Program-made: the position numbers and the translations under genes
Origin: Actinomycetes bacterium
GTDB lineage: Bacteria > Actinomycetota > Acidimicrobiia > Acidimicrobiales > Palsa-688
Direction of reading: 5' to 3'
DNA: 53,746 nucleotides
NCBI GenBank assembly: GCA_021811865.1
Contig: JAKAQB010000019.1
Span: forward strand, 1 to 53,746
Shown: positions 1 to 53,746 of the stretch, piece by piece
Layout of the letters: each line of letters starts with the position of its first letter
Numbering within the stretch: position 1 is the stretch's first letter
The notes under the pieces: generated by a model
The model's database searches: none
Told to the model about the DNA's origin: nothing
The model's input: only the letters and a program-made list of their open reading frames with translations

Positions 1-1051
1 GCCTCCAGCCGCAGACAGGGTGGATGGCGTAGGAGACGTCCACGCCGCGACCTTCGAGCACCTGGGTGAGCTCCCGCAGCTCGTGCTGGGCCTGGGCGGC
101 GGCCAGCCCGTAGCCGGGGACGACGATCACCTTCTCGGCGTAGGCCAGCTGGAGGGCGGCGTCGTCGGCCTGGATGGAGCGGACCGACCCGCCGGAGCCG
201 GACGCCGCCTCGGCCCCGACGGTGCCGGTGCCGAACCCGCCGGCCATGATCGCCGGGACGGAGCGGTTCATGGCGTCGGCCATCAACTTGGTGAGGATGC
301 CGCCCGAGGCCCCGACGAGGGCGCCGGCGACGACGAGGATCATGTTCCCGAGCACGAAGCCCGCCATGGCCACAGCCGTGCCCGTGAAGGCGTTGAGCAA
401 CGAGATGACCACCGGCATGTCGGCGCCGCCGATGGGGAGCACCATGAGCACGCCCACGCCGAGCGCCGCCACGACCGTGATGAGCAGCACCCACAGCAGG
501 TCGACGCGTGCGACGACGGCTGCCGCCGAGCCGGCGGCGGCGGCGGCGAGCAGGTAGCTGGCCGCCCGCCCACCGGGGAGGCGGACCGGGTGGCTGGCGT
601 AGCCCTGCAGCTTGGCGGCGGCGATCAGGGAGCCGAGGAAGGTCACGGAGCCTATGACCACGTCGAGCACGGTGGCGACGGCAGTGGCCGATCCCTGGGT
701 GGGGTTGCGGGCGTAGTCGGAGACGGCGATCATGGCGGCGGCGCCGCCGCCCACGGCGTTGAACAGGCTCACCAGCTGCGGCATGGCGGTCATCAGCACG
801 GAGCGGGCGGCGTACAGGCCGAAGCCGGCTCCGACGACGGCGCCGATCAGCAGGACGAGCCAGCGGGTGGCGTTCATGGTCCCGCCCTGGGCGACGAGGG
901 CGAAGGCACCGGCGACGGCCACGACCATGCCGGCAGCCGACAGCTGGTTGCCGCGGCGCGCCGTCGCCGGCGAGTTCATGAAGTGGAGGCCGAGCACGAA
1001 GCACACGGCGCCGAAGAGGAACGCGAGGTTGACGCCCTGGTGGAAGCTCAC
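1..1051 (-). CDS. pntB: NAD(P) transhydrogenase subunit beta, 3' end cut by window
   Basis: This is the beta subunit of the proton-translocating transhydrogenase, which moves hydride between NADH and NADP+ in the membrane. The GTG start overlaps the pntA2 stop as GTGA. About 350 of the usual ~460-480 residues are present. The reading begins VSFHQGVNLAFLFGAV and is strongly hydrophobic. It contains GGADMPVVISLLNAFTG, typical of the membrane domain, and then VIVVPGYGLAAAQAQHEL, the start of the NADP-binding domain III. The family motif after AIHPV is normally AGRMPGHM, but here the last codons at the window edge read CGWR. That suggests a contig-end sequence error rather than biology. It is third in a minus-strand operon with pntA1 and pntA2. 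Confidence 0.93.
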   Translation of the reverse strand, partial: MSFHQGVNLAFLFGAVCFVLGLHFMNSPATARRGNQLSAAGMVVAVAGAFALVAQGGTMNATRWLVLLIGAVVGAGFGLYAARSVLMTAMPQLVSLFNAVGGGAAAMIAVSDYARNPTQGSATAVATVLDVVIGSVTFLGSLIAAAKLQGYASHPVRLPGGRAASYLLAAAAAGSAAAVVARVDLLWVLLITVVAALGVGVLMVLPIGGADMPVVISLLNAFTGTAVAMAGFVLGNMILVVAGALVGASGGILTKLMADAMNRSVPAIMAGGFGTGTVGAEAASGSGGSVRSIQADDAALQLAYAEKVIVVPGYGLAAAQAQHELRELTQVLEGRGVDVSYAIHPVCGWR

Positions 1052-1368
1052 CGCTCGTCGACCCCGGTCCCAGCCTTCGGCGGTGTGGGCCGCTTCTTGA
1101 ACATCTGGAGCATCCTGTCGGTGACGGCGTAGCCGCCGACGACGTTGGCGCCGGCGAAGGCGGCGGCGAGGAAGGTGAGGGTGTAGCCGAGCGGGCCGTG
1201 CACCTCGGAGGAGAGCACGATGACGCCGACGAGCACGACGCCATGGATGGAGTTGGCGCCGGACATCAGCGGGGTGTGCAGGGTAGCGGGCACCTTGCTG
1301 ATGACCTCGAAGCCGACGAGCAGGGCGAGGACGAAGACGGTCAGTTCGCCGACGAAGCCGGTGGTCAT
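1048..1368 (-). CDS. pntA2: NAD(P) transhydrogenase subunit alpha part 2 (membrane part)
   Basis: This small 106-residue membrane subunit corresponds to domain II of the alpha chain in organisms with a split transhydrogenase. Three hydrophobic segments are visible, with ISKVPATLHTPLMSGANSIH in the middle; this stretch (MSGANSI-G) is the hallmark of the alpha C-terminal membrane segment. The ATG start overlaps the end of pntA1 by four bases and the stop overlaps the pntB start, so the three genes look translationally coupled. It ends in a charged KKRPTPPKAGTGVDER tail. Confidence 0.93.
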   Translation of the reverse strand: MTTGFVGELTVFVLALLVGFEVISKVPATLHTPLMSGANSIHGVVLVGVIVLSSEVHGPLGYTLTFLAAAFAGANVVGGYAVTDRMLQMFKKRPTPPKAGTGVDER

Positions 1369-2522
1369 TGGGGGGCCTCCCTCGGTTGGGGGTGGGTGAG
1401 CAAAGCGGCGGTGGCGGGATGCACGACGGTGCCGCCGTGGGCGACCACCACGCCGGCGGTGATCTCGTCATCGAGGTCGATGTGCAGCGCACCGTCGGCC
1501 AGCAGGTGGCCGAGGAGGGCGGTCAGGTTGCGGGCGTAGGCGGCCGAGGCGCTGGTGGCCAGCCTGGAGGGCAGGTCGCCGGCGCCGACGATCGTCACGC
1601 CGTTGGCGGTGACGACGGTCTCGGCCGGCACCGAGCCGGCGACGTTGCCACCGAGGTCCGAGGCGCCCATGTCCACGAGCACCGACCCGGGGCGCATGGC
1701 GGCGACGGCGGCGGCGGTGACGAGCTCGGGGGGGCGGCGCCCCGGGACCTGGGCGGTGGTGATCACGATGTCGTGGCGGGCGATGTGGCCCTCGAGCTCG
1801 GCCTGCTGCGCTGCCTGCTCCTCGGCGGTCAACGCCCGGGCGTAGCCGCCCTCGCCGGCCGCTGGACCGACGGAGGTGAGCTCGACGAACTGGGCGCCGA
1901 GGGACTGCACCTCGCCCTTGGCGGCGGGGCGGACGTCGTAGGCGCGGACGACGGCGCCGAGCCGGCGGGCGGTGCCGATGGCCTGGAGGCCGGCGACGCC
2001 GGCACCGAGGACGAGGACCTCCGCCGGCTTGGAGGTGCCGGCGGCGGTGATCAGCAGCGGGAAGTAGCGGCCGAAGTGCTCCGTGGCGACGAGCACTGCC
2101 TTGTAGCCGGCAGCGCTTGCTTGGGACGAAAGGGCGTCCATCGCCTGCGCACGCGGCAGGGTGCGCGGCAGGCCGTCGAGGCTCACGACGGTCACCTTCC
2201 GGGCGGCGAGCTCCTCCATCAGCTGCGGGCGCAGCAACGGTTGGAGGAGGCCGACCACCGCGCTCCCGGCTCGGAGCCGGGCGGGGTCGGGGAGGCCCAC
2301 GCATGCGACGATGTCTGCCCGGTCGAACGCCTGCCCCGGGCCGAGGACGGTCGCGCCCGCCTTCTCGTAGTCGGTGTCGGGGAACCCGGCGGCGGCGCCG
2401 GCGCCGGCCTCGACGGCCAGCTGCGCGCCGACCGAGCCGAGGCGCCCCACCACGTCGGGGGTGAGTGCCACCCGGCGTTCGCCCGCGCCGTCCTCCCTGG
2501 CGACGCCCACCATCACGGTCAC
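1365..2522 (-). CDS. pntA1: NAD(P) transhydrogenase subunit alpha part 1 (NAD-binding)
   Basis: This is the soluble NAD(H)-binding domain I of the transhydrogenase, related to alanine dehydrogenase. Visible motifs are RRVALTPDVVGRLG near the N terminus, RAQAMDALSSQASAAGYKAV in the centre, and the Rossmann loop GAGVAGLQAIG followed by AYDVRP. I chose the GTG at 2522 because AGGAGGG lies about nine bases upstream. An ATG at 2513 is a near alternative, and the longer open frame to 2573 lacks such a site. The product is about 385 residues, normal for the split form. It is the first gene of pntA1-pntA2-pntB. Confidence 0.93.
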   Translation of the reverse strand: MTVMVGVAREDGAGERRVALTPDVVGRLGSVGAQLAVEAGAGAAAGFPDTDYEKAGATVLGPGQAFDRADIVACVGLPDPARLRAGSAVVGLLQPLLRPQLMEELAARKVTVVSLDGLPRTLPRAQAMDALSSQASAAGYKAVLVATEHFGRYFPLLITAAGTSKPAEVLVLGAGVAGLQAIGTARRLGAVVRAYDVRPAAKGEVQSLGAQFVELTSVGPAAGEGGYARALTAEEQAAQQAELEGHIARHDIVITTAQVPGRRPPELVTAAAVAAMRPGSVLVDMGASDLGGNVAGSVPAETVVTANGVTIVGAGDLPSRLATSASAAYARNLTALLGHLLADGALHIDLDDEITAGVVVAHGGTVVHPATAALLTHPQPREAPQ

Positions 2523-2606
2523 GACGTAGAGCCCTCCTACCGGTCCACGACGGGGCCGTAGCTGTCCCCGCACGACGATGTCTTCCGCCGATCGTAGGCG
2601 GCGTCA

Positions 2607-4499
2607 TCATCGTTGCGTGCGAAGCGGGGCGAGGAACGCCTCGACGTCGCTGCGGTGCCGGCTGCGCCGCATGGGAGGAAGGGCCCCGATCAGCTCCCAG
2701 CGGTACCGGGCCGTCGCCAGGCGCGGGTCGAGCACAGCGACGACACCGCGGTCCTCGGAGGAGCGGATGAGCCGACCGGCGCCCTGGGCCAGCAGCGTGG
2801 CCGCCCGGGGCAGGTCGATCACCCCGAACGCAGCCCGCCCCAACCGCTCACGGCGCGCCTCGAGCAGCGGGTCGTCGGGGCGGGGGAACGGCAGCCGGTC
2901 GATCGCAACCAGCGAGAGCGCACGGCCGGGCACGTCGACGCCCTGCCAGAAGCCCATGGTGGCGAACAGGCACGACTGCTCATCGGCGGCGAAGCGGGCC
3001 ACCAGCGCCGGCTTGGGCAGCTCGCCCTGGGCGAGCACCGGCCAGGGGACGCGCGCCGCGACGGCGGCCGCGGCAGCGGTCATGGCCCGCCAGGAGGTGA
3101 ACAGCGCCATCGTGCGGCCGCCGGCCGCCTCGATCAGGGCCACGAGCTCGTCGATGGCCAGCGCCTCGAACGTCGGGTCCTTGGGGACAGGCAGGTGGGC
3201 GGCGCAGTACAGCAGCGCCTGGTGCTCGTAGTCGAACGGGCTGCCGACGTCGAGCTCGTCGGTCGCCTCGGGCGGGAGGCCGACCCGCTCGACTATGCGC
3301 GGCGGGACGGTGGCGCTGGTGAGCACGCCGGTCGGGGCGGACTCACCCGACCACAGTCGATCGGCGAGCACCCCGCCGACGTCGAGCGGCGCCACCCGCA
3401 GGACGGGGGCGTGGGCGGGGCCTTCCGCCCACGCCACGGAGCCGTCGTCGAGGGCGAGGACGGTGTCGATGTCGCCGGCGAGGTGCAGGGCCGCCTTCTG
3501 GGCGCGCAACCGGCGGGCACCGTCGTCGGGGCCGTGGCGCAGGCCGGCGTCGAGGGAGGAGATCCTCGTGCGGGCGTCGCCGAGAGCGCGGGCGAGCTCC
3601 TCGGGGACGGGGTGGAGCCGCCGGCCGAGATGGGCCTCCAGGGCGGCCGCCAGGGAGCCACCCGCCTGGTCGACGGCCTCGGCGGCGGCAGCGTCGGCGA
3701 GCAGCGGGCGGGCGGTGCGGGCCAGAGCCGCGAACCGCCCAGGCGACAGCTCCACCCCGAAGCTCGCCGACGCGATGTCCTCCAGCTCGTGGGCCTCGTC
3801 GAACACGACGACGTCGTGGGGCGGCAGCACCTCGCCGTGGCTCGCCAGGTGGGCGGCGTAGAGATGGGTGTTGACGACGACGACGTCTGCCTCGGCGGCC
3901 CGGGCGCGGGCTGCCTCGGCGAAGCACTCCGGGCCCGAGGGGCAGCGGGCGGCGCCGGGGCAGTCCCGGGCGGTCACGCTCACCTGCGCCCAGGCGGCGG
4001 TGCTCGGCTCCCACGGGAGCTCGGCGCGGTCACCGGTCGCCGCCTCGTCCGCCCACGCAGCGAGCCGTCGCAGCTCCCGGCCCAGGGGGCCGAGGGAGGC
4101 GACGGGAACGCCGGGCTCGGGCAGGGACGGCTGGTCGCCGGCGGCGGCCAGCTCGCGGAGGCGCTGCACGCAGACGTAGTTGGACCGACCCTTGAGCACC
4201 GCGAACTCGAAGGGGACGCCCAGGTGCTCGGCCAGCAGCGGCAGGTCCCGGCTCGCGAGCTGGTCCTGGAGGGCCTTCGTCGCCGTGGCGACGACGACGC
4301 GGGCGCCGGCGGCGAGTGCCGGGACCAGGTAGCCCAGGCTCTTGCCCGTCCCCGTGCCTGCCTGCACGACCAGGTGGCGTTGCGAGGAAACGGCGGTGGC
4401 CACCGCTTCGGCCATCGCCACCTGCGACGGCCGGCGTTCGTGGCCGGGCAGCGTGGCGGTGACCCGCCGCAGCGCCCCCTCGACCGGTGAGCTCGCCAC
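2607..4499 (-). CDS. DinG/XPD-family ATP-dependent DNA helicase
   Basis: This is a superfamily 2 helicase of the DinG/YoaA group, expected to unwind DNA 5' to 3' during repair. It has about 630 residues from the GTG at 4499. An open frame continues upstream to 5306 but overlaps uppS on the other strand and has no helicase content, so the short start is preferred. Walker A is AGTGTGKS (residues 47-54) and Walker B is VVVFDEAHELEDIA. Cysteines in YVCVQRL and in CPGAARCPSGPEC sit where XPD-type helicases bind an Fe-S cluster. The C-terminal motor half holds GFWQGVDVPG and QGAGRLIRS. It is divergent from uppS with only ~85 bases between them. Confidence 0.9.
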   Translation of the reverse strand: MASSPVEGALRRVTATLPGHERRPSQVAMAEAVATAVSSQRHLVVQAGTGTGKSLGYLVPALAAGARVVVATATKALQDQLASRDLPLLAEHLGVPFEFAVLKGRSNYVCVQRLRELAAAGDQPSLPEPGVPVASLGPLGRELRRLAAWADEAATGDRAELPWEPSTAAWAQVSVTARDCPGAARCPSGPECFAEAARARAAEADVVVVNTHLYAAHLASHGEVLPPHDVVVFDEAHELEDIASASFGVELSPGRFAALARTARPLLADAAAAEAVDQAGGSLAAALEAHLGRRLHPVPEELARALGDARTRISSLDAGLRHGPDDGARRLRAQKAALHLAGDIDTVLALDDGSVAWAEGPAHAPVLRVAPLDVGGVLADRLWSGESAPTGVLTSATVPPRIVERVGLPPEATDELDVGSPFDYEHQALLYCAAHLPVPKDPTFEALAIDELVALIEAAGGRTMALFTSWRAMTAAAAAVAARVPWPVLAQGELPKPALVARFAADEQSCLFATMGFWQGVDVPGRALSLVAIDRLPFPRPDDPLLEARRERLGRAAFGVIDLPRAATLLAQGAGRLIRSSEDRGVVAVLDPRLATARYRWELIGALPPMRRSRHRSDVEAFLAPLRTQR

Positions 4500-4569
4500 C
4501 GGCGGACCATAGCGGGCAGGGTGCCCGCACGAAGCTGCATCGCGCCCCGGCGCGGGTGACGCGCGGCAG

Positions 4570-4575
4570 TACCGT
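4570..4575 (+). promoter_or_regulatory. Putative -10 element of a leaderless uppS transcript
   Basis: TACCGT lies eight bases before the uppS ATG, so transcription would begin at or within about two bases of the start codon. No ribosome binding site is present between them. No convincing -35 is seen. Confidence 0.45.
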
Positions 4576-4583
4576 GACCGCCG

Positions 4584-5324
4584 ATGGACCTCGACGGCCT
4601 CGACCACCACCGCATGCCGCGCCATGTGGCGTGCGTGATGGACGGCAACGGGCGTTGGGCGACCAAGCGGGGGCTGGCGCGCACCGAGGGCCACCGGGCC
4701 GGTGAGGAGGCGCTGTTCGATGCCGCCCAAGGGGCCCTGGAGCTCGGGCTGTCGTGGTTCACCGTGTACGCGTTCTCGACGGAGAACTGGCGCCGGCCGC
4801 ACCAGGAGGTTCGGTTCCTCCTCGACGTGATCGCCGACCAGCTCCTCACCCGCCGGCGTGACGACCTGCACGCCCTCGGGGTGCGGATCCGCTTCATCGG
4901 GCGCCGGGACTGGCGGGTGCCGCGCTGGGTCGCCCGCCGCATGGACGAGGCGGCCGAGCTGACCGCCGGCAACCGGAACATGACGTTGACGGTGGCGTTC
5001 AACTACGGCGGCCGCGCTGAGATCGTCGACGCCGTGCGCTCCATCGTCGCCTCGGGGGTGGCGGCGTCGAAGATCGACGAGCGCACCATCGCCCGCCACC
5101 TCTACGACCCGTCGATACCCGACCCCGACCTGGTGATCCGCACGTCGGGGGAGTACCGCATCTCCAACTTCCTCATCTGGGAGCTGGCCTACTCGGAGCT
5201 CGTGTTCACCGACGTGCTGTGGCCCGACTTCCGCCGGGAGCACCTGGTCGAGGCGATCCGCGAGTTCCAGGCCCGGGACCGGCGCTTCGGGACGACGGGC
5301 CGCCACGACGGCATCCCGAGCTGA
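4584..5324 (+). CDS. uppS: Isoprenyl transferase (undecaprenyl diphosphate synthase family)
   Basis: This cis-prenyltransferase builds the polyprenyl diphosphate carrier used for peptidoglycan and glycan export. It has 246 residues, normal for the family. The diphosphate-binding motif CVMDGNGRWA carries the catalytic Asp20. FSTENWRRP and FNYGGRAEIVDA follow, and the C-terminal RTSGEYRISNFLIWELAYSE region provides the conserved Arg and Ser contacts. Ahead of the ATG there is a -10-like hexamer but no Shine-Dalgarno site. recO follows after four bases, so the two genes form an operon. Confidence 0.96.
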   Translation: MDLDGLDHHRMPRHVACVMDGNGRWATKRGLARTEGHRAGEEALFDAAQGALELGLSWFTVYAFSTENWRRPHQEVRFLLDVIADQLLTRRRDDLHALGVRIRFIGRRDWRVPRWVARRMDEAAELTAGNRNMTLTVAFNYGGRAEIVDAVRSIVASGVAASKIDERTIARHLYDPSIPDPDLVIRTSGEYRISNFLIWELAYSELVFTDVLWPDFRREHLVEAIREFQARDRRFGTTGRHDGIPS

Positions 5325-5328
5325 ACCC

Positions 5329-6063
5329 GTGGCGCTCTACCGCGACACCGGCGTCGTGCTGCGGACCTACAAGCTGGCTGAGTCCGACCGCATCGTCGTG
5401 CTCCTCACCGCCGGGCGCGGCAAGGTGCGGGCCGTCGCCAAGGGCGTGCGCCGCACAGGCAGCCGCCTCGGTGGCAGGCTCGAGCCGGCGAGCCATGTCG
5501 AGTTGCTCATCTACGAGGGGCGCGAGCTCGACGTCGTCAGCCAGGCCGAGGTGGTCGAGCACTTCGGTGCGCTCCGCGAAGACCTGGCCCGCCTCCGGGA
5601 CGCGCTTGCCGTGCTCGAAGCCGTCGACCAGGTCGCCCGGGAGGGCCAGGCCGACCCGGGGTTGCTCGCCATGCTCCTCGGCGCGCTGCGCACACTCGCC
5701 GTGCGCCCCGCCCCGCTCGTCGTGGCGGGGTTCTACTTGAAGCTGCTCGCCCACGAGGGCACGGCACCGCAGGTGGGTGCCTGCATCCGCTGCGGGTCCG
5801 GTGACGGGCTGGTGGCGCTGGACCTGGCCCAAGGGGGTGCCGTGTGCCGGGCCTGCCTGCCGACCGGCGGAGGCCGGCGGGCGCTCGGCCCGGATGCCCT
5901 CGCCCTCGTGGGGCGGATCCTCGGCGGTGACCTCGCCGGGGCGCTGGCCACGCCGGCCGGGCCGGTAGCGGCCGAGGTGACCGACGTGGCGACCGAGGCG
6001 CTCGAAGCGCACCTCGAGCGCCGGCTGCGGGTGCCCCGCCTGCTGGACCGAAGCCCGCACTGA
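5329..6063 (+). CDS. recO: DNA repair protein RecO
   Basis: RecO loads RecA onto SSB-coated single-stranded DNA in the RecFOR pathway. The product has 244 residues. The N-terminal OB fold begins ALYRDTGVVLRTYKLAESDR and includes GKVRAVAKGVRR. The zinc-binding cysteines of the family are C152, C155, C173 and C176 (CIRC and CRAC). The GTG start is four bases after the uppS stop. The uppS-recO-glyS order is a common actinobacterial arrangement. Confidence 0.95.
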   Translation: MALYRDTGVVLRTYKLAESDRIVVLLTAGRGKVRAVAKGVRRTGSRLGGRLEPASHVELLIYEGRELDVVSQAEVVEHFGALREDLARLRDALAVLEAVDQVAREGQADPGLLAMLLGALRTLAVRPAPLVVAGFYLKLLAHEGTAPQVGACIRCGSGDGLVALDLAQGGAVCRACLPTGGGRRALGPDALALVGRILGGDLAGALATPAGPVAAEVTDVATEALEAHLERRLRVPRLLDRSPH

Positions 6064-6072
6064 TCTGCCGGG

Positions 6073-6078
6073 TACGGT
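6073..6078 (+). promoter_or_regulatory. Putative -10 element of a leaderless glyS transcript
   Basis: TACGGT is eight bases upstream of the glyS ATG with no ribosome binding site between. This is the same spacing as at uppS and at several other genes here. Confidence 0.45.
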
Positions 6079-6086
6079 GGCCGGTC

Positions 6087-7406
6087 ATGGCCGCGCCCGA
6101 CCTCGACGACATCGTCCGGCTCTGCAAGCAGCGGGGCTTCGTCTTCCCCTCTGCGGAGATCTACGGCGGGTTCCGCTCGACCTACGACTACGGGCCCCTC
6201 GGCGCGCTGATGCTGCGCAACGTGAAGAACCTCTGGTGGCGAACGATGGTCCAGCTGCGCCACGACGTCGTCGGCCTCGATGCAGCCATCCTCTCCAGCC
6301 CGAGGATCTGGGAGGCGTCCGGGCACCTCGCCAACTTCACCGACCCGCTGGTCGACTGCCGCAGCTGCAAGGAGCGCTGGCGCGCCGACCACCTCCAGGC
6401 GGGCGGGGACGGCGTCGTGCGCTGCCCCAACTGCGCCAGCACGGACCTCACCGAGGCTCGTGCCTTCAACATGATGTTCAAGACCCACGTCGGTCCCGTC
6501 GAGGACGGGGCCAACGAGGCCTACCTGCGCCCGGAGACGGCCCAGGGCCACTTCGTCAACTTCCTGAACGTGCTGCAGACGTCACGCAAGAAGCCCCCCT
6601 TCGGCATCGCCCAGGTGGGCAAGTCGTTCCGCAACGAGATCACGCCCGGGAACTTCGTGTTCCGGACGCGGGAGTTCGAGCAGATGGAGCTCGAGTTCTT
6701 CGTCCCGCCGGCGGAGGCCGACCAGTGGTTCGAGTACTGGTGCCGGGAGCGCCTCGAGTGGTACGTGCGCTACGGCATCCCGCGCGAGCTGCTGCGCCTC
6801 CGCCACCACGACAAGGAGGAGCTGTCCCACTACTCGGCGGGCACCGCCGACGTCGAGTTCCTCTTCCCGTGGGGTTGGGGTGAGCTCGAGGGGGTCGCCA
6901 ACCGCACCGACTACGACCTGCGCGCCCACTCCGAGGCGAGCGGCGTGCGCCTCGAGTACTTCGACCAGGCGACCGGCGAGCGCTACCTGCCGTACGTCAT
7001 CGAGCCGGCCGCTGGGGCGACCCGGACGATGATGGCGTTCCTCATCGCCGCCTACGACACCGACGAGGTGGGGGGCGAGGCGCGAAGCGTGCTGCGGCTC
7101 CACCCGGATGTCGCCCCCTACCAGGTGGCGGTGCTGCCCCTGTCCCGCAAGGAGACGCTCGTCCCCGTCGCCCTGGAGGTGCTGGGGCTGCTGGCGCCGG
7201 TCGCCATGTGCGACTACGACGAGACCCAGTCGATCGGCCGGCGCTACCGGCGCCAGGACGAGATCGGCACGCCGCTGTGCGTCACCGTCGACTTCGACAG
7301 CCTCGACGACCGGGCGGTGACGATCCGCGACCGCGACACGACCGGGCAGGTGCGTGTCCCCATCGACGCCCTCGCTGCGGAGGTCGCCGCTCGCGTCGGT
7401 CGGTAG
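6087..7406 (+). CDS. glyS: Glycine--tRNA ligase (homodimeric type)
   Basis: This class II aminoacyl-tRNA synthetase charges tRNA-Gly. The 439-residue single-chain form is the alpha2 type found in Actinobacteria, not the alpha2beta2 type. The N-terminal KQRGFVFPSAEIYGGF and YDYGPLG are characteristic. A zinc-like insert follows (CRSC, then CPNC). Motif 2 surrounds GKSFRNEITPGNFVFRTREF, and EAYLRPETAQG precedes it. The C-terminal anticodon-binding domain runs from about YQVAVLPLSRKE to the end, including DETQSIGRRYRRQDEIG. Confidence 0.97.
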   Translation: MAAPDLDDIVRLCKQRGFVFPSAEIYGGFRSTYDYGPLGALMLRNVKNLWWRTMVQLRHDVVGLDAAILSSPRIWEASGHLANFTDPLVDCRSCKERWRADHLQAGGDGVVRCPNCASTDLTEARAFNMMFKTHVGPVEDGANEAYLRPETAQGHFVNFLNVLQTSRKKPPFGIAQVGKSFRNEITPGNFVFRTREFEQMELEFFVPPAEADQWFEYWCRERLEWYVRYGIPRELLRLRHHDKEELSHYSAGTADVEFLFPWGWGELEGVANRTDYDLRAHSEASGVRLEYFDQATGERYLPYVIEPAAGATRTMMAFLIAAYDTDEVGGEARSVLRLHPDVAPYQVAVLPLSRKETLVPVALEVLGLLAPVAMCDYDETQSIGRRYRRQDEIGTPLCVTVDFDSLDDRAVTIRDRDTTGQVRVPIDALAAEVAARVGR

Positions 7407-7443
7407 GCTCAGCGCCAACCCGTCCGCTCCCGGAGGACCGCCG

Positions 7444-10083
7444 ATGCCGTTCACCTACTCCTTCGACCACAAGCACCGCCGGCAGCCGATGGAGCGCAAG
7501 GACCTGCTCGGGGGCAAGGGGGCGAACCTGGCGGAGATGACCTCGGTGCTCGGGTTGCCTGTGCCGCCGGGCTTCACGATCACCACCGACGCGTGCCGCG
7601 CCTACCTCGAGGGAGGCTGGCCGGACGGCCTCGACTCCGAGGTCACCCGGCAGGTCCGCAAGTTGGAACGGGCCATGGGCAAGCGGCTCGGGGACCCGTC
7701 GGACCCGCTGCTCGTGAGCGTCCGTTCCGGAGCCAGGTTCTCGATGCCGGGGATGATGGACACCGTGTTGAACCTCGGGCTCAACGACGAGTCGGTGAAG
7801 GGTCTGGCGGTGCAGACGAGCGACGAGCGCTTCGCGTACGACTCGTACCGGCGGTTCGCCTCCATGTACGGGCGGATCGTGCTCGGCCTCGACGGCAAGC
7901 TCTTCGACGGGGCGTTCGAGCAGGCGAAGGAGCGCTCCGGGGTGGACAGCGACGCCGACGTGGGCGCCGGCGCGCTCCGCGAGTTGGCCGAGACCTACAA
8001 AGCCGTCGTGGCCGACGCCACGGGCCAACCTTTCCCCCAGGATCCCGCCGACCAGCTGCGGGGCGCCATCGAGGCCGTCTTCCGCAGCTGGAACGGCGCC
8101 CGGGCCGTCGCCTACCGGGTGCGGGAGCGCATACCCCACGACCTCGGGACGGCCGTGAACGTGCAGGCGATGGTGTTCGGCAACCGCGACGACAACTCCG
8201 GCACCGGCGTCGGCTTCACCCGCGACCCGGCCACCGGCGCACAGGGCGAGTACGGCGACTTCCTCGTCAACGCCCAAGGCGAGGACGTGGTCGCCGGCAT
8301 CCGCAACACGCTCCCGCTGTCGGCCCTCCAGGACCGGTTCCCGAAGATCTTCAGGGAGCTCATGGGGGTCTTCGCCCGGCTGGAGGAGCACTACCGGGAC
8401 ATGTGCGACACCGAGTTCACCATCGAGCAGGGCAAGCTCTGGATGCTGCAGACCCGGGTCGGAAAGCGCACCGGCCGGGCGGCGCTGCGCATGGCCGTCG
8501 ACATGACCAGGCAGCGGGGCTGGAAGATCTCCCGTGAGGAGGCCATCGCCCGCGTCACGGCCGAGCACCTCGACCAGGTCCTGCACCCGCAGTTCGCGGA
8601 GAAGCCCTCCACGTTTCTCACCAGGGGCCTGGCTGCCTCACCGGGCGCCGCCGTCGGCAAGGTCTACTTCGATGCCACCGACGCCGCCGCGGCCGCCGAG
8701 AAGGGCGAGGCGGTGATCCTCGTCACCACCGAGACCTCCCCGGAGGACGTGCACGGGATGATCGCCTCGCAGGGGATCCTGACCTCCCGGGGCGGCCTGG
8801 TGAGCCATGCCGCCGTCGTTGCCCGCGGCTGGGGCAAGCCTGCTGTCGTCGGGGCCGAAGCGGTGCGGATCAGCGGCAGATCGTTCACCGTCGAGGGGAC
8901 GACGGTGCGCGAGGGCGACGTCATCTCCATCGACGGGGGAAGTGGCGAGGTCGCTCTCGGCGAGGTCGCCCTCACGCTGGCCGACCCGCCGGAGGAGCTC
9001 GCCGTCGTCCTCGGCTGGGCGGACCGGATCCGCAGGGGCAAGCTGGCCGTGCGGGCCAATGCCGACAACGGAGCCGATGCCGCCAATGCCAGGCAGTTTG
9101 GCGCCGAGGGCATCGGCTTGTGCCGCACGGAGCACATGTTCCTCGCCGAGGATCGCCTCCCGATCGTCCGCCGGATGATCCTCGCCTCCACGGCCGACGA
9201 CGAGCGCGCCGCCCTCGAGGAGCTGCGGGTGGCGCAGAAGGCCGACTTCCTCGCCATCCTCGAGGCCATGGACGGCCTGCCGGTCACCGTCCGGCTGCTC
9301 GACCCTCCCCTCCACGAGTTCCTGCCCTCCACGGAGGAGCTGGAGCTCGAGGATGCCACCACCGGGCTGTCGGAGGAGCAGCGCAAGCTCCTGTCGGCTG
9401 CCAAGGAGTGGAAGGAGGCCAACCCGATGCTCGGCACCCGCGGCGTTCGCCTCGGCGTCTTGAAGCCGGGCCTCTACCAGATGCAGGTGCGGGCCCTGAT
9501 GCAAGCCGCTGCCGAGCGCGTCGAGGCCGGCGGCAAGCCCCGAGTGGAGGTCATGATCCCCCTCACCGTGACCCGCCAGGAGCTCGGGCTGGCTCGCGGC
9601 TGGGTGGCCGACACGGTCGCCGAGGTGCTTGCCGGTGTAGCCAGGCGGACGGCCGGCAAGCTGGAGGTGCTCATCGGCACCATGATCGAGACCCCACGCG
9701 CCGCCGTGCGTGCCGACGAGATCGCCGAGGAGGCGGACTTCTTCAGCTTCGGGACCAACGACCTCACCCAGATGACGTTCGGCTTCAGCCGCGACGACGT
9801 CGAGGGCCGGCTCATGAACGCCTACCTGGAGCAGGGGCTCCTCCAGCGCAACCCGTTCGAGACCATCGACAAGGCGGGCGTCGGCGAGCTCGTCACCACC
9901 GCCGTCGAGCGCGGGAGGGCGACCCGGGCGAACCTCAAGCTCGGCGTCTGCGGTGAGCACGGCGGGGACCCGGAGTCGATCGACTTCTTCTACGACGTCG
10001 GGCTCGACTACGTGTCCTGCTCCCCCTATCGCGTGCCGATCGCCCGCCTGGCAGCGGCCCAGGCGGTCGTGGCCCGCTCCTGA
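7444..10083 (+). CDS. ppdK: Pyruvate, phosphate dikinase
   Basis: PPDK interconverts pyruvate, ATP and phosphate with phosphoenolpyruvate, AMP and pyrophosphate, linking glycolysis and gluconeogenesis. The ATG at 7444 follows a GGAGG site; the open frame extends upstream only into glyS. The product has 879 residues, the usual length. The N-terminal nucleotide domain begins with KDLLGGKGANLAEMTSVLG. The swivelling phosphohistidine domain has LTSRGGLVSHAAVVARG, with the catalytic histidine at residue 455. The C-terminal TIM barrel ends in GVCGEHGGDP, with the catalytic cysteine near residue 836. It lies between glyS and dnaG in the same direction. Confidence 0.97.
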   Translation: MPFTYSFDHKHRRQPMERKDLLGGKGANLAEMTSVLGLPVPPGFTITTDACRAYLEGGWPDGLDSEVTRQVRKLERAMGKRLGDPSDPLLVSVRSGARFSMPGMMDTVLNLGLNDESVKGLAVQTSDERFAYDSYRRFASMYGRIVLGLDGKLFDGAFEQAKERSGVDSDADVGAGALRELAETYKAVVADATGQPFPQDPADQLRGAIEAVFRSWNGARAVAYRVRERIPHDLGTAVNVQAMVFGNRDDNSGTGVGFTRDPATGAQGEYGDFLVNAQGEDVVAGIRNTLPLSALQDRFPKIFRELMGVFARLEEHYRDMCDTEFTIEQGKLWMLQTRVGKRTGRAALRMAVDMTRQRGWKISREEAIARVTAEHLDQVLHPQFAEKPSTFLTRGLAASPGAAVGKVYFDATDAAAAAEKGEAVILVTTETSPEDVHGMIASQGILTSRGGLVSHAAVVARGWGKPAVVGAEAVRISGRSFTVEGTTVREGDVISIDGGSGEVALGEVALTLADPPEELAVVLGWADRIRRGKLAVRANADNGADAANARQFGAEGIGLCRTEHMFLAEDRLPIVRRMILASTADDERAALEELRVAQKADFLAILEAMDGLPVTVRLLDPPLHEFLPSTEELELEDATTGLSEEQRKLLSAAKEWKEANPMLGTRGVRLGVLKPGLYQMQVRALMQAAAERVEAGGKPRVEVMIPLTVTRQELGLARGWVADTVAEVLAGVARRTAGKLEVLIGTMIETPRAAVRADEIAEEADFFSFGTNDLTQMTFGFSRDDVEGRLMNAYLEQGLLQRNPFETIDKAGVGELVTTAVERGRATRANLKLGVCGEHGGDPESIDFFYDVGLDYVSCSPYRVPIARLAAAQAVVARS

Positions 10084-10113
10084 TCCCACCCGACCGGCAG
10101 GGGGGAGCGCGCC

Positions 10114-12066
10114 GTGGGCATCGTCGACGAGGACATCGCCCGCGTCCGCGCCGCTACCGACTTCGTGGCCCTCGTCTCCGAGCACCTGGCCCTTCGGCGC
10201 GTCGGCACCCGCTGGGTCGGCCTCTGCCCGTTCCACACCGAGAAGACGCCGTCGTTGTACGTGAACGCCGCCGAGGGCCTGTACCACTGCTTCGGCTGCC
10301 AGGCCAGCGGCGACGTCATCACCTTCGTGCGGGAGCTTGAGCACCTCGACTTCGTCGAAGCCGTCGAGAAGCTGGCCGCCCGGGCAGGGATCACCCTGCG
10401 CTACGACGACGAGGCGACGGCACGCGACCACCGGCAGCGGGCCCGCATCTACGACGTCGTCGCCGGTGCCGTGGAGTGGTACCACGCCCAGCTGATCGAC
10501 GCTCCCGGCGCGGCGGCGGCGCGCCGCTACCTGCGGGCAGAGCGGGGCTACGACGGCGAGGTGGTGCGGCGCTACCGGCTCGGCTGGGCGCCTGACGGCT
10601 GGGAGCCCCTGCGGCGGGCGCTGCGCCTCCCCCAGGCGGCGCTCGTCGACGCCGGCCTGGGCTCCCTCGACGGGCAGGGGCGGTACCGGGACTTCTTCCG
10701 CTCCCGGCTGCTGTTCCCGATCTTCGACCCGAGCGACCGGCCGATCGGTGCTGGCGGCCGCTCGCTGCCCGGAGGCAGGCCGCCCAAGTACAAGAACACG
10801 ACGGGGACGGCCGTCTACGACAAGAGCAGCGTCTTGTACGGGCTCAACTGGGCCAAGCGGGCGATCGTCGCCGGCGACCGGGTTGTGGTCTGCGAGGGCT
10901 ACACCGACGTCATCGGCTTGCAGCGCGCCGGGGTCGACGAGGCGGTGGCGACGTGCGGCACGGCCCTCGCCGACGGCCACCTCCGGCTGCTCACCAAGTT
11001 CGCCCACCGCGTCGTGCTCGCCTACGACGCCGACGCCGCCGGCCAGGCGGCGGCGGAGCGCATCCAGGACTGGGAGCGACGCTACGGCGTCGACGTCCGG
11101 GTGGCAGCCCTACCGTCGGGCGAGGACCCTGCCGACGTCGCGCGCCGCGACCCCGCCCTGCTGCAGCGGGCGATCGCCGGGGCCCAGCCCCTCGTCGGCT
11201 TCCAGCTGGCGCGCCACTTCGGCCGGGCCGACCTCGCCAGCCCCGAGGGCCGGGTGAGGGCGGCGAGGGGAGCCTTGGCGGTCGTCCCCGAGGGATTGGA
11301 CCCGCTGGTGCGCGACCAGTACCTGATGGAGATCGCGGATCGGACCCGCATCCCTCCCGACGAGCTCCGCCGGCTGCGGGCGGCACCGGCCGAGGCACAC
11401 CGCCAGCCGGAGGCGGCCCGATCCCGCCGGTCAGGTGCCGGGCAGCGGGCGGTGCCCGACCGATCGCCTGAGGAGGAGCACCGGCCGCTGCGGGGCTCGG
11501 GCGGGCAGGGGCAGTCCCCGACGGCAGCGGGGACAGCGGGCACGCCACGGCCGGCGCCGGAACGATCGATGCCCGCTGCGGAACTGGCGGCGCTGACCCT
11601 CGCAGTGCACCAACCCGGCGACGTCGCCGACCGCCTGGAGCGCTGCTTGCTGTCCCACCCGTTGGCTCGGGCGGTCTACGACCAGCTGGCGTGCTCCGAC
11701 ACCCTCGCCGCTGCGGTGCAGACATCGCCGCCCGAGGTGGGCCGCCTGCTGGCAGAGCTGGCCGTGACGGAGCCCGAGAGCTCGGCTGACGACGTGATGG
11801 TGCGGGTGGTCGAGCTCGCCGGCCAGCGTGCGGTGGCCGAGCTGCAAGCCGAGCTGCGCGCCGCGCCAAGCGAGGACGCCCCCGCGTACGTCGACAACAT
11901 CGCCTGGCTCAAGCTGGCGGTCGAGGCGCTGCGGCCGGGCTCGCCGTCGGGGGCCGCCGCTGCGTCGGAGGCGGAGCGTCGCTTGGTAGCTTGGTTCGTG
12001 GCCCGACAATCGCCCGGCCCGCTGGACGCCGGCGAGCAGGCAGAGCCGACGGGGGGGAGCGGATGA
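10114..12066 (+). CDS. dnaG: DNA primase
   Basis: DnaG synthesises RNA primers at the replication fork. The product has 650 residues from the GTG at 10114, which follows a GGGGGGAG stretch. The N-terminal CHC2 zinc finger uses C38, H41, C59 and C62 (CPFH and CFGC). The TOPRIM core has [12 protein letters not shown] (catalytic Glu) and YDADAAG (the D-x-D pair). Residues ~440-500 form a basic, low-complexity linker before the C-terminal helicase-binding part. The stop overlaps the sigma factor start as ATGA, so dnaG and the sigma gene are coupled, recalling the classical macromolecular-synthesis operon. Confidence 0.97.
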
Positions 12067-13319
12067 TCGCCGGCCCGGCCACGCCGTTCACCGACGGCGG
12101 CGAGCCGACCGCCGACTTCCTCGCCCTGCTGGTGGTCGGGCGGGAGCGAGGCTGGCTGTCGCCGGACGACCTGATGGCCGTCCTGCAGGGTGTGGAGCTC
12201 AGCCCAGCGCTCATCGACGCCGCCGTGGACCGGGTCCGGGCCGAGGGCGTCGAGTGGCGCGAGGAGCCCACCGACGGGGGTCCGTCCCCGCCGGCGCTCC
12301 TTGGCGGGGGTCCGTCCCCGCCGGCGCCCACCGGGTGGACACCCTCGGCGGGCGGCCGGGCACGCGCCGCCGGCTACGAGGACGGCGAGATGCCGGCGGG
12401 TGGCGCGGGCGCCGACCCGGTCCGCCTCTACCTGCGTGAGATCGGCCGGGCGCCGCTGCTGAGCTCCGCCGAGGAGGTCGCCCTGGCCCGACGCGTCGAG
12501 CGGGGCCTGGCCGCCACCCGCCGGCTCGTGGAACGGGTCGAGGCCGGAGAGGACGTCGACGACGGCGCCGACGAGCGCCTCCGCGTCGACGGCCGCTCCG
12601 CCAAGCAGGAGCTCGTCGAGGCCAACCTCCGGCTCGTGGTGTCGATCGCCAAGCGCTACCGCAACCGGGGGATGCCCTTCCTCGACCTGATCCAAGAGGG
12701 CAACCTCGGTCTGATGCGGGCGGTCGACAAGTTCGACTACAGCAAGGGTTTCAAGTTCTCCACCTACGCCACGTGGTGGATCCGCCAGGCGATAACGCGG
12801 GCGATCGCCGACCAGGCACGGACGATCCGCATCCCCGTGCATGTGGTGGAGACCATCAACGGTGTGGTGCGCGTGCAGCGCCAGCTGCTGCAGGACCTGA
12901 GTCGGGAGCCGACGGTGGCGGAGGTGGCCGAGGCTGCCGAGATGACCCCGAGCCGCGTGCGGGAGATCCTGCGCGTCAGCCAGGAGACGGTCTCCCTCGA
13001 GCAGCCGATGGGCGAGGACGACTTCAGCCTGTCGGACGTCATCGAGGACGTGGGTGCGCTCGGCCCGGCCGATGCCGCCACCCGCTCGCTGCTGAACGAC
13101 GCCGTCGCGGCGGCCCTCGCTGATCTCCCGGAGCGGGACCGGCTGGTGGTCCGCCTCCGCTTCGGCCTCGACGACGGCCACGTGCACACCCTCGAGGAGG
13201 TGGGTCGCGAGTTTGGGGTGACCCGCGAGCGGATCCGCCAGATCGAGTCCAAGACCCTGGCGAAGCTCCGCAACCCGTCCCGCCACGGTCACTTGCGCGA
13301 CTACCTCGACGACCGGTAG
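12063..13319 (+). CDS. rpoD: RNA polymerase sigma-70 factor, primary type
   Basis: This group 1-type sigma factor directs RNA polymerase to housekeeping promoters. The product has 418 residues. A region 1.1-like helical domain ([20 protein letters not shown]) is present, then a Pro/Gly linker with a repeated GGPSPPA. Region 1.2 starts at [17 protein letters not shown]. Region 2 has [20 protein letters not shown] and [18 protein letters not shown]. Region 4.2 ends with [20 protein letters not shown]. The presence of region 1.1 and coupling to dnaG favour a primary sigma factor over a stress paralogue. Confidence 0.93.
12275..12327 (+). repeat. Direct repeat in the sigma-factor linker
   Basis: A 23-base sequence (12275-12297) recurs at 12305-12327 with a 30-base period. 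It encodes GGPSPPA twice in the disordered linker between regions 1.1 and 1.2. The period is a multiple of three, so the frame is kept. Confidence 0.8.
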
Positions 13320-13338
13320 GGGTGTTGGGACGGTGGGG

Positions 13339-13812
13339 TCAGGGCCAGTCGCCGCCGGCCGGCGGCCCGAGGGCGGCACGCAGCTGCTCGGGGACCGGGA
13401 TCTTGCCTCGAGGCTCGCCGGCGGTCCCCTGCCCGGCGGTCTCCAGGCCGACGGTCACGTACACCGTCCGGGCGTCGAGCACCACCCGGGTCCCGGAGAC
13501 GACGCGGAAGGCCACGGTGAGGGAGTGGGCGCCGATCCCGACGAGGCGGACGAGGACGTCCGCCTCGTCTCCCCAGCGCAGCGGCCCCCGCCAGTCCAGC
13601 TCGCAGTGCACCAACTGCACGTCGGTCCCCGAGGCGACGAGCGCGACGTAACTCACCCCGCCGTCGTCGAGGAACGTGCCGAACGCCTCGTCGAACCACG
13701 CCAGGTACCAGGCGTTGAACACGACGCCCTGCTGGTCGCACTCGAAGTAGCGGACCCGGTGGTGGTGCCGGCTGACCCTGCCGGACCCCCGGGCGTCAGC
13801 GCGCTGGTGCAT
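13339..13812 (-). CDS. Acyl-CoA thioesterase, 4-hydroxybenzoyl-CoA type hotdog fold
   Basis: This is a 157-residue hotdog-fold protein, likely hydrolysing acyl-CoA thioesters. RVRYFECDQQGVVFNAWYLA fits the 4HBT active-site signature, with Asp26 in the catalytic position, followed by WFDEAFG. TDVQLVHCELDWRGPLRWGD forms the core strand region. It ends in a Pro/Gly-rich tail. The start ATG lies eight bases after TACCGT (13826-13821) on the minus strand, consistent with a leaderless transcript. It converges on the sigma gene. The substrate cannot be told from sequence. Confidence 0.85.
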   Translation of the reverse strand: MHQRADARGSGRVSRHHHRVRYFECDQQGVVFNAWYLAWFDEAFGTFLDDGGVSYVALVASGTDVQLVHCELDWRGPLRWGDEADVLVRLVGIGAHSLTVAFRVVSGTRVVLDARTVYVTVGLETAGQGTAGEPRGKIPVPEQLRAALGPPAGGDWP

Positions 13813-13861
13813 CGGCGCCGACGGTAGCGCCGCCTCGCAGCTGGTAGGGTCTAGCGGACCT

Positions 13862-13934
13862 TCCGGGGTAGCTCAACCGGCAGAGCGGGTGGCTGTTAAC
13901 CACTAGGTTGGGGGTTCGAGTCCCTCCCCCGGAG
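13862..13934 (+). tRNA. tRNA-Asn (GTT)
   Basis: A full cloverleaf folds: acceptor TCCGGGG with CCCCGGA, D arm GCTC/GAGC, anticodon arm GGTGG/CCACT with loop CTGTTAA (anticodon GTT), and T arm GGGGG/CCCTC with TTCGAGT. No CCA is encoded; GCGCC follows. A TAGGGT -10 element lies 11 bases upstream. Confidence 0.97.
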
Positions 13935-13935
13935 C

Positions 13936-14321
13936 GCCGGTCCAGTCGATCGCATAGCTCGCAGACGTGCTCGTGAAGCGCTCGGGGATGCTCGCCTCGA
14001 CGAGGGCGTCGCAGAGCTGTTGGAGCGCCTCGGACGGCGTCCCGTCGGGACGGTCCTTGGCGAGCACCTTCGCCACGAGGTGCGTCGTGTACTCCACTTG
14101 GCGGCAGGTGAGCAGATGCGGGCCGGCCTTCCACGAGGTCCGCACCCCGAGGCGGACCTGGTCGGCCGGCTCGAGGCGCAGAGAGCCGCGTGCCCGACGG
14201 TGGGGTGCGCGCTCCCATGACCGGTCGCGAGGCAGACCTGCATCCCGACGAGCAGGCGGTCGTGGTGGTCGGAGAGCACCGGCACGGCGCGGGCCCGACG
14301 ACCGCCGACGAGAACGAGCAC
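13936..14321 (-). pseudogene. Transposase remnant, frameshifted
   Basis: The minus strand directly downstream of tRNA-Asn reads as a protein fragment in two frames. One frame gives HHDRLLVGMQVCLATGHGSA, running on to VGHAAL. Near 14175 it continues in another frame as LRLEPADQVRLGVRTSWKAG and on through LTCRQVEYTTHLVAKVLAKD to FTSTSASYAIDWT, ending at the tRNA. The pattern RPDGxPSEAL...DALxEASIP...SYAxDWT resembles actinobacterial DDE transposases as I remember them. The C-terminal catalytic half is missing. The frameshift and truncation make it a remnant. Assignment rests on pattern memory only. Confidence 0.42.
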
Positions 14322-14600
14322 CCCGCCCGAGCGACAGACGAACGTCGGTGCCGCGAACGCCGCGCAGCTCGGCGCCGATCAGTCCCGCCCCCGCTCCGGG
14401 GCAGGCAGGGGCGTTCGCGCGATCCTGGCGGAGCCTGGTCGGCTGCGCGTCCGGGAGCGCGAGGTGGCAAGCAAGCTCCCGGGCGAGTACGGGGCCTTGG
14501 CTCTCTCCCTCGGCATCGGCATCGGCACTGGGCCAGATTGCCGCCGGAGGCCTCACGCTGTCTCCCGCCGACCGCACAAACCTCTGACACGAAGGTTAGA

Positions 14601-14963
14601 TCAGGGTGGAGAGCGTCGGATGCGGATCAGATCGTGAGTCACGATCGCCAGCGCTCCTCCAAGGCCGTCGAGGTCGCCGGCGGCGATCAGCGTCATGAGG
14701 GTTGCGTGCGTTGCTGCTCGGCTTTCGTCGATCGGGCGGGGGACGACGATCCCGCAGTGCGTGCCGATGGGGTAGGCGCGAAGGTCGGAGAAGTCCAGGT
14801 CCAGCGTCACAAGGACCCGATTCTCGGACACGGCGGCCGCCACCACGATCTCGTCGGGCTGACCGGCGAGATCCTCGTCAAAGACGGTGTCGGCGTCATG
14901 GCCGGCCTCGAGGAAAATGTTGGTGGCCAGGTGAGGGAGGTTCTCGTCGAGCTTGAACCTCAC
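14601..14963 (-). CDS. DUF5615-family PIN-like toxin
   Basis: This is a small PIN-like nuclease of the DUF5615 (Mut7-C-like) group, normally the toxin of a pair with a DUF433 antitoxin. From the GTG at 14963 it has 120 residues. VRFKLDENLPHLATNIFLEA at the start and LVTLDLDFSDLR in the centre carry the acidic residues of the family. A longer frame starts at 15014. The GTG is preferred because it aligns with the family N terminus and lies seven bases after the stop of the decayed DUF433-like frame. The toxin itself appears intact. Confidence 0.8.
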   Translation of the reverse strand: MRFKLDENLPHLATNIFLEAGHDADTVFDEDLAGQPDEIVVAAAVSENRVLVTLDLDFSDLRAYPIGTHCGIVVPRPIDESRAATHATLMTLIAAGDLDGLGGALAIVTHDLIRIRRSPP

Positions 14964-14970
14964 TGGCTCG

Positions 14971-15132
14971 TTAGCGGGCGACGGGCGCCAGCCGATGGAC
15001 CTCTTGGCGAGCAAGCCACGAGCCGTAGGCCAGCGCCCCCCGGATGCCTTCGACGGTCAGCGAACAGAGCAGGACGGAGAGCTGTCGCGTCCCAACGCCA
15101 GTCCCAACAAGACCGTCCCGACGCGTCCTGGG
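14971..15132 (-). pseudogene. Decayed DUF433-type antitoxin, C-terminal part
   Basis: Immediately upstream of the toxin, one minus-strand frame ends LTVEGIRGALAYGSWLARQE, which fits the C-terminal helices of DUF433 antitoxins. The preceding part, GRVGTVLLGLALGRD, lies in another frame. The N-terminal DNA-binding half is not found before the acyl-CoA dehydrogenase gene ends at 15173. I infer a frameshifted, truncated antitoxin. The match is by eye on short segments. Confidence 0.35.
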
Positions 15133-15172
15133 CCGAGCCACGTCGTTGCGGCGGTCGGTGCAGCGGCGAAGC

Positions 15173-16447
15173 TCACCCGGACCCATGCTGCCAGCGGGCG
15201 ATCTCCGCTCGGCCGACCACCATGTGGTGGACCTCGTCCGGCCCATCGGCGAAGCGCAGCGTCCGTTGCGCGGTGTACATCTCGGCGAGCGGCGTCCACT
15301 GCGAGACGCCGGTGGCTCCGTGGATCTGGATGGCCTGGTCGATGATGGCGCACACCCGCTGGGGCACCATCGCCTTGACAGCGCTCACCCACACCCGGGC
15401 GTCGGCATTGCCCATCAGATCCATCGCCTTGGCGGCCCGGAGCACCATCAGGCGCATCGCCTCGATGTCGATGCGAGCACGCGAGACCCATTCGGTGTTC
15501 TTGCCGAGGGCGATGATCGGCTTGCCGAATGCCTCCCGCGACAGGCCACGCTTGACCATGAGCTCCAGCGCCTTGTCGGCCGCCCCGATGGAGCGCATGC
15601 AGTGGTGGATGCGACCGGGTCCGAGTCGCATCTGGGAGATCTCGAAGCCCCGACCCTCGCCGAGGAGGATGCTGTCGCGGGGGACCCGAACGTCGGAGAA
15701 CCGCAGGTGCATGTGCCCGTGTGGCGCGTCGTCGTGGCCGAAGACGAGCATGGGCCCGACCACCTCGACACCAGGTGCGTCCATCGGCACGAGGATCTGG
15801 CTCTGCTGCAGGTGCGTGGGTCCGTCGGGGTTGGTCCGCACCATCACGATCAGGACCCGGCAGCGAGGGTCGCCGGCGCCGGAGATGAAGTACTTCTCAC
15901 CGTTGATCACCCACTCGTCACCGTCGAGCACGGCCGAGCAGGCGATGTTGCGGGCGTCGGAGGAGGCCAGATCCGGTTCGGTCATCGCGTACGCCGAACG
16001 GATCTCGCCGGCGAGCAGCGGCTCCAACCAGCGCTTCTTCTGCTCGGGGGTGCCCACCCGCTGGAGGACCTCCATGTTGCCGGTGTCCGGCGCCGAGCAG
16101 TTGAGGCATTCGGAGGCCAGCGGGTTCTTCCCGAGCTCGAAGGCGATGTAGGCGTAATCGAGGTTGGCGAGACCCTCACCGGTCTCGGCGTCGGGCAGGA
16201 AGAAGTTCCACAGACCCTCTGCCCTCGCCTGCGCCTTGGCGCCGTCGAGCAGCTCGAGCTGGCCCGGAGCGAAGCTCCACCGGTCGGCACGCCCCTCGCC
16301 GAGGGCGAAGAACTCCGCCGACATCGGCTCGACCTGGTCGGCCACGAACCGCTTGACGCGTTGGAGGAGAGGGCGGGCCTCCTCGGAGACCGACAGGTTG
16401 TACAGCTCACCGCCGAAATCGTCGGTGTTGATGGGCTTGGCGGGCAT
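15173..16447 (-). CDS. Acyl-CoA dehydrogenase (ACAD10/11-like)
   Basis: This FAD-dependent enzyme introduces a 2,3-double bond into an acyl-CoA. It has 424 residues from the ATG at 16447, which has GGAGG five bases upstream; an in-frame ATG at 16492 has none. YAMTEPDLASSDARNIACSA is the FAD/substrate loop. GPGRIHHCMRSIGAADKALE and HGATGVSQWTPLAEMYTAQR follow, with LRFADGPDEVHHMVVGRAEI at the C terminus. The last motif is typical of the ACAD10/11-type subgroup, which handles branched or hydroxylated acyl chains. The substrate is not deducible. Confidence 0.93.
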   Translation of the reverse strand: MPAKPINTDDFGGELYNLSVSEEARPLLQRVKRFVADQVEPMSAEFFALGEGRADRWSFAPGQLELLDGAKAQARAEGLWNFFLPDAETGEGLANLDYAYIAFELGKNPLASECLNCSAPDTGNMEVLQRVGTPEQKKRWLEPLLAGEIRSAYAMTEPDLASSDARNIACSAVLDGDEWVINGEKYFISGAGDPRCRVLIVMVRTNPDGPTHLQQSQILVPMDAPGVEVVGPMLVFGHDDAPHGHMHLRFSDVRVPRDSILLGEGRGFEISQMRLGPGRIHHCMRSIGAADKALELMVKRGLSREAFGKPIIALGKNTEWVSRARIDIEAMRLMVLRAAKAMDLMGNADARVWVSAVKAMVPQRVCAIIDQAIQIHGATGVSQWTPLAEMYTAQRTLRFADGPDEVHHMVVGRAEIARWQHGSG

Positions 16448-16553
16448 GGCGACCTCCGCGGCCGGCCGGTCGGCCGGCACCGCCTCGATCATGCCGCGCC
16501 ACGGGTAGGGCCGAGAAGGCCGGAAGGCCGTTCCCGTCGTGGCCGGCGCCGGC

Positions 16554-17003
16554 TCAGGGCTGACTGACCACGACCCTCGCCGCGCCCTGCAGCACGATCA
16601 CGTCGACGTCCCGCCCCATCGGCTGGCCGACGTAGCAGGTGTCCTCTGTGCGCTTCGCCCGGCTGGTCTGCGGGCACAGCCGGGCGGTCATGCGGGTGTG
16701 GAGGCGGCCGTGCCCGTCGGTCTTCACCGTCACCGATCCGTGGGCGCACGGGTCCTTGGGGGCGATCCACACCTTGGCGCCGCACTCCGCCAGGGTGACC
16801 CTCGTGCCGGCCGGGAAGCCCCAGCCGCTGACGACGAGCCGGCGGCCGGCCATGGCGTGGCTCGGCGTGACGGTGAGGTGCGGGTGCGGCGGGGAGGCGG
16901 CGACCGACGGTGTGGCGCCCGACGGTGTGGCGCCGAGACCGGTGGCCAGGGCCGTGACGGCTACGGCGACGGCGCAGGCGAGGACGGCGGGGCGGGTGCG
17001 CAT
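16554..17003 (-). CDS. Secreted protein with Ig-like/neocarzinostatin-type fold
   Basis: The product has 149 residues. From the ATG at 17003 it has an Arg-start signal peptide (MRTRPAVLACAVAVAVTALA) and a short Ala/Pro linker. One beta-sandwich-like domain follows: LTVTPSHAMAGRRLVVSGWG, then GTRVTLAECG, with four cysteines that could pair. The phrase V-SGxGFxxGTxVTLAxC resembles the neocarzinostatin-family chromophore-binding fold. The longer frame back to 17201 runs through antisense tRNA sequence and is discarded. Function unknown; extracellular by inference. Confidence 0.7.
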   Translation of the reverse strand: MRTRPAVLACAVAVAVTALATGLGATPSGATPSVAASPPHPHLTVTPSHAMAGRRLVVSGWGFPAGTRVTLAECGAKVWIAPKDPCAHGSVTVKTDGHGRLHTRMTARLCPQTSRAKRTEDTCYVGQPMGRDVDVIVLQGAARVVVSQP

Positions 17004-17107
17004 CGAAGCGTTGGACGCCGGCGTGAGGGCGTTGGTTCCCGGCGCCGCCGGATGAAGGCGCCGGCGGGTGGGGCGACCCCTTACTATGCCCTGCATGAGC
17101 AGGGTAA

Positions 17108-17183
17108 GGGCCCGTAGCTCAGTGGTCAGAGCAGGGGACTCATAATCCCTCGGTCGTGGGTTCGATCCCCACCGGGCCCACCA
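17108..17183 (+). tRNA. tRNA-Ile2 (CAT anticodon, probably lysidine-modified)
   Basis: Perfect cloverleaf: acceptor GGGCCCG/CGGGCCC, D arm GCTC/GAGC, anticodon stem GGGGA/TCCCT with loop CTCATAA, T arm GTGGG/CCCAC. The CAT anticodon could mean Met. The body (GACTCATAATC, then GGTCG) resembles bacterial tRNA-Ile2, read as AUA after TilS modification. Unlike the other two tRNAs here, this one encodes its CCA (17181-17183). Confidence 0.9.
17139..17178 (+). repeat. Left copy of tRNA 3'-end direct repeat (attachment-site-like)
   Basis: These 40 bases of tRNA-Ile2, from the anticodon loop to the acceptor stem, recur at 18327-18366 with one mismatch (17144 A versus 18332 G). The last 34 are identical. 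This is the geometry of a site-specific integration into the 3' end of a tRNA gene. Confidence 0.85.
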
Positions 17184-17276
17184 GCCAGCCAAAACGCCCA
17201 ATGGGCCATGGGGCGCAGCCCGAAGGATCCGTCGTTGTTCTGCCGAGGGTAGGCCCTACTTGTGGGTGTCGAGCGG

Positions 17277-17489
17277 CTATGCCGGGGCGACTATCCGGAG
17301 AACATGGGCAGGAAAAGAGATGTCCGACTCGTCCAGAGCCTCTCCAGAAGGGCCGTGGACCGGTACGCGCACGACGGCGGACCTGCGAAGGGGAGGGCCG
17401 TACACTTCGCGCACGACGCCGACGATCTCGTCCAGCCCCCACGGCACTGCCACCTTGTCGCCGGGTTTCAGCGTGACTTGTCGTGCCAT
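17277..17489 (-). CDS. Small beta-barrel-like protein of unknown function
   Basis: The 70-residue product begins MARQVTLKPGDKVAVPWGLD and continues with EIVGVVREVYG and RVPV. Alternating hydrophobic strands and LKPGDKVAVPWG suggest a KOW/SH3-like small barrel. A GGAG lies six bases before the ATG. It is the last gene of a three-gene minus-strand run with the HEPN gene, inside the tRNA-bounded segment. Not recognised as any named family. Confidence 0.6.
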   Translation of the reverse strand: MARQVTLKPGDKVAVPWGLDEIVGVVREVYGPPLRRSAVVRVPVHGPSGEALDESDISFPAHVLRIVAPA

Positions 17490-17499
17490 CCAAAGCTCC

Positions 17500-17616
17500 T
17501 CACCAAGGCCCCGGCCGGTCGAACAGACGACCGAGATGTTGGGATACCTCCGCGTCGAGGTTACCCGCCAGGACGTCGAGGTCCCGCCGCCACTGCTGGT
17601 AGGTCCGCAACGTCAA
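17500..17616 (-). CDS. 38-residue ORF coupled to the HEPN gene
   Basis: A TTG at 17616 overlaps the HEPN stop (TTGA) and opens a 38-codon frame ending 10 bases before the next gene. It reads LTLRTYQQWRRDLDVLAGNL, then DAEVSQHLGRLFDRPGPW, and is amphipathic. Third codon positions are mostly G or C. The overlap and the tight spacing to the next gene argue for a real coupled small gene. Function unknown. Confidence 0.4.
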   Translation of the reverse strand: MTLRTYQQWRRDLDVLAGNLDAEVSQHLGRLFDRPGPW

Positions 17617-18092
17617 CGGGTGGCCTCGGCACGCAGGACAGCCAAAGCGGCCTCGTCGTCGTGGGCCACCGCGTTGCGGGCGGCGTTCAGCCGGTCCAGG
17701 GATCGGTTGTGGACAGTCGACGATGGGTCGCGGGCGGCCAGTGTCGACCAGAGGTCCAGCCCGAAGCGACCGAAGTCGCTGCCCAGCGAGCCGGGGTGGG
17801 CGTTGCCCCGATCAAGGCTACGAGCTTCCCGAAGCCTGGTGCGGACGACCGACTCGATCACCGGCCGGGTCGCGGCTGTCCAGGAGGCGAACGTGTCGCA
17901 GGCCAGGTCGTGGAGGTCTCGAGCGAAACCCTGGAACTCGGCCGCCAGGCGCAGGACCAGGGCCTCGTTCAACGCCGCTGTTCGCCATCTCCGCCCCGGG
18001 CCGGTGCCTCCCACGGGCCGATGGGCGACCGCCAGCTCGTCCAGCCGGCCGGCCCGGCGACTACGCCACGATTCAAGGGCCTCTGAGCTCAC
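17613..18092 (-). CDS. HEPN-domain protein (RiboL-PSP-HEPN-like)
   Basis: From the GTG at 18092 the product has 159 residues. Helices run through LNEALVLRLAAEFQGFARDL and LACDTF. The C-terminal RLNAARNAVAHDDEAALAVL contains R-x4-H (RNAVAH), the ribonuclease signature of HEPN domains. In related proteins such domains act as RNases in anti-phage or stress responses; that role here is inferred. TACGGT is eight bases upstream of the GTG, suggesting a leaderless transcript. An in-frame extension to 18194 is low-complexity and unlikely. It is the main gene of the segment flanked by the tRNA-Ile2 repeats. Confidence 0.65.
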   Translation of the reverse strand: MSSEALESWRSRRAGRLDELAVAHRPVGGTGPGRRWRTAALNEALVLRLAAEFQGFARDLHDLACDTFASWTAATRPVIESVVRTRLREARSLDRGNAHPGSLGSDFGRFGLDLWSTLAARDPSSTVHNRSLDRLNAARNAVAHDDEAALAVLRAEATR

Positions 18093-18326
18093 ATGTCGGC
18101 ACCGTAGTGCCCCCCTCGGACTCGCCAGCGGATCGGGAGCCGATCGCTCGGCTGTTCCACGGGCAAGGGGTGGACCCAACAAGCCACCCAACAAAGCCGT
18201 GCCCCCCGCCCCCCCGTCCCCGGCGGTCCCTTGCCGTAGCGCTCACCGGGCGAAGGGCTGCCTGTGACCAGCCTGGATGCCACGCGCTGCGACGAGGCTG
18301 GAGCTGCTGCCACCTCTCTGTCCGGC

Positions 18327-18366
18327 CTCATGATCCCTCGGTCGTGGGTTCGATCCCCACCGGGCC
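18327..18366 (+). repeat. Right copy of tRNA 3'-end direct repeat (displaced tRNA end)
   Basis: This matches 39 of 40 bases of tRNA-Ile2 positions 17139-17178. It then diverges: the acceptor stem lacks one C and no CCA follows (ACGG). It looks like the original chromosomal tRNA end displaced by insertion of 1188 bases. Confidence 0.85.
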
Positions 18367-18534
18367 ACGGTCTCACCGGACTCACGGGCGGGTCGGTTCA
18401 AGGCGATCCAGGCGATCGTGGTCAGCTCCGACGGGGCCGCCAGCCACGGTCAGGCGCGCAAGCACGACCAGGCGGAGGCGCAGCAGCACGGCGAGGAGGA
18501 CGGGGACCAGCCGGGCTCACAGGGGCCGTCGTGA
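18367..18534 (+). pseudogene. Coding-like 3' fragment next to the right repeat
   Basis: Directly after the repeat one frame stays open to a TGA at 18532-18534 with almost every third base G or C. It reads ATVSPDSRAGRFKAIQAIVV, then a hydrophilic Gln/His/Glu tail ending GSQGPS. It has no start of its own, so it looks like the 3' end of a gene cut by the insertion. I do not recognise the protein. Confidence 0.35.
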
Positions 18535-18613
18535 GCCGGCTCCGCCGGCAGCTCGCCGCGAGATCGCCAAACGGGACGTACCGGCCCTGAGCGGAACCCA
18601 AGCGCCGGGTTCG

Positions 18614-18670
18614 TCGCGTTGTTTGGGCAGTACGCCGCGATGATCGCGGACTACTGCCCAAACAACGCGA
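18614..18670. repeat. 57-base near-perfect hairpin
   Basis: Arms of 19 bases (18614-18632 and 18652-18670) are perfectly complementary. Inside, CCGCGAT and ATCGCGG form a second stem, with two unpaired positions between and a one-base loop. It spans the last codons and stop of the SCP2-hydrolase gene. It may be a transcription terminator for that gene, though no T tract is present, or a mobile palindromic element. Confidence 0.75.
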
Positions 18671-19973
18671 GCGATGGACCAAGCGCCGCCTCCGCCGACT
18701 CCGCCGCCTCCGCCGACTCCGCCGCCTCCGCTGATGCCGCCGACTCCGCCGGTGCCGCCGACTCCGCCGGTGCCGCATCCGCAAGGAAAGCGCGCGTCAC
18801 GAAGGCTGTCCGAGCGGGCTGCTCGAACTGCGGGACGTGCCCACAGTCGGGGAGGACGACCGAGCGGGCGGAGGGAACGGCGGCCGCCACGTGCCGGGCG
18901 AAGGCCGCCGGCACGAGGACGTCCCTGGCTCCCCAGACGAACAGCGCCGGGGGGCGGAGAGACGGCAACCGCCGCCAGAAGCCCTCGTCCCCGAAGGCGT
19001 CATCGACGTAGATCTCCTTCAGCGCGGATGCGAACGCCACCCGGTAGGGGCGGCTCCGGTACACCCGGGCCCACTCCCCGGCGGCCGCCCGGTACGCGCC
19101 CGGCGGGAGGCGCCCCGGATGAGCGAAGAGCAGGCGGATGGCGCCGGCCACGGCCCACTCCGGCACGGCGGCGGTGGGCAGGGGCAGGCCGGCGAGCTCG
19201 GGACGGAGGAGGCGCACCAGCGGCACGGCCTGGCGGAGCCGGCGGAAGGGCACCGCTGGGGCGAGCAGCACCAGCGCCGAGGTCCGAGCCGGTCGGCGGA
19301 GGCCCAGTTCCAGGCCGATGCGCCCGCCGAGGCTGTTGCCGACGACCACCGCCTTGTCCACCCCCTTGGCGTCGAGCAGAGCTTCTAGCCAGGTCGCGAA
19401 GAACCCCGCGCTGTAGCGCACCGGCGGGGCGGAGCTGGCACCGTGGCCGGGCAGGTCCGGGGCGAGGACGCGGTGGCCGGGCGCCAGGTCACGAAGGACG
19501 GGCAGCATCGAGGCGCTCGTGGCGCCGAGACCGTGCAGGAGGACGGCGGTCGGGGCTCGGCACGCCCCGGCCTCCACGAGGGCGGTCCGTACCCCGGCGG
19601 CCTCGGTGACGCCGGTGGCGACCACCCGCCCCGGGCCAGCGCCCAGCAACCCGTCGAGGTGGAGGGACAGCGCCACGTCGCCCTCCACGTGGATGTGACC
19701 GTCGAGGAAGGCGTCCAGGCCGGAGATCTCGCCGCTGACGATCGAGACGATGGTGCCACGGTCGCCGCTGACCCGGGTCGTCGGCGTGCGGGTGCGTCCG
19801 GGGTGCACCCGGATCCGGCCGTCCCAGATCACGAGCGTGGCCGCGCCGGCGATGCCGGCGTCGAGGACCACGTCGGCGCGCACCCCCGCCAGGCCCCCGG
19901 GCGAGGTGCGCCGCGACGCCCGCTCGAGGCGGGTAGCGACGAGCCCGGCAAGCTCCGAGCCCGGCTCCCCCAT
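18651..19973 (-). CDS. SCP2-like domain fused to alpha/beta hydrolase
   Basis: The 440-residue protein has two parts. Residues ~1-125 resemble a sterol-carrier-protein-2 lipid-binding domain (IWDGRIRVHPGR, FLDGHIHVEGDVALSLHLDG). Residues ~140-400 are an alpha/beta hydrolase: HGLG oxyanion loop at 147-150, nucleophile elbow GNSLGG with Ser214, acid in WGARDVLVP, and His in CGHVPQFEQ. The last ~45 residues are Ala/Glu/Ser repeats (AES, AEA) encoded by a tandem repeat. Lipid binding plus hydrolysis suggests an esterase or lipase for a hydrophobic acyl substrate (inference). The gene is divergent from WS/DGAT. Confidence 0.85.
   Translation of the reverse strand: MGEPGSELAGLVATRLERASRRTSPGGLAGVRADVVLDAGIAGAATLVIWDGRIRVHPGRTRTPTTRVSGDRGTIVSIVSGEISGLDAFLDGHIHVEGDVALSLHLDGLLGAGPGRVVATGVTEAAGVRTALVEAGACRAPTAVLLHGLGATSASMLPVLRDLAPGHRVLAPDLPGHGASSAPPVRYSAGFFATWLEALLDAKGVDKAVVVGNSLGGRIGLELGLRRPARTSALVLLAPAVPFRRLRQAVPLVRLLRPELAGLPLPTAAVPEWAVAGAIRLLFAHPGRLPPGAYRAAAGEWARVYRSRPYRVAFASALKEIYVDDAFGDEGFWRRLPSLRPPALFVWGARDVLVPAAFARHVAAAVPSARSVVLPDCGHVPQFEQPARTAFVTRAFLADAAPAESAAPAESAASAEAAESAEAAESAEAALGPSLALFGQ
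18681..18783 (+). repeat. Low-complexity tandem repeat in hydrolase C terminus
   Basis: Iterated GCC-GCC-GACTCC-type triplet blocks encode, on the minus strand, an Ala-Glu-Ser tail. The block length is a multiple of three. It lies next to the 57-base hairpin. Confidence 0.75.
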
Positions 19974-20115
19974 GGGCTCAATCTACTGGCGAGAGGGGCG
20001 GGGGGAGCGGCCGGCGCTTGCGGTCCGTGCACATCGTCCTAGGCTCGCGACGGCCGCCGGCCGCGGATGGGGTCGGAGAAAGGGCGGCCCGGTGCCGTCC
20101 TCGGGAGGAGGTGCC

Positions 20116-21477
20116 GTGGCCCTCATGTCCATTGCCGACGCCATATTCTTCGTTCCTGAGCGCCGGGAACAGCCCATGCACGTCGGCTCCCTGCAGGTGT
20201 ACCAGCTCCCTGAGGATGCCGGGCCCGACTGGGTGGCGAACCTGTACGCCTCGTGGCTGGAGTGCACCGACGTCCGCACGCTCTTCCGGCGCCGCCCCGT
20301 GCGGACCCTACGCACGCTCGGTGCCTGGGCCTGGGCGGTGGACGACGACATCGACCTCGAGCACCACGTCCGCCTCTCGGCGCTGCCCCGTCCCGGTAGG
20401 GTCCGGGAGCTCCTCGCTCTCGTGTCGCGACTCCACGGGACACCGATCGACCGTCAGCGCCCGCTGTGGGAGCTCCACCTGATCGACGGCCTCGAAGGGG
20501 GCCGCTTCGCGGTGTACACCAAGGTCCACCACGCCCTCCTGGATGGCGTCACCGGGGTGCGGCTGCTCGCCGACGCGATGGCCGGCAACCCCTCCGAAGA
20601 CGTAGCCCCCTTCTGGGCGACCCGGCCGGGAGGGAACCGGTCGGCGAACGCGGCCTCGGCATCCGTGCCCGGGACCCTGCTGCAGGCCGGCATCGACCTT
20701 GCCGAACTGGGTCCGGCCCTCGCCCGTCGGGTGCTCGAGGCTGCCCTCGGCGCCGATCAGCATGCCGTGCCCCCCCGGACGATCCTCAATGTGGCGATCA
20801 CCGGCTCCCGGCGCTACGCCGCCCAGGGATGGCCGCTGGACCAGGTACGGGCGGTGGCCAGGGCAGGAGGCGGGACGGTCAACGACGTGGTGCTGGCCAT
20901 GTGCGCCGCCGCCCTTCGGCGCTACCTGTCGGACCTCGACGCCCTGCCGGACGCCCCGCTCGTTGCCATGACGCCGGTGTCGCTCAGGCTCCGAAGGAGG
21001 GAAGGAGCCGACGAGGGCGGCAACGCCGTCGGTGCGATCCTCTGCAACCTGGCGACCGACCTGGCCGACCCCGCCCAGAGACTGGCGGTCATCCACTCGT
21101 CCATGGCGACCGGCAAGGCATCCCTGGCCGGGCTCACGCCCCTTCAGATCACCGCCCTCAGCGCCGTCCAGATGGCGCCGCTGGCGACCAGCATCTTCCG
21201 GCCGCTGGTCGGGCTCCTCCCGCCGCCGTTCAACCTGATCATCTCCAACGTTCCCGGGCCGCGCCATCCCCGGTACCTGAACGGAGCCCGCCTGGCCGGT
21301 CTCTACCCGCTGTCGGTCCCGATCGACGGTCAGGCGCTGAACGTCACGGTGATCAGCTACGACGGGAGCCTCGAGTTTGGGCTCACCGGAGACCGGCGGG
21401 CCCTGCCTCACCTGCAGCGGCTCCTCGGGCACCTCGACACCGGACTGAAGGACCTCGCGTTGGCAGTGGGTGCCTGA
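20116..21477 (+). CDS. Wax ester synthase / diacylglycerol acyltransferase family
   Basis: This WS/DGAT enzyme transfers acyl groups from acyl-CoA to diacylglycerol or long-chain alcohols, forming storage lipids. It has 453 residues. The catalytic motif HHALLDG (H138, H139, D143, G144) is intact, preceded by PLWELHLIDGLEGGRFAVYT. The N-terminal EQPMHVGSLQVY and C-terminal NLIISNVPGP, then PLSVPIDGQALNVTVISYDG, are typical. The GTG at 20116 sits seven bases after GGAGG; an ATG at 20125 is possible. It is divergent from the SCP2-hydrolase, suggesting a lipid-metabolism pair. Confidence 0.92.
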   Translation: MALMSIADAIFFVPERREQPMHVGSLQVYQLPEDAGPDWVANLYASWLECTDVRTLFRRRPVRTLRTLGAWAWAVDDDIDLEHHVRLSALPRPGRVRELLALVSRLHGTPIDRQRPLWELHLIDGLEGGRFAVYTKVHHALLDGVTGVRLLADAMAGNPSEDVAPFWATRPGGNRSANAASASVPGTLLQAGIDLAELGPALARRVLEAALGADQHAVPPRTILNVAITGSRRYAAQGWPLDQVRAVARAGGGTVNDVVLAMCAAALRRYLSDLDALPDAPLVAMTPVSLRLRRREGADEGGNAVGAILCNLATDLADPAQRLAVIHSSMATGKASLAGLTPLQITALSAVQMAPLATSIFRPLVGLLPPPFNLIISNVPGPRHPRYLNGARLAGLYPLSVPIDGQALNVTVISYDGSLEFGLTGDRRALPHLQRLLGHLDTGLKDLALAVGA

Positions 21478-21480
21478 CGC

Positions 21481-22263
21481 TCAGGCCCCGCCTTGCCCCG
21501 GCGCCGGCGGGTGCGCCCGCCGTGCGCCTGCCAGCGCCGCGTGCAACGCGGGTGTGGCCGCAGCGACGATCGTCCTACGCCCACCGGCCTCCCGGCTGAC
21601 CGGATCCCGACCCCACGCGTCGCCGACCACCGCTCCGGCCTCACGGCAGACCAGGAGGCCGCCGAGGTAGTCCCAGGGTGAGAGCGACTGCTGCCCCCAG
21701 TCCACGAAGCCGTCGAGCGTCCCGCATGCGACGGCGCAGAGATCCAACGCGGCGGCCCCGAGGCAGCGGAACTGCGACCAGCCGAGGTGCGAGGGGGGCC
21801 AGCCGGACGTGGCTACGACAGCGGCACCCATGTGCGCGGTCGGCGCCGGCGCGATGGGCAGTCCATCGCGGCGGGCGCCACCGCCTCGCACGGCCTCAAA
21901 CCGGCTTCCCGTCGCCAGGTTGGCGACCACGGCTGCCAGGGGGCCGTCCTCGTCCAGGGCGCAGAGGCTCGTCGCGAACCAGGGGATCTGCCGTGCAGCG
22001 TTGGTGGAGCCGTCCACCGGATCGATGACGACCAGCAGCTCCCGGTCGCCGTCATGAAGGCCGGACTCCTCGGAGAGCACACCGTAGCCGGCCTGGACCA
22101 GCAACTCGACGCCCACGGCATCGGCCACCAGGTCGTGGCGGTACTGCCAGGCGTTGGTGCCGGCAAGCCCCCAGTCCTCGAGGCCGTCGAGGGCGGAGCG
22201 GATCGCCGTCGCGACGGCGTGCAACACCTCGAGGACGTCGATGGCCGTGGCGGCGGGCACCAC
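21481..22263 (-). CDS. Inositol monophosphatase-family protein
   Basis: This Mg-dependent sugar phosphatase of the IMPase/CysQ/histidinol-phosphatase superfamily has 260 residues. Metal and substrate motifs are visible: LSEESG, IDPVDGSTNAARQIPWFATS and SPWDYLGGLLVCREAGAVVG. It may act on inositol phosphate, histidinol phosphate or PAP; the sequence does not decide. It converges on WS/DGAT with three bases between stops. The GTG start lacks a clear ribosome binding site. Confidence 0.85.
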   Translation of the reverse strand: MVPAATAIDVLEVLHAVATAIRSALDGLEDWGLAGTNAWQYRHDLVADAVGVELLVQAGYGVLSEESGLHDGDRELLVVIDPVDGSTNAARQIPWFATSLCALDEDGPLAAVVANLATGSRFEAVRGGGARRDGLPIAPAPTAHMGAAVVATSGWPPSHLGWSQFRCLGAAALDLCAVACGTLDGFVDWGQQSLSPWDYLGGLLVCREAGAVVGDAWGRDPVSREAGGRRTIVAAATPALHAALAGARRAHPPAPGQGGA

Positions 22264-22306
22264 CCGACGCTACCGGCGCCATCGCTGGTCCCTCCCACCC
22301 GCACGG

Positions 22307-22312
22307 TAGGGT
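22307..22312 (+). promoter_or_regulatory. Putative -10 element of a leaderless transcript
   Basis: TAGGGT lies seven bases before the ATG at 22320, with no ribosome binding site between. Confidence 0.45.
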
Positions 22313-22319
22313 TGGCCCG

Positions 22320-22883
22320 ATGGCCGTCATCGACGTCGCCGGGTACGTGGCAGAGCTCAAGGACCATGCCATCGACCACGGGTTCCACGTCCACGACGAG
22401 CGTCACTTCGTCGAGACCTACTCTCTGCGCCAGTCCTGGGAAGTGGAGTTGCACCCGGAGGAGGGCTGCGACGGGCCGCTCGACCTCCACCTCGCGCTCG
22501 AAGTCGACCCGCGGGTGCTCCTCGCCTTCGAGGACAAGGTCATGGAGCTGCCCGACGATGCCGAGCCACCGGACGAGTACACCTTCCCGCTGACTTTCAC
22601 GTGGGCTCTCCCGCCGCTGGCACACGGCCCCGACCTGCTGCGGCTCACGATGGAGCTGGCAGGCATCGGCGGCGTGGACCTGCCCCTCGAGTCCTCAGCG
22701 ATAGACAGCTACCCGTCGGCGACGGACCCGTCGGAGCGGCGCGTCACCGTCGTCGCCCACCGCCAAGTGTCCCTGGCGCGGATCCTGGCCGGCGAGGAGC
22801 TGCTCTGCGACGCCTTCGACCGCGCCCTCGCCGTGAGCGAGTACCTCCTCGCGCAGGCACCGGCATGGCTCGGACAGGACTGA
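22320..22883 (+). CDS. Conserved-looking hypothetical protein, 187 residues
   Basis: Soluble acidic protein with no signal peptide or membrane segment. The N terminus is MAVIDVAGYVAELKDHAIDH; the middle has SWEVELHPEEGCDGPLDLHL and EYTFPLTFTWALPPLAHGP. The alternating strand pattern (LDLHLALEVDPRVLLAF) suggests an alpha/beta fold. It lies between the IMPase-family gene and the WhiB7-like locus, with a leaderless-type promoter. I do not recognise the family. Confidence 0.75.
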   Translation: MAVIDVAGYVAELKDHAIDHGFHVHDERHFVETYSLRQSWEVELHPEEGCDGPLDLHLALEVDPRVLLAFEDKVMELPDDAEPPDEYTFPLTFTWALPPLAHGPDLLRLTMELAGIGGVDLPLESSAIDSYPSATDPSERRVTVVAHRQVSLARILAGEELLCDAFDRALAVSEYLLAQAPAWLGQD

Positions 22884-22900
22884 TGATGGGACCCGTGAAG

Positions 22901-22937
22901 AAAATCGGTTGACGAGACACGCTCGGCGTGCTGGGAT
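22901..22937 (+). promoter_or_regulatory. WhiB7-type autoregulated promoter
   Basis: AAAAT (22901-22905), three bases, then a -35 TTGACG (22909-22914), 17 bases, then a weak -10 TGGGAT (22932-22937). An AT-rich block three bases upstream of the -35 is the known recognition layout of WhiB7-SigA promoters. The gene it precedes encodes a WhiB7-like protein. Assignment by pattern only. Confidence 0.6.
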
Positions 22938-22999
22938 CCAACGCCACGTCGGCGATCGACGTCGTGACGACCCATGGATAGCGAGGAAGGAGTGAACCG

Positions 23000-23203
23000 G
23001 TGCTGAGCAGCCACTGCACTACGCAGCCGACGCCGGCGTCCCTCTTCGGCGCGCTTGAGGGTCCGATCGTGCTCGAGCGGGACTACCCGTGGCCCGGCGG
23101 AGCGCAGGCGAAGACCATGGACGGGCCTTGCCCGATCCGCACCGACGCCACGACCATCTCCGTCGCGCGGCCGACGAGCTCCCCGGACCGGTGGACCGTA
23201 TAG
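23000..23203 (+). CDS. Leader ORF upstream of the WhiB7-like gene
   Basis: A GTG with a strong site (GGAAGGAG, seven bases upstream) opens a 67-codon frame. It begins VLSSHCTTQPTPASLFGALE, contains YPWPGG and ends SSPDRWTV. It sits in the ~360-base leader between the WhiB7-type promoter and the regulator gene. Its TAG stop (23201-23203) lies inside a perfect 8-base-pair hairpin, and an intrinsic terminator follows 30 bases later. I infer a regulatory leader peptide whose translation controls read-through; the peptide itself matches nothing I know. Confidence 0.55.
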   Translation: MLSSHCTTQPTPASLFGALEGPIVLERDYPWPGGAQAKTMDGPCPIRTDATTISVARPTSSPDRWTV

Positions 23204-23214
23204 GTCCACCTCCG
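23184..23214 (+). promoter_or_regulatory. Leader hairpin over the leader-ORF stop codon
   Basis: GGTGGACC (23190-23197) pairs perfectly with GGTCCACC (23203-23210) around a five-base loop. CGGA and TCCG extend the stem past a two-base bulge. A ribosome at the leader stop codon would melt it. Confidence 0.6.
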
Positions 23215-23233
23215 TTCGGACGCAGGGCTCCAA

Positions 23234-23266
23234 GGCCGCCGGGAAACCCCGGCGGCCTTCTTCGTT
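23234..23266 (+). terminator. Intrinsic terminator/attenuator before the WhiB7-like gene
   Basis: GGCCGCCGGG (23234-23243) pairs fully with CCCGGCGGCC (23248-23257) across a four-base loop, followed by TTCTTCGTT. It lies 35 bases upstream of the regulator start, so it would end transcripts before the gene. CCCGGCGG at 23093-23100, inside the leader ORF, could pair with the 5' arm as an antiterminator. Confidence 0.75.
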
Positions 23267-23300
23267 CTCACAGGACCACCGCAAGGAAGGGGAGAGCGAC

Positions 23301-23621
23301 GTGTTCGCCTCCGAAGTACTGGACGATGTGAACGAGCCCCTCGAGGTCACCGACTGGGACGAGGCCCTGTGCCGCGACGCCTCGGGAACCATGACGCTGC
23401 TGTTCTTCTCCGACGAGATCCCCGACATCCGTCGGGCAAAGATGATCTGCCTGGGCTGCCGCCTGGCCGATCCGTGCCTTGCCGGCGCCCTCGAGCGGCG
23501 GGAGCCGGCCGGCGTGTGGGGCGGCGAGCTGTTCGCCAACGGCCGCATCCTGACCCAGAAGCGCAAACGGGGTCGGCCCCCAAAACACCGGCCGGCAGAG
23601 TCGATCCAGCTGACCGCGTGA
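23301..23621 (+). CDS. whiB7: WhiB7-like Fe-S transcription factor
   Basis: WhiB proteins bind a 4Fe-4S cluster and the primary sigma factor. WhiB7 activates intrinsic antibiotic-resistance genes. From the GTG at 23301 (AAGGGGAG upstream) it has 106 residues. Cysteines are C24, C50, C53 and C59 (C-x2-C-x5-C). The turn REPAGVWGGELF is followed by GRILTQKRKRGRPPK, an AT-hook at residues 89-95. An EPxGVWGGE turn plus an RGRP AT-hook is the mark of WhiB7 rather than other WhiB paralogues. Promoter, leader ORF and terminator upstream agree with that. Another AT-hook WhiB paralogue remains possible. Confidence 0.8.
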   Translation: MFASEVLDDVNEPLEVTDWDEALCRDASGTMTLLFFSDEIPDIRRAKMICLGCRLADPCLAGALERREPAGVWGGELFANGRILTQKRKRGRPPKHRPAESIQLTA

Positions 23622-23645
23622 GCCTCGAGCCACGCGGTCAGCTGG
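23606..23645 (+). terminator. Hairpin terminator at the end of the WhiB7-like gene
   Basis: Fifteen bases (23606-23620) pair perfectly with 23631-23645 around a 10-base loop. The stem covers the end of the gene. No T tract follows, as is common in high-GC actinobacterial terminators. Confidence 0.65.
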
Positions 23646-23686
23646 CGGGCGCTGCATGTCCAGCCGTCTTCTACGATGGTCAGGGT

Positions 23687-23759
23687 GGGCGTTTAGCTCA
23701 GTTGGCAGAGCGCCGGCCTTACAAGCCGGTGGCCGGGGGTTCGAGTCCCTCAACGCCCA
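23687..23759 (+). tRNA. tRNA-Val (TAC)
   Basis: Acceptor GGGCGTT/AACGCCC, D arm GCTC/GAGC, anticodon stem CCGGC/GCCGG with loop CTTACAA (anticodon TAC), and a T arm with TTCGAGT. No CCA is encoded. TACGAT nine bases upstream is the likely -10. Confidence 0.97.
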
Positions 23760-23910
23760 CTTTCTTGTCACGGCGCGAGAACTCTGGCAAAGTCCCGTCT
23801 TGCCAGCAGGGTCGGCCAGCCGCCGAGCGCGGGGCCGAATCGTCACGTCGAGCTGGTTGCGCGGCCACGGAAGGTAGCCCGGCACTGGGCCGTAGGCGAC
23901 CAGGGACTTC

Positions 23911-24750
23911 TCAGTCCGCCCCTTCTGGGTCAGCGAGGCGTCGGACGGCGAACTTGAAGGACTCCTTCGACAAGACGCGGCGCTGCGCCTCGGCAGGGTC
24001 GTCCAGGAGCTCACCGACCAAGAGGCAGCGGACCACCCAGCGGAGCGCCTGATCATGCCGGTGTCGCTGCGCATGTGACAGCGTTCTCCGGCTCCCGGCA
24101 TTGCCGTGGGCTACCGGGACCCTGAGAGAGAGGATGTTGGCGCAGAAGGCCGGCTCTGCCTCCAGGATCGCCCGACCGACCTTGCCAGGGGCAGCAAGTA
24201 GCTCAGCCACCACCTCCTTCAATGGCTTCCTGTTGGCACTGGAGAGAACCCGCCTGGCCCAGTCGCAAATGCCGACGTCTACTCCAGCGGCGACGGCCAC
24301 GTTGTGCACAGCTTCCACGCCCTTGGTGTGCTCGGCGTTGGGTGCCTGCGCGTTGAAGTCCTCTTCGTTGAGAAGGCTCGGTGGGTTGAGCTACGGGGGC
24401 AGGTAGTCGAGCTCGAATGCGATCGCGTCGAAGGCATCTGCGTCGAGGTGTCGCCCGGACACCCCACCCTCAACTAGGAAGGTGGTCTTTGAGTCCGTGC
24501 CCGACCAGGAGGACTCCACGCCATGCACAGCGAACAGGGTGATGTCGTCGCCTGCATTGGTGTGGCCGTGGACGACGCGATAGACGACCTGCCTCAGGCC
24601 ACGTCTTGGCCCTTGCGCATCGTCCGGCCGCGACAGAGAGCCGTACACGGTGAGCGCGGCATCCCCACCCTGGAAGCTGAATGATCCCGGCACTGCCTCC
24701 TCGACGCGCCCAGGTAGCCACCAGCGTCCTTCTGCTGAGAGGTTGTCCAT
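23911..24750 (-). pseudogene. ApeA-like HEPN defence gene with one in-frame stop
   Basis: One minus-strand frame runs from the ATG at 24750 to 23911, interrupted only by a TAG at 24393-24391 (codon 120). The N-terminal part, EGRWWLPGRVEEAVPGSF, and VVHGHTNAGDDITLFAVHGV resemble the ApeA N-terminal domain. It ends AFELDYLPP, where related proteins tend to have Trp, so the TAG may be a mutated TGG. The C-terminal part resumes in the same frame: NPPSLLNEEDFNAQAP, then DVGICDWARRVLSSANRKPL and LRVPVAHG, whose R-x4-H is the HEPN RNase motif. At ~279 codons it is shorter than typical ApeA. Family members abort phage infection. Confidence 0.55.
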
Positions 24751-24849
24751 CGTCGGCAATGATCGCGCCGGGATGCGACGCCTACGAAAGACGGACAATG
24801 GCCACCTGTTCGTTGATGGCGGACGTTCACGCTACGGCCCCACGCCCGG

Positions 24850-24855
24850 TACGCT
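24850..24855 (+). promoter_or_regulatory. Putative -10 element of the mntA-hepT transcript
   Basis: TACGCT is six bases before the mntA GTG, so the mRNA would be leaderless. TTCACG at 24826-24831, 18 bases further upstream, could serve as the -35. Confidence 0.45.
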
Positions 24856-24861
24856 TCGGAC

Positions 24862-25161
24862 GTGGCCCGAGCCGTACCTACGATCGACGCCCTGCGGGGC
24901 CGCCGGGAGGCGATCTTGGCCGCCGCTCTTCGTCGTCACGCGTCGAGGGTGCGGGTTTTCGGGTCGGTCGCCCGAGGCGATGCCGGACCGTCCAGCGACG
25001 TCGATCTCCTCGTTGACTTCGAGGCGGAGGCGTCGCTCCTCGATCAGGTGGGGCTCACCCAGGATCTGGAAGCCTTGCTGCAGATGCCCGTCGACGTGAT
25101 CTCGACCGGGGCTCTCCGACCGCGCCATCACCGAATCAGCGAGGAAGCGATCGATCTATGA
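24862..25161 (+). CDS. mntA: MntA-type nucleotidyltransferase antitoxin
   Basis: A 99-residue minimal nucleotidyltransferase that neutralises the HEPN toxin HepT by transferring AMP to it. The catalytic GS-x10-D-x-D motif is complete: GSVARGDAGPSSDVDLLVDF. The C-terminal half includes LTQDLEALLQMPVDVIS. The GTG start has a -10-like TACGCT six bases upstream. The stop overlaps the hepT ATG as ATGA, so the pair is translationally coupled. Confidence 0.9.
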   Translation: MARAVPTIDALRGRREAILAAALRRHASRVRVFGSVARGDAGPSSDVDLLVDFEAEASLLDQVGLTQDLEALLQMPVDVISTGALRPRHHRISEEAIDL

Positions 25162-25580
25162 CGGCCGCTCGCCGGAACTTCGATGACCTCTTGGAAGACT
25201 TGGCCGAAGCCGTCGACGCGGCCGCCGAGCTGGTTGCCCTCGGCAAGGATCGCTGGGAGGGCGAACGGCCGCTCCGCCTCGCAGGCGAGGCAGTGGTCGG
25301 ACGCCTCGGCGACATCGCAACGAAGCTCCCGATGGACCTCGTCGCTGGAACGAGTGAGCTGCCTTGGGCTGAGATCAAAGGCATGCGGATCGTTGTTGAC
25401 CACGCGTACCACGGCATCGATTACGAGCGAGTCTGGCGAACGCTTCGCGACGACGTACCTGAGCTGGGTCGTGTCGTGCAGAGATGGATCGCCGCACAGC
25501 GCGGTAGCGAGATCGGGCTTCCCTACAGGGAACGGGAAAGATCGCGAGATAGAGGGGACGACCTGGGGATGGGTTTGTAG
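25158..25580 (+). CDS. hepT: HepT-type HEPN ribonuclease toxin
   Basis: A 140-residue all-helical HEPN toxin of the MntA-HepT system. The R-x4-H-x-Y signature is present: R77, H82 and Y84 in IKGMRIVVDHAYHGIDYERV. R and H are the RNase residues, and the tyrosine is the position that MntA adenylylates in characterised pairs. The last ~25 residues are highly charged. The gene appears intact and follows its antitoxin directly. Its 3' end overlaps by ~58 bases the opposite-strand HTH frame. Confidence 0.88.
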   Translation: MTAARRNFDDLLEDLAEAVDAAAELVALGKDRWEGERPLRLAGEAVVGRLGDIATKLPMDLVAGTSELPWAEIKGMRIVVDHAYHGIDYERVWRTLRDDVPELGRVVQRWIAAQRGSEIGLPYRERERSRDRGDDLGMGL

Positions 25581-26044
25581 ATCACTGGTGCCGAGATCGA
25601 CGGGATTGCTGTTTGTTGCGTGAGGTCGAGGCCTTCCTTGTGTGGCACCATCGATTGGTGGTCTGTACGTCGCCGACCTTTTGGCCGGAGGGTGACGCCA
25701 GCGTCTTTCAAGGCGCGCCGGACGGTGCTCGCCGCCCCGCCCAACTGCGCAGCCACCGAATCGGCCGACTGACCCTCGGCGTAGAGCCGGGCGGCCCGAT
25801 CCGCCTCGTCGCCCTGGAGCGCCCTGCGATCCCGCTTCGGGACGCCGTGGCGTCGAACATGCCCGAGCACCGTCGTCCGGTTCACACCGAACGACGTCGC
25901 CAGCCCCTCGACGGGGACACCCCGCCGGTAAGCAGTCTGGTGCTGCCCGGCGGGCTCGCCTTCGCGTTCGCCCTCCTCTCGCTGCCAGTTTCCGGCTCGG
26001 CGTGCATGGCGAGTGGCGGCCCCGGACGCCAGACGGTCATCCAC
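25523..26044 (-). CDS. HTH protein, likely C-terminal part of a recombinase
   Basis: The 173-residue frame holds two helix-turn-helix repeats: YRRGVPVEGLATSFGVNRTT followed by VLGHVRRHGVP, and LYAEGQSADSVAAQLGGAAS followed by TVRRALKDAGV. This tandem HTH with an RxHGVP turn is typical of the DNA-binding tail of serine-recombinase-like or transposon proteins. No catalytic recombinase domain is found upstream, so it may be a fragment. The start is uncertain, and the last ~50 codons beyond KGRRR may be non-functional. Confidence 0.5.
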   Translation of the reverse strand: MDDRLASGAATRHARRAGNWQREEGEREGEPAGQHQTAYRRGVPVEGLATSFGVNRTTVLGHVRRHGVPKRDRRALQGDEADRAARLYAEGQSADSVAAQLGGAASTVRRALKDAGVTLRPKGRRRTDHQSMVPHKEGLDLTQQTAIPSISAPVIYKPIPRSSPLSRDLSRSL

Positions 26045-26153
26045 TGCACCACGACAGGCCTCGCACTGCCTTCAGGCCGAGGCCCGTTCCCGCGGCGGCG
26101 CTGCTTGCGAGGCTGCGAGGTCCCAGACCGGGGAGTTTGGCCGCAGGCGACGA

Positions 26154-26175
26154 TTAGGCGTATAGTTAGGCGTAT
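26154..26175 (+). promoter_or_regulatory. Paired TTAGGCGTAT repeats with -10 element before antitoxin
   Basis: TTAGGCGTAT occurs at 26154-26163 and 26166-26175, a 12-base period, the second copy running into the start codon. TATAGT (26161-26166) is a good -10 placed seven bases before the ATG. This fits a leaderless, antitoxin-autoregulated operon with the repeats as operator half-sites. Confidence 0.55.
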
Positions 26176-26428
26176 GCCACGGCTGCAGGTCTATCTTCCC
26201 GACGAGCTGTATCGCGTCGTCAAGGAGCGCCAACTCCCCGCATCAGAGCTCCTACAGGGCGCGGTTCGCACGGAGTTGCGACGCCGTGCGCTCCTCGAGG
26301 AGACGGACCGCTACCTGTCCGAGCTGGTTGACGAAGTGGGAGAGCCTTCGCCTGCATCGGTGGGACGAGCCGAACGGCTAGTCCAGCGCGTATGCGGAGG
26401 GAATGACGGCTCGCCCAAGGCGAGGTGA
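26174..26428 (+). CDS. VapB-like antitoxin
   Basis: An 84-residue protein starting MPRLQVYLPDELYRVVKERQ, a ribbon-helix-helix-type DNA-binding start, then LPASELLQGAVRTELRRRAL and an extended C-terminal tail for toxin binding. Its stop overlaps the PIN toxin GTG (GTGA). Repeats over the start codon suggest autoregulation. The partner toxin carries a premature stop, so this may be an orphan antitoxin. Confidence 0.75.
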   Translation: MPRLQVYLPDELYRVVKERQLPASELLQGAVRTELRRRALLEETDRYLSELVDEVGEPSPASVGRAERLVQRVCGGNDGSPKAR

Positions 26429-26811
26429 AGGTGTTGGTCCTCGACTCCGGGGGAGTGAGCTTCCTCGCCAAGCGGAACCAGGAGGCAGTCGCCACCATCC
26501 GCGCGCTGGTCAGAGAGTGAGAGTGGCCACCGCTGGTTCCATCCGTTGTCCTTGTCGAGTCGGTCTCGGGACGCCAGCGCGACGACGCCCCGGCGAACCG
26601 GCTGCTCAAGACCTGCGACGTCAGGGAGGAACTGGCAGTGCCGCTCGCTCGCCGCGCAGGCGGGCTCCGACACCGCGCCCGGCGTGGCTCCGCTGTCGAT
26701 GCCATCGTCGTTGCCAGTGCCGAGCCGGGAGGCGTCGTCCTCTCCGGTGACGTCGAGGATCTCGGAGCACTCGCGTCTTACGCCAAAGGCGTCCGCGTCG
26801 AGCGGATCTGA
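26425..26811 (+). pseudogene. VapC-type PIN toxin with one premature TGA
   Basis: From GTG 26425 the frame reads VKVLVLDSGGVSFLAKRNQE, then AVATIRALVRE, and meets TGA at 26518-26520 (codon 32). The same frame continues without further stops as EWPPLVPSVVLVESVSGRQR, then SAVDAIVVASAEPGGVVLSG, then DVEDL to the natural TGA at 26811. All four acidic PIN positions (D7, the Glu of VLVE, the Asp of SAVDAI, and the Asp pair of SGDVED) are kept. A single nonsense change thus separates it from a 128-residue VapC RNase. It follows its antitoxin by overlap. Confidence 0.75.
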
Positions 26812-27148
26812 GGTCGCCCATAATCTCCAGCAGCTGGCTGGCTACCCGCGCCCCCGGCCGCCGGTTGTCGAGCGCAGAACGACGACAACAGGCGAGGATC
26901 TTCAGCGCTCGGTACCCGGCATGGGGCCGATCGGGGCTTTCTGGGTTCATCGTCGGCAGCGAGGACGAGATCCTCGATCTCGGTGTTGACCGGCTGGTCA
27001 GGTTCCCGAGATTGTTCGCCTTCGAGCTGGACGTGCTCGTCGCGGCCGGCTTCGACGTCGTGGCGACGTTCTGCAGCCCGCACGTGGGGTCGATACTGTA
27101 GGAGCCTCCAAACAGAGCATTCGCAATGCGGCACCGCACGACCGGTGG
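26812..27148. other. Intergenic stretch with a possible gene remnant
   Basis: No secure gene. A plus frame from TTG 26865 to 27101 ends SEDEILDLGVDRLVRFPRLF, then AFELDVLVAAGFDVVATFCS and PHVGSIL, with strong GC at third positions. It looks like the C terminus of a lost gene. I cannot name it. Confidence 0.3.
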
Positions 27149-27562
27149 TCACGGCGTCGGGATCGTTTGGAAACGCTGCCTCCCGCGATACCGGTAGATC
27201 TGAAAGTCAGTATCGAGGGTGAAGATCCGCCGGTCACCGCGCTCCTCTGCCAGCGCCACGAGGGTGGCGTCCGCCAGGTCCATCGGTCGATCCGCGTACT
27301 GGTTCATCAACCGAGCGCTCCGGTTGACGGCGGATGGCGAGAGGTCTGCGACGACGAGACGGTCAGATGACATGAGGCGCCAGAGCGCTTGCTGAGCCCG
27401 AATGCCACCGGCGCGAGCGAGCAGGTACATCGCTTCGGTGAACGCCGGCCAAGTCGTGACGAGCGGGAGGGTCAGCTGATCGAGCGCATCCACGCACGAA
27501 GTGTGATCGGGTTCGTCGGCATCGATGATCGCGATGAGCGGCCCCGCGTCGGCGAGCGTCAC
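27149..27562 (-). CDS. VapC-type PIN-domain toxin
   Basis: A 137-residue PIN-domain ribonuclease. Acidic residues sit in the expected places: MTLADAGPLIAIIDADEPDH, TTWPAFTEAMYLL, MDLADATLVALAEE and FTLDTDFQIYR. The C terminus GRQRFQTIPTP is common in this subgroup. The GTG start overlaps the antitoxin stop by four bases. Unlike the neighbouring VapC, the frame is intact, so this pair should be functional. Confidence 0.85.
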   Translation of the reverse strand: MTLADAGPLIAIIDADEPDHTSCVDALDQLTLPLVTTWPAFTEAMYLLARAGGIRAQQALWRLMSSDRLVVADLSPSAVNRSARLMNQYADRPMDLADATLVALAEERGDRRIFTLDTDFQIYRYRGRQRFQTIPTP

Positions 27563-27804
27563 CGGCTCGTGTGGTCCTCCGCCAGCGACTCGCGGAAGGC
27601 GGCGCCGGTCCGGCGAGCTCGGCCGCCACCGCCGTGGACCACCCCGGCTACGTCAACGAAGCGCTCGCTCGGGCGGCCGGCCAGGGTCTCATCGGCTCGC
27701 TCTGCCGCAGCTCGCCGGAGGAACTCGGACACGGATTCGCCCTTCGCCGCTGCTGCGCGGCGCACCTTCTCGTCGAGGTCGGGATCAAGACGGAGACTTC
27801 GCAT
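27559..27804 (-). CDS. Antitoxin of the VapC pair (ribbon-helix-helix type)
   Basis: From the ATG at 27804 the product has 81 residues: MRSLRLDPDLDEKVRRAAAA, then KGESVSEFLRRAAAERAD, a ribbon-helix-helix domain, followed by a flexible tail. An in-frame ATG at 27822 lies upstream of or within the -10 TACACT, which is six bases before 27804, so the shorter, leaderless start is preferred. It is coupled to the downstream PIN toxin. Confidence 0.75.
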   Translation of the reverse strand: MRSLRLDPDLDEKVRRAAAAKGESVSEFLRRAAAERADETLAGRPSERFVDVAGVVHGGGGRARRTGAAFRESLAEDHTSR

Positions 27805-27813
27805 TCGCTCAGT

Positions 27814-27840
27814 GTATCGCACTGGTGACGACTGTGATAC
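27814..27840 (-). promoter_or_regulatory. Operator-like palindrome at the antitoxin promoter
   Basis: GTATCGCA (27814-27821) and TGTGATAC (27833-27840) form an inverted repeat with one mismatch, overlapping the -10 region of the antitoxin gene. Likely the autoregulatory operator. Confidence 0.5.
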
Positions 27841-28247
27841 GCGATCACGCGTCCCTTCCTCGGCACCTGCTCACATCGAGCGGCGAAGGCGTTTCCGCAC
27901 GTCGTGGAGGTTCTCCATGATATGAAGAGGAGCCGGTTGAGGTTGTCAAAGCTCGGTAGTGGGCCTCAGTTCCGGTGGGTCGCGCGAGCCGGGGTCAAGG
28001 GCGACGGGCGGAGCCCGGCGTCCCGGGGGGACCCGAAGGGCCCTTGACGCCGGCGTTGTGGGAGTTGGGTGCGGGATCATCATGGGTTTGGACCGCCAAG
28101 CAGATCGGCGATCTCCCTTACAATTGAGCATCGGCGGCGTCGCTGGACGCAACGTCGTGCTCAGTCCGCTTCGGGAGAGGCGGGGATCAGCATGGCGCCG
28201 CCATCCGCGGTTGCACGCTCCGGCAGCTTGCAGCGAGACTCCGTTCG
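27841..28247. other. Intergenic region with large inverted repeat
   Basis: Apart from the repeat at 27988-28054 I see no supported gene here. A plus frame overlapping the region and running into the MMPL gene has no family features before the MMPL start. Confidence 0.5.
27988..28054. repeat. 67-base inverted repeat
   Basis: Fifteen-base arms (27988-28002 and 28040-28054) match with one mismatch, centred on GTCAAGGGC / GCCCTTGAC. The interior is itself partly palindromic. It lies at the edge of the toxin-antitoxin patch. It could be a terminator-like structure or a small mobile palindromic element. Confidence 0.6.
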
Positions 28248-28412
28248 ATGACCAAGTATCGGCGTGCCCACCGGGCGGTGATGGGGCAGTTCGCACAGCC
28301 GAGGGGGCCGGGGGACCTGGCGGTGGGCTGGGCCATGGCCCGCTTCAAAGGCGCCGTCCGATCCAAGGGAGGGGACGCGCACCGCTTGGCGACCGTCGCC
28401 ACCCCTGCATGA
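28248..28412 (+). CDS. Short ORF coupled to the MMPL gene
   Basis: A 54-codon frame starting MTKYRRAHRAVMGQFAQPRG has high GC at third positions and ends in a TGA that overlaps the MMPL ATG (ATGA). No ribosome binding site is clear and I know no relative. It may be the 3' end of a decayed regulator gene. Confidence 0.3.
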   Translation: MTKYRRAHRAVMGQFAQPRGPGDLAVGWAMARFKGAVRSKGGDAHRLATVATPA

Positions 28413-30541
28413 GGGCGGGCCCCAACAGAGGTGCGGCGCAGCGGTGGTGGCGGGGAGCCATCGCCGCCCCTGCTGGCCGGCGGGCAAAGTGGGTGTTCGT
28501 CCTCGGGTGGCTGGTGATCCTGGTGCTCGCCGGGCCTTTCGCCGGGAAGCTGGCCAGCGTCGAGAGCAACAACGCCGTCGCCTACCTGCCGGCCTCGGCG
28601 CAGTCGACCAAGGTCAACAGCGCGCTCGCCCACTTCCCCGGTGGCCAGCAGACGCCCGGCGTGGTTGTTTACGTCGCCCGCGGCAGGTTGACGGCGGCTG
28701 ACCGGGCGCTCGTCGCGAGCCAGCGCGCCGAGGCCGCGCGGCGGGTGCCCGACTTCAAGCCGGCCGCGATCGGCCAGTCCAGGGACGGGCGGGCGCTCGA
28801 GTACGGCTTCGAGGTGCAGCAGCCTGATGCCACCAAGCTCGCCAATGACATCACCGCGCTCCGGCGGATCGCGGTGGGTGGGCCGGGCCTGAAGGCGTAC
28901 ACAACCGGCGCGGCCGGGCTGCTCGCCGACTCGATGAACGCTTTCAAGGGCATCGACGGGATCCTGCTGGTAGTCACCGGGATCGTGGTGATCGTGCTGC
29001 TGCTGCTCATCTACCGCAGCCCCACCCTCTGGGCGGTGCCGGTCCTGAGCGTGGCGGGGGCGATCAGCGTTTCGGACTGGGCGGTCTACCAGTTGGCCCG
29101 CCACGCCGGGCTGGTGGTGAGCGGGCAGAGCGGCGGCATCCTGACCGTGCTCGTCTTCGGTGCCGGCACCGACTACGCGCTGCTGCTCACCGCCCGCTAC
29201 CGGGAGGAGCTACACCGCCACGAGGACCGCCACGACGCGATGCGCGCCGCACTCGGCCGCGCCGCTCCGGCGATCGTCGCGTCTGGCGCGACGGTCATCC
29301 TGGGCCTGCTGTGCCTGCTGGCAGCCAAGCTCAACAGCGAGAGTGGGCTCGGGCCGATTGGCGCCATCGCCATCGGCTCAGCCCTGCTGGCGCAGCTCAC
29401 GTTCCTGCCTGCGTTGCTGGTCGTGCTCGGCCGGCGGCTGTTCTGGCCGGCCCGGCCGACCTACGGCGCCGGCGCGGACCAAGAGGCAGGGCTGTGGGCT
29501 CGCATCGCCCGGCGCGTCGCGCGCCGTCCCCGCCCCGTCTGGGTCGGCTCCACCCTCTTGCTGGTCGTGCTCGCCCTCGGCCTGTCCGGCCTGCACCTCG
29601 GGCTGGAGCAGGCCCAGGTGTTCGTCGAGGCCCCCCAGTCGGTGACCGGCCAGAAGATCTACGCGCAGCACTTCCCCGCCGGTGGCGGGCAACCGGTCAT
29701 CGTGATCGCCGGCGCCGCCAAGACCAGCCAGGTGCTCACCACCGTCAAGGGGGTGCCCGGGGTGAGCCAGGCTTTCCCGGTGGCGAGGGCGGCCGGCCAG
29801 GTGGAGACCGTCGCCGTCCTCGGTGTCGGGCCCGGCAGCCCGGCGGCGTTCGACGCCATCCGCACCATGCGATCCCGCTTGGCCGCGATCACCGGATCCG
29901 GCGCCATCGTCGGCGGCGAGACCGCGATAATGCTCGACACCAACACCGCCGCGGCGGCGGACCGCTACGTGGTGATGCCCCTCGTGCTGGTGGTCGTGAT
30001 GATCGTCCTCGGCCTGCTGCTGCGAGCGGTCGTCGCGCCCGTGCTGCTCGCTGCCACCGTGGTCCTGTCGTTCGCGGCGGCGATGGGCGTGAGCGCGGTC
30101 GTCTTCGACGCCGTCGGCTTCGCAGGCGTGGACCAGACGATCCCGCTCCTGGCGTTCATCTTCCTCGTTGCCCTGGGTGTCGACTACAACATCTTCCTGG
30201 TCAGCCGCATCCGGGAAGAGGCCCTGCACCGCGGCACGCGAGAAGGCGCTATCGCCGGGGTGCGGGTCACCGGCGGGGTCATCACCTCCGCTGGCGTCGT
30301 GCTCGCCGCGACCTTCTCCGCCCTCACCGTCCTACCCCTCGTCGCGCTCTTGGAGATCGGCTTCATCGTCGCCTTCGGCGTCCTGCTCGACACCCTGCTG
30401 GTGCGCTCGGTGTTGGTGCCAGCGCTCATCTGCGACATCGGCCCCCCGGTGTGGTGGCCCAACCGGCTGGCCCGCCAGGACGGGCGGGCGCCGACCGAGA
30501 GCGCCGGTGGCATCGTCCGGCAGGAGGCACAACGGACGTGA
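28409..30541 (+). CDS. MMPL-family RND transporter
   Basis: A 710-residue membrane transporter of the MMPL/RND superfamily, which in actinobacteria exports lipids, siderophores or drugs. The first helix is WVFVLGWLVILVLAGPFAGK, followed by an extracytoplasmic domain. A helix cluster starts near GIDGILLVVTGIVVIVLLLL and includes VLVFGAGTDYALLLTARYRE, the conserved GxxxDY motif. The second half repeats this plan, with FIFLVALGVDYNIFLVSRIR. The ATG is at 28409; the open frame extends upstream without family features. Substrate unknown. Confidence 0.93.
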   Translation: MRAGPNRGAAQRWWRGAIAAPAGRRAKWVFVLGWLVILVLAGPFAGKLASVESNNAVAYLPASAQSTKVNSALAHFPGGQQTPGVVVYVARGRLTAADRALVASQRAEAARRVPDFKPAAIGQSRDGRALEYGFEVQQPDATKLANDITALRRIAVGGPGLKAYTTGAAGLLADSMNAFKGIDGILLVVTGIVVIVLLLLIYRSPTLWAVPVLSVAGAISVSDWAVYQLARHAGLVVSGQSGGILTVLVFGAGTDYALLLTARYREELHRHEDRHDAMRAALGRAAPAIVASGATVILGLLCLLAAKLNSESGLGPIGAIAIGSALLAQLTFLPALLVVLGRRLFWPARPTYGAGADQEAGLWARIARRVARRPRPVWVGSTLLLVVLALGLSGLHLGLEQAQVFVEAPQSVTGQKIYAQHFPAGGGQPVIVIAGAAKTSQVLTTVKGVPGVSQAFPVARAAGQVETVAVLGVGPGSPAAFDAIRTMRSRLAAITGSGAIVGGETAIMLDTNTAAAADRYVVMPLVLVVVMIVLGLLLRAVVAPVLLAATVVLSFAAAMGVSAVVFDAVGFAGVDQTIPLLAFIFLVALGVDYNIFLVSRIREEALHRGTREGAIAGVRVTGGVITSAGVVLAATFSALTVLPLVALLEIGFIVAFGVLLDTLLVRSVLVPALICDIGPPVWWPNRLARQDGRAPTESAGGIVRQEAQRT

Positions 30542-30616
30542 GCTCGACGCTGCCGCTCAACCGCCAGGAGTTGGCCCGAAATTATCCCATCCCCGACGAG
30601 CCCGGGGGTGGGGCCT
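30539..30616 (+). CDS. 25-codon ORF overlapping the MMPL stop
   Basis: GTG at 30539 overlaps the MMPL stop (GTGA) and reads VSSTLPLNRQELARNYPIPD, then EPGGGA. The coupling suggests the truncated start of a former downstream gene, or a micropeptide. Nothing more can be supported. Confidence 0.25.
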
Positions 30617-30878
30617 GATCCCCGTGTGCAGTCTGGTCTCGATCGCCTGATTGGCCTGTCTTCAACCCGGACCCGAGCGCGTGAGACAGCGCAAAGTGGC
30701 ACCCACAACGCGCAAGCGCTCCGCGGAGGATCCACCAACTCGGCAACGGCTGGGGCAGCCGCTTTGGCCCTTGTGGTCGGGACTCTGCTTAGGGATGCCG
30801 CCCGGTATGCCGATGAGGAGTCCAGATGTCGGGCGCCGCGCGCCGCTGCGGCGATCCCGAAGCGAGAGAGCACAGCCG
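30617..30878. other. Intergenic region before the GGDEF gene
   Basis: No gene, RNA or convincing regulatory motif found. The GGDEF frame is open across part of it, but the upstream part is basic and low in family features. Confidence 0.4.
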
Positions 30879-31898
30879 ATGCAGACCCGCATGCCGAACT
30901 CGTTCAACACCGAGGTAGCCGCCTGGACGAGGGCTTTCTTCTCTCGCCCCAACCAGACCGGAGCGGTGCTCTGGGCCGGAGCCGCTGTTGCGGCGATCTC
31001 GGTTCTCCCCCTCGGGCACTGGACGCGTCGCTCGTTTCTCGCCCTGATCGTCATTGCCGTGGTTTGCGGTGCCGTCTGCACTGCCCGGCTGGTTACCCGT
31101 AGGCGACTTCCCTGTTGGGCGCTGCATGCCGACGTCGGGCTGGCCACGGTGCTGGTGAGCGTCCTCGCGGCCATCGGTGCGACCAACGACGTCCCGTTTG
31201 CCGATCTCTACGTCTGGGTCACGCTCTTCGCCGTGCTCTACTTCCGCCTCCGCGCCGCGGTCGCGCACATCGCTGCCGCGGGAGCTGCCTATGCGGTCGT
31301 GCTCGCCTTCGGCCCGGGAGACGCCGATCCCTGGGCTGCGTGGCTGGCAGTTTTCGGTACCGCTGCAGTGGCCGCGGCGGTCGTGTCCGGCCTCGTGGGC
31401 GTGCTGCGGGTAGCCGCGCGAGAGGACCCCCTTACCGGGCTAGCCAATCGGCGCTCATGGGACGAGCGCGTCGAGGACGAACTGGAACGGTCCCGGCGTA
31501 CCGGCGTCGCAGTGTCGGTCGCGATGTTCGACCTCGACGACTTCAAGGCGATCAACGACACCAGCGGCCACGCCACCGGTGACCGCCTGCTTCAACAGCT
31601 CGCACACGCCTGGCAAGCAGCGGTCCGCGGGGGCGGAGACTTTCTCGCCCGCCTCGGCGGCGACGAGTTCGGCCTGCTCGCGCCGGGCTCCGACGAGACC
31701 GGGATCCGCAGGCTGGCCAAGCGGCTCGCTGACGTTCTTCCAGATGAGGTCACGGCGTCCGTCGGTGTCGCCACCTGGGACCGGACCGAGAGCGCCTCCG
31801 ACCTGCTGCGACGGGCCGATCGGGCCATGTACCGGACCAAGCGGCGCCGGCCGCAACGTCACCGTGTCGCAGCTCGCCCGGCGCCTCGACATCAATGA
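30879..31898 (+). CDS. Membrane-bound diguanylate cyclase (GGDEF)
   Basis: Makes cyclic di-GMP from two GTP. From the ATG at 30879 it has 339 residues. The N-terminal half is a membrane sensor of about six helices (GAVLWAGAAVAAISVLPLGH, then FLALIVIAVVCGAVCTARLV, and VTLFAVLYFRL). The C-terminal GGDEF domain starts at REDPLTGLANRRSWDERVED, with FDLDDFKAINDTSGHATGDR and the active-site RLGGDEFGLL intact. It closes with SVGVATWDR and LLRRADRAMYRTKRR. An ATG at 30891 is an alternative start. No EAL domain is present. Confidence 0.9.
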   Translation: MQTRMPNSFNTEVAAWTRAFFSRPNQTGAVLWAGAAVAAISVLPLGHWTRRSFLALIVIAVVCGAVCTARLVTRRRLPCWALHADVGLATVLVSVLAAIGATNDVPFADLYVWVTLFAVLYFRLRAAVAHIAAAGAAYAVVLAFGPGDADPWAAWLAVFGTAAVAAAVVSGLVGVLRVAAREDPLTGLANRRSWDERVEDELERSRRTGVAVSVAMFDLDDFKAINDTSGHATGDRLLQQLAHAWQAAVRGGGDFLARLGGDEFGLLAPGSDETGIRRLAKRLADVLPDEVTASVGVATWDRTESASDLLRRADRAMYRTKRRRPQRHRVAARPAPRHQ

Positions 31899-32034
31899 GA
31901 GCGCGGCCACGGCCGACCCCTGGAGCCGATCCTGGGCCATGTCATGCTGGCAAGCGCCAGGTGGAGTGGAGCGGTTGGCCGAGCTGGTCTTCTGAAGATC
32001 TGATCGTTGCTGACACCGCCGCCGGTCGACTCAC

Positions 32035-32712
32035 TCAGGACGGCAGCTTCCAGACGAAGGCGAAGTAGCACGCGGACGCCAGGACGACGCAGGCGTGCCA
32101 GATCTCGTGGTAGCCGAAGACCGAGGGGAACGGGTCCGGCCAGCGGCGGGCGAAGACCGCCGCGCCCAGCGTGTAGAGCAGGCCGGTGGCGGCGAGGAGG
32201 ACAAGTTCGACGGCCGGCAGGGTGCGCACGGCGGCGGGCAGGGCGACTACCGCCATCCAGCCGAGCACCATGTAGAGCACCGCCCCGACCACGCGGCTGC
32301 GCCCGAAGCCGAACACCTTCATGCCGAGACCGGCGGCACCCACCGCCAGGCTCATGCCGAGCAGCACCGCCCCGAGCGTCCCGCCCACGGCCTTCTGGCA
32401 GAACGGGATGTAGGACAACACGATGAACAGGTAGATCACGGCGTGGTCGGCTTGCCGCCACCGCTGTCGGGCGCCGGCGGAGACCGGGGCGAGGTGGTAG
32501 GCGGCGCTCACGGCGAAGAGAGCGACCAGGCCGGCACCGTACCCCCAGGTGGCCGGGGTGGGCCGGTGCAAGCCCAGCGCGACTGCCGCCGGCACCGAGA
32601 CGACTGCTGCCCACCGGTGGAGCCGGCCCCGCCACGCCGGAGCCAGGTCCGTCCCCGTCGGGCGCAGCACCCGGCGTCCTGCCCGGGCCGGTTCCACGTT
32701 GTCGTGCACCAC
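32035..32712 (-). CDS. Hemolysin III / PAQR-family membrane protein
   Basis: A 225-residue seven-helix protein of the HlyIII/YqfA (PAQR) family. The family metal-site motifs are present: SAAYH after the second helix, RQADHAVIYLFIVLSYIPF, and the C-terminal FGYHEIWHACVVLASACYFA. Bacterial members are proposed membrane hydrolases or homeostasis factors; a haemolytic role is not implied. It converges on the GGDEF gene. Confidence 0.88.
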   Translation of the reverse strand: MVHDNVEPARAGRRVLRPTGTDLAPAWRGRLHRWAAVVSVPAAVALGLHRPTPATWGYGAGLVALFAVSAAYHLAPVSAGARQRWRQADHAVIYLFIVLSYIPFCQKAVGGTLGAVLLGMSLAVGAAGLGMKVFGFGRSRVVGAVLYMVLGWMAVVALPAAVRTLPAVELVLLAATGLLYTLGAAVFARRWPDPFPSVFGYHEIWHACVVLASACYFAFVWKLPS

Positions 32713-33011
32713 CCGCGGACCCTACCTGGCGGAGGTTTCTGCGCCCAATAGCGGAGGAGCTGAGCTGCGGCTTCGGCTCTCCGCCGCTCGATCATCAACG
32801 ACGATAACGGGTCGGCGACCAGGTTGGCCAGGGCACCCTTCCGCTCGCAGCGTGCGCCACACCGTCGAGGCGGAGATGGCCGCCGCCACCGCCCGGGGTG
32901 ACCAGCTTGCCCCCAGCTCTTTGCAACTCGACCGTGACAGGCTGTCGTCCAGACCTACGGCGACCGGAGCCCCGTGCCCAGCCGGAAGAGACAGTCCATG
33001 CAACACGGGGA
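32713..33011. other. Intergenic stretch with a weak HTH-like remnant
   Basis: A minus frame across 32722-33006 includes WSPRAVAAAISASTVWRTLR, followed by AEGCPGQPGRRP, which reads like a decayed transposase helix-turn-helix. There is no complete gene and no strong start. Otherwise nothing is seen. Confidence 0.3.
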
Positions 33012-33036
33012 ATCCCGGCCCTTTCAGGACCGGGAT
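33012..33036 (-). terminator. Terminator of the sortase operon
   Basis: On the minus strand an 11-base-pair stem (ATCCCGGTCCT with its complement, one G-T pair) closes a three-base loop, 37 bases after the sortase stop. Only a short T run follows. Confidence 0.65.
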
Positions 33037-33073
33037 GCGTCAAGACTACTGGGGCGGAGGTGTGCGAACCGCA

Positions 33074-34225
33074 TCAAGAAGACCAGGTGGTGAGAAGGAA
33101 GCTGCCCGAGCGCGCCTCGAAGACCGCCTTCAAGGCGAGCTCCGCGCCGTCGGAAAGGGCCACGCCGTCTGTGACGACTCCCGAGCGGACCGTGGAACCC
33201 TCCACTTCGAGAGTGGTCTCCAGCGCCGCCAGGTTGCCGACCACCTGCTGGCCGGAGAGGTCGGTGACCGCGGCGTCGAGCGGCAGCCCGATGTGCAGGG
33301 CCTTCCACGCTCCGGTGGAGCTCTCCGCTTGACGGAGAGAGGCGAAGAACGCCTCTTGGATGGCGGCGGCGGCGTCGAGGGGGGAGGGGCTCTGTGACCA
33401 GCTCGCGGAGGGATGCCCGGCTACCTGGAGCGCGCCGAGTGGGGTCGGGTTGGCGGCCAGGGTGTCGACCGTTGCCCAAGAAGCGGGAACGCCCGAAGAG
33501 GGGGTGGCGCTTCGCTTCGGGGCGGAGGTCGAAGCGGGGGTGGGGGTGGCGGTCGGGTGCCCGATCTGGGCGGCGGTGAGCACGAAGCGCTGGGTGGTGA
33601 AGAACAGGGCGTCGAGCGGGTAGCAGGTGACGAGCACGAGCCGGCCGGCGAGGTTCGCTACCGGGGTGCCGGCCGGCACCACCCGCGAGGAGACGACCCG
33701 GTACCGCACCGTCTCGCAAGGGTCGACGACCGAGACGACCTGGCCGGGACGGAGCCTCGGCAGGCGGTGGAACCAGGTCACGTCGTGGCCGTCGAGCACG
33801 ACGGTCCCTGTCCCCGCCGGCCAGGCGGACGCCGGGTCGTGGCCGACGGCGACCGCGAGCACGCTGGCCGTGGCTCCCTGGAGCACCGGGGCGCTGAGCC
33901 CGATGGCGGGGATCTCCAGCAGCGCCGCCGGCCGCCCGGCCCCCGAGGTCGGGACGGGACACGAAGATGCGGTCCTTGCCTCAGCAGAGGTTGGGGGAGC
34001 CGACGAGCGGAACGGTGGGGAAGTCCGGTTTGCCTTGGCGATAGCGGAGCGCTCCGCTGCGATGAGCGCCCCACCGACGGCCGAGGATCGAGCGTAGAAG
34101 CCGGCGACGTGGACCACCAGGGCTACCGCCACGATCAGCAGTCCGGTCCCGACCGAGCCGACGACGACAGGTGGCAGGCGCCGGGGACGGGCGTGGCGGA
34201 GCCGACCCATCTCGTTATCGGCCAC
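33074..34225 (-). CDS. Sortase with C-terminal extension
   Basis: A transpeptidase that anchors surface proteins to peptidoglycan. It has 383 residues with one N-terminal membrane helix (~19-43). The sortase core has the catalytic triad: His147 in VVLDGHDVTWFH, Cys201 in LVLVTCYPLDA and Arg213 in TTQRFVL. This resembles class E/D enzymes of high-GC actinobacteria. Residues ~225-383 are an extra Ser/Thr/Pro-rich and then alpha/beta-like region not needed for sortase activity. It overlaps the upstream glycosyltransferase by 11 bases and is last in the surface-protein cassette. Confidence 0.88.
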   Translation of the reverse strand: MADNEMGRLRHARPRRLPPVVVGSVGTGLLIVAVALVVHVAGFYARSSAVGGALIAAERSAIAKANRTSPPFRSSAPPTSAEARTASSCPVPTSGAGRPAALLEIPAIGLSAPVLQGATASVLAVAVGHDPASAWPAGTGTVVLDGHDVTWFHRLPRLRPGQVVSVVDPCETVRYRVVSSRVVPAGTPVANLAGRLVLVTCYPLDALFFTTQRFVLTAAQIGHPTATPTPASTSAPKRSATPSSGVPASWATVDTLAANPTPLGALQVAGHPSASWSQSPSPLDAAAAIQEAFFASLRQAESSTGAWKALHIGLPLDAAVTDLSGQQVVGNLAALETTLEVEGSTVRSGVVTDGVALSDGAELALKAVFEARSGSFLLTTWSS

Positions 34226-36299
34226 CGGTCGAGGTCCAGGTCTCCGAGACGATGGGCGAGTAGCCGAAGGGGAACCCGGCCTTGCCGACAGCCCAGGCCT
34301 GGAAGTACAGCGGGTCGGGCTGGGCTTGGGTGTCTCGCACGACGAAGGTGGCGACGCCCTGGCGGTTGGTGCGGATGCTGACGGGGCTCTGGCCTTCGGG
34401 GTGGCCGTTGATGGATGCCTCGGCGGGGATGAGCTGGCTCTCCCCGTAGATCACCTGTCCGAGGAACACCGGCACCCCAGCTTTGCGCACCGGGGCGCCG
34501 AAGGCGGAGCGCAGCTCGACGCTGACACGGATCGAGGCTCCGCGAGGTGCCGGCGCGAAGTAGTTCGGGGTGAGGCGGAGCTGGTAGGGCTCGGCGGTGT
34601 AGGGGGCGGAGACCGAGACCGTCTCGGGGGCGTTGGTGACCGCTTCGAGCTGGAAGCGGGAGGTGATGCCGGGCATGGAGCCGACGTTGGGGGCCTCCAG
34701 GCTGACCGTCGCCGAGGAGTGGGGGGCCAGGCTGGTCGGGCCGGAGACCACCTCCCAGAACGAGGTCATCTGCCCGATCGAGTCGGTCCCGTAATGCGGG
34801 GCGAGACGGCGCCCGGTGGTGTTGGTCACGCGGGCTTCTACCTGCCACACCCGCTCGAACTGGCCGTTTGTGCGCACCGAGGCGATTCGCATTCGCAGCG
34901 GAGACGGAGAGCCGACTGCCATGCCGGCCACTGCGAGGCCGGGCAGGAGCGCCCCGACGACCATCCAGGTCGGGGTGTGGTACCGGGATGTCTCGGTCCT
35001 GGCAGGTGGTGGTGGGGTGGTCGCGAACGCCACCATCCACACGGCGACGAGCGTCATCCAGTACTCGGCGAGGCTGCGCGACGGCCACCACAAGGCGACC
35101 GAGGGCAGGACCAGCGCTGCGCGCCACAGCCGGTCGAAGCGCAGCGCCAGCGCTGCCAGCAGCCCGAGGAGCAGGAGGATGGCCCCGTCGCTGAACAGCT
35201 TCAGGTTGCCTCCGCCGACACCGGCGAAGGTGGCGAGGTCGACGAGACCCTGGCCGTAGGGGATGGCGTGCTGGGTGATCGGTCCGAGGATCCCTGCCAA
35301 CCACGCTGTCGGGTTCATAGCGGCGAACGGGAGGTTGATGGCGGTGAAGACTGCTGTGGCGAGACCGACGTAACGGGAGAGCACCCCGGTCGCAGGCCGG
35401 GTGCCGAGCTCGCGTCGTCGGCAAACGAAGATGCCGAGCGCGACGAACGGGGCGATGAACCAGGCGAGCTGGGTGGTGGCGACCGCCACACCCATCGAAC
35501 CGGCCGCGATCCGACCTCGCCACCCGAGCCTTCCGCCGGCGCCGACCTCGCTCCAGCGCCAGGCGACGAGCACGAGGGCGGGGAACGCGAAGATGGCGAT
35601 GTCCCCGGAGACGACGTAGCCGAACAGGATCGGGAGGTCGACGGTGGCGATGACTGCGAGCCCCCGCCACTGGCGGGGCAAGATGAGAAAGGCGAGGACC
35701 AGCCCGGCGAGGCCGGAGGTGAGGTTGGCGATGATCACCGACTGCACGCCACCGCTGATGAGAACAAACAGCGCCGTCCACAGCACCGACCAGGCGGGGT
35801 AGCCGAGGCTCCCGACCACCTTGCCGTTGAGCAGGTAGGTCGCGTACTGGATCGGCACCCCGTAGCGGTCGAGCGCTGGTGCCAGGTTGGCCCCGTAGGG
35901 GTCTCGGCCGTGGAGGAGCAAGGTGGCCGCGTACTGGACGAACGCGGCCTCGTCGGTGCCGTAGCTCGGGTTGGCGACCAGCACGCTCGCCGCCCAGGCC
36001 AGCAGGGTCCCTATCCCGGCGAGGAGCACCGCGACGTCGACGACGGTCATCTGCCGACGGCTGCGAGCGGTCATCGCCCCGAGCGCGAGGAGCATGCTGG
36101 CGAGGGACAGGAGCACGGCGAAGGCGCCCGCGGAGGGGACCTCGATGATCCCCGCCCAGATCGAGAACGCCGGCCCGGCGAGGCCGATAGCAGCGAGCGC
36201 GGAGATCACCCGGTGGGCGTGGGTGGGGGGACGGCTCCGGTCGCCGGGCTCAGCAGGGGAGACGCCGAGCTCGGCGGCGTCGACAGTGGTGGATGACAT
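34215..36299 (-). CDS. Polytopic membrane glycosyltransferase-like protein with exoplasmic domain
   Basis: A 694-residue protein with about 11-13 predicted helices (to residue ~440), then a ~240-residue soluble C-terminal domain of beta character. After the first helices, an extracytoplasmic loop carries YGTDEAAFVQYAATLLLHGR followed by DPYGANL, a pattern seen in GT87/GT-C mannosyltransferases that use polyprenol-phosphate sugars. The C terminus holds repeated beta phrases such as VRDTQAQPDPLYFQAWAVGK. It lies between the polyprenol-P-mannose synthase gene and the sortase gene, so the likely job is to mannosylate the exported cassette protein (inference). The open frame upstream of 36299 is not coding. 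Confidence 0.7.
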   Translation of the reverse strand: MSSTTVDAAELGVSPAEPGDRSRPPTHAHRVISALAAIGLAGPAFSIWAGIIEVPSAGAFAVLLSLASMLLALGAMTARSRRQMTVVDVAVLLAGIGTLLAWAASVLVANPSYGTDEAAFVQYAATLLLHGRDPYGANLAPALDRYGVPIQYATYLLNGKVVGSLGYPAWSVLWTALFVLISGGVQSVIIANLTSGLAGLVLAFLILPRQWRGLAVIATVDLPILFGYVVSGDIAIFAFPALVLVAWRWSEVGAGGRLGWRGRIAAGSMGVAVATTQLAWFIAPFVALGIFVCRRRELGTRPATGVLSRYVGLATAVFTAINLPFAAMNPTAWLAGILGPITQHAIPYGQGLVDLATFAGVGGGNLKLFSDGAILLLLGLLAALALRFDRLWRAALVLPSVALWWPSRSLAEYWMTLVAVWMVAFATTPPPPARTETSRYHTPTWMVVGALLPGLAVAGMAVGSPSPLRMRIASVRTNGQFERVWQVEARVTNTTGRRLAPHYGTDSIGQMTSFWEVVSGPTSLAPHSSATVSLEAPNVGSMPGITSRFQLEAVTNAPETVSVSAPYTAEPYQLRLTPNYFAPAPRGASIRVSVELRSAFGAPVRKAGVPVFLGQVIYGESQLIPAEASINGHPEGQSPVSIRTNRQGVATFVVRDTQAQPDPLYFQAWAVGKAGFPFGYSPIVSETWTSTGGR

Positions 36300-36343
36300 G
36301 GACGGGTGTGTGTGCCGGTAGCCCGGGGCGGTACCGCCCTGGC

Positions 36344-37099
36344 TCAGGTGGCCGGGGCGGTGGTGGTGACCGAAGGGGGGAGGTCGGGGCGCCGAGCCCG
36401 GCAGGCCCAGGTGACCCGGAGCCCCTCGGCCATGATCGCCGTGCTCATCTTCGACTCGCCGGCGGCCCGGGGCCCGAAGCGGATCGGGATCTCTACCACC
36501 CGGGCCCCGGCGTCGAGGTAGGCGCGCAGGCTGACCACCTGGAACCCGAACCCCGCCACGTCGAGAGCTTCCCAATCGACCCGGGAGAGCAGCGAGGCCC
36601 GGAAGGCCCGGAACCCGCTGGTGAGGTCGGCGACCTCGATGGCGGTGACCCGCCGGGCGTAGAACCCGGCGGCCCGGCTGAGCGCCTTGCGCCACGGCGA
36701 GCCGAGCCCCTCGGCCGAGCCGCCCGGGACGTATCGCGATCCGATCACCGCGTCGGCCCCCGCGTCGAGCGCGGTGAGCATTGCGGGGATCGACGCGGGG
36801 TCGTGGGAGCCGTCGGCGTCCATCTCCACCACCCGGTCGTAGCGGGCTTCGAGTGCCGCGGCGAAGCCGTCCACGTACGCGCTGCCGAGCCCGGAGCGTG
36901 CCGGGCGGCGGAGCAGCCGGACCCGTCCGGGGTGGGCGGCCGCTGCCGCGGCGACCACCTCCCCGGTGCCGTCAGGGGAGCTGTCGTCGACCACCAGCAC
37001 GTCGACCGGCACGCCGGGCAACGCGAGGATCGCGTCGATCAGCCTGCCGATGTTGCCGGCCTCCTCGAAGGTCGGCGTGACGACGACGGTTCGCATCAC
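36344..37099 (-). CDS. Polyprenol monophosphomannose synthase (GT2)
   Basis: A family 2 glycosyltransferase that makes polyprenyl-phosphate-mannose from GDP-mannose. It has 251 residues with no membrane domain. It starts MRTVVVTPTFEEAGNIGRLI; the nucleotide-sugar and metal motifs are VLVVDDSSPDGTGEVV and VVEMDADGSHDP. IGSRYVPGG, ADLTSGFRAFR and GFGFQVV complete the dolichol-phosphate-mannose-synthase pattern. The start overlaps the surface protein stop by four bases (GTGA). Its product is the natural donor for the membrane glycosyltransferase encoded next. Confidence 0.92.
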   Translation of the reverse strand: MMRTVVVTPTFEEAGNIGRLIDAILALPGVPVDVLVVDDSSPDGTGEVVAAAAAAHPGRVRLLRRPARSGLGSAYVDGFAAALEARYDRVVEMDADGSHDPASIPAMLTALDAGADAVIGSRYVPGGSAEGLGSPWRKALSRAAGFYARRVTAIEVADLTSGFRAFRASLLSRVDWEALDVAGFGFQVVSLRAYLDAGARVVEIPIRFGPRAAGESKMSTAIMAEGLRVTWACRARRPDLPPSVTTTAPAT

Positions 37100-37824
37100 G
37101 CAGCGCTGCGGCGCCGGCGGAACGCGGCGGCGATGGCGGCGAGGCCGGTTGCTGCGGCTGCGCCGGCGGCCAGCTCCTCACCGAGGAAGGGCTTGCCGGT
37201 GTGCACGGTCGTGGCTCCGGGAACGTTCGGCGGAACGGTGGTCTTGGGGACCGTGGTCTTGGGCGGCGGCACGACGACGAAGGTCGGGTCGGAGGTGAGC
37301 TCGATGTGCGCCGAGCCATACCCTATGTTGTAGTGGCCCTTGTAGGTGGTGTAACCCACCCCGTCGTAGACCCTGACCACGTCCCCCGTGACGATGTTCG
37401 GGTCGGCGATGGTCAAGGTCACCGGAAGAAGGAAGGTCTGCCCGGTGAGCACCTTGCCGGTCACCGGGTTCGAGAAGACGACCTCGACTCCGGCGATCCC
37501 ATTGAGCACGGTGAGGTTGCTGGGTTTGATGATCGTCACCTGCGTCGGGGTGGTGAAGTCGGGGGCAGGCACAGATATCTTGATAAACGTGTTCCCATAG
37601 CTGCCGTATAGCTGGCCGCCGGCGCTGCCGAACGTCTTCGAGGAGACGACCTTGATGAAGCCTCCGGCGGAGGGAGCCGACGAAGGGCCGCCGGGACCGT
37701 AACCGGAGCCGGCGGCCAGAGCGGGGGACGCCCCGGCCAGGCCGGCGATCGCGAGGACGGCCCCGGCAGCGACACCTCGGGCTCCGAGGCGTCGCAAGCT
37801 ACGACAGGTGGTGTCGTTAGGCAC
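37096..37824 (-). CDS. Secreted cell-wall-anchored protein with sorting signal
   Basis: A 242-residue exported protein. The signal peptide contains GVAAGAVLAIAGLAGASPAL. The mature part is beta-rich (TTPTQVTIIKPSNLTVLNGI, VTGDVVRVYDGVGYTTYKGH), followed by a Pro/Thr linker (KTTVPKTTVPPNVPG), a possible O-mannosylation site. The end is a sorting signal: TVHTGKPFLGEE, a hydrophobic Ala-rich helix, and a final RRRRSAA tail. The TG of VHTG fits a sortase cut, though the L(P/A)xTG start is not canonical. The GTG has AGGAGA upstream. First gene of the four-gene cassette. Confidence 0.8.
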   Translation of the reverse strand: MPNDTTCRSLRRLGARGVAAGAVLAIAGLAGASPALAAGSGYGPGGPSSAPSAGGFIKVVSSKTFGSAGGQLYGSYGNTFIKISVPAPDFTTPTQVTIIKPSNLTVLNGIAGVEVVFSNPVTGKVLTGQTFLLPVTLTIADPNIVTGDVVRVYDGVGYTTYKGHYNIGYGSAHIELTSDPTFVVVPPPKTTVPKTTVPPNVPGATTVHTGKPFLGEELAAGAAAATGLAAIAAAFRRRRSAA

Positions 37825-37835
37825 TGGAATCTCCT

Positions 37836-37845
37836 ACTGATCAGT
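37836..37845 (-). promoter_or_regulatory. Perfect palindrome upstream of the surface-protein cassette
   Basis: ACTGATCAGT lies just upstream of the AGGAGA site of the cassette. CATACT, about 10 bases further upstream on the minus strand, could be the -10. A regulator could bind here to control the cassette. Confidence 0.35.
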
Positions 37846-38054
37846 CGGCTAGTATGGGAACGACCGAAACACAATTGGGTATCGTCGCGTAGTGTAGTTG
37901 GGCGACCACTCCGCGCGCGGTAGGTACGGTAGCACATCACCACTGTCGGTATCGCGCTTGCCACCTGGAGGGGTGATGGGCAACATTGCTCGTTCTTCGG
38001 GAACGCCGCCGCCCAGTGGTGACCTCCGCAACCGTGACGAGGTGAAGGTCGTCC

Positions 38055-39239
38055 TCAACGAGGCTGGCGGGGGAGGGGGGCAGCGAGAATCACTGCTGCG
38101 GTGGCGAGGACGCCGACGGCGAGCAGCGCCACACCTGGCCAGGCCCAGTGCTGCCAGGCGAGACCCGGGAGGTAGCCGCCGAGGGCGCCGGCGGCGTAGT
38201 AGCAGCTGAAGTAGACGCCGCTCGCAGTGCCGCGGTCCACCTCGGCCGATGCTGCGACGCCGAGTTGGATGACCGTGACCCCGGAGAACATCCCGGTGGC
38301 GAGCATCGCGAGGCCGGCGATCACGGCAGGCAGGGACGGGGCGAGGGTGAGGGCCGTGCCGGCAGCGGCGGCGGCCAGGGAGGCAACCCCCACCTGCCGC
38401 CAGCCCCACCGGTCGGACAGCTTCCCGGCCCCCGGTCCGATCGCGCCGACGACCCACAGGAGGAACACCAGGCTGCTGGTCTGCGGGCCGAGGCGGAACG
38501 GTGCGGCCTGCAGGCGGTACGTGACGTAGGAGAACACGCCGATGAACACGAACAGCAGCGCGCTGCCTGCGGCGATAGCACGCCGGAGGTGGGGGTTGCG
38601 GAGGTGGCCGGCGACGGCGGAGACCCGGCGCGTCGTGTGGCTCGAAGGCGGAGCCTCCGGCAGCGACCGCCACATCAGCACCGTGCCGGCGCAGGGCAGG
38701 ACGGCGAGGCTCGCGAGGGCGGCGCGCCAGCCGATGCCCGCAGCGAGGAACGCCACGCCGAGCCGCCCGACCAGGCCCCCGACCACGAGGGCGGCGACGT
38801 AGTTCCCCATCGCCCTCCCGGCGTGGCGCGAGGAGAACACCTCCCGGATGTAGGGCACGCCCACGGTGAGCAGGCCCGGCATGCACAATCCCTGGATGGC
38901 TCGGCACACCAGCAGCAACGCGAAGTCGGGCACTGCCGCCAGCGCAACGGTCGGGAGCACGAGCAGGCCGCTGGCGAGCAGGATCGTGTGGCGCCGTCCG
39001 TGGCGGTCCGAGTAGGCCCCCCACAGCCAAGCACCGGCGGCGACCAGGAGCACCGTCACCGAGATGCTGAGCCCGGCCAGGGAAGGGGAAACCCGGAACG
39101 CCCGTGACAGCACCGGCAGGATGGCCTGGGTGGAGTACATGGTGGCGAACATCCCGGTGGCTCCGACCAGGAACCCGAACATCGAAGGCGCCGGCGTGCC
39201 GGGGTGCCGCAGCCGGCTGACCGGGGAGGATCGGCTCAC
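38055..39239 (-). CDS. MFS transporter (YnfM/drug-efflux type)
   Basis: A 12-helix major facilitator protein. Core features: MFGFLVGATGMFATMYSTQA (helix 1), then GAYSDRHGRRHTILLASGLL with the MFS motif A, and RAIQGLCMPGLLTVGVPYIR. The second half includes GKLSDRWGWRQ. The start is uncertain: the frame opens at a TTG (39395), but the GTG at 39239 keeps the usual short N terminus and avoids overlap with the divergent VIT gene; ATG 39182 is also possible. Substrate unknown. Confidence 0.85.
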   Translation of the reverse strand: MSRSSPVSRLRHPGTPAPSMFGFLVGATGMFATMYSTQAILPVLSRAFRVSPSLAGLSISVTVLLVAAGAWLWGAYSDRHGRRHTILLASGLLVLPTVALAAVPDFALLLVCRAIQGLCMPGLLTVGVPYIREVFSSRHAGRAMGNYVAALVVGGLVGRLGVAFLAAGIGWRAALASLAVLPCAGTVLMWRSLPEAPPSSHTTRRVSAVAGHLRNPHLRRAIAAGSALLFVFIGVFSYVTYRLQAAPFRLGPQTSSLVFLLWVVGAIGPGAGKLSDRWGWRQVGVASLAAAAAGTALTLAPSLPAVIAGLAMLATGMFSGVTVIQLGVAASAEVDRGTASGVYFSCYYAAGALGGYLPGLAWQHWAWPGVALLAVGVLATAAVILAAPLPRQPR

Positions 39240-39394
39240 GCTGGCGGTGATGCTACCGATCGCTCCCGCGCCGGTTGCACCCGGGCCGGCGCGTGCGTGA
39301 GGTCGTCCGAAGGCGCGTGCTTCGGCGTCCGGAGTACCGCTCGAGCCCGGCGTGGGCCACTCTGGAGCCGACCACCGACGCCCCGAGGTGACCA

Positions 39395-40147
39395 ATGTCG
39401 GCTATCCCCGCTCACAACTTGTTGGACACGGTACGGCGTGCTGGGCGCGACCGGGGCGCGAGCCGCCACCGGGACGTGCAGGGAAGCGCTCCACGAGCAG
39501 CCGTCCTCGGTGCGGGTGACGGCCTCTTGACCAACGTCTCTCTTGTCCTCGGCGTCGCCGGGGCCTCCGCCGCGGGACCGGCCGTGCGCCTGGCCGGGGT
39601 GGCGGGGCTCCTGGCGGGTGCGTTCTCGATGGCAGCCGGCGAGCTGGTCTCGGTCCGGGCGCAACACGAGCTCGTGCGTCGGGAGATCGACGTGGAGGCG
39701 GAGGAGTTGCGCACCGATCCGGAGGAGGAGCAGCGCGAGCTGGCGGCGATGTACCGGGCCCGGGGCGTCCCCGCCGGCGACGCAGACACGGTGGCGAGGA
39801 TACTGTCGGCCGATCACGCCGTCGCACTCGACACCCATGCTCGGCTCGAGCTCGGGATCGACCCGGACGCCGTCGGCTCCGCCTCCGCCGCCGCCGTCAC
39901 GTCGTTCTTCGCCTTCGGCTTCGGGGCGCTCCTCCCGCTCCTGCCGTGGTTCTTCGTCTCCGGGCTGGACGGCATCGTCGCCTCGATCGTCGTCGGCGCC
40001 CTGGCCGCCTGTGCCCTCGGCGCCACGATCGGAGCGTTCACCGGGCGCGGGGTGGGCCGCACCGCCCTACGGCAACTGACGGCGGCGACCGTCGCCGCCG
40101 GGGTGACCTTCGCCGTCGGCACACTCCTCGGCACCCACGCCCCCTGA
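39395..40147 (+). CDS. VIT1/CCC1-family metal transporter
   Basis: A 250-residue protein of the vacuolar-iron-transporter family, moving Fe2+ or Mn2+ out of the cytoplasm. RHRDVQGSAPRAAVLGAGDG, then LLTNVSLVLGVAGA, is the family's first-helix signature; GLLAGAFSMAAGELVSVRAQ follows. A charged cytoplasmic helical region (RREIDVEAEELRTDPEEEQR) contains the metal-binding acidic residues. Three C-terminal helices complete it. GAGGT lies upstream of the ATG. Confidence 0.9.
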   Translation: MSAIPAHNLLDTVRRAGRDRGASRHRDVQGSAPRAAVLGAGDGLLTNVSLVLGVAGASAAGPAVRLAGVAGLLAGAFSMAAGELVSVRAQHELVRREIDVEAEELRTDPEEEQRELAAMYRARGVPAGDADTVARILSADHAVALDTHARLELGIDPDAVGSASAAAVTSFFAFGFGALLPLLPWFFVSGLDGIVASIVVGALAACALGATIGAFTGRGVGRTALRQLTAATVAAGVTFAVGTLLGTHAP

Positions 40148-40200
40148 TGCGACCCTCGGCGGGCGGCGCCACCCCCTGCCGGTAGGTTGGGGGTCTTCTC

Positions 40201-41622
40201 ATGCGCGCCCTCGACAGTGCTCCGGCGGCGGTGTCACGCCCGGAGCTGCGGGCCGGGGAGATGCTGGCGGAGGGCGGCGAGGGTCGGGTCTACGAGCTCG
40301 CGGGGCGGCCGGGCACCCTCTACAAGGCCTACCGGCGCCCGGCGCCGCTGGCGCCGCTCGACGCGCTCATCGCGTGGGAGGCACGCCTCGCGGAGGCGCA
40401 GCCCGAGCTGGCGGCGCGCGTCCGGGCCGCGACGGCATGGCCCCAGGCGGTCGTCACCCAACCCGGCGGCGCCGCCGGCACCGCCGCCGGACTGCTGCTG
40501 CCTCGCGCGCCGCGGCGCTTCGCCGTGCGACATCGTGACGGCACCAGCCGGCTCGCCAACCTGTCGTACCTCACAGCCGACCCCGGACAGCGGGCGGCAG
40601 CCTACGGCCTGGCGTTGCCGGCGCCCGTCTCCGCTGAGCGCATCGGGATCGTCTACGCCCTGGCGCGCGTCCTCGAGGCGTTCCAGCGGGCCGCGCCGCC
40701 GGTCGGCCACGGGGACCTCTCCACCAGGAACATCCTCTGGTCCCTGGAGCGCGGGCCGGAGGTGTTCCTCCTCGACTGCGACAGCTGCGAACGCTACAGC
40801 CCCGACGGAGAGGCACTCGACGCCGGGCACCGCCGCCGGGCGATGACGCCCAACTGGGACGACCCGGCCATCCCTGCAGGGGCCAACCCGACGCTGGCCT
40901 CCGACCGGTACTCCCTGGGGCTCATCTTCCTCCGCGTCGTGGGGGCGGCCCACTTCCCGTTGCAGCGCCGGCAGCGAGACCGCGAGCTGTTGAGCATCGA
41001 CTTCGGCATCCCCCCGGCGGCGCGCCGCACGCGCTCGCTGCTCGACGGCGCGGCCGTCTGGTCGGTCTGTGCCCGGAGCCTGAGCACCGCCGACCCGGCG
41101 CGGCGCCCGCCGGCGGCGGAGTGGGTGTCGGCGCTGGAGGAGGCGCTCGACGGGCTCGGCGCGATGAGCGCCGTGCGAGCCGTGTGGGCAGCCCAGGGGG
41201 GTGGGACGCCTGCGCCGAGCCCCACCCGGTCAGCGGGGCAGCCCGCCGACGTGACGGTGCGGCCCGTTGCCATGTCCGGTGCTGCCCGCCGGTGGGAGCG
41301 GGTGAGGCCCCCGGGTCCCGGCGTGCCGGCCACGCCCCTATCGATCCGCCCGGCGCCGTCACCGGCCGCGCCCTCCCGCGCGGCGGCTCCCGCGCCACTC
41401 CCGGCGCCGCCGGGCATCGTGGAGCTGGCTCGGACGGGGCTCCGGCGGGGCGGGGAGCTGTGGCTCGGAGCCCACCAGGCGACCCTCGCGTCGCTCTCCA
41501 GGGCCGGTCGCCGGCGGCGAGGAGCGCGCCAGGTCCTCGGCTGCGCGGTCCTCGACTTCGCCCTGCTGGCGGTGATCTTCTACATGTTTGCAATGGTCGC
41601 GAGCGTGCTGCTGGGCATATAG
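40201..41622 (+). CDS. Protein kinase-like protein of a kinase/VWA/PP2C triad
   Basis: A 473-residue protein with an N-terminal Ser/Thr-kinase-like fold. It has a glycine loop EGGEGRVY (24-31) and Lys42 in LYKAYR. The catalytic loop is HGDLSTRNIL, with Asp172 and Asn177, and LLDCDSC (Asp194) stands in the DFG position, so activity is likely. A Pro/Ala-rich linker (~330-410) follows, and one membrane helix at the very end (AVLDFALLAVIFYMFAMVAS). The VWA gene begins 29 bases later and PP2C after that. Such kinase-VWA-phosphatase groups are known as TerY-P triads. The -10-like TAGGTT ends 12 bases before the start. Confidence 0.75.
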   Translation: MRALDSAPAAVSRPELRAGEMLAEGGEGRVYELAGRPGTLYKAYRRPAPLAPLDALIAWEARLAEAQPELAARVRAATAWPQAVVTQPGGAAGTAAGLLLPRAPRRFAVRHRDGTSRLANLSYLTADPGQRAAAYGLALPAPVSAERIGIVYALARVLEAFQRAAPPVGHGDLSTRNILWSLERGPEVFLLDCDSCERYSPDGEALDAGHRRRAMTPNWDDPAIPAGANPTLASDRYSLGLIFLRVVGAAHFPLQRRQRDRELLSIDFGIPPAARRTRSLLDGAAVWSVCARSLSTADPARRPPAAEWVSALEEALDGLGAMSAVRAVWAAQGGGTPAPSPTRSAGQPADVTVRPVAMSGAARRWERVRPPGPGVPATPLSIRPAPSPAAPSRAAAPAPLPAPPGIVELARTGLRRGGELWLGAHQATLASLSRAGRRRRGARQVLGCAVLDFALLAVIFYMFAMVASVLLGI

Positions 41623-41651
41623 GACTCCACCTCCGGTAGCGTCGAAGCGCT

Positions 41652-42359
41652 GTGGAAGCGGACGTGGTCAATGCCGAGGAGCGCTACGCGGTTTTCCCCT
41701 TCTATCTCTGCCTGGATGCTTCCGCCTCTATGGCGGGCACCCCGATGGAGAGCGTCAACCGCCAGCTGCCGCTGCTGCGCGCTGCGGTCGGAGAGGACCC
41801 TGCGGTTGCTGAGGTGATCCGCTTTGGCGTCGTCACCTTCAACGACGTCGCCCACACGACGCTGCCGCTCAGCGACCTGAGCCTGGTCGAGGCCGTGCCG
41901 ACCGTCGTCGCTGCCGGCCGCACCTCCTATGCAGCCGCGTTCGACCACCTGCGCCAGACGATCGAGGACGACTACCACGCGAGCCGGGGGAAGGGCGACC
42001 GCTGGTACCGCCCGGCAGTCATCTTCGTGTCGGACGGCCGGCCGACCGACGACCCGGAGAGGTGGCAGTCGGCCCACTCCCGCCTGACCGATACGGGGTG
42101 GAAGCGGCACCCCAACATCCTGTCGTTCGGCTTTGGCGACGCCGACCCGGCCGTGCTGGCACACGTCAGCGAGCGCAAGCCCCACAGGGCGTTCATCGCT
42201 GCGGAGGGTGCCGAGCCGGCCACGGTGGTCCCCGAGCTCCTCGCCGGGCTGATCCAGTCGATCGTCAGCTCCTCCGCCAGCGTCTACAGCGGCGAGGCGC
42301 AACTGGTGCCGCCGGAGGTCCCGAGCATGACCCCGATCCCGGTCGACGAGCTGGATTGA
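41652..42359 (+). CDS. TerY-like VWA-domain protein
   Basis: A 235-residue von Willebrand A protein. The MIDAS metal site DASASM (Asp22, Ser24, Ser26) follows FPFYLCL; the remaining metal-site Thr and Asp lie in AAGRTSYAAAFDHL and AVIFVSDGRPTDDP. It resembles TerY proteins of stress-response operons and probably scaffolds or is phosphorylated by the neighbouring kinase (inference). The GTG is nine bases after TAGCGT (41637-41642), suggesting its own leaderless promoter. It overlaps the PP2C start by four bases. Confidence 0.85.
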   Translation: MEADVVNAEERYAVFPFYLCLDASASMAGTPMESVNRQLPLLRAAVGEDPAVAEVIRFGVVTFNDVAHTTLPLSDLSLVEAVPTVVAAGRTSYAAAFDHLRQTIEDDYHASRGKGDRWYRPAVIFVSDGRPTDDPERWQSAHSRLTDTGWKRHPNILSFGFGDADPAVLAHVSERKPHRAFIAAEGAEPATVVPELLAGLIQSIVSSSASVYSGEAQLVPPEVPSMTPIPVDELD

Positions 42360-43180
42360 CAGCACCGGGGGCGGGCCTTCCTCCGGTCCTCGGCCGGCCG
42401 TCCGCCGCCGCCGGGCAGCCGGCTGCCCTCCGCCCGGAGGGTTCGGCCGGGCGCGCCGCCTACCGGGCTGACGAGGGGCAGGACGAGCACTGGAGCCTCC
42501 GGGCGGCGTCGGTCGCTGGTGTGCACCATCGCCTGGCCGGAGCCGACGCTGAGGATGCCTACGCTTGGCGGCGGGCTGGGGAGTCGATCGTGGTGGCGGT
42601 CGGCGACGGGGTCGGCAGCCGCAGCGGATCGGCGGCGGCAGCTCTTGTGGCAGTGCACGCCGGGTGCGAGGCGGCATCCGCCCTGGTGGGCCAGGATGCG
42701 CCGGACCCAAGGGTCGCCTGCGAGGAGGCCGTCGGTGCCGCCAACCGGGCGGTACGCGCTGGGACCGGCGCCACGACGCTGGTCGTCGCCGTCGCCGGGC
42801 CGGAAGGCCACTGCAGCCTGGCGCGCGTCGGCGACAGCACGGCAATGGTGCTGGCGGCCGGGGAGTGGCGGGCGCTCTTCCCATCCCGGGCTGCCGACAG
42901 TGTCAGCAGCAACGCGACAGCCGCCCTGCCCGCCGATGCCCCCTCGATCGAAGCGGCTGAGTGCATTCTCAGGCCCGGAGAGGCGCTGGTCGTCATGACC
43001 GACGGGATCGCCGACCCACTGCGGGACGGTCCGACGACCGTTGCCCCCGCTCTCGCCGCCGGCATGGTCACGCCGCCGGCGGCGGTCGAGCTCCTGACGC
43101 TCCTCGACTTCTCGCGCCATGGCTGTCACGACGATCGGACCATCGTCGGGCTGTGGCGGCGCCGACCGGAGGACGGCTGA
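42356..43180 (+). CDS. PP2C-family Ser/Thr phosphatase
   Basis: A PP2C-like metallophosphatase that would reverse the neighbouring kinase. A TTG start overlapping the VWA stop (TTGA) gives 274 residues; the open frame back to 42062 lies within the VWA gene. After ~40 variable residues comes DEHWSLRAASVAGVHHRLAG, then ADAEDAYAWR. Metal-binding acidic motifs follow: VVAVGDGVGSRSGSAAA, CSLARVGDST, VVMTDGIADPL and HDDRTIVGLW. The order kinase-VWA-PP2C with overlaps indicates one transcript and one function. Confidence 0.85.
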   Translation: MTAPGAGLPPVLGRPSAAAGQPAALRPEGSAGRAAYRADEGQDEHWSLRAASVAGVHHRLAGADAEDAYAWRRAGESIVVAVGDGVGSRSGSAAAALVAVHAGCEAASALVGQDAPDPRVACEEAVGAANRAVRAGTGATTLVVAVAGPEGHCSLARVGDSTAMVLAAGEWRALFPSRAADSVSSNATAALPADAPSIEAAECILRPGEALVVMTDGIADPLRDGPTTVAPALAAGMVTPPAAVELLTLLDFSRHGCHDDRTIVGLWRRRPEDG

Positions 43181-43198
43181 CTACCGCCTGCCGCCGGC

Positions 43199-44410
43199 TC
43201 AGCTCCTCGGCACCTCCGACCACGGGCGCCCCTTGTCGACGCGGACGTCCCCGGGGAGCCCGAGGACCCGCTCCCCGAGGATGTTGCGCATGATCTCCGA
43301 GGTGCCTCCCTCGATCGAGTTGGCGCGCGAGCGCAGGAACATCCGCTGGGGTGTGCCGCCGAGACCGCCGGCGGTGTCGGGGCGACGCATCTCGTAGCCG
43401 TCGTAGAGCATGCCCTCCGCACCTAGCAGCGTCTCGCACAGCTCGTAGATCCGCTGGTTGAGCTCGGCGTAGTGGAGCTTGGCGGTGGACCCCTCGGGGC
43501 CTGGGTTACCCGACAGGGCGTTGGCCGCCGCCCGCAGGCTCGTCAGCCGGTGCGCCTCCGCCTCCACCCACAAGGCCAGCAGCCGGTCGCGCAGGACGGG
43601 GTCCTTGTCGTCACGCCGCTCCCACAGCCGCAGCGCCGTCGCGATGGCACCGCTTCCGCGAGCGCCGACGGTGGCTCCGATCGAGACTCGTTCGTTCATG
43701 AGGGTGGTGATCGCCACCTGCCAGCCCTCTCCGACGCCTCCGAGGCGCTCCGCGTCGGGGACCCGCACGTCGGTGAAGTACACCTCGTTGAACTCGGCGT
43801 CACCGGTCATCTGGCGCAGCGGGCGGACGTCCACTCCCGCCGCCTGCATGTCCACCACAAAGTAGGTCAGACCCTTGTGCTTCTCTGCGTCGGGGTCCGT
43901 CCGGGCGAGCAACATCCCGTAGCGGGCCCGATGGGCAAGGGTGGTCCAGACCTTCTGGCCGTTGAGCACCCACTCGTCGCCGTCGCGCAGTGCCCGGGTC
44001 GCCAGCGCCGCCACGTCGGATCCGGCGCCCGGCTCCGAGAACAGCTGGCACCAGATGTGCTCCCCGGTGAACATCGCCCGGAGGTACCGCCTCTTCTGGT
44101 CGTCGGAGCCGTGGGTGAGCACGGTCGGAGCGGCCATGCCGTAGCCGATGGGGTTCCGCGCGAGGAGTTGCGGCGCCCCGGCCGCTGCCAGCCGCTCCTG
44201 GACCACCCCCTGGAGCCGTCGCGAGACCCCGAGGCCACCATGGCCGAGCGGGAAGCCCACCCACGCGAGCCCCATGTCGAACTGGGCCCCGAGAAAGGTG
44301 CCCTCGGGCGTGGCTGCCGGCGGGTGCTCGGCGAGGAGGCGCTCGACGAGGGCGGTGACCCGGTCCTCGTCCCCGGGCGCGGCCGTGTCGGGGAGGGCGG
44401 CGGCGGTCAC
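43199..44410 (-). CDS. Acyl-CoA dehydrogenase
   Basis: An FAD-dependent acyl-CoA dehydrogenase with 403 residues from the GTG at 44410, which lies eight bases after TACGCT on the minus strand (leaderless type). Motifs: QLFSEPGAGSDVAALATRAL, WVLNGQKVWTT, GLTYFVVDM, YFTDVRVPDAERLGGVGEGW, and the C-terminal ANSIEGGTSEIMRNILGERV, which places the flavin-binding loop. This pattern is common in acyl-CoA dehydrogenases of actinobacterial steroid or fatty-acid catabolism (FadE type). It is divergent from the PBP gene, and its 3' end faces PP2C. Confidence 0.93.
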   Translation of the reverse strand: MTAAALPDTAAPGDEDRVTALVERLLAEHPPAATPEGTFLGAQFDMGLAWVGFPLGHGGLGVSRRLQGVVQERLAAAGAPQLLARNPIGYGMAAPTVLTHGSDDQKRRYLRAMFTGEHIWCQLFSEPGAGSDVAALATRALRDGDEWVLNGQKVWTTLAHRARYGMLLARTDPDAEKHKGLTYFVVDMQAAGVDVRPLRQMTGDAEFNEVYFTDVRVPDAERLGGVGEGWQVAITTLMNERVSIGATVGARGSGAIATALRLWERRDDKDPVLRDRLLALWVEAEAHRLTSLRAAANALSGNPGPEGSTAKLHYAELNQRIYELCETLLGAEGMLYDGYEMRRPDTAGGLGGTPQRMFLRSRANSIEGGTSEIMRNILGERVLGLPGDVRVDKGRPWSEVPRS

Positions 44411-44459
44411 GACACCCCAGCGTAGTGAGCCCCCACCTCCCCAGGGGTCATAGACTGCC

Positions 44460-46739
44460 GTGGTCGTGCGCAACCTCGTGCGCCTCGTGGTGTCCGTCGT
44501 CGCCGCCGTCGCGGTCCTCGCGACGGCGGCGATCGTCGTGCCCGTCGCCATCCAGGGCATCCTCCGCCACGGGTACTCGTCGTCACCTCGTCCGCTGGCG
44601 CCGCTCACGTCGCTCACCGAGACCGGCTCCACCGTGTACGCCGCCAACGGCCAGGTGCTCGCCACGCTCAGCGCCTCGGTCACCCGGATCCCGGTGAAGC
44701 TCTCGCAGGTCCCCAAGGTCCTCGTCACTGCCGTGCTCGACACCGAGGACCACCGCTTCTACCTCCACGGCGCCGTGGACATCCCCTCGGAGGTCCGGGC
44801 GCTGCTCCACGACAGCGCCAGCGGCGGCCTCCAGGGCGGCTCGGACATCACCCAGCAACTGGTGAAGCAGGTCTACCTCAACTCGGAACGCACGCTCACC
44901 CGCAAGATCAAGGAGGCGTTCATCGCCATCCGGCTCCAGCAGCTCTACACGAAGAGCCAGATCCTCGACGCCTATCTCAACACCATCTACCTCGGAGCCG
45001 GCGCGTACGGCGTCGAGGCCGCGGCCCGCGCCTATTGGAACGAGCCCGTCGCCGACGTGACCCTGCCGCAGGCGGCGATGCTCGCCGGGCTCATCCAGGA
45101 CCCGTCCGGCTACGACCCGGTGACCGACCCGGTGCTGGCGCGGATCCGCCGCACCCAGGTCCTCGGCCGGATGCTGCACTACCACGACATAACGCGCAAG
45201 CAGTACGAGGCGGCGAACGCCGCTCCGCTGCCCACCTCCCAGAGGGAGGCGGCGACGAGCAGCTTGGGGGGCGTCGACGGCTACTACGTCGCCGAGGTGG
45301 AGAACGAGCTGCTCGGACCAGGCAGCCCGCTCGGCGGTACCCCGAGTGAGCGGTATGCGGAGGTGTTCGAGGGTGGGCTCCAGATCCACACCAACCTCGA
45401 GCCGGCGCTCCAAGCCGACGCCATCGCCGCGGTGCAGGCCATCACACCCCCCAACAACCAGGGATACCAGGAGGCGCTGGTATCCATCGACCCGCACAAC
45501 GGCGCCGTCGTCGCCATGGTGCCCGGGCAGAACTTCGCCACGGAGAAGTTCGACGTCGTCACCCAGGGCCTCCGCCAGCCGGGCTCTGGGTTCAAGCTGT
45601 TCACGCTCCTGCCGGCCCTCCAACAAGGCGACAGCATCTTCGCCCCGGTCGACGCCACCTCGCCGTGCGCCTTCCCGTTCCCGGGCAACGACGGGTTGCT
45701 CAAGGCGCCGGTGCGCAACGACGTGGGCGACGGCCAGTCCGGCCCGACGACCATCGAGGTGGCGACGGCACAGTCCCTCAACTGCGCCTTCATGCGGATC
45801 GCGCACCAAGTCGGCCTGCCGACGGTGCTCGCCACGGCAGAAAGGCTCGGCGTGCCGAAGAGCGAGCTGCAGCCCTTCGCCCTGGACCCCTCCGTGGTCA
45901 TCGGCGCGGCGAGCGTGTCGCCGCTGCAGATGGCGGACGCCTACGCGACCCTGGCGGACGGCGGCATCTACCACCGTCCGGCGTTCATCAAGCGGATCGT
46001 GGACCGCACCGGATCGGTCATCTACCGCCAGCCCGCCAGAGGTGTGCGCGTGATCCCCCAGAGCATCGTCGGCGAGGCGGACGCCGCCTTCCAGGCCGTC
46101 GTCCAGTCCGGCACCGGCACCGCAGCGCAGATCCCCGGCCGCGAGGTGGCGGGCAAGACGGGCACGAACAACGGCCCCACCGACGCCTGGTTCAACGGTT
46201 TCACCCCCCAGCTCGAGGCGACGGTGTGGATGGGCTACGCGCCGGCCGACAGCAGGCTGCTCCAGATCAACGGCGCCCCCGTCTACGGCGGGACCTACCC
46301 CGCCGAGACCGTGCACGCCTACCTGGCAGCGGCCCTCGCCAACTCACCGGTCGTCGACTTCCCGCCGATCGACGCCGCCACCCTGCCACCGCCGAAGCCC
46401 GTCCCGGAGGTGTCGGGGCCGTTCCCCGGCTGCGCCTGGTACAGCGGCAACCCCGGCTACGGCGCGTGCCCGCCCGCCTGCTCGCAGCTCGGGAGCTGCT
46501 CGTCGCCGAGCTACCAGTCCTGGGGGTTGGGCGTGGGGACGACTACGACCACCACCTCGGTGCCGCGCGTGCCGGGGACAACCGGGGTCACCGCGACGAC
46601 CGGCACCACGTCGCCAGCATCGACAGCGCCCACATCGACAGCCCCCACATCGACAGCCCCGCCACCGACCACGCCTCCGTCCACCTCGTCGCCACCTACG
46701 AACGCCCCGCCGACCACGAGCGGGAACGGCAAGAAGTGA
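44460..46739 (+). CDS. Class A penicillin-binding protein
   Basis: A bifunctional murein glycosyltransferase and transpeptidase. It has 759 residues with an N-terminal membrane helix (~8-33). The glycosyltransferase domain carries the catalytic Glu96 in LDTEDHRFYLHGAVD and GGSDITQQLVKQVYL. The transpeptidase domain has SGFK (Ser376, Lys379), SLN (439-441) and KTGT (566-569). The C terminus is a long Thr/Pro/Ser tail. TAGACT ends at 44456, so a leaderless mRNA would favour the GTG at 44466, two codons inside. The stop overlaps the zinc-ribbon protein start. Confidence 0.95.
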   Translation: MVVRNLVRLVVSVVAAVAVLATAAIVVPVAIQGILRHGYSSSPRPLAPLTSLTETGSTVYAANGQVLATLSASVTRIPVKLSQVPKVLVTAVLDTEDHRFYLHGAVDIPSEVRALLHDSASGGLQGGSDITQQLVKQVYLNSERTLTRKIKEAFIAIRLQQLYTKSQILDAYLNTIYLGAGAYGVEAAARAYWNEPVADVTLPQAAMLAGLIQDPSGYDPVTDPVLARIRRTQVLGRMLHYHDITRKQYEAANAAPLPTSQREAATSSLGGVDGYYVAEVENELLGPGSPLGGTPSERYAEVFEGGLQIHTNLEPALQADAIAAVQAITPPNNQGYQEALVSIDPHNGAVVAMVPGQNFATEKFDVVTQGLRQPGSGFKLFTLLPALQQGDSIFAPVDATSPCAFPFPGNDGLLKAPVRNDVGDGQSGPTTIEVATAQSLNCAFMRIAHQVGLPTVLATAERLGVPKSELQPFALDPSVVIGAASVSPLQMADAYATLADGGIYHRPAFIKRIVDRTGSVIYRQPARGVRVIPQSIVGEADAAFQAVVQSGTGTAAQIPGREVAGKTGTNNGPTDAWFNGFTPQLEATVWMGYAPADSRLLQINGAPVYGGTYPAETVHAYLAAALANSPVVDFPPIDAATLPPPKPVPEVSGPFPGCAWYSGNPGYGACPPACSQLGSCSSPSYQSWGLGVGTTTTTTSVPRVPGTTGVTATTGTTSPASTAPTSTAPTSTAPPPTTPPSTSSPPTNAPPTTSGNGKK

Positions 46740-47455
46740 GCGCCCCGGCGCTCGAAGCCCTTCTCGCCGTCCAGGAGCTCGACACCACCGCGGACCAGGC
46801 TCGGCACCGCCTCGGGCAGCTGCCTGCCCGCCGCCAGCTGCAGGAGGTCCGGCAGCGCCGGCGGGACCTCGCCGCCCGGCGCTCCGAGGCCGAGGCGGAG
46901 CGCGAGGGCGTCGCCGGCCGCCAGCAGGCGCTGGAGGAGGACCTGGCGGCCACCGAGAAGCGTCGGTCCGAGGTGTCCGCTCGCCTCTACGGCGGCACGG
47001 TGAGCGCATCGCGTGACCTGCAGGCGCTGTCGGCGGAGGTCGACAGCCTGACGGTCCGCGCCTCGCAGTTGGAGGACGAGGTGCTCGCCGTGCTCGAGGA
47101 GCGGGAGCCCTTCGACGCGGCGGTCGCGCAGCTCGACGCCGAGGAAGCGGCGCTCGCTGGACAGGAGGACCAAGCGCTGGCGGCGCTCGGGTCCGCCGAG
47201 GCCGAGGCGAGCGCCGAGATGCAGGATCTCCTGGCGCGGCGGGCCGGAGCGGCCGCCGGCGTGCCCCCCGACCTCCTGGTGACCTACGACCACCTGCGGG
47301 CTCGTCTCGGCGGCGTCGGCGCCGCCCGGCTCGTCGGGGACCGCTGCGGCGGCTGTCACCTCAGCCTCCCCGCCACCGAGCTCGACCGCGTCCGCCACCT
47401 ACCTGCCGATGCCGTCGTGACCTGCGACCAGTGCGGCCGGATCCTGGTCCGCTGA
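46736..47455 (+). CDS. Coiled-coil protein with C4 zinc ribbon (CT398-like)
   Basis: A 239-residue protein: residues ~5-165 form a long coiled coil (LQEVRQRRRDLAARRSEAEA, LSAEVDSLTVRASQLEDEVL). The C-terminal zinc ribbon has CGGCH and CDQCGR, with LPATELDRVRHLP between. Widespread and conserved, with no settled function; proposed links are to DNA or cell-envelope processes. The GTG overlaps the PBP stop (GTGA), so the two are coupled. Confidence 0.85.
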   Translation: MSAPALEALLAVQELDTTADQARHRLGQLPARRQLQEVRQRRRDLAARRSEAEAEREGVAGRQQALEEDLAATEKRRSEVSARLYGGTVSASRDLQALSAEVDSLTVRASQLEDEVLAVLEEREPFDAAVAQLDAEEAALAGQEDQALAALGSAEAEASAEMQDLLARRAGAAAGVPPDLLVTYDHLRARLGGVGAARLVGDRCGGCHLSLPATELDRVRHLPADAVVTCDQCGRILVR

Positions 47456-47497
47456 CCGGGAGCATCACCTCCCGACCGGGACATCGCCGCCAACATC

Positions 47498-47512
47498 CTT
47501 AGCTGCGCTAAG
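47498..47512 (+). promoter_or_regulatory. Operator-like palindrome before the MFS gene
   Basis: CTTAGC-TGC-GCTAAG is a perfect inverted repeat (6+3+6), overlapping TAAGAT, a possible -10 at 47509-47514. It is 33 bases before the MFS GTG. The layout fits repression of an efflux gene by a dimeric regulator. Confidence 0.5.
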
Positions 47513-47545
47513 ATTGCGCCCGGAACAGGGCTGGAGGCGCATTCG

Positions 47546-48871
47546 GTGACCAAGCGACGGGCGGTGCGAGCGGGGTTGGGACGGACCTTCTCGTCCTTGC
47601 GGGTCCGGAACTTCCGCTACTACTTCGCCGGCCAGAGCCTGTCGCTCGTCGGCACCTGGATGCAGAGCATCACCCAGTCGTGGCTGGTCTTCGAGATGAC
47701 GCACTCGGGGATCGACGTCGGGTTGATCACAGCCGTGCAGACGCTCCCCATCCTGGTCCTCGGCCCGGTCGGCGGCACGATCGCCGACCGCTTCGGCAAG
47801 TACCGGATCCTATTTTGGACCCAGAGCCTGGCCGGGGTCCAGGCCGGCGCTCTCGGCGCTCTCGCCCTCACCGGCAACCTGCAGCTCTGGGAGCTGTACG
47901 CCATCGCCTTCGTGCTCGGCCTCATAAACATGGTCGACAACCCGACCAGGCAGACCTTCGTCGTGGAGATGGTCGGTAGGGAGAACCTCCCCAACGCCGT
48001 GACCCTCAACTCGGTGATGGTCAACGCGGCCCGCTCCGTCGGGCCGGCGGTCGCCGGCGTGCTGATCGCCACCGTGGGGCCGGGGTGGTGCTTCGCCATC
48101 AACGCGGTGTCGTTCGGCTTCGTCGTCGCGGCGCTCGCCGCCCTCCGCAAGGCGGAGCTGGCACCGACACCCCGCGCCCAGCGCGGTCGCGGCCAGCTGA
48201 TCGAGGGCTTCCGCTACGTCGCCCACCGGCCCCTGCTGCGGGACTCCCTGGTGATGATGGCCGTCATCGGACTGTTCACCTACGAGTTCCAGACGACCCT
48301 GCCGTTGCTCGCCGGGAGGACCTTCTCCGGAAGCTCAGCCACCTACGGGTTCCTCACCGCCGCCATGGGCGCAGGCGCTGTCATCGGCGGCCTCGTCGCT
48401 GCCGCGCGGCGCAACCGGAGCCCGCGCCGGCTGGCCCACACGGCGCTGGCATTCGGCCTGGTGACGCTGGCCGCTGCTCTGGCACCGTCGGTGATCGCCG
48501 AGGGGATCGTGCTGCTCGCCGTCGGAGCGGCGTCTGTCACGTTGCTGTCGCTCGGCAACGCCACATTGCAACTGGAAGCCGATCCGGAGATGCGTGGCAG
48601 GGTCATGTCGCTCTGGTCGGTGTCGTTCCTCGGCACGACACCCATCGGTGGGCCGCTGGTCGGGTTCGTGGCCGGGACCCTCGGCGCCCGCTTCGGCCTG
48701 GGGCTGGGAGCCCTCGCCGCCCTGGGCGCCGGCGTGTACGGGTGGCTGGTGCTGCCCGGGCGGCAACGGGCGCCGACCGGGTCTGCGCCTAGCGTGCCGG
48801 AGCATGCTGATCCTGGTCCGGCACGGGCGGACGGCGCACAACGCCTCCCGGAGACTGCTCGGCCGGCTTGA
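47546..48871 (+). CDS. MFS transporter (MFS_3 / enterobactin-exporter type)
   Basis: A 441-residue efflux-type major facilitator protein. It starts with FSSLRVRNFRYYFAGQSLSL, then VGTWMQSITQSWLVFEMT, the signature of the MFS_3 subfamily. GPVGGTIADRFGKYRILFWT carries motif A. LINMVDNPTRQTFVVEMVGR and LPNAVTLNSVMVNAARSVGP are also typical. GGAGG lies eight bases before the GTG. The last ~30 residues (from about APTGSAPS) overlap the next gene by 68 bases in another frame and look non-conserved. An operator-like palindrome precedes it. Confidence 0.92.
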   Translation: MTKRRAVRAGLGRTFSSLRVRNFRYYFAGQSLSLVGTWMQSITQSWLVFEMTHSGIDVGLITAVQTLPILVLGPVGGTIADRFGKYRILFWTQSLAGVQAGALGALALTGNLQLWELYAIAFVLGLINMVDNPTRQTFVVEMVGRENLPNAVTLNSVMVNAARSVGPAVAGVLIATVGPGWCFAINAVSFGFVVAALAALRKAELAPTPRAQRGRGQLIEGFRYVAHRPLLRDSLVMMAVIGLFTYEFQTTLPLLAGRTFSGSSATYGFLTAAMGAGAVIGGLVAAARRNRSPRRLAHTALAFGLVTLAAALAPSVIAEGIVLLAVGAASVTLLSLGNATLQLEADPEMRGRVMSLWSVSFLGTTPIGGPLVGFVAGTLGARFGLGLGALAALGAGVYGWLVLPGRQRAPTGSAPSVPEHADPGPARADGAQRLPETARPA

Positions 48872-49400
48872 CGTGGAGCTCGACGAGCTGGGTGAGCGCC
48901 AGGTCGCAGCCCTCGCCCACAGCACCCACCTGCAGGGCGTGCGCCGGGTGGTGACCAGCCCGCTGCAGCGGACGGTGGCGACGGCGCTCGCCATCGGCGC
49001 GGTCTGCAACGTCGAGCCTGACGTCGACGACCGATGGGTCGAGATCGACTACGGGGTCTACGACGGCCTGCCGCTGGCGGAGGTGCCCCCCTCGGTGTGG
49101 GAGGCGTGGCAGCACGACCCGGAGTGGGCGCCCGACGGTGGGGAGTCACTCGGATCGGTCGCCCGCCGCGTGCGGCAGGCGTGCACGGAGTTGTGGAACG
49201 AGGCCGCCGACAGGGACATCGCCGTGGTCAGCCACGTCTCACCCATAAAGGCGGCCCTTGCCTGGGGGATGGGGCTTTCGGCGGAGACGCCGCCCAGCTT
49301 GTTCGTGGAGGTGGCGTCACTGCACCGTATCGGCTCCGGCCGGGAGGGAGCACCCACGCTCCTGTCGCTCAACGAGACCAGCGACCGTCCAGCGGGCTGA
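48804..49400 (+). CDS. Histidine phosphatase (phosphoglycerate mutase-like)
   Basis: A 198-residue member of the histidine phosphatase superfamily. The catalytic LILVRHGRTAHN sits at residues 2-13, so the start cannot be much later than the ATG at 48804. LDELGERQ, VTSPLQRTVATA and the second catalytic histidine in VVSHVSPIKAAL complete the active site. Small-molecule phosphatase activity is likely; true mutase activity is doubtful. It begins inside the MFS gene (68-base overlap) in a different frame. Confidence 0.9.
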   Translation: MLILVRHGRTAHNASRRLLGRLDVELDELGERQVAALAHSTHLQGVRRVVTSPLQRTVATALAIGAVCNVEPDVDDRWVEIDYGVYDGLPLAEVPPSVWEAWQHDPEWAPDGGESLGSVARRVRQACTELWNEAADRDIAVVSHVSPIKAALAWGMGLSAETPPSLFVEVASLHRIGSGREGAPTLLSLNETSDRPAG

Positions 49401-49402
49401 CG

Positions 49403-49408
49403 TATCGT
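49403..49408 (+). promoter_or_regulatory. Putative -10 element of a leaderless aminotransferase transcript
   Basis: TATCGT is six bases before the ATG at 49415, placing the transcription start at the start codon. Confidence 0.5.
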
Positions 49409-49414
49409 CGGCAC

Positions 49415-50761
49415 ATGGTGCAGACCGAGACCCGCTCCGCCATCCCCCAGCAGCGCGCCCTGCGCACCGAGCTCCCCGGCCCCCGCAGCCGGCAGCTCGC
49501 CGCCCGGCGGGAGGCGGCCGTCGCCCCCGGCGTGAGCTCGACGCTCCCCCTCTACATCCACGACGCCGAGGGAGCCATCCTCGTCGACGTCGACGGCAAC
49601 GCCCTCATCGACCTCGGCTCGGGCATCGCTGTCACCACCGTCGGCCACGCCGTGCCCGCCGTCGTGGAGGCCGTCCGTGAGCAAGCGACCCGATTCACCC
49701 ACACCTGCTTCATGGTCGGGCCCTACGAGGGCTACGTCGAGGTCTGCGAGGAGCTCAACCGGCTGACCCCCGGCCACTTCGCCAAGACGTCGGCACTGTT
49801 CAACTCCGGTGCAGAGGCCGTGGAGAACGCCGTCAAGGTCGCCCGGCGGGCGACGGGCAGGGACGCCGTCGTCGTCTTCGACCACGCCTACCACGGCCGC
49901 ACCAACCTGACGATGGCCCTCACCGCCAAGAACTTGCCGTACAAGGACGGGTTCGGGCCCTTCGCACCGGAGGTCTACCGGGCGCCCATGTCCTACCCGC
50001 TGCGCGACGGCGGCCTTCCCGGGGCGGAGGCCGCCCGCGCCGCCCTCGAGCAGGTGGAGCGGCAGGTCGGCGCCGACCGTGTCGCGTGCCTGCTGATCGA
50101 GCCGATCCAGGGCGAAGGTGGCTTCGTCGTGCCCGCGCCCGGCTTCCTCCCCGCCCTGGCCGACTGGTGCCGTGCCCACGGCGTCGTCTTCGCCGCCGAC
50201 GAGGTGCAGAGCGGGTTCTGCCGCACCGGGCAGTGGTTCGCCTGCGAGCACGAGGGCGTCGTGCCCGACCTCGTGACGACGGCCAAGGCGCTCGGCGCCG
50301 GCATGCCGCTGGCTGCTGTGACCGGGCGGGCGGAGATCATGGCAGCCGTCCCCGCCGGCGGCCTCGGCGGCACCTACGGAGGCAACCCCGTCGCCTGCGC
50401 CGCCGCCCTCGCCGGCATCGCAACCATGCGCGACGGCGACCTGGCCGGCGCTGCCAGACGGCTCGCCGTCACGATCGAGGCGCGCCTCGGCGTCCTCGCC
50501 GACGAGTTGCCCGCCGTCGCCGAGCGCCGGGGTCGGGGCGCCATGCAGGCCATGGAGCTCGTGCGTCCTGGCAGCCTGGAACCCGACGCCGCCGCCACCA
50601 AGGAGGTCGCCGCCGCCTGTCACTCCCAGGGGGTGGTGGTCCTCACATGCGGCAGCTGGGGCAACGTGATCCGATTGCTGCCCCCGCTCACGATCTCCGA
50701 CGAGCTCCTCGACGAGGGCCTCGGGGTCCTCGAGGCGGCCTGCCGAAAGGTTCTCGGGTAA
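49415..50761 (+). CDS. gabT: 4-aminobutyrate aminotransferase-like class III aminotransferase
   Basis: A 448-residue PLP enzyme transferring the amino group of GABA (or a related omega-amino acid) to 2-oxoglutarate. Motifs: DLGSGIAVTTVGHAVPAVVE, FNSGAEAVENAVKVARRATG, VVFDHAYHGRTNLTMALT, IEPIQGEGGFVVPAPGF, FAADEVQSGFCRTG, and the PLP lysine in TTAKALGAGMPL. The C-terminal half fits GabT closely. The upstream open frame to 49034 belongs to no gene. The start is leaderless by its -10. Substrate inferred from family only. Confidence 0.9.
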   Translation: MVQTETRSAIPQQRALRTELPGPRSRQLAARREAAVAPGVSSTLPLYIHDAEGAILVDVDGNALIDLGSGIAVTTVGHAVPAVVEAVREQATRFTHTCFMVGPYEGYVEVCEELNRLTPGHFAKTSALFNSGAEAVENAVKVARRATGRDAVVVFDHAYHGRTNLTMALTAKNLPYKDGFGPFAPEVYRAPMSYPLRDGGLPGAEAARAALEQVERQVGADRVACLLIEPIQGEGGFVVPAPGFLPALADWCRAHGVVFAADEVQSGFCRTGQWFACEHEGVVPDLVTTAKALGAGMPLAAVTGRAEIMAAVPAGGLGGTYGGNPVACAAALAGIATMRDGDLAGAARRLAVTIEARLGVLADELPAVAERRGRGAMQAMELVRPGSLEPDAAATKEVAAACHSQGVVVLTCGSWGNVIRLLPPLTISDELLDEGLGVLEAACRKVLG

Positions 50762-50803
50762 GGCTTCCCGCCCTTCACGCCAGGACACGCCAGGCGCCGC
50801 TGG

Positions 50804-51712
50804 CTACGGCCGCGCCGCAACCTCGCGCAGCATCGGCGCCAGCGCCCGCCACTGCTCGGCAGGCACCCCCCGCCGGTCGGCGGGGAGCGGCTGGACGCAC
50901 ACATGGTCGGCGCCGGCGTCGAAGTGGGCACGGACCCTCGCTTCGATGGCGTCGTCGTCCCCCCAGGCGACGATGGCGTCGACGAGGCGGTCGCTACCAC
51001 CTCCGGCGAAGTCCTCCTCGGAGAACCCGAGGCGGCGAAGGTTGTTCTGGTAGTTCGGCAACCGGACGTAGACCTCGGTGTGCATCCGCCCGACATCTCT
51101 CGCCCGGACAGGGTCGGTCTCCCGCAGCACCGCCTGCTCGACGCAGAGGAGGCCCACGTCGAGCACCTCGCGGGCCGTGGCGGTGTGCTCGGGCGTGACG
51201 AAGTACGTGAGGGCGCCGTCCGTGCGCTCCTCGGCCAGCGCCAGCATCCGGGGGCCGAGCGCGGCGAGGACCCGCCGGACGGGCGTCGCCGGCCGGAACG
51301 CCGTGTAGGGAGAGGTGTCCATGACGTCGAGGTAGCGCCGCATGGCATCCAGAGGGCGGCGGTACTCGTGGCCGCGCAGGTCCTCGACAAGCGTGTGATG
51401 GCTCACGCCAAGTCCGAGCAGCACCCGCTCGGGGAACGCCTCGGTCAGCGCCTTGACGCCACCCGTCATGGTCACGGCGTCGCGAGCCCAGATGCTGGCG
51501 ATACCTGTCGCCCCGACCAGCTGGCGGGTGGAGTGGAGCATCGCGCCCAGCGCGACGAACACATCTCGCCCGGCGACCTCGGGCACCCACAGCACCCCGT
51601 ACCCCAGCTCCTCGAGCTCGGCGGCGCGCTCGCAGGCCCCGGCGAGGGGCGCCGCGTCGAGGGAGCCGGTCCACAGGCCCAGCCGCGGCAGGGCGAAGGC
51701 GGTCGTCTCCAT
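50804..51712 (-). CDS. F420-dependent LLM-class oxidoreductase
   Basis: A 302-residue luciferase-like monooxygenase fold protein, likely using coenzyme F420. It begins ETTAFALPRLGLWTGSLDAA, then ELEELGYGVLWVPEVAGRDV, followed by a TIM-barrel pattern with LLGLGVSHHTLVEDL, AALGPRMLALAEERTDGALT, YFVTPEHT and HVCVQPLP. It matches the pattern of the F420 family typical of actinobacteria. The ATG at 51712 has TAGTGT seven bases upstream (leaderless type). The open frame beyond is in the intergenic region shared with the divergent ferredoxin. Confidence 0.88.
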   Translation of the reverse strand: METTAFALPRLGLWTGSLDAAPLAGACERAAELEELGYGVLWVPEVAGRDVFVALGAMLHSTRQLVGATGIASIWARDAVTMTGGVKALTEAFPERVLLGLGVSHHTLVEDLRGHEYRRPLDAMRRYLDVMDTSPYTAFRPATPVRRVLAALGPRMLALAEERTDGALTYFVTPEHTATAREVLDVGLLCVEQAVLRETDPVRARDVGRMHTEVYVRLPNYQNNLRRLGFSEEDFAGGGSDRLVDAIVAWGDDDAIEARVRAHFDAGADHVCVQPLPADRRGVPAEQWRALAPMLREVAARP

Positions 51713-51808
51713 GAAGCCGACACTAGGCGCTTGGGGCCTAGGGTGATCGCCGGTGGCGGGCGCCACCCCTGGCCGTCGCTCCGGCCGGGCGTCGACCGGA
51801 GGTGCCGG

Positions 51809-52000
51809 ATGCGCGTCGTCGTCAACTACGACCTCTGCGAGAGCAACGCCCTCTGCATGGGCAAGGCTCCGGAGGTGTTCGCGGTGCGTGACGACGACCT
51901 CCTCTACGTCCTGCAGGAGGAGCCGCCCGAGGAGTTGCGGGCCAAGGTGGAGGCCGCGGCCGCTGCCTGCCCCAAGCAGGCGATCACCATCCAAGGTTGA
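51809..52000 (+). CDS. Small ferredoxin (3Fe-4S type)
   Basis: A 63-residue ferredoxin. MRVVVNYDLCESNALCMGKA starts a single-cluster fold; the ligands are the cysteines of LCESNALC and of ACPKQAITI. This three-cysteine layout is typical of 3Fe-4S ferredoxins that feed electrons to cytochrome P450s. No P450 gene lies in the window. GGAGG is six bases before the ATG. Divergent from the F420-type oxidoreductase. Confidence 0.9.
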   Translation: MRVVVNYDLCESNALCMGKAPEVFAVRDDDLLYVLQEEPPEELRAKVEAAAAACPKQAITIQG

Positions 52001-52067
52001 CGGCTCCCGTGGGTGGCGGCGGTCGGTGGCGGTGACGGCTCCCGCCGGTTACGGCGGTCGGTGGCGG
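51998..52067 (+). repeat. 35-base imperfect tandem duplication before the CocE gene
   Basis: Units 51998-52032 and 52033-52067 are nearly identical, both beginning TGACGGCTCCCG and ending GGCGGTCGGTGGCGG. The duplication copies the GTGACGGC start region out of frame. The upstream copy opens a 12-codon frame (VTAPAGYGGRWR) whose TGA overlaps the GTG at 52067. Confidence 0.75.
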
Positions 52068-53746
52068 TGACGGCGGCCAGCCGCCTCGCCGGTCGCCTGG
52101 CCCGCCTCCGGCCCGCCGAGCACGACGACCTGCTCGTCGAGCGCGACCTTCCCATGGCGACCGACGACGGCGTCGTGCTGCTCGCCGACCGCTGGGCGCC
52201 GGCGGGGGTGGATGCGACCACCGTCCCGGTGATCCTTCTCCGCTCGCCCTATGGCAGGCGGACCTTGGACCTGGTGGGGCGGCTCCTCGCCGAGCGGGGC
52301 TACCAGGTGGTGATCCAGAGCGTCCGGGGCACGTTTGGGTCCGGCGGAACCTGGATCCCGTTCCGCAACGAGCGTGCCGACGGCTACGCCACCTTCCGCT
52401 GGATCGCCGGCCAGCCGTGGTGGAGCGGCGTGGTCGCCACGTTCGGCCCGAGCTACCTCGGGCTCACCCAGTGGGCCGTGGTCGACGACCCACCGCCCTC
52501 GCTGCGGGCCATGGCACTAGCGGTCACCTCTGCGGCGTTCCGCCACGCCGTCGTCTACACCGGCGGCACCTTCGGCCTGGAGACGGGGGCGACGTGGCTC
52601 ACCTTCCTCGAGCACCAAGAAGGCGGGTGGCGAGCTGCCCTGGCGGCCCAGCTGCGATCCCGCCGCGGGCTGGCAGCCGCCTACACGACCCTGCCCCTGA
52701 GCGATGCCGAGGCTGCAGGCATCGGGCGCCGCATCGACTACTACCAGGACTGGCTCGTCCACGAACGGCCCGACGACACGTGGTGGGACCCGGTGGAGTT
52801 CGGCAAGGACGTCTCGCGGATGCCGCCGGCAGCCTTTGTCGGGGGGTGGTACGACATCTTCCTGCCGTTCCAGCTGGACGACTACGCACGCCTGCAGTCC
52901 GCCGGCCGGGACGTGCGCCTGACGATCGGACCGTGGACCCATTCCAGCCTCCGCCTGTCGGCGGCTGGCCTGGCCGACGCATTGGACTGGTTCGACGCCC
53001 ACCTCCGCGGCGGGTGCGGGTGCGTCCCGGGTGAGCTGCCTCCGGCCGGTTGGTCGCGGCCGGTCCGTGGGTCGCGGCCGTTCCGTGGGTCACGGCGGGC
53101 CGGCGGTGGCGGGGTGGCCGGCGGTGGCGGGGTGGCCGGCGGTGGCCCCGCGGGGCGGAGCCTGGTCCGGCTCCAACTGCTAGGGACCCGACGCTGGATC
53201 GGCCTCGACACATGGCCGCCGCCCGCCCAATCCGTCCGGTGGTACCTGCACGGCGGCGGGGTGCTCAGCCGGGTGCTGCCCGGCCCGTCGACCCCGACCC
53301 GCTACCGGTGGGATCCCGCCGACCCTACGCCCGGGCTCGGCGGGGCGTCGCTCGACCCGCTCCGGGCGGGAGGAAGGAACCAGCGCCGCCGGGAACAGCG
53401 CGCCGACGTCGTCACCTTCACGAGCGATCCACTGCCGGCCGGGTTCGTCCTCGCCGGCCCGGTGTCGGCCGAGATCTGGTTGCGGTCGTCCAACTGGTTC
53501 ACGGACCTGTTCGTCCGGCTCTGCGACCTGCGCCCCTCGGGCCGGTCGATCAATTTCACCGACGGGATCCTGCGCCTGGAGCCGGCTGGCGCCGGCGGGG
53601 TCGTGCACGCGGCGAGGGAGGCGGGCGGCGGGGTGGCGCACATGGGGACAGAGGCGGATGGCGACGTGACCGACATGGGTGACGGAACCGTGCGTGTCCG
53701 CGTGCGCATGTGGCCGATCGGTGTCCGGCTCGGCGGCGGGCATCGG
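52061..53746 (+). CDS. CocE/NonD-family alpha/beta hydrolase, 3' end cut by window
   Basis: An X-Pro-dipeptidyl-peptidase (S15)-type hydrolase related to cocaine esterase. About 562 codons are present and the frame is open at the window end. Motifs: ATDDGVVLLADRWAP, ILLRSPYGRR, nucleophile Ser in FGPSYLGLTQW, Asp in VGGWYDIFLPFQ and His in TIGPWTHSS. The C-terminal jelly-roll begins at VRLQLLGTRRW. Between them is an unusual repeat-rich insert (SRPVRGSRPFRG, then GGGGVAGGGGVAGGG). Start is GTG 52061 or 52067. Substrate (ester or peptide) unknown. Confidence 0.88.
   Translation, partial: MAVTAASRLAGRLARLRPAEHDDLLVERDLPMATDDGVVLLADRWAPAGVDATTVPVILLRSPYGRRTLDLVGRLLAERGYQVVIQSVRGTFGSGGTWIPFRNERADGYATFRWIAGQPWWSGVVATFGPSYLGLTQWAVVDDPPPSLRAMALAVTSAAFRHAVVYTGGTFGLETGATWLTFLEHQEGGWRAALAAQLRSRRGLAAAYTTLPLSDAEAAGIGRRIDYYQDWLVHERPDDTWWDPVEFGKDVSRMPPAAFVGGWYDIFLPFQLDDYARLQSAGRDVRLTIGPWTHSSLRLSAAGLADALDWFDAHLRGGCGCVPGELPPAGWSRPVRGSRPFRGSRRAGGGGVAGGGGVAGGGPAGRSLVRLQLLGTRRWIGLDTWPPPAQSVRWYLHGGGVLSRVLPGPSTPTRYRWDPADPTPGLGGASLDPLRAGGRNQRRREQRADVVTFTSDPLPAGFVLAGPVSAEIWLRSSNWFTDLFVRLCDLRPSGRSINFTDGILRLEPAGAGGVVHAAREAGGGVAHMGTEADGDVTDMGDGTVRVRVRMWPIGVRLGGGHR
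53054..53146 (+). repeat. Two 18-base tandem repeat arrays inside the CocE gene
   Basis: Units 53054-53071 and 53072-53089 differ by one base (SRPVRG/SRPFRG). Units 53098-53115 and 53116-53133 are identical, with a 13-base third copy (GGGGVA repeats). All unit lengths are multiples of three, so the frame is kept. Confidence 0.85.

Follow-up and report, generated by a model that had tools for sequence, protein, structure and literature searches.

The tRNA(CAT) locus and its displaced copy

The window, by which we mean the whole 53.7-kb stretch and to which all coordinates given without a genome name refer, carries an intact tRNA(CAT) gene on the forward strand (17108-17183), which is the target gene of the element described here. 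ARAGORN calls it tRNA-Met and the Rfam tRNA model matches it at 74 bits; tRNA-Ile2, the earlier identification, is a plausible identity. Its 3' half forms the left copy of a 43-nt att repeat that runs from the anticodon loop to the acceptor stem (17136-17178, forward strand), and a repeat search places the displaced right copy 1188 nt away on the same strand (18324-18366) at 95% identity. An earlier, sequence-only reading of this DNA had described such a duplication of the tRNA 3' half, with CCA on the intact left tRNA and not on the right copy, and the sequence ends agree: the left tRNA is complete and ends in CCA, and the right copy, truncated at its 3' end, terminates in GGGCC followed by ACGG.

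That reading took the loss of CCA for a trace of the native tRNA end, but a deletion scar fits best. In G678, the closest relative found, the right copy has GGGCCCACCA at the place where the window copy lost CCA, and 3.6 kb with MFS, HTH and BrkB/YihY-like genes (Pfam) follow. Of these 3.6 kb the window retains, directly after its right copy, no more than the final ~45 codons of the BrkB/YihY-like gene that is complete in G678 (18394-18534, forward strand). Because G678 keeps them, the missing CCA and one missing acceptor base are best read as removed by a ~3.6-kb deletion that started in the right repeat. Just outside the element, at the end of a hydrolase gene, lies a near-perfect 28-nt inverted repeat with a 1-nt loop (18614-18670). 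On the other side, adjoining the tRNA, a secreted-looking protein with weak similarity to neocarzinostatin and other enediyne chromoproteins (16554-17055) is conserved in G678.

No integrase was found, in keeping with the original description of the segment: for the tyrosine-integrase family studied here, a family profile matched none of the ORFs of the whole window, and tblastn matched nothing between 12001 and 24000. Inside the right end, the element has a feature absent from that description, a paired heptamer CCCAACA-N5-CCCAACA (18175-18193, forward strand) that we predict to be an arm-type integrase-binding pair. It is followed by a spacer (18194-18323, forward strand) that can be aligned with the right ends at the same tRNA in three relatives, G647, G678 and G661. 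In all, the locus supports a site-specifically inserted, integrase-less element.

A HEPN gene and its small-barrel partner

The cargo was first described as three coupled minus-strand genes, of which two remain. The N-terminal ~158 codons of a HEPN gene (17613-18089, minus strand) contain the reported R-x4-H motif in the form R-N-x3-H, within the R-x4-6-H pattern of HEPN superfamily RNases, and the C-terminal part lies in another frame (17500-17616, minus strand), where it had been taken for a separate 38-residue ORF. The seven best intact homologues (P0002-P0008; five of 197 aa, the others of 192 and 196 aa) align over their last ~38 residues, in all seven cases, with the other-frame product of 17500-17616. 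Because of this match, the window HEPN gene is, as assembled, apparently broken by a frameshift near 17613-17625, through mutation or assembly error.

Our search returned 418 HEPN relatives at E<=1e-3 among 2461 candidates. R139, N140 and H144 are invariant across 38 aligned homologues, only two of which match PF18735 (best E 7e-5; window protein at E 0.24), and a PDB search gave no match at E<=1. In the genome collection the relatives occupy 35 loci, all in Actinomycetota, to which one viral-contig record is added (L036, IMG/VR). Their distribution is patchy (6 of the 395 genomes in the class of G001), and plasmids hold three relatives at 37-38% identity.

Downstream of HEPN lies a gene for a 70-aa small barrel protein (17277-17489, minus strand) with the pattern PGDxVxVPFG...GxVxxV. 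Co-occurrence of this protein with the HEPN family had been proposed as a check, and 35 of the 36 loci indeed have the barrel after HEPN; the locus without it, L030, breaks off 168 nt past its HEPN match. Profiles trained on half of the rows and scored on unseen loci recovered 27 of 28 and 26 of 27 of them, with no match in control stretches 3 kb further on and one extra match upstream of HEPN (L026). A barrel-like fold had been guessed for this protein, and profile searches across family members place it among the nucleic-acid-binding small KOW/SH3-like barrels: one search gave ribosomal L24 at E 0.0014 and NusG more weakly, and among 19 members the PriA 3'BD was matched by 14, the ProQ C-terminal domain by 10 and Spt5 KOW2 by 7, at best E values of 1e-6 to 1e-4, the window protein itself matching none. 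In several loci the barrel continues into a longer protein (L019 and L013, both 10585-11187; also L004, L005, L009 and L010). The longer protein of L019 matches the Mrr_cat restriction endonuclease just above the cut-off, and the C-terminal part of that of L013 matches nothing.

The gene layout and the HEPN motif lead us to infer a toxin-antitoxin-type pair, in which HEPN would be a candidate RNase and the barrel a candidate antitoxin or target-binding partner. Two small genes, overlapping or adjacent and conserved together, are what a type II toxin-antitoxin module requires, and this is the arrangement seen. The window HEPN and barrel proteins differ from known type II modules in that no Pfam, NCBIfam or PADLOC model matches either above its cut-off; the pair is conserved and uncharacterised across Actinomycetota. 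In four loci HEPN starts shortly after a tyrosine-integrase ORF (12 nt in L001, 53 nt in L003, 48 nt in L023 and L036), which in L001, L003 and L036 is a Pfam Phage_integrase, and therefore the HEPN-barrel pair travels with such elements.

The same tRNA locus in relatives

Searches of the order and the family yielded relatives with the same tRNA beside the same acyl-CoA dehydrogenase gene (Pfam). The left flank of G678 is 90.3% identical to the window over 1078 nt; close to the element, G678 matches 17000-17182, left of the tRNA, at 92% and 18394-18620, to the right, at 85%. The cargo of its element, which measures 979 nt, is a DUF433/DUF5615 pair (Pfam E 8e-23 and 6e-23) enclosed by the repeats. 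In G647 the tRNA is identical, its second copy follows 905 nt away, and DUF433/DUF5615 is once more the cargo between them; in G661 an integrase gene lies directly after the same tRNA, together with a pSAM2-type RepSA gene. Other cargo between the same repeats in relatives, which the sequence-only reading had suggested looking for, was thus found. A single copy of the tRNA 3' half was seen in G676, G679, G672 and G633, in stretches with 2.5-7.2 kb on the 3' side, and also in G681, where only 0.9 kb of that side is covered; a repeat shared by all members, which had been named as evidence against insertion, is not the pattern here. The hoped-for empty site in close relatives did not appear: a search of 32 family genomes found no locus with these flanks and an exactly unoccupied tRNA.

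The right end, the sequence that precedes the displaced tRNA copy, is common to the window, G647 (with a variant of the pair), G678 and G661, and its divergence can be set against that of the flanks. The right end of the window is 62.8% identical to that of G678, 66.7% to G661 and 65.7% to G647. Because the right ends of the window and G678 are 62.8% identical and their flanks 85-90%, one occupant has probably been replaced since the two split. One right end of G661 is 86.2% identical to that of G678, with flanks at 79.2%. For G647 and G678, the figures are 82.3% in the cargo, 79.4% in the flanks and 60.1% in the right ends. Our reading is that close relatives have swapped the occupant of this site, for which the integrases of resident or incoming helper elements would be the simplest agent.

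A near-constant right-end geometry

Of 337 genomes, 25 have relatives of the G661 integrase, at 32 places in all. The 3' end of a tRNA faces int on the same strand in 28 of 30 integrase loci, with one in the opposite direction and one cut, and the tRNAs concerned are those for Thr, Arg, Lys, Val, CAT, Ile, Gln and Glu. Upstream of int, a CCAA...CCAA search matched 22 of the 30 loci, and by reading several others have close variants. Of 26 integrase stretches, one of which has no tRNA at its start and many of which are on contigs that end early, 5 yielded a right copy. In all five the pair lies 142-157 nt before the copy (two by strict search, three by reading and a looser search). One of these five elements, at tRNA-Gln, has a CCCTAC variant of the pair at both ends. 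Among plasmids, 95 records carry distant integrases, the matches listed being 25-28% identical.

The pair alone was found at 25 places in 14 of 32 family genomes, including four that look like coding-sequence coincidences (L360, L362, L368, L369); the reversed pattern gave 5, four of them in one genome. The full right-end pattern, with lengths of 149-181 nt allowed, was found at 47 places in 28 of 377 genomes and its reverse at 3, and 42 of the 47 matches fall within 169-174 nt. One of these places (G559:C78:205) was left out of later parsing. Fifty-three right ends were parsed, and five without a tRNA core (the second of G611:C14, and those of G425, G422, G306 and G555) were dropped. The 48 that remain have a tRNA-like core and come from 30 genomes, counting the window. 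From the start of the pair to the T-loop is a distance of 162-166 nt in 45 of them; it is 171 nt in the window, 175 nt in G387 and 169 nt in one right end of G583. By eye, nearly all cores start at the anticodon loop, where one class of tRNA-targeting integrases is expected to cross over. We infer that the integrases studied here use the heptamer pair as their arm-type binding site.

Two other search strategies proved unsuitable. The right-end spacer alone gave only matches of 21-43 nt, in 14 of 397 genomes, and it is unfit for distant right ends because it missed the known ones of G647 and G661:C474. The exact arm-pair pattern matched at least 120 stretches of viral contigs and was discarded as unspecific.

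At a threshold of 13 of 14 letters, the pair occurs in the window at 15091 and 18175 only. The first (15091-15109, forward strand, 13 of 14 letters) adjoins a truncated DUF433 gene and belongs to a second, decayed element at tRNA-Asn (13862-13935) with a DUF5615 gene (14601-14966, minus strand). No second tRNA-Asn copy was seen in the window. Downstream of tRNA-Val, at 23687-27562, lies a further toxin-antitoxin-type run (MNT 24880-25161, HepT 25158-25580, PIN 27149-27562), with neither a second tRNA copy nor an arm pair.

A family of small integrase-less cassettes

A matching tRNA is present on the contig for 20 of the 48 right ends, and omission of G557:C44, where the tRNA matched itself, leaves 19 elements. 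Seven of these have an integrase match (only an N-terminal piece in G371:C2) and 12, window included, have none; the elements were chosen for carrying the motif, so that these proportions are not an unbiased survey, and absence means absence by tblastn with one query and by ORF reading, which could miss other kinds of integrase in elements longer than 2 kb. Seven of the 12 integrase-less elements measure 1.25 kb or less. Besides the window element (1188 nt, HEPN and barrel) and the DUF433/DUF5615 elements of G647 and G678 at the same tRNA(CAT), they are G312 (839 nt, tRNA-Gln; two open frames that resemble the YefM/YoeB pair identified by Pfam in G312:C55), G509 (797 nt, tRNA-Arg; YefM/YoeB), G684 (1181 nt, tRNA-Thr; Unstab_antitox with a partner without Pfam match) and G371 (1213 nt, no clear gene). 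With the window and G684 counted, a toxin-antitoxin-type pair is present in six of the seven, so that their cargo is mostly toxin-antitoxin-like. The longer integrase-less elements carry AAA/DUF4143, AAA_16, AlbA_2 or unknown genes.

Right ends also follow one another within 1.8-2.3 kb, in tandem, in G583:C15 (with an integrase-like piece between them), G583:C39 (at different tRNAs), G371:C10 and G001:C61. In L308, L400, L402, L407, L409 and L413, right copies are followed immediately by the start of another integrase-like frame, as stacked elements. In G387 (L304, 15289-16718), two copies of a tRNA-Thr 3' half enclose a 1.4-kb VapB/PIN segment; the second copy has no arm pair, so that other kinds of small tRNA-flanked segment may exist.

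The left ends divide the elements. All eight integrase elements have an arm pair +37 to +59 nt after the tRNA, at a score that none of 60 shuffles reached. Such a pair is absent from 11 of the 12 integrase-less elements tested, a set in which G619:C219, whose right copy was not seen, replaces the second G371:C10 element. The exception, G371:C10, keeps 12 of 14 letters at +39, and single left half-sites remain in two of the longer integrase-less elements, G599 and G001:C78, at +59 and +62. The pair being missing in 11 of 12 suggests that the integrase-less elements lost their left end together with int.

Comparison with known elements

Integrase-less att-flanked elements have been described before, so that the claim of there being no described example can stand at most for the minimal form. 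CIMEs are att-flanked relics of integrative elements without integration or transfer genes, and can occur in tandem (review, PMC5704250). The window element likewise is flanked by attL/attR repeats and has neither integration nor transfer genes. It and its sisters differ from CIMEs in their size of 0.8-1.2 kb, a toxin-antitoxin-type pair as sole cargo, the loss of one arm pair and their occurrence at several different tRNAs; the flanking repeats of the window element have an arm pair on the right only. Mobilisation by accretion, which in a CIME relies on functional attL and attR, would here have to do without the left arm pair. In Dehalococcoides, 15 ssrA islands lack an integration module and stand in tandem with integrase-bearing islands at one RNA gene, much like the elements here, but they use a serine recombinase and carry other cargo (PMC3146451). 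AICEs, the pSAM2-type integrative elements of Actinobacteria, share the tRNA 3'-end target, and the G661 element combines a tyrosine integrase with a pSAM2-type RepSA; unlike them, the window element has no int, rep or tra (PMC3218068). The tyrosine integrase of its own that marks an AICE or IME is thus missing from it. CALINs and MITE "hitchers" also rely on a recombinase in trans, although these recombinases are of other kinds and MITEs hold no protein genes (PMC11389934). The cargo of sister elements resembles known type II modules (YefM/YoeB, VapBC, DUF433/DUF5615, MNT/HepT; Pfam).

Among the papers listed by a search of the open-licence literature, none concerned ~1-kb integrase-less toxin-antitoxin cassettes at tRNA genes. 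As far as that literature reaches, what is new is the one-armed ~1-kb form with toxin-antitoxin-type cargo at several tRNAs, as well as the near-constant right-end geometry and the HEPN-barrel pair.

Mobile cassette or relic?

We consider it likely, with a probability of about two in three, that we are dealing with a non-autonomous cassette that entered a tRNA gene and is kin to the integrase-bearing elements found in its lineage, with occupants of the site exchanged by helpers. Judging by the comparison with those elements, the attachment core would lie between the anticodon loop and the tRNA 3' end and be recombined by a tyrosine integrase of their family, which the paired heptamer, some 140-150 nt in from the right end, would guide. 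The cassette would have kept this right end, arm pair and core, after its left end had gone with arm pair and int, and the remaining two-gene toxin-antitoxin-type cargo probably holds it in place. Occupants would be swapped between close relatives through the integrases of resident or incoming helpers. The window copy would by now be decaying, with its HEPN gene broken and its right repeat truncated. Such elements would be CIME-like, with occasional exchange by a helper integrase. Mobilisation in trans, which the sequence-only reading had proposed, is plausible in that the right end is common to integrase-bearing elements, and one-armed forms might move in this way. Against this, 11 of 12 integrase-less elements have no left arm pair, which all 8 integrase elements possess, so that the former may be unable to excise in the canonical manner.

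Several observations sit uneasily with this reading. The half-sites and the one near-complete left pair point to decay, not to a designed one-armed form. The cargo of G647 and G678 has diverged about as much as their flanks, compatible with vertical descent of the pair, and right ends may simply diverge fast, as the 60.1% between these two would allow. The distance from pair to core in the window is 171 nt where 162-166 is usual.

The same observations are the core of the main competing explanation, that these are immobile fossils, independent deletion relics of integrase elements in which the toxin-antitoxin pair punishes loss and nothing has moved since int was lost. The missing left arms in 11 of 12, the half-sites of G599 and G001:C78 and the 12 of 14 letters in G371:C10 fit this history, as do the broken window copy and the parallel divergence of cargo and flanks in G647 and G678. 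So does an integrase element of G387 that has DUF433 beside its right arm; the tRNA-Asn element of the window is 82.6% identical over 373 nt to the toxin-antitoxin genes at that right end. Yet identity in the closest pair is 62.8% for the right ends and 85-90% for the flanks, a gap that points to a renewed insertion or a replacement, provided that right ends do not diverge fast. One right end of G661 is more like that of G678 (86.2%) than the flanks are (79.2%), and one YefM/YoeB unit, 77-78% identical, is found at both tRNA-Gln and tRNA-Arg sites. We therefore judge the fossil explanation to be unlikely, if the most serious of the rivals.

A phage satellite carrying a defence module, akin to the satellite-like defence element first proposed, is very improbable. 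HEPN proteins have been linked to defence, according to a paper on the HEPN superfamily, and one homologue locus (L036) comes from IMG/VR. However, neither of the two cargo genes is one for packaging or helper interference, the window HEPN piece has no match in 50,697 phage records at E 1e-5, and PADLOC models do not match the cargo. The G661 integrase has no relative in viral contigs, in a single-sequence query that would reach close relatives only. In addition, of two elements of the helper type, that of G661 has RepSA and that of G539 a TrwC relaxase. The term satellite is not supported.

The other two explanations fare worse. Ordinary duplication of a tRNA 3' end, or homologous recombination between tRNA fragments that trapped two genes by chance, would account for the near-exact repeat, which is all that the window alone shows, but very improbably for a near-constant distance between arm pair and core over many tRNAs and genomes and at the right ends of integrase elements. 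An integron-like cassette folded as single strand at an attC-like hairpin, a thought invited by the short cargo and the successive right ends in G583, G371 and G001, is rejected as scarcely credible, in that shuffled versions fold as well as the right end itself (z 1.19; 181 of 200 at least equal it) and the associated integrases are of a tRNA-adjacent phage type, not shown to be IntI.

Our preferred reading, the helper-dependent cassette, could be carried further. It is possible, though we put it forward only tentatively, that one-armed mini-elements of 0.8-1.2 kb with a toxin-antitoxin pair are repeatedly moved in trans between tRNA genes by the integrases of resident elements and so form exchangeable or tandem cassettes, and that HEPN-barrel is a new toxin-antitoxin-type module. 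If true, this would be a tRNA-based counterpart of integrase-less cassette arrays.

The analysis provides a signature by which very small integrase-dependent islands can be recognised: in 45 of 48 right ends the T-loop of the tRNA 3' half comes 162-166 nt after the start of a paired heptamer. A second outcome is the definition of a gene pair, HEPN and small barrel, that is uncharacterised and occurs across Actinomycetota. The cargo of the smallest islands seen, up to 1.25 kb, is mostly toxin-antitoxin-like (six of seven), which raises a testable question: do toxin-antitoxin modules move with helpers, or are they the last remnant of eroded islands?
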